A stretch of DNA of 43,385 nucleotides from Alphaproteobacteria bacterium. Lineage in GTDB: Bacteria; Pseudomonadota; Alphaproteobacteria; Sphingomonadales; Sphingomonadaceae. The first letter of the stretch is position 1. The number at the start of each line of letters is the position of its first letter. This document shows positions 1 to 43,385 of the stretch, one piece after another. The notes below the pieces were generated by a model. It was not told the DNA's origin. It saw nothing but the letters and a program-made list of their open reading frames with translations, and made no database searches. Location: contig JAHJHL010000183.1 in assembly GCA_018823905.1 (NCBI GenBank), positions 1 through 43,385 on the forward strand, in the 5' to 3' direction. A program made the translations under genes and the position numbers.

Positions 1-1054
1 CGCGATGTCGAAGGGCGATCACCGGCGCAAGATCACGCTGGCCGAATATGGCTTCCGCCTTCCGAGCTGCATCGACAACCGGCCGCTGCGCTTTGCCGAA
101 TGGGACATGATGCGGCCGCAGACGGTCAGCGTGTCGGCGACCCCCGGTACGTGGGAGATGGACCGCACCCAAGGCGTGTTCGCCGAACAGGTGATCCGTC
201 CCACCGGGCTGATCGACCCGCCGGTCGAGATCAAGCCGGTCGAGGAGCAGGTCGACGACCTGATCGTCGAGGCGAAAAGGACCGCCGCGGCAGGGTACCG
301 CACGCTGGTGACGACGCTTACCAAGCGGATGGCCGAAGATCTGACCGAATTCCTCCACGAAGCGGGGATGAAGGTGCGTTATATGCACAGCGACATCGAG
401 ACGCTGGAGCGCATCGAGATCATCCGCGACCTGCGGCTGGGGGTGTTCGACGTGCTGATCGGGATCAACTTGCTCCGCGAGGGGCTCGACATTCCCGAAT
501 GCGGGCTGGTCGCGATCCTCGACGCCGACAAGGAGGGGTTCCTGCGCAGTGAAACCAGCCTTGTCCAGACGATCGGCCGCGCCGCACGCAACGTCGATGG
601 CCGCGTCATCCTCTACGCCGACCGCATCACCGGCAGCATGGAACGCGCGATGCGGGAAACCGACCGCCGCCGCGAAAAACAGCGCGCCTATAACGAAGAA
701 CATGGCATCACCCCGACGACGATCAAACGCAACATCGGCGACATCATCGCGCATGTCGCGTCGAAGGACGGCGTCGTCATCGACATCGGCGAGGACAAGC
801 CCGCGCACATGGTCGGGCATAATCTGCGCGCGTATATCCAGGATCTGGAGAAACGGATGCGCGATGCCGCGGCGGATCTGGAGTTCGAGGAAGCCGGGCG
901 GCTGCGCGACGAAATCCGCAAGCTGGAGGCGGATGAGTTGGGCCTGCCCGCGGGCGAGCAGGTGGCGCCGCGGGTCGGGCGGAGCAACGAAGGCAAGCCC
1001 GGCACGCGCAAGGGGCGGTTCGGGAAGCAGAGCAAGACCAAGTGGGGGCGATAG
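1..1054 (+). CDS. uvrB: UvrABC excision nuclease subunit B, 3' part
   Basis: DNA damage-recognition helicase of nucleotide excision repair; it works with UvrA and UvrC in the cytoplasm. The gene enters from outside the window, and the first visible codons are mid-gene, so the ATG at 5 is not the real start. About 350 C-terminal residues are present. They include the YGFRLPS segment, the SATPG segment, the second helicase domain with [13 protein letters not shown], the QTIGRAARN motif VI, and a C-terminal UVR domain (about residues 280-312 of the visible part) that binds UvrC. The basic tail ends at TAG 1052-1054. Family membership is clear from these motifs. No SOS box can be judged because the promoter lies outside the window. 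Confidence 0.97.
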
Positions 1055-1153
1055 CGTTCCACCGCTCTGCGTAATCTGCTCAATAGTGTCCGCTGGCGGA
1101 CGGGGGTAATGTGAATCTACATCGGGTAGCGAAGGCTTCCGACGGATAGGGAT

Positions 1154-1525
1154 TTGCACGTGGACGAGCCGATTGACAAACCATCAAATGTCCTCTATAA
1201 AGGACAATCTTGCCAGCTGGCCGAAACCACCGAATTTGCCCGTTGGCTCGGCTCGTTGCGAGACATTCGGGCGGTTGCGAAGATCGCCGACCGCCTGAAA
1301 CGCGCGTCGAATGGTAATTTCGGAGACCATAAGTCCGTAAAGGGCGGCGTCTTTGAGATGCGGGTCGACTACGGACCGGGCTATCGGGTGTATTTCTTCC
1401 GGCGCGGCAAGGAGCTTGTCATTCTGCTGTGCGGCGGCGACAAGCGTAGTCAGGATGACGACGTCGCCCGCGCCAAGCGGTTAAAGGAAGAGATAGAAGG
1501 CCGTGACGGAGCTAAGACCCTTTGA
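1154..1525 (+). CDS. RelE/HigB-family toxin of a type II toxin-antitoxin pair
   Basis: Predicted mRNA-interferase-type toxin of the RelE/ParE superfamily (HigB-like 'addiction module killer' branch). Seen: TTEFARWLGSLRD near the N terminus, GPGYRVYF in the core strand, and LLCGGDKRSQ near the C terminus, all typical of this branch. The family is about 100 residues long and normally starts about nine residues before the EF of TTEF. The open frame given starts at TTG 1154 and adds about 18 unusual residues. A promoter-operator lies inside that extra part (1173-1206), so the real start may be later. A downstream candidate is CTG 1217, because there is no ATG or GTG in frame there. The last 23 bp overlap the antitoxin, so the pair is one operon. 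RNase activity is inferred from the family. Confidence 0.85.
   Translation: MHVDEPIDKPSNVLYKGQSCQLAETTEFARWLGSLRDIRAVAKIADRLKRASNGNFGDHKSVKGGVFEMRVDYGPGYRVYFFRRGKELVILLCGGDKRSQDDDVARAKRLKEEIEGRDGAKTL
1173..1206 (+). promoter_or_regulatory. Promoter and operator of the toxin-antitoxin operon
   Basis: A -35 box TTGACA (1173-1178) and a -10 box TATAAA (1196-1201) are separated by exactly 17 bp. The -10 box sits inside a perfect 6-bp inverted repeat, TGTCCT (1189-1194) and AGGACA (1201-1206). This is the usual arrangement for autorepression by an HTH antitoxin. Transcription would start near 1208. The boxes are seen directly; repression by the antitoxin is inferred. Confidence 0.75.
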
Positions 1526-1793
1526 TGCAGCAAGCTACCTCACGACCGAGGAGCATATTCTCTATTATCTCGAGGCAGCGATGGAAGGCAATGATCCAAA
1601 ACACATCGCCAGTGCGCTGGGCGATGTCGCCCGCTCGAAAGGCATGAGCGAGATCGCACGGAAAACCGGACTTGGCCGACAGGCACTTTACAATGCGCTG
1701 TCGGAAAACGGCAATCCGACACTGGAAACGCTCATGGCCGTGCTCAACGCCCTCGGCCTTGAATTGTCGGTGCAGCCCAAAAAGGCCGCGTAA
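1503..1793 (+). CDS. HigA-like antitoxin, HTH protein
   Basis: Antitoxin partner of the preceding toxin and probable autorepressor of the operon. It has 96 residues and a GTG start at 1503 inside the toxin 3' end (23-bp overlap, translational coupling). The N-terminal part has LTTEEHILYYLEAAMEGNDPK followed by the alanine-rich helix ASALGDVARSKGM, as in the 'addiction module antidote' family. A helix-turn-helix follows (SEIARKTGLGRQALYNALS, about residues 49-67), then NPTLETLMAVLNALG. The toxin-first gene order is typical of higBA. The likely operator is the inverted repeat at 1189-1206. Confidence 0.88.
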   Translation: MTELRPFDAASYLTTEEHILYYLEAAMEGNDPKHIASALGDVARSKGMSEIARKTGLGRQALYNALSENGNPTLETLMAVLNALGLELSVQPKKAA

Positions 1794-1883
1794 GTCCCTT
1801 CGACGAAACCTCGCCTGTTACCGACAAGTAGCCTTGCCCCCTCCCCGCGTGCTGCATAGGGTTCGCGCGCAACCGGGGAGAAA

Positions 1884-3395
1884 ATGCTGATGAAATCGGG
1901 TCTTTCGCTTATCGCGCTGGCGCTGGCCGCTGCCGCGCCTTCGGTGCTCTACGCGCAGGATAAACCTGCCGATAAGCCCAAGGCCGAAAAGCCCGCCGAT
2001 TACGAACCGCAGGTCCGCACGACAAAACTCAGCGGCACCTTCGGCGGCCAACGCATCAACTATGCCGCGACGATCGGCGAGACGATCATCAAGAACAAGG
2101 ACGGCGTGGCAGAGGTTGCGGTCGTCACCACCTCCTACGTCAAGGAACCGCGCGACCCGAACCGCCCGGTGACCTTCCTGTTCAACGGCGGCCCCGGCTC
2201 CGGCACCGTTTGGTTGATGATGGGGGCGTTCGGGCCGAAGCGCGTGGCAATCCCCGGCACCGGGGTCGACGATGGCGCGCCGCCCTATCCGATCGTCGAC
2301 AATCCGGATGCCTTGATGGACGTCACCGATGTCGTGTTCATCGATCCGCCCGGCACCGGCTTCTCGCACCTGATCGGCAAGGCCGACCCCAAGGATTATT
2401 ACGGGGTGACGCAGGATGCGAAGCTGGTCGCCGAGGTGATCCGCCGCTGGCTCAACGACAATGGCCGGTGGAACAGCCCCAAGTTTCTTGGCGGCGAAAG
2501 CTATGGCACGACGCGCTCGGCGGCGGTCGCCAACCAGTTGATGAACGCGACCTACAACGACGTTGCGCTGAACGGCATCATCCTGATCTCGACCGTGCTC
2601 GATTTTGCCGCGGGGTCGGACACCGCGGGCAACGAGCTGTCGTTCATCACCAACCTGCCGTCGATGGCGGTCACCGCGCTCTATCATGGCAAGGCGACCG
2701 GCGCCTCGCCCGAAGCCTTTGCCGAGGAAGCGCGGCAATGGGCGATCGGCCCCTACGCCTCGGCGCTGCTCAAAGGGCAGAAGTTGCAGGGCGAGGAGCG
2801 CGCCGCAATCCGCCGCGATCTGGCGCGCTTTACCGGCCTGTCCGAAACCTATCTCGACAGCGCCGACCTGCGCGTCACGCCGAGCCGTTTCTATAAGGAG
2901 CTACTGCGCGACCGCGGGCTGACCGTTGGGCGCCTCGACAGCCGCTACACCGGCAAGGATTATGACAGCGCCGGTGAAGAGCCCGACAACGATCCCAGCT
3001 TTTACGGCATCGACGCCAGCTATACCGCGGCCATCAACAGCTGGAGCCGCGACGGGCTGGGGTTCAAGACCGACCGCGAATATCAGTCGATCGGCGGCAT
3101 CGGCGGGCAATGGGACTGGCGCATCGGCGGCCGCGACACCAACGCATATCTGAACGTCGCGCCCTATATCGGACAGGCGCTGCGCGAAAATTCGGGGCTG
3201 AAGGTGCTGGTGGCGCAGGGCTATTATGATTTCGCGACGCCGTTCTTCGCCGCCGAATATGCGCTGTCGCGCACCGGCATTCCGCAGGACCGGATCAGTT
3301 ACACCTATTATGGCGCGGGCCATATGATGTATATCCGCGACGAGGATCGCCGCAAATTGTCGGAGGATGTGCGGGCGTTTATCCGGGCACGGTGA
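1884..3395 (+). CDS. Exported S10-family serine carboxypeptidase-like protein
   Basis: Predicted periplasmic serine peptidase of the S10 (serine carboxypeptidase) family, 503 residues. It starts at ATG 1884 behind the purine-rich stretch CCGGGGAG; ATG 1890 is an alternative. A Sec signal peptide ends near LYAQ (about residue 25) and is followed by a Lys/Pro-rich linker. Family signatures seen are NGGPGSG at 101-107, the nucleophile motif GGESYGTT with Ser206, an acidic residue in QGYYDFATPF (Asp449), and His480 in YGAGHMMY; these make a plausible catalytic triad. The gene stands alone between the toxin-antitoxin pair and the SDR gene. The substrate is unknown. Confidence 0.88.
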   Translation: MLMKSGLSLIALALAAAAPSVLYAQDKPADKPKAEKPADYEPQVRTTKLSGTFGGQRINYAATIGETIIKNKDGVAEVAVVTTSYVKEPRDPNRPVTFLFNGGPGSGTVWLMMGAFGPKRVAIPGTGVDDGAPPYPIVDNPDALMDVTDVVFIDPPGTGFSHLIGKADPKDYYGVTQDAKLVAEVIRRWLNDNGRWNSPKFLGGESYGTTRSAAVANQLMNATYNDVALNGIILISTVLDFAAGSDTAGNELSFITNLPSMAVTALYHGKATGASPEAFAEEARQWAIGPYASALLKGQKLQGEERAAIRRDLARFTGLSETYLDSADLRVTPSRFYKELLRDRGLTVGRLDSRYTGKDYDSAGEEPDNDPSFYGIDASYTAAINSWSRDGLGFKTDREYQSIGGIGGQWDWRIGGRDTNAYLNVAPYIGQALRENSGLKVLVAQGYYDFATPFFAAEYALSRTGIPQDRISYTYYGAGHMMYIRDEDRRKLSEDVRAFIRAR

Positions 3396-3473
3396 TCGCT
3401 GCGGGTCCTCAGGCTGCCAATTTGGTACGCCGCGCTAACTAGGGCATGATGGTGCCCGAAAGGAGCCATTCCC

Positions 3474-4469
3474 ATGCCCAGCCGCCATACACCCAGCCGA
3501 CGTGAACTGATTGCAAGCGCGGCGGCGCTGACCGCCGCCGCCCCTGCCCTGCTTCACGCCGCAACGCCCGCGGCAGCGCCTTCGCTAAAGGGCCGCACCA
3601 TCCTGATTACCGGCGCCTCGAGTGGCTTCGGCCGCGTCGGCGCGCTCTATTATGCAGGGCTGGGTGCGACGGTCATCGCGACGATGCGCGGGCTGCCGCG
3701 ACCCGAGGCCGATACGCTCGCCGCCCAAGCCGCGAAGGACAAGCTCGACCTGCATATCGTCGAGATCGACGTGACCAGCGATGCGTCGGTCGCGGCGGGA
3801 ACGGCCAAAGCACTGCAAATCGCCGGGGGACGGATCGACACGCTGATCAACAATGCCGGGATCGGCATTACCGGACCGGTCGAAGTGCAGGACATGGAAG
3901 CGACGAAGCTGATCTTCGACACCAATGTACTGGGCATCCAGCGGATGCAGCGCGCGTTGCTGCCGCAGATGCGCGCCGCGAAAAGCGGGCAGATCTTCAA
4001 TATTTCGTCGCAGCTGGGCCGCGTCATCGTCCCCGGCGGCGGCCATTATTCGGCGACGAAGTTCGCCGTCGAGGCGATGTCCGAACAGCTCGCCTATGAA
4101 CTGGTGACGCATGGCATCGAGGTGACCGTGATCCAGCCCGGCGGCTATCCGACCAAGGTGTGGGTCAATCGCAACGCCTATACCGGCGCGCTGCGGGAAC
4201 GCAGCGACGCCGAGCTTCTCGCGGCGTACGAACCGTTCACCAAGGGCATGGGGACCGAGGATGGCAGCGGGCGCAGCGCTGATCCGCTCGACGTACCGCG
4301 CGCGATTGCCGAAATCATGGCGATGCCCGCGGGCAAGCGGCCGCTGCGCCGCGCCGTCCATCCAGGCAACAAGCCGCAGGAAGCGATCAACCGCGTGTCG
4401 GCCGAAGTCCAACTGGCATGGCTGGGTGGATCGCCGCTGGGACCGCTGATCAAGGCGGTTCACGACTGA
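3474..4469 (+). CDS. Tat-exported SDR family oxidoreductase
   Basis: NAD(P)-dependent short-chain dehydrogenase/reductase, 331 residues, start ATG 3474 with AAAGGAG nearby. The N terminus carries a twin-arginine signal (SRRELIA, residues 8-14) and an Ala-rich hydrophobic stretch ending near residue 36, so export as a folded enzyme is predicted. The Rossmann glycine motif is TGASSGFG (46-53), NNAG is at 126-129, and the catalytic set is Ser178/179 with YSATK (Tyr192, Lys196). Most SDRs are cytoplasmic, so the signal peptide is unusual. The neighbours are separate units with gaps of 78 and 145 bp. The substrate cannot be told. Confidence 0.9.
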   Translation: MPSRHTPSRRELIASAAALTAAAPALLHAATPAAAPSLKGRTILITGASSGFGRVGALYYAGLGATVIATMRGLPRPEADTLAAQAAKDKLDLHIVEIDVTSDASVAAGTAKALQIAGGRIDTLINNAGIGITGPVEVQDMEATKLIFDTNVLGIQRMQRALLPQMRAAKSGQIFNISSQLGRVIVPGGGHYSATKFAVEAMSEQLAYELVTHGIEVTVIQPGGYPTKVWVNRNAYTGALRERSDAELLAAYEPFTKGMGTEDGSGRSADPLDVPRAIAEIMAMPAGKRPLRRAVHPGNKPQEAINRVSAEVQLAWLGGSPLGPLIKAVHD

Positions 4470-4478
4470 GCCGTCGCT

Positions 4479-4496
4479 ATGTCATTAGAGTGTCAC
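4479..4496 (+). promoter_or_regulatory. Pho box upstream of phoX
   Basis: Two 7-bp direct repeats, ATGTCAT (4479-4485) and GTGTCAC (4490-4496), are separated by 4 bp and so have the 11-bp period of a PhoB-binding Pho box (consensus CTGTCAT-N4-CTGTCAY). The site lies 118 bp before the phoX start. It fits induction under phosphate starvation. No clear -10 box was seen downstream. Confidence 0.7.
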
Positions 4497-4614
4497 GCGA
4501 ATCCTGCCTTTCTGACTTGGTGAAGCCATTGGGCTGACACCTCCCGCTGCCATCGGTGCGCCACCTCGTTCCGGACAAGTCAGTCCGGGGCTCAACCGAA
4601 AACAGGGGGACTGC

Positions 4615-6492
4615 ATGTCACATCTTACCGACGACGCCCGCGCGCCGTATCGCGGCGAATCCGCCAGTAATACGGCACCCGGCAGCCTGGAGGCGATCGT
4701 CGCCGCGAACCCCACCCGGCGTTCGCTATTGAAAAACGGCCTGCTCGGGCTGTCCGTGCTGCCCACCATGGCGCTGGCGGCGTGCGGCGACACCAGCGGC
4801 GATCCGCAGGTTACCCTGCCCCCGACCGGAGGGCCAACCCCCACGCCGACCCCGACCCCACCGCCGGTCAGCTACGCCGTGACCTTTGCCGCAGTTGCAG
4901 CGAACCAGAATGACGCGGTGACGGTCCCCGCGGGCTACACCGTCGATGTGCTGCTGAAGGCCGGCGATTCGGTGGAGAGCGGCGCCGCTTACACGGGCAG
5001 CTTCCCGACGCCGGCGATCGCCGAGAAATGGGCGGGCGGCAATCATGACGGCATGGAATATTTCGCTTTTCCCGGGGTCGACGCCAACAACCGCGGGCTG
5101 CTCGCGATCAATCACGAATATCCCGACCTCAACATCCTGATGTCGGGCAGCTACAACGCCGCGACCGCCACCGCCGATCAAAAGGCGCTGGTGCTGTCAG
5201 CCGTTGGCATCAGCGTCGTCGAAATCGCCAAGGGCAGCGATGGCAAATGGGCAGTGCAGTCGGGATCGACCTATAACCGCCGCTATACCGGCAACAGCAG
5301 CTACCGCGTCGGCGGCGCAGCTGCAGGCGTCGTCGCGGGTCCGGTCAAGGGCATGCTGAACAATTGCGCCAGCGGGCGGACCCCGTGGGGAACGTACCTG
5401 ACCTGCGAAGAAACGACCGACAATTATCTCGACCCGACGCAGCCCGCCAATGGCTATGGCTGGGTGATCGAAATCGACCCGCGCCGCGAACTGGCGCAGC
5501 CCACCAAGCGCACCGCGATGGGCCGCTTCGATCATGAAAATGTCGCGTTCCTGGAAAACAGCGACCGCCGCACCGCCTTTTACATGGGCGACGATTCCAC
5601 CCCCGGGTGCATCTATAAATTCGTACCCGACCGCGCGTATAGCGCGACGAACCGTGCCGCGAACACCGACCTGCTCGATTCGGGGACGCTCTATGTCGCG
5701 CGCTTCAACGGCGACGGCACGGGCGAGTGGCGCGCGCTGGTGGTGGGGCAGAACGGCCTCGCCGCCGGGGCGTCCGATCCGGGCAACACCAGCCAGAGCA
5801 CAACCCCGCCCGCCCCGACGATCGTCAATTTCAACAGCCAGGCCGATGTGCTGATCAACTGCAAGTCGGCGGCGCGTGTCGCGGGCGGCACGGTGATGGA
5901 CCGGCCCGAATGGATCACCGTCGCGCCCGACAACAGCGCGGTGTTCGTGACGCTGACCAACAACAGTGGTCGCCGCGTCACCAACCCGATGAACCCGCGC
6001 ACGACCAATCTGCACGGCCACATCATCAAGTTCAGCGAACAGGGCAATTCGCCGCTGGCGACGACCTTCCGCTGGGAAATCTTCCTGCTTGCGGGCGATC
6101 CGTCGCTGGCGGCGGGGGGCAGCAACCTGACCGGCAACATCAATGGCGACACTTTTTCCAGCCCCGACGGGATCGCCATCGATCCGCAGGGCCGACTGTG
6201 GGTACAGACCGACCACAGCGTCCCGGGCAATTCGGGCGTGTCGGGCCGCTCGATCGACCAGACCTTCGGGCATAACGCGATGTTCCATGTCGATCCAGTG
6301 ACGAAGCAGTCGAAACGCTTCCTCGTCGGGCCGCTGGGCTGCGAGATTACGGGTCTGACGTACACGCCGGACCTGCGCACCTTCTTCGTCAACATCCAGC
6401 ATCCGACGGGCAACTGGCCGGTGGCGGGGCAGCAGCCGCGCTCGTCGACGATCGTGGTGCGGCGAACCGACAACCAGCCGGTCGGCAACTGA
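4615..6492 (+). CDS. phoX: PhoX-family alkaline phosphatase, Tat-exported
   Basis: Calcium/iron-dependent alkaline phosphatase of the PhoX (DUF839) family, predicted to release phosphate from organic esters in the periplasm. It has 625 residues and starts at ATG 4615 after ACAGGGGGAC. A twin-arginine motif TRRSLLK (34-40) is followed by a hydrophobic stretch ending in LAACGD, which could also act as a lipobox. A Pro/Thr linker (about 72-88) precedes the catalytic domain. PhoX signatures seen are AINHEYPD, GRTPWGTYLTCEE, GRFDHENVAF and SSPDGIAIDPQGRLWVQTD. The Pho box at 4479-4496 supports the call. PhoX is common in marine and soil alphaproteobacteria. Confidence 0.93.
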   Translation: MSHLTDDARAPYRGESASNTAPGSLEAIVAANPTRRSLLKNGLLGLSVLPTMALAACGDTSGDPQVTLPPTGGPTPTPTPTPPPVSYAVTFAAVAANQNDAVTVPAGYTVDVLLKAGDSVESGAAYTGSFPTPAIAEKWAGGNHDGMEYFAFPGVDANNRGLLAINHEYPDLNILMSGSYNAATATADQKALVLSAVGISVVEIAKGSDGKWAVQSGSTYNRRYTGNSSYRVGGAAAGVVAGPVKGMLNNCASGRTPWGTYLTCEETTDNYLDPTQPANGYGWVIEIDPRRELAQPTKRTAMGRFDHENVAFLENSDRRTAFYMGDDSTPGCIYKFVPDRAYSATNRAANTDLLDSGTLYVARFNGDGTGEWRALVVGQNGLAAGASDPGNTSQSTTPPAPTIVNFNSQADVLINCKSAARVAGGTVMDRPEWITVAPDNSAVFVTLTNNSGRRVTNPMNPRTTNLHGHIIKFSEQGNSPLATTFRWEIFLLAGDPSLAAGGSNLTGNINGDTFSSPDGIAIDPQGRLWVQTDHSVPGNSGVSGRSIDQTFGHNAMFHVDPVTKQSKRFLVGPLGCEITGLTYTPDLRTFFVNIQHPTGNWPVAGQQPRSSTIVVRRTDNQPVGN

Positions 6493-6501
6493 TCCGGCTC
6501 G

Positions 6502-6535
6502 CCGCCCGCTTCCCGCATCAGCGAGGAGCGGGCGG
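6502..6535 (+). terminator. Stem-loop after phoX
   Basis: A perfect 9-bp GC-rich stem, CCGCCCGCT (6502-6510) and AGCGGGCGG (6527-6535), with a 16-nt loop starts 10 bp after the phoX stop. There is no T-run, so it could be a weak terminator or an mRNA 3' end protector. Confidence 0.45.
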
Positions 6536-6636
6536 TCGTCGGCATACCGGTGCACACGACAGATTTGGGATCGCAACCGTCCGTGGCATGACGGGCGCAG
6601 GAAACGGGGTAGGCATCGTCCTCGCCCGCCTAGGAG

Positions 6637-7032
6637 ATGTCGATGCGCACCTTTAGAACCGCGATGCTAGCGCTGGCGATCGGCATCATCGGCCATGGCG
6701 AACTAGCGAACGCCAAACCGGCGGCGCCGCGATCGGAGAAGCGCTGCGGTTGGCTCGATAATCCGACCCCCGCCAACTGGTGGCTCACCGATGCGGCGGG
6801 GCAACGGACCATCGGCTTACAGGGTAGTCATCAGGCACCGGGGCTGAACAGCCTGCCCGACATGCGCACAAAGGGCTGGGTCGAGACCAACGGTTCCTAT
6901 GGTTATGGATGCGCCTGCATGCGGGTGACGACTGACGAACCCAGCGGCCGGGTCACGCGCATCTATTCGGCGACGCCGCTCCCCATCAAGCGCTGTATCG
7001 CCGACAAGAAATTGCCGCCCCGCGATCGTTAA
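6637..7032 (+). CDS. DUF4087 domain protein, secreted
   Basis: Small exported protein of unknown function, 131 residues. The start is ATG 6637 with TAGGAG just upstream; ATG 6643 is an alternative. A signal peptide ends near ANAKP (about residue 27). The rest matches the DUF4087 pattern: RCGWLDNPTPANWWLTD, a TIGLQG strand, NGSYGYGCACM, and a late Cys (KRC). Conserved cysteines suggest disulphides in the periplasm. It is the only gene between phoX and the convergent CAP-domain gene, whose end lies 4 bp away. Confidence 0.82.
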   Translation: MSMRTFRTAMLALAIGIIGHGELANAKPAAPRSEKRCGWLDNPTPANWWLTDAAGQRTIGLQGSHQAPGLNSLPDMRTKGWVETNGSYGYGCACMRVTTDEPSGRVTRIYSATPLPIKRCIADKKLPPRDR

Positions 7033-7036
7033 ATGG

Positions 7037-7705
7037 TCAGCGCGGCGCAGGCGCAGGCGTGCGTTTCGGCGGCGGCGGCGGTGATCCGTCGGGGGTTTGT
7101 GACATCAAGGTCACGCACATCGTGCGATGGACGCGGTGCGGGCCGCAGGCGACACCGGCGTAGCGGTGCTCGGGGCGGAGCAGGCTGTGGCGGTGGCCGC
7201 GGTCGGGGACGCCGTCGTCGATCAGCAATTGATGCACCACCCCCGCGGGACTGTGGTGGCCATAGGTGATGACCTCGTTGACATAGGGGCCGCCGCCGCG
7301 CGCCTTCATCCGCTCACCGGGTCCGCTGCCGCGGGTGTAGTGGCCGACGGCACCCGAGCGCGACTGCACCGCGACATGATCGGCGGCGGCGCGTGCGAGC
7401 AGCTCGCTCTGTTGTAACCGCGCCCGCGGACTTTCGCGGCGCAGGTCGCGGATCGCTTCGTCGACCGCGGCGACGCCTTCGTTGGTCATGATGTCGATTT
7501 CGCTATCGTCGTCGGCGAGCAATAACCGATCGTCGAAACGGTCGCGATAAGCGCGCAGAACAGCGGTGTAACCCGCGGGATCGCTGCGAAAGCGATTGAG
7601 CTCGGCGAGCACGCCGGCTTCGAAGCGGCTGGGCGTAGCGCTGGCGGCGACCGCGCCTAGCCCCAGCACCAACGCGGCGGCAGTCCATCGAGAGAGTGTC
7701 GTCAT
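7037..7705 (-). CDS. CAP-domain (SCP/PR-1-like) secreted protein
   Basis: Extracellular or periplasmic CAP-superfamily protein, 222 residues from ATG 7705; an in-frame ATG at 7744 gives a longer form without a clean signal peptide. The signal peptide ends around VAASATP. CAP features seen are VLAELNRFRSDPAGY, a central AADHVAVQSR helix with a following His (VGHYTRG), and DRGHRHSLLRPEHRYAGVACG near the C terminus. These fit the family's His/Glu cavity. The tail is Pro-rich. The molecular role is unknown; bacterial members are linked to the cell envelope. It converges on the DUF4087 gene. Confidence 0.85.
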   Translation of the reverse strand: MTTLSRWTAAALVLGLGAVAASATPSRFEAGVLAELNRFRSDPAGYTAVLRAYRDRFDDRLLLADDDSEIDIMTNEGVAAVDEAIRDLRRESPRARLQQSELLARAAADHVAVQSRSGAVGHYTRGSGPGERMKARGGGPYVNEVITYGHHSPAGVVHQLLIDDGVPDRGHRHSLLRPEHRYAGVACGPHRVHRTMCVTLMSQTPDGSPPPPPKRTPAPAPR

Positions 7706-7836
7706 GGCACCCGCGATAAAGCCGCAAGACTGAACCGTTCGCAACGATAATCTGGCGCGTCAAAAGCTGGCGTCGCGAGCGACTTGGCGCTAGGGGCGCA
7801 GCAACAACGGCCTCACGCCGGTGACACGGAGTTTTT

Positions 7837-8934
7837 ATGGGTTTCAAATGCGGGATCGTCGGCCTGCCCAATGTCGGCAAGTCCACCCTGTTCAACGCGC
7901 TGACCGAAACGGCGGCGGCGCAGGCGGCCAATTATCCGTTCTGCACGATCGAGCCGAATATCGGCAATGTCGCGGTGCCCGACGCGCGGCTCCAAAAGCT
8001 GGCCGCCATCGCGAACAGCAAAAAGATCATCGCGACGCAGCTGGCGTTCGTCGACATCGCCGGGCTGGTCCGCGGCGCGTCGAAGGGCGAAGGTCTGGGC
8101 AACCAGTTCCTCGGCAACATCCGCGAAGTCGATGCCATCGTCCACGTCCTGCGCTGTTTCGAAGATGACGACATCCAGCACGTCGAAAACAAGGTCGATC
8201 CGGTCGCCGATGCCGAAACGGTCGAAACCGAATTGCTGCTGTCCGACCTCGAAAGCCTCGAAAAGCGCGTCCCCGCCTTTGTGAAAAAAGCCGCGCAGGG
8301 CGACAAGGAAGCCAAGATTGCGGCGTCGGTGCTGGGCCAGACGCTCGACCTGCTGCGCGAAGGCAAGCCCGCGCGGCTGACCGACCCCAAGGACGAGGAG
8401 GAAGCCCGCGTCCTGCGAACAGCGCAGCTGCTGACCTCAAAACCTGTGCTCTATGTCTGCAACGTCGATGAAGCCAGCGCCGCGAACGGCAATGCGTTCT
8501 CCGAAAAGGTGTTCGCCAAGGCGGCTGCCGAGGGCGCGCAGGCTGTTGTCGTGTCAGCGGCGATCGAGAGCGAGCTGGTGACGATGGACATGGCCGACCG
8601 GCTGGAGTTCCTCGAAGAGATGGGCCTGCACGAAACCGGCCTCGCGCGCGTCATCCGCGCCGGGTACGAGCTGCTCCACCTGATCACCTTCTTCACCGTC
8701 GGCCCGCAGGAAGCCCGCGCGTGGACCGTCCACACCGGCGCCACCGCCCCCGAAGCCGCGGGCGAAATCCACAGCGATTTCCAGAAGGGTTTCATCCGCG
8801 CCGAAACCATCGCCTATGACGACTATATCGCACTGGGCGGCGAAGCGCGCGCGCGCGAGGCGGGCAAGCTGAGGGCTGAGGGCAAGGCGTATGTCGTGCA
8901 TGACGGCGACGTGATGCACTTTTTGCATAGCTGA
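7837..8934 (+). CDS. ychF: YchF, redox-linked ribosome-binding ATPase
   Basis: OBG-family P-loop protein that prefers ATP over GTP, binds ribosomes and is linked to oxidative stress response; cytoplasmic. Length is 365 residues, usual for the family. The P-loop GLPNVGKS is at 9-16, the G3 motif DIAGLV at 73-78, and NVDE at 209-212 replaces the guanine-specific NKxD, explaining ATP preference in this family. A coiled-coil insert lies around 130-170, and the C-terminal TGS domain includes FFTVGPQEARAW and DFQKGFIRAE. It starts at ATG 7837 after ACGGAG. Confidence 0.97.
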   Translation: MGFKCGIVGLPNVGKSTLFNALTETAAAQAANYPFCTIEPNIGNVAVPDARLQKLAAIANSKKIIATQLAFVDIAGLVRGASKGEGLGNQFLGNIREVDAIVHVLRCFEDDDIQHVENKVDPVADAETVETELLLSDLESLEKRVPAFVKKAAQGDKEAKIAASVLGQTLDLLREGKPARLTDPKDEEEARVLRTAQLLTSKPVLYVCNVDEASAANGNAFSEKVFAKAAAEGAQAVVVSAAIESELVTMDMADRLEFLEEMGLHETGLARVIRAGYELLHLITFFTVGPQEARAWTVHTGATAPEAAGEIHSDFQKGFIRAETIAYDDYIALGGEARAREAGKLRAEGKAYVVHDGDVMHFLHS

Positions 8935-8954
8935 TAGCGAAGCGGATCAAACTT

Positions 8955-8992
8955 CGTCATTGCGAGGAGCATAGCGACGAAGCAATCTCCAG
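8955..8992 (+). repeat. Left inverted repeat of the GIY-YIG unit
   Basis: A 38-bp arm starting CGTCATTGCGAGGAGC and ending GCGACGAAGCAATCTCCAG. The reverse complement is found at 9303-9342: 16 bp and 19 bp match perfectly and differ only in a short middle piece (ATA here, CGCAG there). Inside the arm, ATTGC and GCAAT can pair, so it looks like a REP-type palindrome. The gene start lies 2 bp after the arm. Confidence 0.85.
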
Positions 8993-8994
8993 CC

Positions 8995-9294
8995 ATGCGC
9001 CCCAACGCCCAGCCCGCTGTTTACATCATGACCAATCGAAAAGATGGCGTTCTGTACACGGGCGTGACATCGAGCCTGATAGGTCGTGTGTATCAGCACC
9101 GAGAAAAGCGAAGCGGCTTTTCTGCGCGCTATCGATGCGACAAGTTGGTTTGGTTCGAAATGCACGGCGACATGTATTCGGCAATCAACCGCGAAAAACG
9201 GATCAAGGCTGGATCGCGGGCTAGGAAAATTGCTCTCATCGAAACCGATAATCCAGAATGGCGCGACCTGTACGCCGAACTGACGGGCGAATAG
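8995..9294 (+). CDS. GIY-YIG nuclease family protein
   Basis: Small single-domain GIY-YIG endonuclease-like protein, 99 residues, cytoplasmic. The motif strands are VYIM (9-12) and YTG (21-23), variants of GIY and YIG. The probable catalytic Arg is Arg31 in LIGRVYQH, and the metal-binding Glu lies in AINREKRIKAG (Glu67). The family is widespread and mostly uncharacterised. The gene fills the space between two inverted repeat arms (8955-8992 and 9303-9342) almost exactly, which suggests that gene and repeats form one unit. ATG 8995 was chosen because it keeps the whole first strand. Confidence 0.9.
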   Translation: MRPNAQPAVYIMTNRKDGVLYTGVTSSLIGRVYQHREKRSGFSARYRCDKLVWFEMHGDMYSAINREKRIKAGSRARKIALIETDNPEWRDLYAELTGE

Positions 9295-9302
9295 GCCGAT
9301 AA

Positions 9303-9342
9303 CTGGAGATTGCTTCGTCGCCTGCGGCTCCTCGCAATGACG
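9303..9342 (-). repeat. Right inverted repeat of the GIY-YIG unit
   Basis: A 40-bp arm, CTGGAGATTGCTTCGTCGC through CTCCTCGCAATGACG, inverted relative to 8955-8992 with 35 matching positions. It starts 8 bp after the nuclease stop codon and ends 5 bp before the merR-like gene. No target duplication is obvious outside the two arms. Confidence 0.85.
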
Positions 9343-9347
9343 GATGA

Positions 9348-9749
9348 CTAAGGCTCGAACGCCGCCAGGATTGGGCATGGTCCCTTGTCGCTCGCCGCAC
9401 ATTGATCCGCCAGCCGCGCCAAGGCTGCGCGGGTGTCGGTCATTTGCGCGATTTTGGTATCCAGCGCGTCGATCCGCTGCCGCGCAAGGCTGCGCACGCG
9501 CACCCGGTCGTCGCTTTCCTCCAGCGCGAGCAGCTCGGCGATTTCTTCGAGGGTGAAGCCCGACGCCTGCGCCGACCGGATGAATTTCAGGCGGCGCAGA
9601 TCATTTTCGTCATAGCGGCGCACCCCGCCGCCCCAGCCGTCGCCGCCGCTGCGCGCGGGTGTGTCCATCAGGCCGCGGCGCTGATAATAGCGGATTGTTT
9701 CGACGCCGACGTCGCCTGCGGCGGCCAATTTTCCGATGGTCAATTGCAT
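9348..9749 (-). CDS. MerR-family regulator, mercury-type with two of three cysteines
   Basis: Metal- or redox-responsive regulator that remodels promoters with overlong spacers. Length is 133 residues from ATG 9749 (a longer frame to 9806 would cross the operator). The winged HTH is at the N terminus (LTIGKLAAAGDVGVETIRYYQRRGL, within residues 3-27). A dimer helix follows, then Cys117 and Cys125 in QCAASDKGPCPI, matching MerR Cys117 and Cys126. The third mercury ligand (MerR Cys82) is absent; the local sequence is LALEESDD. Mercury sensing is therefore doubtful. It is divergent from the Grx-MauE gene, with a mer-like operator between them. Confidence 0.88.
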   Translation of the reverse strand: MQLTIGKLAAAGDVGVETIRYYQRRGLMDTPARSGGDGWGGGVRRYDENDLRRLKFIRSAQASGFTLEEIAELLALEESDDRVRVRSLARQRIDALDTKIAQMTDTRAALARLADQCAASDKGPCPILAAFEP

Positions 9750-9752
9750 TGC

Positions 9753-9784
9753 TTGACTCCGTACCATGGTACGGAGCCTATATG
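9753..9784 (+). promoter_or_regulatory. MerR-type promoter and operator
   Basis: The -35 box TTGACT (9753-9758) and the -10 region CTATAT/TATATG (9778-9784) are 19-20 bp apart, the overlong spacing typical of MerR-controlled promoters. Between and over them lies a perfect 20-bp palindrome, CTCCGTACCATGGTACGGAG (9757-9776). TTGACTCCGTAC and GTACGG are close to the classic mer operator. Predicted transcription start is at about 9790-9791. Confidence 0.88.
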
Positions 9785-9790
9785 GGTTGC

Positions 9791-10528
9791 ATGACAAGCC
9801 AAGCAACCCTTCATCGCATGGTCATGCCGGGGCAAACCTGCCCCTATGGCCTCAAGGCAAAACATCTCCTGAAACGGCGCGGCTTCACCGTCGACGACCG
9901 CTGGCTGACGACGCGCGCCGAGGTGGATGCGTTCAAGGCCGATCATGGCGTCCAGACGACGCCGCAGGTCTTTATCGATGGGGTGCGCATAGGCGGTTAT
10001 GACGATCTGCGCCGCCATTTCGGCCTGACGGTCGCCGATCCCGATGCGGTAAGCTATCGGCCCGTGATCGCCTTGTTCGCGATGACCGCGCTGATGGCAC
10101 TGGCGGCGAGTTTTGCGGCGTTCGGTAATGCGTTCACAATCCAAGCGGGCGAATGGTTCATATCGTTCAGCATGGTCGTGCTGGCGCTGCTCAAGCTGCA
10201 GGACTTGGGCAAGTTCGCGACGATGTTCCTCAATTACGACCTGCTGGCGCGCCGCTGGGTGCCTTATGCGACCATCTATCCGTTCGCCGAGGGGCTGGCG
10301 GGCGTGTTGATGACCGCGCATGCGCTGCCGTGGTTGTCGATCCCCGTCGCGCTGTTCATCGGCGGCATCGGCGCGGTTTCGGTGTTCAAGGCGGTCTATA
10401 TCGACAAGCGCGAGTTGAAATGCGCCTGCGTCGGCGGCAGCAGCCGGGTGCCGCTGGGCTTTGTGTCGCTGACCGAAAATCTGGCGATGGTCGGCATGGC
10501 ACTCTGGATGCTATGGACGCTGGTGTGA
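9791..10528 (+). CDS. Glutaredoxin domain fused to MauE-like membrane domain
   Basis: Predicted inner-membrane thiol-redox protein, 245 residues from ATG 9791 (ATG 9782 overlaps the -10 box). Residues 6-80 are glutaredoxin-like: active site CPYG (17-20), TTPQVFIDG with cis-Pro (56-64), and GG at 68-69. Residues about 92-245 form four hydrophobic segments of the MauE/DoxX type with a conserved KCACVGG (210-216). The fusion suggests electron transfer between a cytosolic Grx domain and a membrane thiol pair. It is the first gene of the MerR-controlled unit; the predicted transcript starts at or next to the ATG, so it may be leaderless. The substrate is unknown. Confidence 0.85.
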   Translation: MTSQATLHRMVMPGQTCPYGLKAKHLLKRRGFTVDDRWLTTRAEVDAFKADHGVQTTPQVFIDGVRIGGYDDLRRHFGLTVADPDAVSYRPVIALFAMTALMALAASFAAFGNAFTIQAGEWFISFSMVVLALLKLQDLGKFATMFLNYDLLARRWVPYATIYPFAEGLAGVLMTAHALPWLSIPVALFIGGIGAVSVFKAVYIDKRELKCACVGGSSRVPLGFVSLTENLAMVGMALWMLWTLV

Positions 10529-10530
10529 CG

Positions 10531-10839
10531 ATGATCCGCCAACTTTTGCTCGCGCTGTTCCTGATCGGCCTGTCACTGCCGTCGGTGACGGCGCCCGTGC
10601 AGGCCGAGTCCATAGTGATCGACTGCCACGGCACGATGCCGGTCGAACCGTCGCACCACCAGCCCGATGCCGACGACGGCCATGCCGCCGCGCATGTCTG
10701 CATCGGTTGCGTCGCCGGCGCCCCGGCGGTTGCGGCGGCGGCACCAATGCCGCTGCCCGCACTCCTGCCGCAGATCTTGCCGATGGCGACACTGACCGGC
10801 GCCAATGCGCCGCCCAGCATCCCCCCGCCCCGACCCTGA
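10531..10839 (+). CDS. Small secreted Cys/His-rich protein (DUF2946-like)
   Basis: 102 residues with a signal peptide ending near VQAES (about residue 26). The mature part has DCHGTM, SHHQPDADDGHAAAH and a CIGC pair, then an Ala/Pro-rich tail ending PPPRP. This resembles DUF2946-type proteins seen in metal-resistance clusters; the family call is tentative. A GTG at 10525 overlaps the stop of the preceding gene (GTGA) and is an alternative start, so the genes are coupled. A periplasmic metal-binding role is inferred only from composition and position. Confidence 0.65.
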   Translation: MIRQLLLALFLIGLSLPSVTAPVQAESIVIDCHGTMPVEPSHHQPDADDGHAAAHVCIGCVAGAPAVAAAAPMPLPALLPQILPMATLTGANAPPSIPPPRP

Positions 10840-10887
10840 CAGACACCAAACCGAAACCCGATTTTCCGATCCTGTCAGGACGATATT

Positions 10888-12210
10888 ATGTTGAAAACGC
10901 CTTTGCTGGCGGGCGCTGCTGCGCTCGCCCTCCTCCCGCTGTCGGCTACCGCGCAAGACCATAGTGGGCATGATCCGCACGCGGGGCATGTGATGCCTGC
11001 CGCCGAACCCAAAGCCGCCGACCCCGTCGACCATAGCACCATGGACCATGGCGCGATGGACCACAGCAGCCCGGCTACCCCCGCCGAAGGGTCAGGCACC
11101 GCCCGACTGCCCGCCAACGAAGGCGGCCATAGCGGCCTGCACATCGACGCGGGCGACGACTGGATGGTGATGACCCACGGCTTCGCCTGGGGCGTCTATA
11201 CCGACCAGTCCGGGCCGCGCGGCGACGACAAGGCCTATGTCCAGTCGATGCTGATGCTGTCGGGCGAAAAGCAGACCGACTGGGGCCGCATCCAGCTGAA
11301 ATCGATGATGAGCCTGGAGCCGCTGATGTCGAACCGCGGCTATCCCAATCTGTTCGCGACCGGCGAGACGGCGGGCGGCGAGCCGCTCGTCGATCGCCAG
11401 CATCCGCACGACCTGTTCATGGAATTGGCGGCGCGGATCGATGTCAATGTCGGCGATGATGCGCGGCTGTTCGTCTATGGCGGCCCGGTCGGCGAGCCAG
11501 CGATTGGCCCGAGCGCCTTCATGCACCGCGGGAGCGCGCGCTATAATCCCGAGGCGCCGATCACCCATCACTGGTTCGATTCGACGCACATCACTTATGG
11601 TGTGGCGACGCTCGGCTATGCGACGCCCGCCATTCAGCTCGAAGGATCGCTCTTCACCGGCCGCGAGCCCGACGAGAAGCGCTGGAACATCGAAAGCCCG
11701 CGGTTCGACAGCTGGTCGCTGCGCGGCACCTGGACCCCCACACCCGCCTGGGCGTTGCAGGTCAGCCATGCGCGGCTGAACGAGCCCGAGGCGCAGCATC
11801 CGGGCGAGAATGAGCATCGCACCACGGCGAGCGTCACCTATGCCAATGGTCGCGGCCTTTCGGCGACCGCGGCGTACAGCGCCAAGAACCGCGATCCCGG
11901 CGCCACGCTCTCCGCCTGGCTGGCCGAGGTCAATTGGGATCTGGACGATCATCACACATTGTTCGGTCGTGTCGAGAATGTGAAGAATGACGAATTGTTC
12001 AGCGACCATGACGACCCGCTGCACGATGTGCCGTTCCGGGTGACCAAGTTTCAGGCGGGCTATGCTTATCGCCTGCCGCTCACCGGACCGCTGAACCTTG
12101 CGCTCGGCGGCAGTATCGCCGCGTTCGACAAGCCGCGCGCGCTCGATGCCGCCTATGGCAAGAACCCGATCGGCGCGACGGTCTTTGCCCGATTGAGCAT
12201 CGGTCATTGA
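10888..12210 (+). CDS. Outer-membrane beta-barrel protein with His/Met-rich N terminus
   Basis: 440 residues. A signal peptide ends near ATAQD (about residue 23). Residues 24-65 are rich in His and Met (HSGHDPHAGH, HSTMDHGAMDH), like the metal-binding regions of copper-resistance CopB proteins. The remainder alternates short amphipathic strands with Asp/Gly turns and ends in RLSIGH, consistent with an outer-membrane barrel. It is third in the MerR-controlled unit, 48 bp after the small Cys/His protein. Inferred role: outer-membrane handling or efflux of a soft metal. It is not a standard CopB and no exact family is recognised. Confidence 0.7.
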   Translation: MLKTPLLAGAAALALLPLSATAQDHSGHDPHAGHVMPAAEPKAADPVDHSTMDHGAMDHSSPATPAEGSGTARLPANEGGHSGLHIDAGDDWMVMTHGFAWGVYTDQSGPRGDDKAYVQSMLMLSGEKQTDWGRIQLKSMMSLEPLMSNRGYPNLFATGETAGGEPLVDRQHPHDLFMELAARIDVNVGDDARLFVYGGPVGEPAIGPSAFMHRGSARYNPEAPITHHWFDSTHITYGVATLGYATPAIQLEGSLFTGREPDEKRWNIESPRFDSWSLRGTWTPTPAWALQVSHARLNEPEAQHPGENEHRTTASVTYANGRGLSATAAYSAKNRDPGATLSAWLAEVNWDLDDHHTLFGRVENVKNDELFSDHDDPLHDVPFRVTKFQAGYAYRLPLTGPLNLALGGSIAAFDKPRALDAAYGKNPIGATVFARLSIGH

Positions 12211-12266
12211 TGTAACTTATGGCTGGGCTATCGAAGGTTAGCGATTCGCGCCAACGGAGCCCAGCT

Positions 12267-13832
12267 ATGTACAACCGCCGCCACTTCCTTGCCGGGGCGA
12301 CCCTGACCGGGCTTGCCGCACCAGCGATCGTCCGTGCGCAGGGCATCTTGCGCGACTTTCCGTTCAAGCTGGGCGTCGCGGCGGGCGATCCGGCCAGCGA
12401 CGGGTTTGTTATCTGGACCCGGCTGGCGCCCGAGCCGATGGAGCGCCACGGCGGCATGCCGCTGACCAATGTGCCGGTCGAGTGGGAGGTCGCGAGCGAC
12501 ACGGGGTTTCGCGATGTGGTCGCGAAAGGCACCGAACTGGCGCGGCCCGAGCTGGCGCACAGCGTCCATGTCGAAGTCGCGGGGCTGCTGCCCGATCGTC
12601 CCTATTATTACCGCTTTACCGCGGCGGGCGAGCGCAGCCTGCGCGGCCGGGCGCGCACCCTGCCCGCCCCCGGCGCCAAGGTCGATGCGCTGAAATTCGG
12701 GGTCGCCGGGTGCCAGCATTTCGAGTCCGGCTTTTACGGCGCCTATCGCCACATGGCGCGCGAAGACCTGGCGTTCGTCTATCATTATGGCGACTTCATT
12801 TACGAGTATCAGCAGAATTATCTGTACGACAGCGGGCTGCCGATCCGGCCGGTGCGCCGGTACGAACAGCGCGCGCTGATCGACGTCACCGACTTCCGCG
12901 CCGCTTATGCGCAGACGCTGATGGACATCGACCAGCAGGCGGTGCGTTCGGTCCACGCGCACCTGTCGAGCTTTGACGATCATGAGATCATCAACGACTG
13001 GGTGTCCGATATCGACAATTGGGCGCTCGACCTGCCCGGCAACGATCCCGACGCACCGTCACCCGAAGTGTTCATGCTGAAAAAACAGGCGGCGATGCAG
13101 GCGTGGTATGAACATATGCCGGTGCGCAAGGCGTTGTTGCCGCGCGGCGGCATGGTCGCGATGAACCGCGAGTTTCGGTACGGCGACCTGATGGCGATGC
13201 AGTTGCTCGACACGCGCCAGTATCGCGACGACCAACCGTGCGGCGACGGGTTCAAACCCGCCTGCCCCGAAGTGTTCGCCAAGGACATGCAGGTATTGGG
13301 CCGCGCGCAGGAGGACTGGCTGAACCGGAATCTGGCGAAGGGTGGCGCGACGTGGAACGCACTGGCGCAGCAGGTGACGATGATGTCGCTCGACCGGCGG
13401 CGCAAGCCGGATGAGCCGAAGAAGATCGTCAATCTCGACAGCTGGGCCGGCTATGAAGCACCGCGCGAGCGGATGTTGGCGCGGCTGGGCGGGCTGGACA
13501 ATTGCGTGGTGCTGACCGGCGACGAGCATCAGAATTTCTGCGGCGACCTGGTGTTGAAGGACAAGGTCGTCGGCGCCGAATTTGTCGCCACCTCGATCTC
13601 CAGTGGCGGCGACGGCAGCGACAAGCGCAACGGCACCGACGTATTCCTCAGCCAGAACCCCGAACTGAAATTCGCCAACGACCAGCGCGGCTATCTGGTG
13701 TGCGAAGTGGGCCGTGAGGCGTGGCAGACGCATTTCATGGTCGTCGACAGGGTGACGACGCCGGTGAACGCTTTGGCGAAACGCGCCACGGCGGTGGTCG
13801 AGAATGGCGTCGCCGGAATCAAAATGGCGTGA
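12267..13832 (+). CDS. phoD: PhoD-family alkaline phosphatase/phosphodiesterase, Tat-exported
   Basis: Periplasmic phosphatase of the PhoD family, 521 residues from ATG 12267 after CGGAG; an in-frame ATG at 12219 would put the Tat motif too deep. The Tat signal is NRRHFLAGA (3-11), cleaved near VRAQG. The N-terminal Ig-like domain holds GVAAGDPASDGFVIWTRL. Metal-site motifs seen are GVAGCQ (Cys149), HYGDFIYEY (173-181), SSFDDHEIINDW, and LTGDEHQNF late. The family uses calcium and iron and cleaves phosphate mono- and diesters. It forms a phosphatase pair with the next gene (42-bp gap). No convincing Pho box was found directly in front. Confidence 0.93.
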   Translation: MYNRRHFLAGATLTGLAAPAIVRAQGILRDFPFKLGVAAGDPASDGFVIWTRLAPEPMERHGGMPLTNVPVEWEVASDTGFRDVVAKGTELARPELAHSVHVEVAGLLPDRPYYYRFTAAGERSLRGRARTLPAPGAKVDALKFGVAGCQHFESGFYGAYRHMAREDLAFVYHYGDFIYEYQQNYLYDSGLPIRPVRRYEQRALIDVTDFRAAYAQTLMDIDQQAVRSVHAHLSSFDDHEIINDWVSDIDNWALDLPGNDPDAPSPEVFMLKKQAAMQAWYEHMPVRKALLPRGGMVAMNREFRYGDLMAMQLLDTRQYRDDQPCGDGFKPACPEVFAKDMQVLGRAQEDWLNRNLAKGGATWNALAQQVTMMSLDRRRKPDEPKKIVNLDSWAGYEAPRERMLARLGGLDNCVVLTGDEHQNFCGDLVLKDKVVGAEFVATSISSGGDGSDKRNGTDVFLSQNPELKFANDQRGYLVCEVGREAWQTHFMVVDRVTTPVNALAKRATAVVENGVAGIKMA

Positions 13833-13834
13833 GT

Positions 13835-13852
13835 TGTCGCCGGACAGTCACG
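13835..13852 (+). promoter_or_regulatory. Possible degenerate Pho box
   Basis: TTGTCGC (13835-13841) and CAGTCAC (13846-13852) stand at the 11-bp period of a Pho box, 22 bp before the ENPP gene. Each copy differs from CTGTCAY at one or two positions. The site is weak and close to the start codon, so it may be chance. Confidence 0.35.
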
Positions 13853-13874
13853 ATGCGGACATAGCGGTGCGCCC

Positions 13875-15074
13875 ATGATCCGCACCCTCACCCTGCTGCT
13901 GTTGGCTCTTGTGCTGCCATTCACGGCGCGTGCCGGGGAAAGCGAGGCACGCCCGCCGGTCACGATCCTGATTTCAATCGACGGTTTCCGCGCCGACTAT
14001 CTGGACCGCGGCATTACCCCCAACCTGTCGCGGCTTGCCGTCGAGGGGGCGCGCGGAAAACTGCGTCCGTCCTTCCCGACCAAGACCTTCCCCAACCATT
14101 ATGCGATGGTCACCGGAAAGCGCCCCGACAATCACGGGATCGTCGGCAACAACATGATCGACCCGCGGCGGCCCGGCGAGAAATTCAGCCTGGGTGACCC
14201 GAAACAATCGCTCGATCCCTTCTGGTGGGATCAGGCCGAACCGGCGTGGATCACCGCCGAAAAGGCCGGGGTGCGCAGCGCGACGATGTTCTGGCCGGGC
14301 AGCGAGGTCGCGATCGGCGCCGCACGGCCCGCCGACTGGCTGCGCTACGACCGGCACGTCGGCTATCAACAGCGGATCGAAACGATACTCGACTGGATGC
14401 GCCGCCCCGCATCCATCCGCCCGGCGTTTGTCACCCTCTATTTCGAGGCGGTCGACGATGCGGGGCATCGTTTCGGCCCCGACAGCGCCGAGGTAAACGC
14501 CGCCATTGCCGATGTCGACCGCCGGATCGGCACGCTGGTGGCCGGGCTCGCCGAGCTCGGGCAGCCTGCCCGGCTGCTGATCGTCGCCGATCATGGTATG
14601 CGCGCGACCGACGAAAGCCGGGTGATCCAGCTCGCCGACCTGATCGACCTCGCCAGCATCGTCGCGGTCGAGGTCGGCCCCTATGCCGCGATCGAGCCCG
14701 CCGCCGGGACCGATGACCGCGTCGCGCAGGCCTTGCTGAAGCCGCACGCGCATATGACGTGCCATCGCCGCGAAGAGCTGCCTGCACGGCTCCACTATGG
14801 GCGCAACCCGCGCGTCGCCGCGATCATCTGCATCGCCGAGCCCGGCTGGTCGATCCTGGCCGGCGACCCGCCCTGGCCGGTGAAGGGCGGCGCGCACGGT
14901 TATGACAATAGCGATCCCGAGATGCTGGCATTGTTCATCGCGCATGGCAGCGGGCTGACCGGCGATGTCGGCACTGTCGACAATATCGAGGTCTATCCGT
15001 TGCTGATGGCACTGCTGGGCGTGCCAGCGCTCCCCAGCGATGCCACCGGGGTTCTGGCGGAGCGCCGCCGCTGA
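13875..15074 (+). CDS. ENPP-type nucleotide pyrophosphatase/phosphodiesterase
   Basis: Exported alkaline-phosphatase-superfamily phosphodiesterase, 399 residues, signal peptide cleaved near TARAG (about residue 20). Zinc-site and nucleophile features seen are SIDGFR with Asp36, FPTKTFPNHY with nucleophile Thr71, DNHGIVGN, EAVDDAGHRFGP (Asp194, His198), VADHGM (Asp239, His240), and a late His in GGAHGYDN. These match the NPP family, which hydrolyses nucleotide pyrophosphates or phosphodiesters. It follows phoD and probably serves phosphate scavenging from nucleotides. It converges on mutL with a 3-bp gap. Confidence 0.92.
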   Translation: MIRTLTLLLLALVLPFTARAGESEARPPVTILISIDGFRADYLDRGITPNLSRLAVEGARGKLRPSFPTKTFPNHYAMVTGKRPDNHGIVGNNMIDPRRPGEKFSLGDPKQSLDPFWWDQAEPAWITAEKAGVRSATMFWPGSEVAIGAARPADWLRYDRHVGYQQRIETILDWMRRPASIRPAFVTLYFEAVDDAGHRFGPDSAEVNAAIADVDRRIGTLVAGLAELGQPARLLIVADHGMRATDESRVIQLADLIDLASIVAVEVGPYAAIEPAAGTDDRVAQALLKPHAHMTCHRREELPARLHYGRNPRVAAIICIAEPGWSILAGDPPWPVKGGAHGYDNSDPEMLALFIAHGSGLTGDVGTVDNIEVYPLLMALLGVPALPSDATGVLAERRR

Positions 15075-15077
15075 CGG

Positions 15078-18137
<3,060 letters not shown>

Positions 18138-18154
18138 GCGAGCGTATCTGAGCT

Positions 18155-19060
18155 ATGGTCCGCCCGGTACATCGACGTCCGGGGCAATCCCGAAAGGCCC
18201 AATACAGCCTGTTCGCGGCCTATGTCATCGCGGTGACGGGCGCCGTCGCCGGGCTGCTGCTGGCGATCCTGTCGGTCGTTGACCCCGTCGGCTTTGCCCA
18301 GCTCCGCTTGGCAAGCCAGGAAGTCGCCGCGCCCGTCGCGCGCGTGTCGCGGTCGGTGATCGGCTCGATTTCGGGCATCGACGACCGCGTTGGCGCCTAT
18401 GTCCGCGCCGGTTCGCAGAACCGGCGGCTACGCAGCGAGCTGGCCGATACGCGCCGCGAGCTGGTCGCCACCAGCACCTTGCAGGAAGAAAACCGCCAGC
18501 TGAAGGCGCTGCTCAAACTGCAGGAAACCGACAAGACCGCGCTTGCCAACGGTTATCTGCTCACCTCGACCTCGACCAGCAGCAAGCGCATCGCGCTCCT
18601 CAGCATCGGGCGCAACCTGGGGGTCGCCGCGGGCCAGCCGGTGCGCGGTGCCGACGGCCTGATCGGGCGCGTGCTCGGCAGTGGCCCTTCGGTGTCGCAG
18701 GTGCTGTTGCTCACCGACGTCGACAACATCGTCCCGGTGCGCCGCGCGCGCGACGGCCTGCCCGCGCTCGCCTATGGCCGCGGCAACGGCGATCTCGACA
18801 TCCGCACCCTCAACATCGCCAACAACCCGTTCAAGCCCGGCGACATATTGGTCACCTCGGGCACCGGCGGCCTCTATCCGCCGAACATCCCGGTCGCGAT
18901 CGTCGTGCGGCGGCAGGACGATGGCGCCCTCGCCCGCCCCCTCGCCGATCCGGGCAAGGTCGATGCGGTGTCGGTGCTGCGTCCCTACACCCCCGACAAT
19001 ATCGAGGCGCAGCCCGCCCCGGCACCGCCAGCCACGGCGCCCGCAGGCGCCACCCCATGA
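18155..19060 (+). CDS. mreC: Rod-shape determining protein MreC
   Basis: Periplasmic scaffold of the elongasome, 301 residues. One membrane segment lies at about 18-42 (YSLFAAYVIAVTGAVAGLLL). A coiled coil follows (about 85-125, with LRSELADTRRELVATSTLQ), then the beta-barrel domain (GRVLGSGPSVSQVLLLTD, VTSGTGGLYPPNIPV). The C-terminal tail is Pro/Ala-rich. It overlaps mreD by 4 bp (ATGA), so the two are translationally coupled. Confidence 0.96.
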   Translation: MVRPVHRRPGQSRKAQYSLFAAYVIAVTGAVAGLLLAILSVVDPVGFAQLRLASQEVAAPVARVSRSVIGSISGIDDRVGAYVRAGSQNRRLRSELADTRRELVATSTLQEENRQLKALLKLQETDKTALANGYLLTSTSTSSKRIALLSIGRNLGVAAGQPVRGADGLIGRVLGSGPSVSQVLLLTDVDNIVPVRRARDGLPALAYGRGNGDLDIRTLNIANNPFKPGDILVTSGTGGLYPPNIPVAIVVRRQDDGALARPLADPGKVDAVSVLRPYTPDNIEAQPAPAPPATAPAGATP

Positions 19061-19581
19061 ACAATCGCGCCGCGCCGCGCCTCGGCGAACCGGCTTCGCT
19101 GTGGCGCATGCGGATCGTGCCGATGGCGACGGTGATGGTCGCCTCGGCGCTACCGCTTATGCTGCCGCTGGTCGCCAATTCGCCGGTGCTGCCGCCGCTC
19201 GGGCTGCTGTTCTTTCTGTGCTGGCAATTGCTGCGCACCGAAATGTGGCCGGTGTGGATTGGCCTGCCGCTGGGGCTGTGGGACGATCTGTTCAGCGGCC
19301 AGCCGATCGGCACCGCGGTCGGGCTGTGGACGCTGGCCAGCATCGCGATCCATTATTCGTCGCAGCGCATCTACTGGCGCGGCTTCCTGCACGATTGGGT
19401 TATCGCGGCCTTGCTGATCGCGATCATCCAGTCGCTCGCAGCGCTGATCGCGCACCCCAGCGCGGCGACCGGCCGTGTCCTTGGCTTGGTCGTGCCGCAA
19501 ATCGTCATTTCCATTCTGCTGGTGCCGTTGTTCATGCGCCTGACCGGCAAGTTTGACAATTTCCGACTGAAACGCCGATAG
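19057..19581 (+). CDS. mreD: Rod-shape determining protein MreD
   Basis: Small multi-spanning elongasome protein, 174 residues with about five hydrophobic segments. Family features are the early RIVPMATVMVASALPL segment and GLPLGLWDDLFSGQPIGT in the middle, where alphaproteobacterial MreD usually has a PxxxG-DxxSG pattern. The start overlaps the mreC stop (ATGA). The mrdA gene begins 6 bp after its stop. Confidence 0.94.
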   Translation: MNNRAAPRLGEPASLWRMRIVPMATVMVASALPLMLPLVANSPVLPPLGLLFFLCWQLLRTEMWPVWIGLPLGLWDDLFSGQPIGTAVGLWTLASIAIHYSSQRIYWRGFLHDWVIAALLIAIIQSLAALIAHPSAATGRVLGLVVPQIVISILLVPLFMRLTGKFDNFRLKRR

Positions 19582-19587
19582 TCCCCC

Positions 19588-21498
19588 ATGGCACGTGGCA
19601 AAGGCCCCCCCATTACCGAAGCCTGGCGCGGTATCACCTTTACCCGCCGCGCGCTCGTCGTGGGCGGCGCCCAGGCCGCGGTCGGCATCGCGCTGGCGGC
19701 GCGCATGGCCTATATTTCGGTGATCGACAACGATCGCTATGTCCTGGAGTCCGAAAGCAATCGCGTCAACCTGACGCTGGTTCCGCCGCGTCGCGGGTGG
19801 ATCGTCGATCGCCATGGCAAAGCGCTGGCGAACAATCGCGTGTCGCTGCGCATCGACATCATCCCCGACCGATTGCACAATCGCGAAGTCGTGCTCGGAC
19901 AATTGCGTACCCTGTTGCAGCTCGACGGCGACACGATGGAACGGATCAACCGTGACCTGAAGGCCGCTTCGGGATTCCAACCCGTCGCGGTCGCCGAGGA
20001 CATGAGCGAGGCCGAATATGCTTCGATCCTCGTCCGCCTCCCCGAAATGCCCGGCATCGCCCCGCAGCGCGGGTTTGCGCGTAACTATCCGACCGGGGCC
20101 GCGGTCGGCCATCTGATCGGCTATGTCGGCGCGCCCAATGCCGAGGAATATCAAAAGGCCAAGGATCCGCTCTACATCACCCCCGGGTACCGGATCGGCA
20201 AGGACGGGCTGGAGAAATATTTCCAGCCGATGCTGAAAGGTAAACCCGGTGCGCGGCGCGTCGAGGTCACCGCGCGCGGACGCGTGGTGCGCGACCTTGA
20301 AACCCAGCCCGATGTTCAGGGCAGGACCGTCCACCTGACGATCGATGCCGACCTGCAGGAATATGCGGCGCGGCGGATGGGCCGCGAATCGGGTGCCATC
20401 GTGGTCATCGACTGTCTGAACGGCGACATCCTGTCGTTCGTCTCGATGCCGAGTTTTGACCCCAACAGCTTTTCGGACGGGATCAGCAACAATGAATATA
20501 GCTGGCTGCGCGCCGACGATCATCAACCGCTGATCAACAAGGCGACGCGCGGGCTTTACCCCCCCGGTTCGACGCTGAAACCGATGGCGGCGATCGCCGC
20601 GGTCGAGCATGGCGTCGATCCGAGCGAACGACATACCTGCATCGGCGGCTACCGGCTCGGCAACCGCTTCTTTCGCTGTCTGGGTACCCACGGCAGCATC
20701 GACATGCCGACGGCGATCATGAAAAGCTGCAACAGCTATTTCTACTGGCTCGCCCATCGCCTGGGTTATGACGCGATGGCGCCGACCGCAAAACTGCTGG
20801 GGTTGGGCGAGGAGTTTCAGCTCGCCGGCAGCAACCAGCGCTATGGCACAATCCCCGACAGCGCATGGAAACAGAGCCGATACGACCAGAAATGGACCGC
20901 GTCGGACTCGCTCAATGCGGTGATCGGTCAGGGTTATGTCAGCGTCAATCCGCTGCAACTGGCCGTCATGTCCGCACGCATTGCATCGGGGCGGCGGCTC
21001 TATCCGCGCCTCATCAACCGCGCGTTCAAAAACGAACCGCTCCCCTTCTCGCCCGAGGCGCTCGCCGTCGCGCGCCAGGGCATGGATCTGGTCGTCAACG
21101 GCGCCGGCACCGCGGTGCGCAGCCGCCTGCCCCTCGACGGCATCACCATGGGCGGCAAGACCGGCACCGCGCAGGTACGCGGGCTGGCGTCCGGCTCGCG
21201 CGGTCAGAGCGGGGCGTGGAAGTACCGCGACCATGGCCTGTTCGTCTGCTTCGCGCCGGTCGAGAACCCGCGTTACGCCGCGTCGGTGGTGATCGAGCAT
21301 GGCATGGGCGGATCGCGCGCCGCGGCACCGATCGCCAAGGATATCTTCACCTTTCTCTACGACCGCGAAAAGGCGATGGAAGCACTCGAGACGTTCGAGG
21401 CCGGCTGGGGCGGCACGATCAAGGAACGGATGGACCGCGACTATGCCGCCTGGAAAGCGGGGGCGTCGAGCGACCCCAATCCGGAGCTGCCGCAATGA
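19588..21498 (+). CDS. mrdA: Penicillin-binding protein 2 (elongasome transpeptidase)
   Basis: D,D-transpeptidase that cross-links peptidoglycan during rod elongation, 636 residues, anchored by one N-terminal membrane segment (about 22-44). The pedestal domain is followed by the transpeptidase with STLK (Ser328 nucleophile, Lys331), SCN (380-382) and KTGT (524-527), all intact. It works with the RodA glycosyltransferase encoded next, whose start overlaps by 4 bp (ATGA). Confidence 0.97.
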   Translation: MARGKGPPITEAWRGITFTRRALVVGGAQAAVGIALAARMAYISVIDNDRYVLESESNRVNLTLVPPRRGWIVDRHGKALANNRVSLRIDIIPDRLHNREVVLGQLRTLLQLDGDTMERINRDLKAASGFQPVAVAEDMSEAEYASILVRLPEMPGIAPQRGFARNYPTGAAVGHLIGYVGAPNAEEYQKAKDPLYITPGYRIGKDGLEKYFQPMLKGKPGARRVEVTARGRVVRDLETQPDVQGRTVHLTIDADLQEYAARRMGRESGAIVVIDCLNGDILSFVSMPSFDPNSFSDGISNNEYSWLRADDHQPLINKATRGLYPPGSTLKPMAAIAAVEHGVDPSERHTCIGGYRLGNRFFRCLGTHGSIDMPTAIMKSCNSYFYWLAHRLGYDAMAPTAKLLGLGEEFQLAGSNQRYGTIPDSAWKQSRYDQKWTASDSLNAVIGQGYVSVNPLQLAVMSARIASGRRLYPRLINRAFKNEPLPFSPEALAVARQGMDLVVNGAGTAVRSRLPLDGITMGGKTGTAQVRGLASGSRGQSGAWKYRDHGLFVCFAPVENPRYAASVVIEHGMGGSRAAAPIAKDIFTFLYDREKAMEALETFEAGWGGTIKERMDRDYAAWKAGASSDPNPELPQ

Positions 21499-22601
21499 TC
21501 GTCGTGCCGCCCGCCATCCAGCGCATCCCGTGGAAACTGATCGCGCTGCTCACCGCCATCACGGGCTTTGGTATATTGGTGCTTTATTCGGCAGCGGGCG
21601 GAAACTGGTCGCCCTGGGCGTGGCAGCAAAGCCTACGCTTTGCCGTCTTCCTCACAGTCGCCCTCATCATCGGGCGCTTGCCGCTCAGAATTTTCGAGGA
21701 ATTTTCGTACCTTGCCTATATCGGGGTGCTGATCCTGCTGTTCGCCGTTGAATTGCTCGGCTTTGTGGGCGGGGGTAGCCAGCGCTGGCTCAACCTCGGC
21801 TTCATGAACTTGCAGCCATCCGAATTGATGAAGGTCACCATCGTCGTGGCGCTCGCGCGCTTCTATGCGCAGCTCCCGCCAGGTAACACACGCAGCTGGA
21901 CAGCCTTATGGCCCGCCCTGCTGATGATCGGCGTGCCGGTCGCGATGGTCATGTTGCAACCCGACCTGGGTACCGCATTGTCGATCTGTATCGGCGGCGT
22001 GGTCGTCATGTTTGTTGCCGGCCTGCCCTTCTGGTGGTTCGGCGGCACGGCGATTGCCGGCGCTGCGGCGCTGCCCGTGCTGTTCTCGTTCCTCCACGAC
22101 TATCAGCAAAAGCGCGTGCTCATCTTCCTCGACCCCGAAAGCGATCCGCTGGGTGCGGGTTATCATATCAGCCAGTCCAAGATCGCGATCGGGTCGGGCG
22201 GCATCGGTGGCAAGGGCTTCCTCAACGGGTCGCAAAGCCACCTCGACTATCTGCCGGAAGGCCATACCGACTTCGTCTTTGCAACGATGGCCGAGGAATG
22301 GGGGCTGATAGGCGGGCTGGCACTGATCTTCGGATTTTTCTTGCTGCTGCGTTGGGGCACGCGCGTCGCGCTGAGGGCGCGCACGCGCTTCGGCCAGCTC
22401 ACGGCGACAGGCCTGACCATGACGATCTTTTTCTACATCGCAGTCAATCTTATGATGGTGATGGGCCTGGCGCCCGTCGTCGGCATCCCCCTGCCCCTCT
22501 TCTCCTATGGCGGGTCGTCGATGCTGACGATCATGACCTGCGTCGGCATCATCCTGGCGATCGAAAACGACAGCAAAACCGGAACGCGCCGCCTGCATTG
22601 A
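21495..22601 (+). CDS. rodA: RodA, SEDS peptidoglycan glycosyltransferase
   Basis: Polytopic SEDS-family enzyme that polymerises lipid II with PBP2, 368 residues. The start is ATG 21495 overlapping the mrdA stop; an open frame running further upstream is antisense-like noise inside mrdA. SEDS motifs seen are SQRWLNLGFMNLQPSE, LQPDLGTAL, DYLPEGHTDFVFA and IPLPLFSYGGSSM. About ten membrane segments are visible. It is the last gene of the operon; the tRNA follows after 112 bp. Confidence 0.97.
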   Translation: MIVVPPAIQRIPWKLIALLTAITGFGILVLYSAAGGNWSPWAWQQSLRFAVFLTVALIIGRLPLRIFEEFSYLAYIGVLILLFAVELLGFVGGGSQRWLNLGFMNLQPSELMKVTIVVALARFYAQLPPGNTRSWTALWPALLMIGVPVAMVMLQPDLGTALSICIGGVVVMFVAGLPFWWFGGTAIAGAAALPVLFSFLHDYQQKRVLIFLDPESDPLGAGYHISQSKIAIGSGGIGGKGFLNGSQSHLDYLPEGHTDFVFATMAEEWGLIGGLALIFGFFLLLRWGTRVALRARTRFGQLTATGLTMTIFFYIAVNLMMVMGLAPVVGIPLPLFSYGGSSMLTIMTCVGIILAIENDSKTGTRRLH

Positions 22602-22713
22602 GAAAAATCTGCGGCAAACCCATTGCCTTCCCGACAACAGCATGATAGCGGGCCGCTCGCTTCGCAGCAAAGAGGATAACTCGCCGCCGCAAAGCGCGCC
22701 GAAAACCGGCAGT

Positions 22714-22792
<79 letters not shown>

Positions 22793-22904
22793 ATTTCAAT
22801 GACTTAAGAGACTAGACGTCCATCGGGGTGATGGCCGTGTCCGTCTCGTGTCCGCCGTTGACGCACCAATTAGGTGGAGCGCGATGTATTGCAGGGACAT
22901 CCTT

Positions 22905-23600
22905 CTAGGCAATTGATGCGCCTTCTACCCGGCAGTCCGTGCTCGCAGCTTGGTTGTTGATGAAACCCATGTTGATTTCGCGGAAGGTTCGACTGGTCCG
23001 GGCATCTACAACATCGTAAATCGGCCGCCTATTGACGTCGATGGTCGTGCCTGAATTACCCTTGGTCTCGCACGAGATGATAAAATCTTTGAGGTTCGAG
23101 AGGCTGTCATTCCTGATCGTCAAGTCGACGACCAGCACATTCCCAAACCCCTCCTTCCGGGGCCGGATCGCTTCCACCGATGCTCCATCTGCTGGGTTTT
23201 CATAGGTGTGCTGCGCCACTTGTGCTGCGGCTTTGCGCGCCTCTTCGGCGTAGGGTTTGTTTTTCGGGGCGAGCAAGACGATCTGCTTCCAGAAGATAAG
23301 GCGGCCCTCGTAATCTCGCTCGGCAAGAGTTTTCACGTCCGCCTTTAACCGGTCGATCTTATCTTTATTCTGCACCTCCATGCGCTGGAGTTCGAGTTCG
23401 GTTGGCTTACTAGCTGCGACAACCTTCTGCTTTTCCGAAGCGGAAGCTGCCGCTTTGTCCCTATCCTCCTTTGACGGATTGGTCATGTAGATGATCGCTG
23501 CGATAGCGGTAACGCCGATTGCCAACCCCCAACCACAGCCCTTTTCGATAACCGGAGACGAGGTATGCCGAAGGCCGCTAGAATTTGTCGGTTCGGTCAT
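22905..23600 (-). CDS. Hypothetical single-pass membrane protein
   Basis: 231 residues from ATG 23600; a longer frame exists but lacks support. One membrane segment (GWGLAIGVTAIAAIIYM, about residues 22-38) follows a short polar N terminus. A charged helical, probably coiled-coil region comes next (about 50-115, with ELQRMEVQNKDKIDRL). The C-terminal part has a beta-rich pattern with VLVVDLTIRNDS, FIISCETKG and a late Cys. No family is recognised. It is the first island gene after attL and reads toward the tRNA; it is divergent from the XRE gene. Its role is unknown. Confidence 0.72.
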   Translation of the reverse strand: MTEPTNSSGLRHTSSPVIEKGCGWGLAIGVTAIAAIIYMTNPSKEDRDKAAASASEKQKVVAASKPTELELQRMEVQNKDKIDRLKADVKTLAERDYEGRLIFWKQIVLLAPKNKPYAEEARKAAAQVAQHTYENPADGASVEAIRPRKEGFGNVLVVDLTIRNDSLSNLKDFIISCETKGNSGTTIDVNRRPIYDVVDARTSRTFREINMGFINNQAASTDCRVEGASIA

Positions 23601-23792
23601 CGAATTTCCACCTGACAGGTAGGCGCGTTGAAACAGGCCGCAGCAATTGCGGCGTTGTGAATGTGCATTTGGAAGCCCCTCCAGACCCAACTCGACGAAT
23701 ACTATCGTCTACCAAAGTGCCAGAGGTGGGGAAAGGCCAATTCATACTATGGTCTGACGACATTCGCGTACGATTATGGTCCATCGTGGCCG

Positions 23793-23996
23793 ATGACGTT
23801 CCGCGAGAAGTTGGCCACAAATCTGCGAAGATTGCGCGAAGAGCGTGGGCTGTCGCAGGAGGAGTTCGCCGAATTGGCGGACCTCCACCGGACGTACATA
23901 AGCATGATCGAACGTCAGACCCGCAATCCTACGGTGGACGTTCTTGAGAAGATTTGCCTCGCTCTTGGCGTCGAACTCGGCGACCTTTTCAAATAG
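23793..23996 (+). CDS. XRE-family HTH regulator
   Basis: 67-residue single-domain regulator, start ATG 23793; longer forms add sequence unlike the family. The HTH is LRRLREERGLSQEEFAELADLHRTYISMIER (about 11-41), followed by NPTVDVLEKICLALGV. This HTH type is common among controller proteins of restriction-modification systems and islands. No Shine-Dalgarno sequence is seen, so translation may be leaderless. Three related 10-mers lie upstream (23701, 23746, 23773) and could be operators. It is divergent from the membrane protein gene. Confidence 0.82.
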   Translation: MTFREKLATNLRRLREERGLSQEEFAELADLHRTYISMIERQTRNPTVDVLEKICLALGVELGDLFK

Positions 23997-24027
23997 AGGC
24001 AGCAACACGCCGAACGGGCAGGTTCGT

Positions 24028-24366
24028 TCAATCGCTCTTCATAATAGCGGCCAGCCGTGCTCGCCGTGCTTCCATAGCAAGGCGGGCATCCTCTATCGAC
24101 CTGCGCAACCCTGTCGGCGTGGTCCACCATAGCGTAGCAAGAGCCTCGATCTCGTCATTCGTCGGCTCCTCCCCGCCATCCAGTTCGTCGATCCGCTCTA
24201 TTGCGATACCGGTCTTTTTCGCAACGACGCCCCAAGGTGTACACATCTGCCCCACCCAAGCCATAACCCAGCTATCTCCGTCTTCGATCCAACGCGCGAC
24301 CGGATGATCCGGGGTGTAGGGTCTCACCTCCTTCGCAACAGGGTGCTCTCCTTTCCGATAGACCAT
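24028..24366 (-). CDS. Hypothetical island protein beside a LexA box
   Basis: 112 residues from ATG 24366, with AAAGGAG 6 bp upstream; a GTG at 24369 is possible. The sequence has WIEDGDSWVMAWVGQMCTPWGVVAKKTGIAIERIDEL, perhaps an HTH-like segment, and an Arg/Ala-rich C-terminal helix. No family is recognised. It is divergent from the small gene at 24429, with a GTTC-N7-GTTC LexA box in the 62-bp gap, so damage induction is possible for one or both. Confidence 0.68.
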   Translation of the reverse strand: MVYRKGEHPVAKEVRPYTPDHPVARWIEDGDSWVMAWVGQMCTPWGVVAKKTGIAIERIDELDGGEEPTNDEIEALATLWWTTPTGLRRSIEDARLAMEARRARLAAIMKSD

Positions 24367-24402
24367 CACGCTCTCCTTTCGTCGATTTGAACTTGCCTAT
24401 AT

Positions 24403-24417
24403 GTTCTTCCTATGTTC
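24403..24417. promoter_or_regulatory. Alphaproteobacterial LexA (SOS) box
   Basis: GTTC-TTCCTAT-GTTC is an exact match to the alphaproteobacterial LexA motif GTTC-N7-GTTC (GAAC-N7-GAAC on the other strand). It lies between the divergent genes starting at 24366 (-) and 24429 (+) and overlaps a weak -10 (TATGTT, 24411-24416) that pairs with TTGAAC (24387-24392) at 18 bp. Repression by LexA is inferred. Confidence 0.72.
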
Positions 24418-24428
24418 TCATAGCCGCC

Positions 24429-24617
24429 ATGAGACGAGTTGAGGAAAATGTTGCCGAGGCAATTCTCGCTGCACCGGGATGGGTGCGCTTGGGCATCACC
24501 GCGCCTGCTCATCACCTTCGGCTGGATGCTGCCCAAGAGTTGGCGAGGATAATCATTGACGGCATGGACGCCCAAATAGACCCAGCACCGTCAACTCAAG
24601 CAGCGTTGCCGCTGTGA
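24429..24617 (+). CDS. Small DUF6771-like protein
   Basis: 62 residues from ATG 24429. The pattern VAEAILAAPGWVRLGITAPAHHLRLDAAQELARIII resembles the DUF6771 type known from sphingomonads (short protein with an 'ILxAPGWxRLxLTxP' core); this is from memory and tentative. It lies 11 bp after the LexA box, with a candidate promoter overlapping the box. Its 3' end overlaps the opposite-strand gene at 24553 by 65 bp. Function unknown. Confidence 0.65.
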   Translation: MRRVEENVAEAILAAPGWVRLGITAPAHHLRLDAAQELARIIIDGMDAQIDPAPSTQAALPL

Positions 24618-25077
24618 CGTGGGCGGCTGGACGAAAGGCGGCGAGCGTCGCGCTTCGCATCTCTTCGAGGCTGCCGCGTGGTATCAGTCTGTCAGGCCGG
24701 TGTGTGCCTGCGGCCATAGCGCGACCTTCAGCCCGGTGAACATAGAGCAGCATCTGGTCGAACTGGCAGAGCTGGCCAGCAATTTGGCTCGCCACGCTGA
24801 AATATGCGTGGTTCAAGGTCTCGGGATAAAATCCGTGATGGCTGATGAGTACATCACTGCCCGTCGAGATTGCGGCCTGCTTGATCGCATCCTGAAACAT
24901 CGGCGGATCGCACACCGTTGCAGCGACGATGAGTTTGCGGTCTCGGAGATGCACCGCCCCGGCGGGCAGTCCCAGCCGAATGTCAGCGCAGTCATGTTCC
25001 CCGAAAATGCCATTGAGTAAGATGCTCATCATCCTCGTGCTGACTAGCGAAACACGTTCATCCAAAATTTTAGTCAT
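24553..25077 (-). CDS. Hypothetical protein abutting the methyltransferase junction
   Basis: 174 residues from ATG 25077. It contains GLPAGAVHLRDRKLIVAATVCDPP, GSDVLISHHGFYPETLNHAYFSVASQIAGQL and a helical C terminus. No family is recognised. Its start codon overlaps, on the opposite strand, the first codon of the headless methyltransferase, which is unusual and suggests a rearrangement junction here. The ribosome-binding site is poor (GAGG about 13 bp upstream). The opposite strand also has an open frame (24619-25020), but this strand gives a more protein-like composition. Confidence 0.5.
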   Translation of the reverse strand: MTKILDERVSLVSTRMMSILLNGIFGEHDCADIRLGLPAGAVHLRDRKLIVAATVCDPPMFQDAIKQAAISTGSDVLISHHGFYPETLNHAYFSVASQIAGQLCQFDQMLLYVHRAEGRAMAAGTHRPDRLIPRGSLEEMRSATLAAFRPAAHVTAATLLELTVLGLFGRPCRQ

Positions 25078-26921
25078 TGAACCCGCTGTTCCTCGACGAT
25101 CTGCGCGAGCAGCTTGAAGCGGCAGGTGACAGCAAGCCAAAGCTGCGGAACTTGCGACGTCGCCTTGGTAATATCCGCGCGTTTGATCCAGCCTGTGGCT
25201 CGGGCAACTTCTTGGTAATCGCGTATAAGGAAATGCGCGCAATCGAGGCAGAAGTCGTAAAGCGGCTGGGCGGCGAGGAAAGCTTGAGGCTAGCCGAACG
25301 TCGCAGCGTCATTCCGCTCAGCAATTTCTACGGGATAGAGATAAAGAGCTTCGCGGCCGAAATCGCCCGGCTCGCGCTGCTGATCGCGGAATTTCAGGCG
25401 GACTGCCTGTATCTCAGCCAGCAGGAGGCGCGCGCGATGGTGCTGCCGCTGCACCGCACTGGGCAGGTCACGGTTGGCAACGCGCTGCGACTCGACTGGC
25501 TAGAGGTGTGTCCGCCGGTGGGTGCCGCCATGGTGGAGGAGCAGGATTTGGCCGGACCGACCGGACGACTGGCGCTGGAAGAATACCAGCTGGTCGAAGG
25601 CAACCGTGTCGAGACCTATATTTGTGGAAACCCGCCCTACATCGGCGACAAGGTCCAGACCGATGAGCAAAAGAGCGAACTGAAGGCGCTTTTGCCGGCG
25701 AAGAAAGACATTAAGTCTATCGACTATATCGCCGGATGGTTTTGGAAGGCTTCCGAATACATTCGATCGGAAGGCGAATTTGCGTTCGTTTCGACTAATT
25801 CGGTATGCCAAGGAGTGCAGGTCCCTCTAATTTGGCCGCCAATATTCGCTCGTGGGCAAGTCATTCGGTTTGCACATAACAGCTTTCTTTGGGGAAACAA
25901 CGCCGCCAAGAACGCGCAGGTGACTTGCGTAATCGTTGGTGTTGGACCTGCCAAAACAGGCCCGCGGTACATTATTTCCGGCAGCACCCGCATAGCGGTG
26001 CTTAATATTAACGCCTATCTCACTCCCGGTGACGACGTGATCGTTCAAAAGGCGAGCGCCCCGATCGCTGGAACCGCTGTTATGTTTGGGGGGAATATTC
26101 CGAGAGATCAGGGCAACTTATTGCTGGAGCCGGAAGAGGCTGAGAGCCTTTTGACCGCCTATCCCGAATCACGGGCATTGATCGAGCCGTTGCTAGGGTC
26201 GAAGGAGTTCATCAATGGCCTGCGTCGATACTGCCTGTGGATTGAGGACAGTTGTACTGATTTAGCGCGATCGATCCCACCGATCGCTGAGCGGCTCGAG
26301 CGCGTGCGTGAATATCGACAAAATGGTAGCGAGCGCGGCCGGGCCGGGCTGGACACTCCCTACAAGTTCGAGCGTACCATAACTGGTTTTCGCGACACTA
26401 TAATCGTGCCTAGCGTCTCGTCCGAGCGGCGCAGCTATCTACCATGTGGTCTGCTGCCGCCTAACGTGCGCATTTCTAACCTCGCGCTAGCTCTTTATGA
26501 TGCTCCGCTGTGGAACATGGCGCTGCTTGCATCGCGCTTGCATCTAATTTGGATTGCTACCGTCTGCGGTAAGATGAAAACCGACTTTCGCTACTCCAAC
26601 ACCCTCGGTTGGAACACCTTTCCGGTTCCTAAATTGACCGCGCAAGACAGGATCGACCTCACCCGCACCGCCGAAAATATCCTGCTCGCGCGGGAGGCGC
26701 ATTTTCCTGCAACTATCGCCGATCTCTACAATCCAGAAGCGACGCCAGACGATTTACTCCGCGCGCATGAGGAGAACGATGAGGTGCTGGAGCGCATTTA
26801 TATCGGCCGCCGCTTCCGCAACGACACCGAACGACTGGAAAAGCTGTTCGAACTTTATACCAAGATGACTGCTAGCGGGTCTGCCGGCAACAAGGTCGGC
26901 AAATCCGAGAAGGTGCACTGA
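25077..26921 (+). pseudogene. MmeI-type DNA adenine methyltransferase, N-terminal part missing
   Basis: Remnant of a type IIG/MmeI-like restriction-modification enzyme. Full family members have about 900 residues: nuclease, helical spacer, methyltransferase, target-recognition and C-terminal domains. Here 614 residues remain, starting at TTG 25077 with NPLFLDDLRE. Motif I DPACGSGNF (37-45) and motif IV NPPY (185-188) are intact, and the specificity and C-terminal parts look complete. The nuclease domain, spacer and motif X are missing. Just upstream, codons for KILVIEP (about 25061-25084) in another frame match the lost family sequence, with one extra base before CTGTTCCTC. Loss of restriction is near certain; methylation is doubtful. 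It is followed 9 bp later by the DUF262 gene. Confidence 0.8.
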
Positions 26922-26930
26922 GGGGGCTCA

Positions 26931-27898
26931 ATGGAAGCGCGTAACAAGAAGATCGAGGACTGGTTCGCCATGATTAAGCAGGGGCAGATCGTGCTGCCAC
27001 GCTTTCAGCGGCATGAGGCTTGGCGCCCTCATCAGGTTGTCGGCTTGCTGGAAAATATTCTGCGGGACCCTCCCTTGCCCATCGGCGCGCTGCTGACTCT
27101 GGAGGTAGGCGACGAAGAGCAATTCCATTCTCGCCCCATCGTCGGCGCACCGGAGCCGCAGTCGAAACCGTCACTTCACCTGCTCGACGGCCAGCAGCGT
27201 ATGACGGCTCTGTGGCGCAGCCTAAACGGCGACTATGACGCGCTGGACATTTTTATCTCGCTTGACCCCGCCGAGCCGACGGCAGGCGAAACGGAAATCG
27301 AAGTGATGGCAGGCGTTGATGCCCCCATAGTCGAACCGGTGAAGCGGTGGGATCGCAAGGGCATTCTGCAACCCGTCTGGGCCAATTCTTGGATTGAATG
27401 TCTGGAACGCGGGATGATTCCGGTTACGATCCTGAGCCCCGGCGCCTCAGGCGAAGCGGCGCTCAATGCTTGGGAAGAATCGGTCGAAAGCAGCCCGTTG
27501 TTCGATCGCAAGGTAATTAAGCGGGTGGAGGCGCTGCGCCAGCGGGTCGGGAATTCAGCAATCAGGATAAGCACAGACTGGTCGTTCCTGTCTTCCTTCG
27601 CCGTCTGCCGGTCAAATTCGAAATCGATCACGCGAACAATACCGCCGATATCGTTGTAGACGTCGCGCGGGAGGAACAATGGCTCACCCCTATTTCAGAC
27701 GGGAGCATCATCGAGATGGGGAACATGCTTGCGTTGAGAACGGGCTTTCAGCTCGATAATGACCCCACGCCTTATCCGCTGCCGATAATACATCATATGT
27801 TCGCGGCAACTCATGCCACGCTATGCTGCCTATTCGAGGGGGCGAAGACGCTACTGGCCCACCAAGAACTTAATTTGACTATCCAATCAGACCACTGA
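26931..27898 (+). pseudogene. DUF262 (GmrSD-like) protein, broken downstream
   Basis: The N-terminal part is a clear DUF262 ParB-like nuclease/NTPase domain: LPRFQRHEAW (22-31) and LLDGQQRMTAL (84-94). ATG 26931 follows GAGGGGG. The first frame runs to TAG at 27657 (242 residues), but after VEALRQRVGN (about 27555) it turns to nonsense. From about 27569 another frame stays open to 27898 and encodes KHRLVVPVFLRRL and a plausible helical tail. So the gene is frameshifted or is a deletion fusion of two proteins. DUF262 proteins take part in modified-DNA restriction (GmrS) and other defence systems. It was probably the operon partner of the methyltransferase. Confidence 0.75.
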
Positions 27899-28754
27899 GC
27901 GCGGGAACAAATGGACCTAGAATGGTGGTATACTCAGCCACATAACCAACCCACTTTTGGAAGAGCGGTTTGTATTCGGGTGTCCCCTGAGCCGCCTGCA
28001 TGGCTTTGACGATCTCAATGATAGCGTCGCGATCATTTTGGTTGCCGATGTTGCTATCGACCGCCTGTATCAACTGATCGAACGTGTCGTTGATTTCGAG
28101 CGAATTGATCGACTGATCCGTGCTTCCAACGACAGTGCGGTTCTGATGGCCGGTTACATCTCCTTGGTGGAGATGCCCATAATTATGGATTGTGACGTTC
28201 TGAGCGGCTTCCTCAGCCTTTTTCTGTTCCTCAGATGAGAACTTCATACCGTCGCCCAAGACGCCCGCCTTTTCCATTTCAATAGCCCAATCAAGAATGA
28301 GGTTTCGGACCTGTTGGGATATATTCTGAAAAACCAGATTAGGGATATGGACATAGTAATCCATAGGTGGCCCGCCGCTCGATGCGTTGATGACGTCGAT
28401 AACTGATTGAGGCAGCTTACCCCAAGCCTCACCCCCAGCATTTGCAGCCAGTTCTTCAACGTCGGATATTGGTTGGAGGATGTTGCGCTCGCTGAGCTTA
28501 CGGATGTTCTCCGCGTCACCATATACAGGCATCGGCCCGCGAAGAGGATTATGGCACTTCAGCTCGCCTGTCGTCTTGCGATAATCTGGCAGGCCGGTTT
28601 CGCCCTCGTAGCCCTTCAGCTCGCAATCGACCCAAGCGACGGTATCATCTAACTTGAGTTTTACGGCGGCCAGTTTGACCATTCGCAGCAGTTCAGTGGT
28701 GCCAACGCTCTTATCGAGAACCTTAGTCTGAATTTCCTCCACCAAACCAGCCAT
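27879..28754 (-). CDS. AbiTii-domain protein, probable abortive-infection factor
   Basis: 291 residues from ATG 28754 with AGGGGGA upstream. The N-terminal domain (about 1-90) matches AbiTii: LVEEIQTKVLDKSVGTTELL, DDTVAWVDCELKGYEG, LPDYRKTTGELKCHNP. A middle helical region follows, then a polar hinge (VTIHNYGHLHQGDVTGHQNRTV, about 198-219) as in many defence proteins, and a C-terminal helical part ending ILGPFVPALSGLIG, possibly membrane-active. AbiTii proteins are linked to phage defence, but the mechanism is unknown. It overlaps the 3' end of the broken DUF262 region by 20 bp on the opposite strand. Confidence 0.8.
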   Translation of the reverse strand: MAGLVEEIQTKVLDKSVGTTELLRMVKLAAVKLKLDDTVAWVDCELKGYEGETGLPDYRKTTGELKCHNPLRGPMPVYGDAENIRKLSERNILQPISDVEELAANAGGEAWGKLPQSVIDVINASSGGPPMDYYVHIPNLVFQNISQQVRNLILDWAIEMEKAGVLGDGMKFSSEEQKKAEEAAQNVTIHNYGHLHQGDVTGHQNRTVVGSTDQSINSLEINDTFDQLIQAVDSNIGNQNDRDAIIEIVKAMQAAQGTPEYKPLFQKWVGYVAEYTTILGPFVPALSGLIG

Positions 28755-29029
28755 AAATCCCCCTGATCGAATGAAACGAAGTAAGAACAAACCCGAAACA
28801 ATCAAGTCGCGTGACAGATAGTAAAATCCGACCGCTAGAGGCACCATGGCTAGCTTTGAGGTGCTTTAACGAATGGTGGCCGGCCTATGGCGGGATAGCG
28901 ACGAATCTGCGCATTTTTCGTGACCCCTTTCAATCTAAAAAGGCACCGAAAATCGAAGAAATCCGCCTTTTTTTCTCACCATCTACGGCTAATATAACCA
29001 ATCAAAACGATGATCACAGGGGGAATTCA

Positions 29030-29338
29030 ATGGATTGGCTGGCAAGATGCTATTGCGCTCAACTTGGTACTGGCGCGCGTTTAGACGTGGTTCCCGCAAT
29101 TTGGGTCGATGAGCAGCCTCCGTACCATCCAGCCACGGGCGATAAGTTTGATGTAGATTTCATCAACAGCCATCGCCTGTCTGGCACGGTGATCGATTCC
29201 CAAGGCGTCCAGATCGAGGTGTCATTCGCCAATGGGGCCAATCATATCATCATGCGAACACCAGCAGCGACGGTAAAGGCAGCACCGTCAGCGGCGCGCT
29301 CCATGATACCTCATGATGATTGGATCGTGGTCCAGTAA
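29030..29338 (+). CDS. Small hypothetical island protein
   Basis: 102 residues from ATG 29030, with a strong GGGGG Shine-Dalgarno-like run 6 bp upstream; an in-frame GTG at 28811 is less likely. The sequence has DVVPAIWVDEQPPYHPATGDKFDVDFIN and GTVIDSQGVQIEVSF, suggesting a small beta-rich domain. No family is recognised. It is the last island gene before attR. A possible -10 (TATAAC at about 28992) lies upstream in AT-rich DNA. Function unknown. Confidence 0.6.
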   Translation: MDWLARCYCAQLGTGARLDVVPAIWVDEQPPYHPATGDKFDVDFINSHRLSGTVIDSQGVQIEVSFANGANHIIMRTPAATVKAAPSAARSMIPHDDWIVVQ

Positions 29339-29400
29339 TTGAACCACCGTTCAGCCACTCAGTAGGTGTCCCATGATGCCAGGACGGCAAAAAATAACCA

Positions 29401-29462
29401 TTCCGACAAAGCCGCTAACTCATTGATTTATAACGCCGTGAACAAAGGGTGATTTGTCGGAA
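29401..29462. repeat. 10-bp inverted repeat inside attR end of the island
   Basis: TTCCGACAAA (29401-29410) and TTTGTCGGAA (29453-29462) are perfect inverted copies separated by 42 bp, 30 bp before attR. Distance and position fit arm-type recombinase sites or a long hairpin. Confidence 0.5.
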
Positions 29463-29491
29463 CGCCCATTGAAATCATTGGATTTTCTACG

Positions 29492-29541
29492 GACTCTTAA
29501 GCAGCGGGTCCTAGGTTCGAGCCCTAGTGCGTCCACCATTT
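29492..29541 (+). repeat. attR: partial tRNA-Lys copy, right end of the island
   Basis: Duplicated 3' part of tRNA-Lys from the anticodon arm through CCA and ATTT, 49/50 identical to 22743-22792. No D arm or acceptor 5' strand is present, so it is not a functional tRNA. It sets the island at about 6.75 kb. Confidence 0.88.
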
Positions 29542-30071
29542 TTCCTTTGAGACAAAGACTTACCGTCGAATGACGCTAATTCGGCCGATCCCTCTGCCCC
29601 GTGGAGGCGGTGTGGCGGGGCCTTGCGGACATCCGGACCGGAAAATGGACATGATCAATCAAATCCTTTTGGACCACTGTCGCCGGGATCCTCCAATTTC
29701 GCATTGAGTCCGGCGCCCCCGCTGCCGATCAAGAATGGCAAGTCTCAGCATATCCTGGCATTTGTCACGCCGACTGCGCTGCCTTTCTGGGCTTAACTGC
29801 GCTGACTTGCTGGGCTTAGCCGAAAACCAGATGGTTTTGGGATCTTTGGCCCCCATCGGCGGCGCGATCGAGATCGCTCAGGCCATTCCTCGTTTGCAAC
29901 GCACACGTGACTTTGCTGGCTGATATGCGAACGCCGCCGCCGCGGCGCTGACTACAGCGTTTATCCGCGTGATCCTGTGGGCGATGAATTCGCGAACCAT
30001 CCGGAAGGTCTGTGCGGATTAATCCGCCATTTTCGGACACGCCGACGCGGGGAGCAATCCCAAACCGGGCT
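29542..30071. other. Gene-poor stretch with a 23-bp tandem repeat
   Basis: No convincing gene is seen. At 29773-29795 and 29796-29818 a 23-bp unit (ACTGCGCTG...CTGGGCTTA) is repeated in tandem with two differences. Such repeats occur at the ends of IS21-type elements, so this may be insertion-element debris, but no transposase is recognised. A 12-codon frame at 29982 (MNSRTIRKVCAD) is too short to call. Confidence 0.45.
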
Positions 30072-32246
30072 CTAAAACTCGATCGACGCGGATGCCTTAT
30101 AGGTGCGCGGCGCGCCTTGCAGCAGGTCGGGGCTGAAGATTTCAAACGCCGATGCCCAGTATCGCTTGTTGGCGACATTGTCGACGCCGAAACGCAGTGT
30201 CAGCGGCTTGTCGCCGACGACCGCGACATAACGCGCGCCGAGGTCGAAGCGCGTCCATGACGGCAGCGAGAGCGTGTTCGCCTGGTTCGCCGCCTGTTCG
30301 CCCGTATGAACGACGCGGCCGGTCAAGGTCAGGGCGGGCACGAAGGGCAGATCCCATTCGACATTGGCGTTGACCAGATATTCGGGGACACCCGGCGCAT
30401 CGTTGCCGTCGTTGACGCCGTCGAGAGTCCGGCGCAGCTTGGCATCGATGATCGATCCCCCCGCGATCAGCCGCAGCCCCGGCGCGAGTTCGCCATCGAA
30501 GCTGAGTTCGATCCCCTTGTTCCGCTGTTCGCCGTTCAGGCCATAGACCACTTGCCCCGGATTGGCGGGATCGACGACGACGCCCGGGCGCGGCCGGTCG
30601 ATCTGGAACGCCGCGAGCGACGCGTTGAAACGGCCGAAGCTGTATTTCGCGCCGAATTCATATTGTTTGGTCTTGATCGGCGCAAACACGTCGCCCGCAT
30701 TGGTGACCGGAAAGGCGCCGACGGTTGCCGGAGCAGCGTCCGGCTTTTCGAAACCTTCCATACGGTTGGCATAGAAAGCGAGGCCATCGGCGGGCTTGAC
30801 GACGAGGCCGAGGACCGGCGTGATCGCGTCCTCGTCATAGGTGTCGGCCAGCGCGCCGCCGAAATAGCTGTAGCTTTTCTGGCGGATCGACTGGACGCGC
30901 AGGCCCACGGTGAGGAGGATGCGGTCGTTCCACACGCCGATCGTGTCCGACGCAAAGGCGCTGAGCAGCCGGGTGCGGCTGACCGGGAACGGATCGTCGA
31001 GGTCGCCGCCGACCAGCGCCGAAGCCGGGATCGGCACTTCGACGGCGTTGTAAAGGTTCGTCGCATAGCCCGCAAAGCCCGGACCATAGAGGAAGTCATA
31101 AGCGTTGCGGTTGACCTGCCAGTTCATCGAACCGCCGAAATTGATCTCGTGCGTGACCGCGGTGCCGAGCTTGACGCGCAGCCCCGCCTGCGCCGCTTCA
31201 TTATTGTCGGTGCGCGGCACGTACAGCGCATTGCCGGTCGCGGCGCCGGTGACCGCGTTGTTGACCGTGATGCCGCCATAGATGCCGTCCTCCATACCGT
31301 CGCGCGCGCCAAAGCTGGCATAGATCATCGCGTTGTCGGCGACGTCATATTCGGCCTTCACGATGCCAAAGACGTCGCGCATTTCGGTGTAGGTCCAGGG
31401 CTGGGCATAGTTGGCGTCGGCGTCGGGCACCGCGGGAATGGCGTTGACGCCAAACCCCAGCGCAACCTTGTGCCGCAGGCCGCGCACCTTGACGCGCTGA
31501 TAAGCGAGATCGAGCGACAGGCGCAGCGGGCCATTATTGTAGTCGAGCGCGCCGCCGAGCGTATAGGCGCTGCGGAACTCACCATCGATCGACACATCGC
31601 CGGTGCGCGCCACGCCATTGACGCGCACGCCCCATTCGTCGCCGCCTCCGAAGCGTCGCGCTACATCGACGCTGCCCCCGATATGTTCGTCGGAGGTGTA
31701 ATTGACGGTGGCGCGGGTCAGGTCGGCGCGGGCGCGCTTGGGCAGCAGGTTGACGCTGCCGCCAAGGCCCGAGCCGCCCGGCGCCGCGCCGTTGATGAAG
31801 GCGCTCGATCCGTTGATCACCTGCACCGAGTCATAAAGTTCGGGCGCGATCAGCTGGCGCGGCGCGATACCGTAGAGCCCGTCGAGCCCGACATCGTCGC
31901 CCGCAAGCGCGAAACCGCGGATCACGAACAATTCGGCCGCATTGCCGAACGCAAAGCCGGTGCGCACCGACGGGTCGTTTTCGAGCAGCTGGCCAAGCGT
32001 CTGCGGCTGCTGGTTGAGGATCAGCGCCTCATTATAACTTTTGATCGTGAATGGCAGATCAGCGGCGGGTTTGTCGCCGAACATCCCGCCGCTGCCGCCG
32101 CGGGTCACCTCGGTCTGGTTCATCCGCTGCGCGGTGACGACGATGTCGCTGGCGTTGGTATCCTGCGCCATTGCCGGGGCGGCGACGGCGAAAATGGTTG
32201 CGGCGCTGGTCAGGCTAAGCAGGCTGCGAATGGAAACCTGGGTCAC
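30072..32246 (-). CDS. TonB-dependent siderophore-type receptor
   Basis: Outer-membrane receptor for ferric chelates or similar ligands, 724 residues. The start chosen is GTG 32246, 7 bp after AAAGGA; it gives a clean signal peptide cleaved at AMAQ (about 28). The longer open frame lacks a signal. Seen are the TonB-box-like ASDIVVTAQ, the plug domain with PFTIKSYNEALI, SVRTGFAFGNAAELFVIRGF and GAAPGGSGLGGSVNLLPKRA, and the barrel ending TYKASASIEF with a C-terminal Phe. It is last in an operon with a PepSY protein and a small membrane protein, behind a Fur-like site. The ligand is unknown. Confidence 0.92.
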   Translation of the reverse strand: MTQVSIRSLLSLTSAATIFAVAAPAMAQDTNASDIVVTAQRMNQTEVTRGGSGGMFGDKPAADLPFTIKSYNEALILNQQPQTLGQLLENDPSVRTGFAFGNAAELFVIRGFALAGDDVGLDGLYGIAPRQLIAPELYDSVQVINGSSAFINGAAPGGSGLGGSVNLLPKRARADLTRATVNYTSDEHIGGSVDVARRFGGGDEWGVRVNGVARTGDVSIDGEFRSAYTLGGALDYNNGPLRLSLDLAYQRVKVRGLRHKVALGFGVNAIPAVPDADANYAQPWTYTEMRDVFGIVKAEYDVADNAMIYASFGARDGMEDGIYGGITVNNAVTGAATGNALYVPRTDNNEAAQAGLRVKLGTAVTHEINFGGSMNWQVNRNAYDFLYGPGFAGYATNLYNAVEVPIPASALVGGDLDDPFPVSRTRLLSAFASDTIGVWNDRILLTVGLRVQSIRQKSYSYFGGALADTYDEDAITPVLGLVVKPADGLAFYANRMEGFEKPDAAPATVGAFPVTNAGDVFAPIKTKQYEFGAKYSFGRFNASLAAFQIDRPRPGVVVDPANPGQVVYGLNGEQRNKGIELSFDGELAPGLRLIAGGSIIDAKLRRTLDGVNDGNDAPGVPEYLVNANVEWDLPFVPALTLTGRVVHTGEQAANQANTLSLPSWTRFDLGARYVAVVGDKPLTLRFGVDNVANKRYWASAFEIFSPDLLQGAPRTYKASASIEF

Positions 32247-32280
32247 GAGTGGGTCCTTTGGAATCAATGGGTTGAATATG

Positions 32281-32460
32281 TCAGTTACGGCGCGCGCGCA
32301 TCGCCCAGCCGACAGCGAGAACGGGAATCGCGAGCGCGGCCCATGACGCGGCATCGCGCAGCCCGTCACCCGTCAATGCGATGACGAGCCCGGCGACGCT
32401 GGCGAGCGCGAGCAGCAGCGGAATGGCGAAAATCGCGCGAAGGCCGCGGCGCTGGTTCAT
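32281..32460 (-). CDS. Small two-helix membrane protein
   Basis: 59 residues, start ATG 32460 overlapping the PepSY stop (ATGA). Two hydrophobic helices (AIFAIPLLLALASVAGLVIAL and ASWAALAIPVLAVGWAM) and Arg-rich ends. Small proteins of this kind sit between PepSY proteins and receptors in sphingomonad iron operons. No domain is recognised; a helper role in uptake is inferred from position. Confidence 0.7.
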   Translation of the reverse strand: MNQRRGLRAIFAIPLLLALASVAGLVIALTGDGLRDAASWAALAIPVLAVGWAMRARRN

Positions 32461-33623
32461 TCGGCAGGAACGATCTGGCCGCGGCTTTCGACCTCGCGCA
32501 CCAGCGCGTCGGTTCCGGCGCGGCGCTTGCCGAGCCAGAGGTAGAGGCCGGAACCCAGCACGATGATCGTGAAGACGGTCAGAATCGCCCACAGGATTTT
32601 GAGCGGCAGCCCGCCATAATCGCCAAAGTGCAACGGCTGCGACAGCGCCAGCGCTTTCACATACCAGGGCATCGGCCGCGCGTCGGTGAACGCTCCGGTT
32701 TCGGCATCGATCAGCGCCGAAGTCAGCAGCCGTTCGGTCAGCGGCTTGTCGCCCTGAAAGAATACGGCATAATGATGCTGGCTGCTGAACGCGCCGCCAG
32801 GGAAGGCGATGAACTGCGGGTTGTTGCCGGGGATTTCAGCCCGGGCGGCGGCCATCGCCTTGTCGATCGAACCGTAGCGCGCGGGCGGCACCGCGCCCTT
32901 CCCCGCATAAGTCTGCGTCATGTCGGCAAGCTCGGTGCGCTGCCAATACTGGAAGATCGGAGTGGCGAGCGCGTTGATCACCCCCGTCGCGCCGACGACC
33001 GTCATCCACGCGAGCGCAACAATGCCCAACAGATTATGATAGTCGAGCCATTTGACGCGGCGGCTGCGCGCGGTGCGCACGGTTCCGAAATCCAACTTGC
33101 GCATAAAGGGCGCGTACAAAACGACGCCCGAGACGATCGCGATCACGAAGAACAGCCCCATCAGCCCCAGGAACAGCATGCCGGGCAGGCCGAGGAACAT
33201 ATCGGTATGGAGCTGGAGCAGGAAGTGCATCACCCCGCTCTCATCAACCGCGCCGGTCTTGGCGCCGGTCGAGCGGTCGAACAGCTGGATCGTCATATCC
33301 TCGGCGGGCGAGTCCGGGCGCGGCGCGGTGGTGATCGTCATCGACGGCTGGTCGTTGTCGAACGCCATGAACACCGGCACTTCGCCGCGGCGCGCCGCGA
33401 GCGCCTTCGCCAGCATCTCGTCGAGCGGCCTTAAGCCCGACGCTTCGCTCGACGAACCGACCCCCGGAAGGCCGAACTGCGGCGCGTCCTCGGTCAGCGC
33501 GTCGATCTCGTGGTGAAAGATCAGCGGCAGGCCCGTGACGCACAGCATCAGCAGGAACGCGGTGCAGACGATGCTCGTCCATTTGTGGATCAGGAACCAG
33601 GTCTTGATCGTCGATCGCTGCAT
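32457..33623 (-). CDS. PepSY-associated membrane protein (PiuB-like)
   Basis: 388 residues with four membrane segments (about 12-36, 140-165, 195-220, 340-365). Seen are the family opening LIHKWTSIVCTAFLLMLCVTGLPLIFHHEID, a central conserved KWLDYHNLLG, and GVINALATPIF. PepSY-TM proteins accompany TonB-dependent siderophore receptors and are thought to reduce or move iron-siderophores across the inner membrane. First gene of the operon; a Fur-box-like site lies 16 bp upstream of the ATG. Confidence 0.9.
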   Translation of the reverse strand: MQRSTIKTWFLIHKWTSIVCTAFLLMLCVTGLPLIFHHEIDALTEDAPQFGLPGVGSSSEASGLRPLDEMLAKALAARRGEVPVFMAFDNDQPSMTITTAPRPDSPAEDMTIQLFDRSTGAKTGAVDESGVMHFLLQLHTDMFLGLPGMLFLGLMGLFFVIAIVSGVVLYAPFMRKLDFGTVRTARSRRVKWLDYHNLLGIVALAWMTVVGATGVINALATPIFQYWQRTELADMTQTYAGKGAVPPARYGSIDKAMAAARAEIPGNNPQFIAFPGGAFSSQHHYAVFFQGDKPLTERLLTSALIDAETGAFTDARPMPWYVKALALSQPLHFGDYGGLPLKILWAILTVFTIIVLGSGLYLWLGKRRAGTDALVREVESRGQIVPAE

Positions 33624-33923
33624 GACGGGTGACTCGAATGTTAATGCGAAGTATTATCACCGATGCCCATAGGGCGATCACATCGCATTGGCAAACGATA
33701 CAAATCACGCGCACGCCGTTAGCGGCTGCGCAACCAACGCACCCGGGATTGGTCGTGCAGCTCTCGATCGTTGCCGATCCGGGTCGGGGACGAGGTAACG
33801 CCATTCGGCACCCGCTGTCGCGAGCCCGCGTGCAACGGGCCAGTTTGCATTGATGCAAGCCGCTCCATCATATGTCGAACCAGCGTGTATCGGGATGGAT
33901 GAGCAGCAGAAGTGGGCGCCAAC
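33624..33923. other. Intergenic region with Fur-like site
   Basis: Between the PepSY gene start and the peptidase stop. Apart from the Fur-like site at 33640-33658, no gene, repeat or clear terminator is seen. Confidence 0.5.
33640..33658 (-). promoter_or_regulatory. Fur-box-like site
   Basis: On the minus strand GATAATACTTCGCATTAAC agrees with the 19-bp Fur consensus at 13 of 19 positions and keeps both outer half-sites (GATAAT and ATTA). It lies 16 bp before the PepSY ATG, so iron repression of the PepSY-receptor operon is likely. Confidence 0.55.
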
Positions 33924-36092
33924 TCAACCGACGCAGCGCATCGCAAAGGCCCAGAACAGCGCATATTCGCGATATTCGCTTGTCAGGTCGGCGCTGCCCT
34001 GATGCCCGCTGTCCATATCGGTGAGGAGCATTGCTGGATTGCCGCTGGTCGAGCGATGGCGCACCTCTGCAACCAGCTTTGCGGGTTCCCAATAGGCGAC
34101 GCGGTCGTCCTTGAGCCCTGCGGTACAGAGCAAGGGTGGGTAGGCGGCCGCGCGGACATTTTCATAGGGTGAGATCGACGCGATATAGTCATAGGCGCGT
34201 GGTTCGGCCAACGGATCGCCCCAGTCGGGACGGAACAGCGGCACCAACGGGTGGCTCGCATCGCTCATCGTGTTCAGCATGTCGACGAACGGCACCTTCG
34301 CGATCACACCGCCCCACAGCGTCGGCGCGATATTCATGCTGGCGCCGACGAGCAGCCCGCCCGCAGACAAGCCGTAGGCTACGACATTGCCCTTTGCCGA
34401 ATAGCCGTGCCCGCACAAATGTTCGGCGCAGGCGATAAAATCGGTGAAGCTGTTGCGCTTGGAGAACTTGCGCCCGCCGAGGAACCAGCGCCGCCCCTTT
34501 TCCGACCCGCCGCGGACATGCGCAATCGCATAGCGCCAGCCCTGATCGACCAGCGCGAGCGCCGGGATCGAGAATAGCGGGTCGCTGTTCACGCCATAGG
34601 CACCATAGCCATATTGCAGCAGCGGCGCTTTGCCGTCCTTCACCATGCCGCGCCGCGACAACAGCGTGATCGGCACCATTTCGCCGTCGGGCGCGGGGGC
34701 CATCAGCCGCTCGACCTCATAATCGTCGGGATCGAAATTCGCGACCTGCTGTTGCTGGACGACGGTCTGCTTTCCGCTGCTCAGATCGACGATGATCCAG
34801 CGACGCGGCGATTTGGGCGATTCATGGACGATCATCACCGAGGGGGCGGTATAGGCCTGCTCGCCGGGCAGTTCGATCGCATAGGCCGGATCATCGAACG
34901 CGATGCTCTGTTCGCTGCCGTCGGCGCGCTGGATGACCAGCCGGTGCAAACCGTCGGCGCGTTCCAGCCGGACCAGCGCGGCCTTAAAGGGCTGGATCTG
35001 CAGGATCGGCGTTCCGGCGCGGTGCGGCACGAGCGTGGCGAGGGTGCGGAAATCGCCGGGGTCGAGGCGCAGCAGCTGCATATCGAACGCATCATCGGCA
35101 TCGGTCGTCGCGACAAGCGCGCCGTCCCACTCGTCGATTTCGTAGCGCACGCCGCTCTGGCGCGGCCACACCACCCGCGGATCGCCCGTTTCATCGGTGG
35201 CGGGGATCAGCCGCACTTCGGCGGTTTCGGGGCCGGAGAGCGTCAGCGCGACAAAACCGTCGGCGGCGGTGCGTTTCACCCCCATGAAGATTGCGGGGTC
35301 TTTTTCCTCATAGACCAGCGCGGTGGTCTTGCCGTCGACCGAGGTGCGATAGAGCCGCGTCGGCCGGTTGCGCGCGTCGCGCCAGATCCAGAACAGCCAT
35401 TGCGAAGAGGGGGCAAAGACCAGCCCGCCATAACCATAGGCATCCTTGTCGACGAGCGTGCGCAAGTCGCCGCTGACCGTGTCGCGAATGACGATCCGGT
35501 GGCGGTCGTTGCCGATGACATCCTCGGCCCAGGCGAAGTAGCGGTGGTCGGGGCTCGGCTGATGGCCGGTGGTGCGGAAATAGGGCTGACCTTTGGCGCG
35601 CGCGCTTTCGTCGACCAATGTCTCGGCGGCACCGCCGACCTTGCGGCGGCTGTATATCGGATGCGCCGACCCCGCGGGCATCGCGGACGAATAGGCCCAG
35701 CCGTCGCGCTCCAGCGCGGGCGCTTGTACGGAACCCGCCGACCGCGCGAGCATCGCTTCGACCAGCGCACCCTGCGCGGCACGCACCGGCTTCAGAACAG
35801 CTTCGGCATAGGCATTTTCTTCGGCGAGCATTTTGGCAACCGGTCCGGGCAAATTGCCACGATGGCGTTCTCCGTCGGTGGGAATGAATTTCATCCACGA
35901 ATAAACATCGTCACGCTTGCGACCGAGCTGTTCGATGACGTGCGAAATCCGCGGCGATTGCGGGCGCGGCGGGGCGGGCCAGCGCGGCTCGCGCTGCGCC
36001 GCGGCCCAAGCTGGCCGACCGGCGAGCAGCAGCGCCGCAGCGGCGGCTCCACCCAGAAATTGCCGCCGCGCCTTGTTGCCGCACCCGTTCAT
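33924..36092 (-). CDS. Prolyl oligopeptidase family (S9) peptidase, exported
   Basis: Serine peptidase of the S9/oligopeptidase B type, 722 residues from ATG 36092 with GGGAGGA upstream. A twin-arginine-like signal (KARRQFLGG, 7-15) is followed by a hydrophobic stretch to about residue 30. A beta-propeller part precedes the hydrolase domain with YGYGAYG, nucleophile motif GLSAGGLLVGAS, Asp in LKDDRVAYW, and His in DSGHQGS. It probably cleaves short peptides in the periplasm. It is divergent from a TonB-dependent receptor, which suggests peptide or peptide-derived ligand use. Confidence 0.9.
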   Translation of the reverse strand: MNGCGNKARRQFLGGAAAAALLLAGRPAWAAAQREPRWPAPPRPQSPRISHVIEQLGRKRDDVYSWMKFIPTDGERHRGNLPGPVAKMLAEENAYAEAVLKPVRAAQGALVEAMLARSAGSVQAPALERDGWAYSSAMPAGSAHPIYSRRKVGGAAETLVDESARAKGQPYFRTTGHQPSPDHRYFAWAEDVIGNDRHRIVIRDTVSGDLRTLVDKDAYGYGGLVFAPSSQWLFWIWRDARNRPTRLYRTSVDGKTTALVYEEKDPAIFMGVKRTAADGFVALTLSGPETAEVRLIPATDETGDPRVVWPRQSGVRYEIDEWDGALVATTDADDAFDMQLLRLDPGDFRTLATLVPHRAGTPILQIQPFKAALVRLERADGLHRLVIQRADGSEQSIAFDDPAYAIELPGEQAYTAPSVMIVHESPKSPRRWIIVDLSSGKQTVVQQQQVANFDPDDYEVERLMAPAPDGEMVPITLLSRRGMVKDGKAPLLQYGYGAYGVNSDPLFSIPALALVDQGWRYAIAHVRGGSEKGRRWFLGGRKFSKRNSFTDFIACAEHLCGHGYSAKGNVVAYGLSAGGLLVGASMNIAPTLWGGVIAKVPFVDMLNTMSDASHPLVPLFRPDWGDPLAEPRAYDYIASISPYENVRAAAYPPLLCTAGLKDDRVAYWEPAKLVAEVRHRSTSGNPAMLLTDMDSGHQGSADLTSEYREYALFWAFAMRCVG

Positions 36093-36223
36093 GGCGATCC
36101 TCCCATCCAATTCATAGGCCGTCACTCTATGCCGCGCCAAATGGCGTACTGCGCCGATCAGGCCCGCCAATCCAGCGATCGGGCAAATCGCCGACCGTTC
36201 AGCGCCACAGCGATGCCGTACGC

Positions 36224-36252
36224 TGGCCCGATACGGCGCGATTCTGGCCCGA
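36224..36252 (+). promoter_or_regulatory. Direct repeat half-sites, probable AraC-type operator
   Basis: TGGCCCGA occurs at 36224-36231 and 36245-36252, an exact 21-bp period, the spacing typical of AraC-type half-sites. The nearer copy starts 33 bp before a -10-like TGATAG (36278). The same motif with the same period precedes the hydrolase operon (41278-41306). Confidence 0.55.
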
Positions 36253-36328
36253 CCTTCGCCGACATGCGATTGGAACCTGATAGTTTGACCCTCGGAATTG
36301 CATCGCAATCGCAATCAGGGAGGCAAGC

Positions 36329-38527
36329 ATGTCCATAGCAGCCATAAAGCGCGTCGTAATCTGCAGCATTTCGGTGCTGGCCCTCACCCAAGGCTCGGGC
36401 GCCGTGGCGCAGGACGCGGCGACCGATGACAGCGAAATCGTCGTTACCGCGGCCAAGCGCGAGCAGTCGGTCCGCGATGTAGCGGGTTCGGTCGCGGCGG
36501 TGAGCGAAGCGACGTTGCAGAAACTCAACGCGCAGAGCCTCTCTGATTACATCACCCGCGTCCCCGGCGTGGTGTTTAACGACTATCAACCCGGCGTGTC
36601 CGAAGTCGTCATCCGCGGCATCGCATCGACCACCTATCACGAAGCGAACCAGGCGACGACCGGCTATTATCTCAACGAAATCCCGCTGATCGAGCCCGGC
36701 TTCCCGCTCGTCATCCCCGATGTCGACAGCTTCGACGTCAGCCGCGTCGAAGTGCTGCGTGGGCCGCAGGGCACCTTGTTCGGATCGTCGTCGCTGGGCG
36801 GCGCGATCAACTACGTCGTGAACGAGGCGGACCCCGGCGGGTTCGACATCGGCGCCGAAGGCCAGCTCGCTACGACCAAGGGCGCCGGCGAGGTCAGCTA
36901 TGCCGCCAAGGCGATGGTCAACCTGCCGATCGTGACCGACAAGCTGGCGGTGCGCCTCGTCGCGCTCCAGCGCGTCGATGCCGGTTATCTCGACAACACA
37001 TTGCTCGGCGAGGACGGCAGCAACGATTTGCGCGTCCGCGGTCTGCGCGGCTCGATCGTTTTCACCCCCACCGAGAGCACGCGCATCTCCGCGCTCAGCA
37101 TGTATCAGGAATATGATCTCGACGATCAGACCTACGTATTGTTCGGCCCGCCCAAAACCTTTGACCGCGCAACCAATGTCGCCGAGTTTCAGGATACCGA
37201 TTTCATGCTGCACAGCCTGCGGCTTGAACAGGATCTGGGCTTTGCGACCCTCACCGCGGTCGGCAGCTATACCGAAAAGAACGCCGATCTTGCGTTCGAC
37301 AATTCGATCTTCGGCGGCAACGACCCGCGCACCAACACGCCCGAACTCGCGAGCAGCCGGGGCAAATCGAAGACCGACTATGCCGAACTGCGTCTCGCCT
37401 CGCCCGATGGCGGCCGGTTCCGCTGGCTGCTTGGCGCCAACTATACGCGGCTGCGCTCCAGCAACACCGACGGCACGTTCATTGACGGCATCGGCGATTA
37501 TATCGACGCCAATCCGGGGCTGTTCGGCGGCCAGTCGGGCGACACGCTGGCGCCCGGCGATCTTGCGACGCGTACCGTCAGCAGCAACCGCGTTACCGAA
37601 AAGGCGGTCTTCGGCGAGGCGTCTTTCGACATCGTCGATACGCTGACGCTCACGCTCGGCGGCCGCCTGTTCGAATATCGTTCGCGCCCACGGCTGCAAT
37701 ATCTGCCCAATGCGAATCTGATCGCGCCCTTCGACTACGCCCCAGCAGCAAGCAAGGATTCGGATTTCATTCCCAAGGTGTCGCTGACCTGGAAACCCAA
37801 TGACGATGTCATGGTCTATGGCCTCTATTCCGAAGGTTTCCGTATCGGCGGCATCAACGTCTATTCGGCGGCGACGCCGGGCCTGCCGCTCAGCTTCGAA
37901 AGCGACACGACGAAGAATTTCGAAATCGGGACGCGCTTCGACCTGATCGACAAGACGCTGACCGTCGATGTCACCGCCTATCATATCGATTGGGACAATG
38001 TGCAGGCGCGCCTGTTCACCCCGGGCGATTTCAACGCCTACACCGTCAATGGCGGCGGCGCCGATGTCGATGGGGTCGAAATCAGCCTGACCCTGCGTCC
38101 GACGCGCAACCTGACCTTTGCCTCGAATATCTCGTACAACGATGCGCGGCTATCCGAACTGCTTCCTGACAGCTTTGCGCCGGGCGGCGGCTATGCCAAA
38201 GGGACGCAATTGCCGGGCGCGTCGGACTGGATCCTGGCCAACAGCATCGACCTCAATTTCCCCGATTCACCGATGAAGCCGCGCGTCGGTATCGCGCACC
38301 GCTATCTTTCGGCGGCACCGGTGGCGTTCGGCGCGGCGCTGGATAAGGGCGATTTCCATATCGTCGATCTCAATGCCGCCTTCACCGTGGCAGACCGGAT
38401 CGAACTGGGTGTTTTTGCCAAAAATCTGTTCAACCAGTACGGCATCCTCAACGCCCCCTTCTCGTTCGCGGGGTCGGTCACACGGCCGCGCACGATCGGC
38501 GCAAGCCTGCGGTTCAGTCTGGATTGA
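36329..38527 (+). CDS. TonB-dependent receptor
   Basis: Outer-membrane receptor, 732 residues, start ATG 36329 behind AGGGAGG. The signal peptide is cleaved at AVAQD (about 28). The TonB-box region SEIVVTAAKREQ is followed by the plug (VRDVAGSVAAVSEATL, VPGVVFNDYQPGVSEVVIRGI, VEVLRGPQGTLFGSSSLGGAINYV) and a barrel ending in FSLD. The plug opening resembles sphingomonad receptors for organic ligands rather than classic siderophore receptors. It is divergent from the S9 peptidase and carries possible AraC half-sites in its promoter. Confidence 0.92.
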   Translation: MSIAAIKRVVICSISVLALTQGSGAVAQDAATDDSEIVVTAAKREQSVRDVAGSVAAVSEATLQKLNAQSLSDYITRVPGVVFNDYQPGVSEVVIRGIASTTYHEANQATTGYYLNEIPLIEPGFPLVIPDVDSFDVSRVEVLRGPQGTLFGSSSLGGAINYVVNEADPGGFDIGAEGQLATTKGAGEVSYAAKAMVNLPIVTDKLAVRLVALQRVDAGYLDNTLLGEDGSNDLRVRGLRGSIVFTPTESTRISALSMYQEYDLDDQTYVLFGPPKTFDRATNVAEFQDTDFMLHSLRLEQDLGFATLTAVGSYTEKNADLAFDNSIFGGNDPRTNTPELASSRGKSKTDYAELRLASPDGGRFRWLLGANYTRLRSSNTDGTFIDGIGDYIDANPGLFGGQSGDTLAPGDLATRTVSSNRVTEKAVFGEASFDIVDTLTLTLGGRLFEYRSRPRLQYLPNANLIAPFDYAPAASKDSDFIPKVSLTWKPNDDVMVYGLYSEGFRIGGINVYSAATPGLPLSFESDTTKNFEIGTRFDLIDKTLTVDVTAYHIDWDNVQARLFTPGDFNAYTVNGGGADVDGVEISLTLRPTRNLTFASNISYNDARLSELLPDSFAPGGGYAKGTQLPGASDWILANSIDLNFPDSPMKPRVGIAHRYLSAAPVAFGAALDKGDFHIVDLNAAFTVADRIELGVFAKNLFNQYGILNAPFSFAGSVTRPRTIGASLRFSLD

Positions 38528-38537
38528 GGTTGAAACT

Positions 38538-38669
38538 CCTCCCTGTCGCTTCGCGACGGGGAGGTGGCAGCCCGAAGGGCTGACGGAGGGGCTTTGGCGC
38601 TACCGCTGTCGCCCCTCCACCACTTGCTTCGCAAGCGGTCCCCCTCCCCATGGCTTCGCCACAGGGAGG
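38538..38669. repeat. Double REP-like palindromic element
   Basis: Two inverted copies of one element: 38538-38592 and 38611-38669. Both share CCTCCCTGT, then GGGGAGG, then GGAGGGGC (second copy inverted), but the hairpin tips differ (CGCTTCGCG against GGCGAAGCC; GCCCGAAGGGC against CTTGCGAAGCAAG). The whole region can fold into nested hairpins. It lies between convergent genes and may serve as a bidirectional terminator. Confidence 0.8.
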
Positions 38670-38675
38670 ATATAC

Positions 38676-39680
38676 TCAAAACCCCGACAGAAACGCCGCG
38701 ACATTCAGGCCGAGGTCGCCGACGGCATAGCCGCCCTCCATCACCACCAGCGTCGGCAGCTCGAGCGCGGCGATCGCTGCCGCCATCTCGACATAATCGG
38801 GGCTTTCCAGTTTGAAGCTGGAAATCGGGTCGTTGCTGTGAGTGTCTGCACCGAACGAGACGATCAGGCATCTTGCGCCCCAATCGGCAATCGCGCCAAG
38901 CGCGGTGTCGAGCGCGGGACGATAGGCGGCGCCGTCGGTGCCGCGCGGTAGTGGCAGGTTGAGGGTCGATCCTTCACCCGCCGCATCCCCGCGCTCATCC
39001 GCATGACCCCAGTAAAAGGGATAGTCGGTCACCGGGTCGGCGTGGATCGAGACAAAGAAGACGCTACCGTCTTCGTAAAAGATGTCCTGCGTGCCATTGC
39101 CATGGTGATAGTCGACATCGAGAATCGCGACTGGCCCGAGCCCCAGCGCATCCGCCTGACGCGCCGCGATAGCAGCGTTGTTGAGGTAGCAATAACCGCC
39201 CATATAGTCGCGCCCGGCATGATGACCGGGTGGGCGGCACAGCGCGAAGGCATGGCGGTCACCGGCTTTCAGGCGATCGAGCGCGGTCAGCGCGCATTGC
39301 GCCGACCAATAGGCCGATTCCCAGGTTCCCGCCGCAATCGGTGTCGAAGCATCGAAGCTATAGGCGCCGATGTCGGCGTCGATCCGCGCAAATTTCAGCG
39401 GCCGCCGTCGCACCACCGGAAAACTGTAGCCGATCGCATCGCCCTGACGCCCCGCCGCTTGCCAGCCGTCCCAGGCGCGTTCGAGGAAGGTGAGATAGTC
39501 GGCGTCATGCACCGCCAGCAGCGGCGCCATGCCGAAATCGCGCACCGGCTGCCAATCGGCCATTGCCGCAACGATCGACCGCGGTCGTTCGATGTTCTCG
39601 GCATAGGGGACAAACTCACCATTGTGCAGCTCGCGTTCGGGGGCGTGCTTTGCCTGCCGGTCGTCAAAAAACAGCTTCAC
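38676..39680 (-). CDS. HDAC-family deacetylase, acetylpolyamine amidohydrolase-like
   Basis: Zinc-dependent amidohydrolase of the histone deacetylase superfamily, 334 residues from GTG 39680, which overlaps the preceding stop (GTGA); ATG 39704 is possible. Seen are HAPERELHNGEFVPYAENIERP, RPPGHHA (149-155, His153/His154), DVDYHHGNGT (188-197, zinc ligands Asp190 and His192), a late Asp in GADTHSNDP and the EGGY tyrosine. The opening is typical of acetylpolyamine amidohydrolases. It is last in the operon after a PaiB-like gene; PaiA/PaiB in Bacillus are tied to polyamine acetylation, so an acetylpolyamine role is plausible. Confidence 0.88.
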   Translation of the reverse strand: MKLFFDDRQAKHAPERELHNGEFVPYAENIERPRSIVAAMADWQPVRDFGMAPLLAVHDADYLTFLERAWDGWQAAGRQGDAIGYSFPVVRRRPLKFARIDADIGAYSFDASTPIAAGTWESAYWSAQCALTALDRLKAGDRHAFALCRPPGHHAGRDYMGGYCYLNNAAIAARQADALGLGPVAILDVDYHHGNGTQDIFYEDGSVFFVSIHADPVTDYPFYWGHADERGDAAGEGSTLNLPLPRGTDGAAYRPALDTALGAIADWGARCLIVSFGADTHSNDPISSFKLESPDYVEMAAAIAALELPTLVVMEGGYAVGDLGLNVAAFLSGF

Positions 39681-40255
39681 CTTTGTGCCTGTCCTTCCAT
39701 CCATGCCGCCAGCGCCGGGTCGGGATGGCGCGCGACGATTTCGGCAAAGCCCTGCGCGCTTTCATCCTGGCCGAGCTTGAAGACGGGATCGGCGCTGCGG
39801 ACGTGGGCGCGAAAAGCGATGATGTGCGTCAGCATCGGGGCATAGCGCGGACCAAGGCAATCGGTCGACCACTTGCTGCCTTCCATCGCCGCGACGAGCC
39901 GTTCGATCGAATCGTGTGTTTCGTCGCCGACAAACTCGACCTCGACCCGGTAGCGCAGCACCGCATAATTCCACGTCGGCGCCCAGTCGGGCTTTGATAC
40001 GAGTGACGGTGAGACATAGGCTGCGGGGCCGTTGAACAGGATCAGCCCCTGTGGATCGGCGCGAAAATCGGCGACCAGCGGGTTGCCGAGCGCGCAGTGA
40101 CCAAATAGCGCGGCGATATTGCCGTCCTCGTGCAATTCGGTGAGCAGCGGGAGCGGGCTGGCGTTGAACTGGCGCGAGACGAGCCAGCCCAGCGGATAGT
40201 CGGCGATCAGCCGCGCGCTGTCGGCCGGACCCAGCGGATCAAACGGGTGCGACAT
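39677..40255 (-). CDS. PaiB-like FMN-binding protein
   Basis: 192 residues from ATG 40255. The split-barrel FMN-binding fold shows PLGWLVSRQFNASPLPLLTEL, AALFGHCALGNPL and a GLILFNGPAAYVSPSLV strand, as in the PaiB 'negative transcriptional regulator' family; WAPTWNYAVL is another hallmark. Members may act as flavin-dependent enzymes rather than regulators. It overlaps the hydrolase by 17 bp upstream and the deacetylase by 4 bp downstream, so the three genes form one operon. Confidence 0.88.
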   Translation of the reverse strand: MSHPFDPLGPADSARLIADYPLGWLVSRQFNASPLPLLTELHEDGNIAALFGHCALGNPLVADFRADPQGLILFNGPAAYVSPSLVSKPDWAPTWNYAVLRYRVEVEFVGDETHDSIERLVAAMEGSKWSTDCLGPRYAPMLTHIIAFRAHVRSADPVFKLGQDESAQGFAEIVARHPDPALAAWMEGQAQR

Positions 40256-41207
40256 GCCCAATGGTCCTGCCGATCCATGCTGCCTGATCGTCGAGCGCGC
40301 GGGCCGCGAGCGGCGCGATCGACATCGCTTCGAGGAAGCTGTGCGTGGCGCCCGCATAGACATGGCTTTCCACCGCGACCCCTGCTTCGGTCAGCCGCGC
40401 GGCGAAGCTATGATTGCAATCGGCCAATATGTCGCACTCGGCGATCGCGAGAAACGCAGGCGGCAGGCCCGCCAGGTCGGCGCGGAGCGGCGCGACCAGC
40501 GGATCGTCCAGCTGCGTGGGTTCGCCAACATAATTCGCCCAGAATATATCCATCTCATCGGCCTCTAGCGAATAGTCACCCTGTCCGAAACGCGCATAGC
40601 TCGGCGTATGTTCGGGCGCAAAGGCGCCATAGTTGAGGATCATCGCGGCGGGCATCGATCGGCCCGCGTCACGGCGCAGCAAACAGGTCGCGACCGACAG
40701 GTTGGCGCCCGCCGAATCGCCGCCGATCAACACCCGCTCGGCATCAAGGCCCAGCCGCGCCGCGTTCGCCGCGATCCAGTCAAGCGCCGCCGAACATTCG
40801 TTCAGCGCGACCGGAAATTTATGCTCGGGCGACAGGCTGTAATCGATCCCGACCACCGCGATGCCCGCGCGCGCCGCATATTCGCGCATCAGCCGGTCGT
40901 GGGTGTCGATGCTGAACAAGGTCCAGCCGCCGCCGTGGATGTACAGCATCACCGGCAATACCACATCCGCCACCGGGCGATGCAGGCGCAGGCGAATGCC
41001 GTTCATATTCATATCGACGCTTTCGGCCATGATCGGGCCGTCCTCGCGCCACGGTTTGCGAACCCGCTCGGCGACCGCGCGGCGCGTTGTCATGTCAGAT
41101 CCTGCTGGCGCGGCATGGGTGACATAAGCGGCGTTGATCGCGTCGACGAACCGGCGGATATCGGGGTCGACCAGGTCATCCTGTATGGCATTCAAGCCGT
41201 TCGACAT
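40239..41207 (-). CDS. Alpha/beta hydrolase of the HSL (hormone-sensitive lipase) family
   Basis: Esterase-like enzyme, 322 residues from ATG 41207. The oxyanion motif HGGGW is at 91-95, the nucleophile motif GDSAG at 163-167 (Ser165), followed by a probable Asp in AIAECDILADCN and His in GATHSFLEAM. It lacks a signal peptide and should be cytoplasmic. It is first gene of the operon with PaiB-like and HDAC-like genes, divergent from the AraC regulator. It may cleave an ester or amide in the compound taken up by this gene set. Confidence 0.9.
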   Translation of the reverse strand: MSNGLNAIQDDLVDPDIRRFVDAINAAYVTHAAPAGSDMTTRRAVAERVRKPWREDGPIMAESVDMNMNGIRLRLHRPVADVVLPVMLYIHGGGWTLFSIDTHDRLMREYAARAGIAVVGIDYSLSPEHKFPVALNECSAALDWIAANAARLGLDAERVLIGGDSAGANLSVATCLLRRDAGRSMPAAMILNYGAFAPEHTPSYARFGQGDYSLEADEMDIFWANYVGEPTQLDDPLVAPLRADLAGLPPAFLAIAECDILADCNHSFAARLTEAGVAVESHVYAGATHSFLEAMSIAPLAARALDDQAAWIGRTIGHVAPV

Positions 41208-41277
41208 CCTGATATTCCTTCCCCGGAGCGCCTCTTTCGACCCTGATAGCTTTTGCCCCCATCCTCCTATCGACCGT

Positions 41278-41306
41278 TCGGGCCAAACACCACATGGCGC
41301 AGGCCA
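41278..41306 (-). promoter_or_regulatory. Direct repeat half-sites before the hydrolase operon
   Basis: On the minus strand TGGCCTGC starts at 41306 and TGGCCCGA at 41285, a 21-bp period. The nearer copy starts about 35 bp before a -10-like GCTATC (41250). Motif, period and distance agree with 36224-36252, pointing to the same AraC-type regulator. Confidence 0.5.
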
Positions 41307-41382
41307 TTAGCCCGATTGCCGCTGGCCAGCTCACGGGGCGGCCTATAGAGTGGGGTCAGCTGATATTTGTGGAGAATGGGCC

Positions 41383-42141
41383 ATGAAGCACAGCGTCGAC
41401 GTTCTTTCGTTCGATCGCCCGGTCATCGCGCTGCAGGATGAATATCCCGCCGGCTTCGTCGATCCGATGCACAGCCATGATCATGTCCAGATCCTCTACG
41501 CCTCGGCCGGGGTGATGTCGGTGCGCACGCCCGAAACCAGCTTCGTCATCCCGCCGCAACGTGCCGTGTGGCTGCCCGCGGGAATGCGGCACGAGGTGGC
41601 ATGCCGCGGCCCGGTGTCGCTACGCACGCTGTACCTGCCGAGCGCGCCGGGCGAGGAGGCAAGGATATGCCGCGTCTTTGAAGTGTCAAACCTGCTCAAA
41701 TCACTCATTCTTGAAGTCGTCGATTTCCCTCCGCTCTACGATATCGCGGGCCGCGAAGGACGGATCATCGGGCTATTGCTCGACGAGATCGAACGGATGC
41801 CCAATGCGCCCTATCAGGTGTCGATGCCGTCTGATCCGCGCTTGCTGCGCGTCTGCAACGCGATCCTCGGCGACCCGTCGGATCCGCGCGACATCGACGA
41901 TTGGGCCGATCTTGCCGCAATGGGCCGCCGCACCTTCACGCGCAGTTTCAAGCAGGAAACGGGCATGGGGCTCGCGGTATGGCGCCAGCAGGTACGGCTG
42001 ATGGAAGCGCTGTCGCTGCTCGCCGCCGGCGCGTCGATCACTCAGGTAACCTACGAAGTCGGCTACGACAGCCCCAGCGGCTTCGCCGCGATGTTCCGCC
42101 GCGCCTTTGGCGTGCCGCCGAGCCAATATTTGAAGTCATAA
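41383..42141 (+). CDS. AraC-family transcriptional regulator
   Basis: 252 residues from ATG 41383. The N-terminal cupin (about 15-85) shows DPMHSHDHVQILYASAG, VIPPQRAVWLPAGMRHEV and other ligand-pocket strands. The C-terminal double HTH (about 155-250) has DDWADLAAMGRRTFTRSFKQETGMG and ITQVTYEVGYDSPSGFAAMFRRAFG. It is divergent from the hydrolase operon and probably controls it. The ligand is unknown. Confidence 0.92.
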   Translation: MKHSVDVLSFDRPVIALQDEYPAGFVDPMHSHDHVQILYASAGVMSVRTPETSFVIPPQRAVWLPAGMRHEVACRGPVSLRTLYLPSAPGEEARICRVFEVSNLLKSLILEVVDFPPLYDIAGREGRIIGLLLDEIERMPNAPYQVSMPSDPRLLRVCNAILGDPSDPRDIDDWADLAAMGRRTFTRSFKQETGMGLAVWRQQVRLMEALSLLAAGASITQVTYEVGYDSPSGFAAMFRRAFGVPPSQYLKS

Positions 42142-42190
42142 TCGCCACCCGGCCAGCGCGAGACATGGCGCGAACCAATAGATTATCGCC

Positions 42191-43385
42191 TTATGGCAAA
42201 ATAGGCTCTCGGATTGTCTCACCCGGGCTGCCCCCTAAAGCCAGCCACAACAACAGCCTGGAACGCCTGGCTTCGCCCATGGCCACCGCCGCGCGTTCAC
42301 CGGCGCCGGCGGCCTGTCGCCGCACTTCCATCACGCTTGCCATATCGACAAGCCCGGCGCGAAAGCGGCTCATGGTCAATGCGTCGCTTCGCGCCAGCAA
42401 CGCGGCCTCTTCGGTCGCAGCGGTCGCGCGTGCGTCGGCGGCTGCGATAAGCCTATACGCCGATTCCGCGTCACCCAGCGCATCGAACACCGCCGACCGA
42501 TATTGCTGAAACGCCAGCTGCTTGTCGGCTGCGGCTCCCTCGATCTCGGCCGAAATACGTCCGAAATCAAAAAGCGGTCCCGCGATTGCAGCGGCCAGCG
42601 AGCCGATGACGGAATCGCTGTCGAACAACTGGCCGGGGCTGAATGCCAGCAGGCCGAGACTGCCCGAAAGGGTGATCCGGGGAAACCGCCGCGCCGCTGT
42701 CGCTGCCAGATCGGCATCGGTCGCTGCGAGACGCGCTGCAGCGGCGACAATATCGGGCCGACGAACCAACAGGTCGGACGGCAGCGTGGCCGCTGCCGAC
42801 GGCAATGGCTGCGCGATGTGCGGCGCAGCCAGCTGCGCCTCAACCCAAGCGGCATCACGCCCCGTCAGCGTCACCAGGCGGCCGATAATGTTGGCACGTT
42901 CGGTACCGAGCGTCGCCAAGCGACTCCGCGATGCACTTGCCACGCTTTCGGCGCGCACGCGGTCGGCTCCGGGCGCAAGGCCGGCTTTTGACCTGACGGC
43001 GGCCAAGGCGACCAGTCGTTCCGCCGATGCCAGATCGAGCGCCAGCGATGCGGCGCGAGCGTCGAGGCTGCGCCAATCGACGACGAGGGAAGCCAGGTCA
43101 GCGGTGAGTGCGATACGCACTGCGACGGCATCGGCGCTGGCAGCATCAAGACGCAGCGACGCAGCGCGTTGTTCCGAGCGCAGCCGACCAAAGATGTCGG
43201 GATCCCAACGCGCACTGAGCGATGCGCCATAAGCGGTCTGATCGGGATCGATCGAAATACCCGGCGGCAGGCTGGCGCCGAGACTGCCGGGATTGCTGCG
43301 GCTCGTTTCGACTGAACTCGCCGCGTCGAACTGCGGGGCGCGCTCGGCGCGGGCGCGGCGGGTCGCGGCGCGGGCGCGCTCGATC
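42191..43385 (-). CDS. NodT-family outer-membrane efflux factor, 3' part
   Basis: TolC-like outer-membrane channel of an RND or similar efflux pump. The gene continues beyond the window; about 397 C-terminal residues are visible. Seen are SARWDPDIFGRLRSEQRAA, long coiled coils rich in Ala/Arg, SDLLVRRPDIVAAAARL (the RRPDI family hallmark), PRITLSGSLGLL, GPLFDFGR, and YRSAVFDALGDAESAYR. The gene stops at TAA 42191-42193. Pump partners would lie beyond the window edge, upstream of this gene. Confidence 0.92.
   Translation of the reverse strand, partial: IERARAATRRARAERAPQFDAASSVETSRSNPGSLGASLPPGISIDPDQTAYGASLSARWDPDIFGRLRSEQRAASLRLDAASADAVAVRIALTADLASLVVDWRSLDARAASLALDLASAERLVALAAVRSKAGLAPGADRVRAESVASASRSRLATLGTERANIIGRLVTLTGRDAAWVEAQLAAPHIAQPLPSAAATLPSDLLVRRPDIVAAAARLAATDADLAATAARRFPRITLSGSLGLLAFSPGQLFDSDSVIGSLAAAIAGPLFDFGRISAEIEGAAADKQLAFQQYRSAVFDALGDAESAYRLIAAADARATAATEEAALLARSDALTMSRFRAGLVDMASVMEVRRQAAGAGERAAVAMGEARRSRLLLWLALGGSPGETIREPILP

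Follow-up and report, generated by a model that had tools for sequence, protein, structure and literature searches.

A compact GIY-YIG nuclease gene framed by inverted REP-like arms in a Sphingomonadaceae genome: a candidate repeat-nuclease unit and its gene-less relatives

Introduction

Among the systems described to date, the REP repeats and their RAYT transposases offer a close parallel to the locus presented here. In the REP-RAYT system, as outlined by Nunvar (2010; PMC2817692), two inverted REPs flank the gene, gene and repeats appear to coevolve and the number of repeats follows the gene, and the REP-like repeats were proposed to be mobilised by the RAYTs. The same three features, a gene between two inverted repeats, apparent coevolution and a repeat number that follows the gene, are encountered in the present system, and composite gene-less repeats occur in both; unlike in REP-RAYT, the unit encodes a GIY-YIG enzyme and no Y1 transposase. 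Y1 transposases operate through a covalent enzyme-DNA intermediate, which is not expected here because the enzyme belongs to the GIY-YIG type.

A second parallel is provided by the Ssn proteins, GIY-YIG site-specific single-strand nucleases which, reportedly in work by Chenal, Veyrier and co-workers in Nat Commun in 2025, cut at cognate repeats. The Neisseria member is said to act at the NTS repeat and to modulate transformation, and that work is not known to have centred on moving units or on partners without a gene. Like the Ssn proteins, the nuclease described here is compact, stands alone and has a cognate repeat present in many copies in the genome. Several nuclease clades with different arms per genome, moving units and doublets sharing the ends of the unit may distinguish the present system from the Ssn system. 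The homologue from Neisseria gonorrhoeae, 50% identical to the protein of our locus, is presumably the published Ssn, and the nuclease of our locus is probably itself a member of this single-strand nuclease family. The sequence-only reading of this DNA had spoken of a little-described kind of element, an assessment which no longer holds, since Ssn nucleases with cognate repeats were reportedly made known from Neisseria in 2025. Among the literature matches listed, as judged from titles and the first lines of abstracts, none linked GIY-YIG nucleases to REP-like repeats; those for GIY-YIG with REPIN dealt, by title, with restriction enzymes, and none was found for GIY-YIG with dRS3 or with repetitive extragenic palindromic sequences. 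The mobile units, the gene-less partners and the coexistence of several systems per genome are new to us.

The locus lies in a stretch of 43,385 nucleotides (contig JAHJHL010000183.1), hereafter the window. We regard it, with a probability of about 0.6, as one unit of a repeat-nuclease system in which the nuclease acts on the arms and both units and doublets spread, a system that operates in the manner of REP-RAYT, the RAYT being replaced by a GIY-YIG nuclease.

Organization of the Arm-Gene-Arm Unit

The unit is located between ychF (7837..8934, plus strand) and the gene of a MerR-family regulator (9348..9806, minus strand), two neighbours lying outside the unit which served as anchors for the comparison of sites. 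It consists of an upstream arm of the long form of the A1 family (8955..8992, plus strand, 38 bp), a compact gene coding for a GIY-YIG nuclease of 99 amino acids with a PF01541 match (8995..9294, plus strand), and an inverted downstream arm, also of the long A1 form (9303..9342, minus strand, 40 bp). The lengths of the arms, their identity over 16 + 19 bp and the restriction of their difference to the middle, all noticed in the sequence-only reading, were borne out, together with the tight spacing of 2 bp from the first arm to the ATG and of 8 bp from the stop codon to the second arm. Two exact matches to the arm pattern are present in the window, and none in 100 dinucleotide shuffles.

The ATTGC/GCAAT palindrome previously attributed to each arm does exist, but as a stem of just 5 bp with a long loop, weaker than had been claimed. 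Folded as single-stranded DNA, the arms of the window prefer stems of the CGTC../..GACG type, with a modest gain over shuffled sequences (z -2.0 for the first arm; for the second, -0.5 on one strand and -0.9 on the other). Clean hairpins, as judged by eye, occur in other arm families, e.g., CCCCGCGAAAGCGGGG.

The inner end of the upstream arm, TCCAGCCATG (8988..8997, plus strand), extends into the start codon and begins with TCCAGC as in the gene-less doublets described below, and that of the downstream arm, TCCAGTTATCGGCCTA (9292..9307, minus strand), includes the stop codon of the plus strand and coincides, except for one base, with the inner consensus of the doublets, TCCAGC[TC]ATCGGCCT.

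The GIY-YIG Nuclease

The GIY-YIG domain of the window protein was recognized with PF01541 (E 1.2e-13; 51.6 bits for a cut-off of 22.6). Catalysis by GIY-YIG enzymes depends on conserved tyrosines, an arginine and a glutamate, which correspond here to Y10, Y21, R31 and E67; these four residues, as well as G23, H35 and N86, are invariant in two alignments of 15 and 22 sequences. The AlphaFold model corresponds to a confident single domain (pLDDT 90), for which the nearest solved folds, both with modest scores, are that of UPF0213 (PDB code 1zg2; E 6.6e-4, TM 0.55) and that of the GIY-YIG domain of UvrC (PDB code 1yd6), the latter with a probability of 0.97 but an E-value of 0.12. The likeness to UPF0213 and to the N-terminal domain of UvrC, known from structural genomics or from repair, is one of fold.

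Ten pairs among five close relatives gave dN/dS values of 0.02-0.12, with dS mostly above 1 and with the pairs containing L069 or L070 left out as ungapped misalignments; the protein is thus under purifying selection. No NCBIfam model came near any cut-off for it, PADLOC returned no match, and phage records contained none at E 1e-6. In plasmids, 32 records matched at E 1e-10, all of them below 60% identity.

Depending on the clade, a short segment of the nuclease differs. The A1 nucleases, to which that of the window belongs, and their A2 sisters read KAGSRARK or nearly so, and nearly all other aligned sequences resemble KKWNRAWK, two tryptophans thus being lost. The KAGSRARK segment accompanies the CATTGC..GCAATC arm and could mark a recognition surface.

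Gene-Less Doublets and Mobile Units

The own genome contains 49 arms of the A1-type family, for none in a control with the reversed pattern, and 20 of these arms form 10 inverted pairs that leave no space for a gene. Twenty-six A1 doublets were compared, 20 of them from G001 and G003, chosen as a long arm paired with a short one, and 6 from the own genome, selected on the basis of their inner ends and all likewise long and short; the long/short asymmetry of the former 20 is no result, because it was the criterion of selection. The majority inner end on either side of the 26 doublets reads TCCAGC[TC]ATCGGCC, which is matched by the inner ends of the units, TCCAGCTATCGGCCTA downstream and TCCAGC[CGA]ATG upstream. 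A doublet-type element thus carries the gene in its loop. The combination of arms varies, the ychF-associated units having two long arms, symmetric short-short pairs existing too (L026 and A2 pairs), and L001 combining a long and a short arm with inner ends of the A2 type.

By retaining the ends of a gene-bearing unit, the short gene-less elements resemble the partners in MITE/transposon pairs, from which the present system differs in that the sole gene of the unit is a nuclease instead of a transposase and that no target-site duplication was seen by eye in the flanks, in spacers that are highly divergent.

According to the preferred reading, the small GIY-YIG nuclease would recognise the arms at both ends of the unit encoding it together with those of many gene-less inverted doublets, which would represent the non-autonomous partners of the unit. 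It would probably nick the arms when these are single-stranded, at replication forks or in incoming DNA, and repair or recombination at the nick could result in the copying or exchange of units and doublets, a dispersal that would resemble the action proposed for RAYTs on REPs. We infer that the nuclease binds and cuts the arms and that this cutting drives the dispersal; its preference for single strands is presumed by analogy with the Ssn nucleases.

The main rival to this reading is that the nuclease merely regulates DNA exchange and that the units spread passively. As an Ssn-type regulator devoid of self-mobility, it would cut the arms in incoming single-stranded DNA and thereby shape transformation and recombination, and the units would relocate only by horizontal transfer and by homologous recombination between shared repeats. 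Such a role agrees with the function reported for the Neisseria Ssn at NTS, the relative from Neisseria gonorrhoeae having inverted arms as well, and it fits both the many arms found without a nuclease and the mode of inheritance of the units. Among 421 cross-genome pairs of nucleases with at least 80% identity, 317 share both flanks, 52 share one and 52 share none, so that inheritance is mostly vertical.

One clade, characterized by H arms and an ARSSHG motif, nevertheless has the appearance of a moving unit. Its 13 units with full-length gene matches are distributed over 10 contexts, contexts in two species being taken as different when blastn aligned no 120 bp within about 1 kb; one of the 13 has an internal stop, and in two the downstream arm was missed by the search pattern. 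Two copies occur in each of G040 (98% identical) and G028 (92%), with unshared flanks, and the alignment of nine H-arm units ends at the arms. Near-identical copies in one genome, homology ending at the arms and the multiplicity of contexts look like movement of the unit, and the gene-less doublets with unit ends look like mobile derivatives, all of which speaks against a purely regulatory nuclease; we therefore consider this rival rather unlikely, even though it is the likeliest of the alternatives.

Two further observations concern the H clade. In several of its units (L199, L202 and others), the coding sequence ends inside the downstream arm, which itself supplies the final residues (..GPGSSPG or ..DPGSSPG) together with the stop codon. 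In G052, fragments of H-clade genes lie at or near the ends of contigs C5, C7, C24 and C81, which suggests copies that broke the assembly.

Occupancy of the Sites in Related Genomes

Thirty ychF loci were fetched, at 20 of which, the own one included, merR was within reach. The A1 unit is present in three of these 20 ychF-merR spacers, those of the own genome, G003 and G052, the gene being broken in the latter. Nine spacers contain repeats of other families, two of the nine with a single A arm in addition, and eight are free of any of 13 repeat patterns, three of them being longer and five measuring 23-34 nt; some of the spacers without these patterns harbour another palindrome, CTCCCGC..GCGGGAG. 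G011 and G001 also possess the unit beside ychF (with a match from residue 38 only in G001), and the A1 relatives of G041, G078, G042 and G068 are located elsewhere. The homology between A1 relatives stops at the outer edge of the arms. Among the A2 loci inspected, 14 of 15 have an identical upstream neighbour, a constancy that speaks against the preferred reading.

A comparable situation was found for H-arm units. The gene pair flanking the G040 unit (L199) is kept in relatives, and the six spacers read contain no H unit; three of the six hold a repeat of the C, E or O family, none of the H family. At a second site (L194), a scan for arms in 11 stretches from relatives detected no H arm. The same intergenic gaps, at ychF-merR and at L199, are thus occupied by different repeat families across species, which gives them the look of hot spots.

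The sequence-only reading had taken gene and arms for a compact unit similar to REP-RAYT but equipped with a GIY-YIG nuclease, and this idea is supported on three sides, by the gene-less arms and pairs elsewhere in the genome, by arm-GIY-arm units at different loci (the A1 relatives away from ychF and the H clade in its 10 contexts), and by sites without the unit in relatives (the ychF-merR spacers and the L199 site). The opposite case it had envisaged, repeats without any link to GIY-YIG genes at a fixed locus, is not what was observed, since the repeats are linked to such genes and the locus is variable.

The occupancy of the sites also bears on homing, in which the nuclease would cut gene-less doublets and repair would copy the gene-bearing unit into them. 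Homing would agree with the arms and inner ends common to units and doublets, which could represent two states of a single element. However, no doublet of the same family occurs in relatives at the two sites read, the 20 ychF-merR spacers being devoid of any A1 doublet and the L199 spacers of any H repeat, and the arms of the unit remain intact, so that they would still be targets. Homing is accordingly regarded as improbable.

Distribution of Framed Nucleases and Arm Families

Inverted REP-like arms were detected at 145 of 159 GIY-YIG loci from 56 genus genomes and at none of 942 shifted controls. Inverted repeats were scored from 220 bp upstream to 260 bp downstream of the GIY-YIG domain, with a threshold score of 16, the scan being anchored on the domain because the gene runs into the arm in some clades. 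In the first genus set, 128 of 139 loci reached a score of at least 16, against 0/828 windows shifted by 500-900 bp; among 20 further loci, chosen in search of a second A1-like clade and read with a slightly wider downstream window, 17 were framed, against 0/114 controls. These loci form a non-random sample drawn from the best matches in 80 genus genomes, to which 80 loci hand-picked from the matches listed (many short-contig loci being passed over) and the 20 chosen loci were added; three rows were removed, L045 (frame), L064 (identical to L033) and L034 (a 790-aa frame without a compact gene).

In a broad set of 80 GIY-YIG loci from genomes at large, 55 reached the same score, against 2 of 445 controls. 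These 80 were the top-ranking ones among 568 confirmed candidates and are near the query, with one Sphingopyxis locus (L292) included and three loci with short flanks retained. Bacteroidetes, Chloroflexi, Nitrospira, Omnitrophota and Neisseria gonorrhoeae (L276, inverted arms with a score of 18) are among the positives, and a frequent form of the arm is GTCAT-[CCCGC..GCGGG]-AATCCAG. The motif AGCGGACGT, considered as a target preference, was dropped, as it occurs at 2 of 160 loci only.

Within the genus, the family of the arms tracks the clade of the nuclease. On a tree of 155 of the 159 rows, 146 of which were labelled with 17 arm families by patterns written after the arms had been inspected, 22 changes of family are needed (minimum 16), for a mean of 114 after shuffling. 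The A1 clade of the window (protein identity of at least 75%) has arms reading AATCTCCAGC, and the arms of its sister clade A2 (57-67% identity) carry AATCCAG. Distinct systems coexist in one genome, as illustrated by the own genome, where two further compact GIY-YIG genes, besides that of the window, are framed by inverted repeats of different families, CGTCATCCCAGCGAAAGCTGGGATCGCT and CGTCATCCCGGCGAAGGCCGGGATCTC.

Genomes possessing a given nuclease contain more of the arms cognate to it. Counted across the 80 genus genomes with the patterns GAAGCAATCTCCAG and GAAGCAATCCAGAG for A1 and A2, respectively, A1 arms show a median of 30 in the 9 genomes that have an A1 nuclease (decayed in two of them) versus 0 in the 71 others (p 6e-6), and A2 arms a median of 29 in the 15 genomes with an A2 nuclease versus 3 in the 65 others (p 5e-8), these p-values ignoring phylogeny. 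Non-cognate combinations of arm and nuclease are weaker (p 0.03 and 0.07, again ignoring phylogeny). Among the 71 genomes lacking an A1 nuclease, 17 nevertheless have at least 10 A1 arms, and up to 80, and 9 of the 65 lacking an A2 nuclease have at least 15 A2 arms; one of these nine (G004) proved to possess an A2-like gene (56%) framed by A arms. The arms thus outlive the gene or need none. In G039, 80 A1 arm ends are accompanied by no A1 nuclease of at least 75% identity among the matches listed, and could be relics after a loss or depend on another enzyme.

The numbers of arms also bear on a transposase acting in trans, a RAYT or another Y1 enzyme that would move the REPs with the GIY-YIG gene as a passenger. 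It would be in line with the mobilisation of REP-like repeats proposed for RAYTs (PMC2817692, as outlined there), but PF01797, the family of Y1, RAYT-type transposases, matches nothing in the own genome, whose draft assembly is 95.6% complete, and was found in 15 of the 80 genus genomes, with no difference in arm number between genomes with and without it (median 19 vs 21, p 0.65), and in only one (G052) of the nine genomes with A1 nucleases. On account of this distribution, a RAYT in trans was rejected as highly improbable. Finally, an ordinary gene beside ubiquitous repeats, or a chance inverted repeat, would agree with the gene-less arms of the own genome but is dismissed in view of the 0/942 shifted controls as opposed to 145/159 framed genes, and of the link between arm family and protein clade.

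Beyond the window, the results tentatively point to a widespread class of REP-like mobile elements driven by a GIY-YIG (single-strand) nuclease, in which autonomous units would maintain swarms of doublets and several mutually independent systems would coexist per genome; we rate this generalization somewhat below an even chance. It would account for many of the most frequent intergenic palindromes of the GTCAT[stem]..CCAG type across phyla. Many intergenic palindromes would in this way gain a candidate enzyme, the nuclease may be what sustains these very common repeats, and the problem solved by REP-RAYT would have a second, chemically different solution. The 17 arm families of a single genus also constitute a natural set of nucleases with their likely targets, from which specificity could be read or built.

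Two minor observations may be added. In G001, long A arms at C2:262247-262290 and C2:955364-955407 have a different palindrome (GACCCCGGACTTGATCCGGGG) in place of their middle, one repeat being nested inside another. Next to the unit of the window, at 9348-10525, the MerR-family regulator is divergent from a glutaredoxin-MauE fusion protein, the two perhaps forming a metal or thiol stress module.
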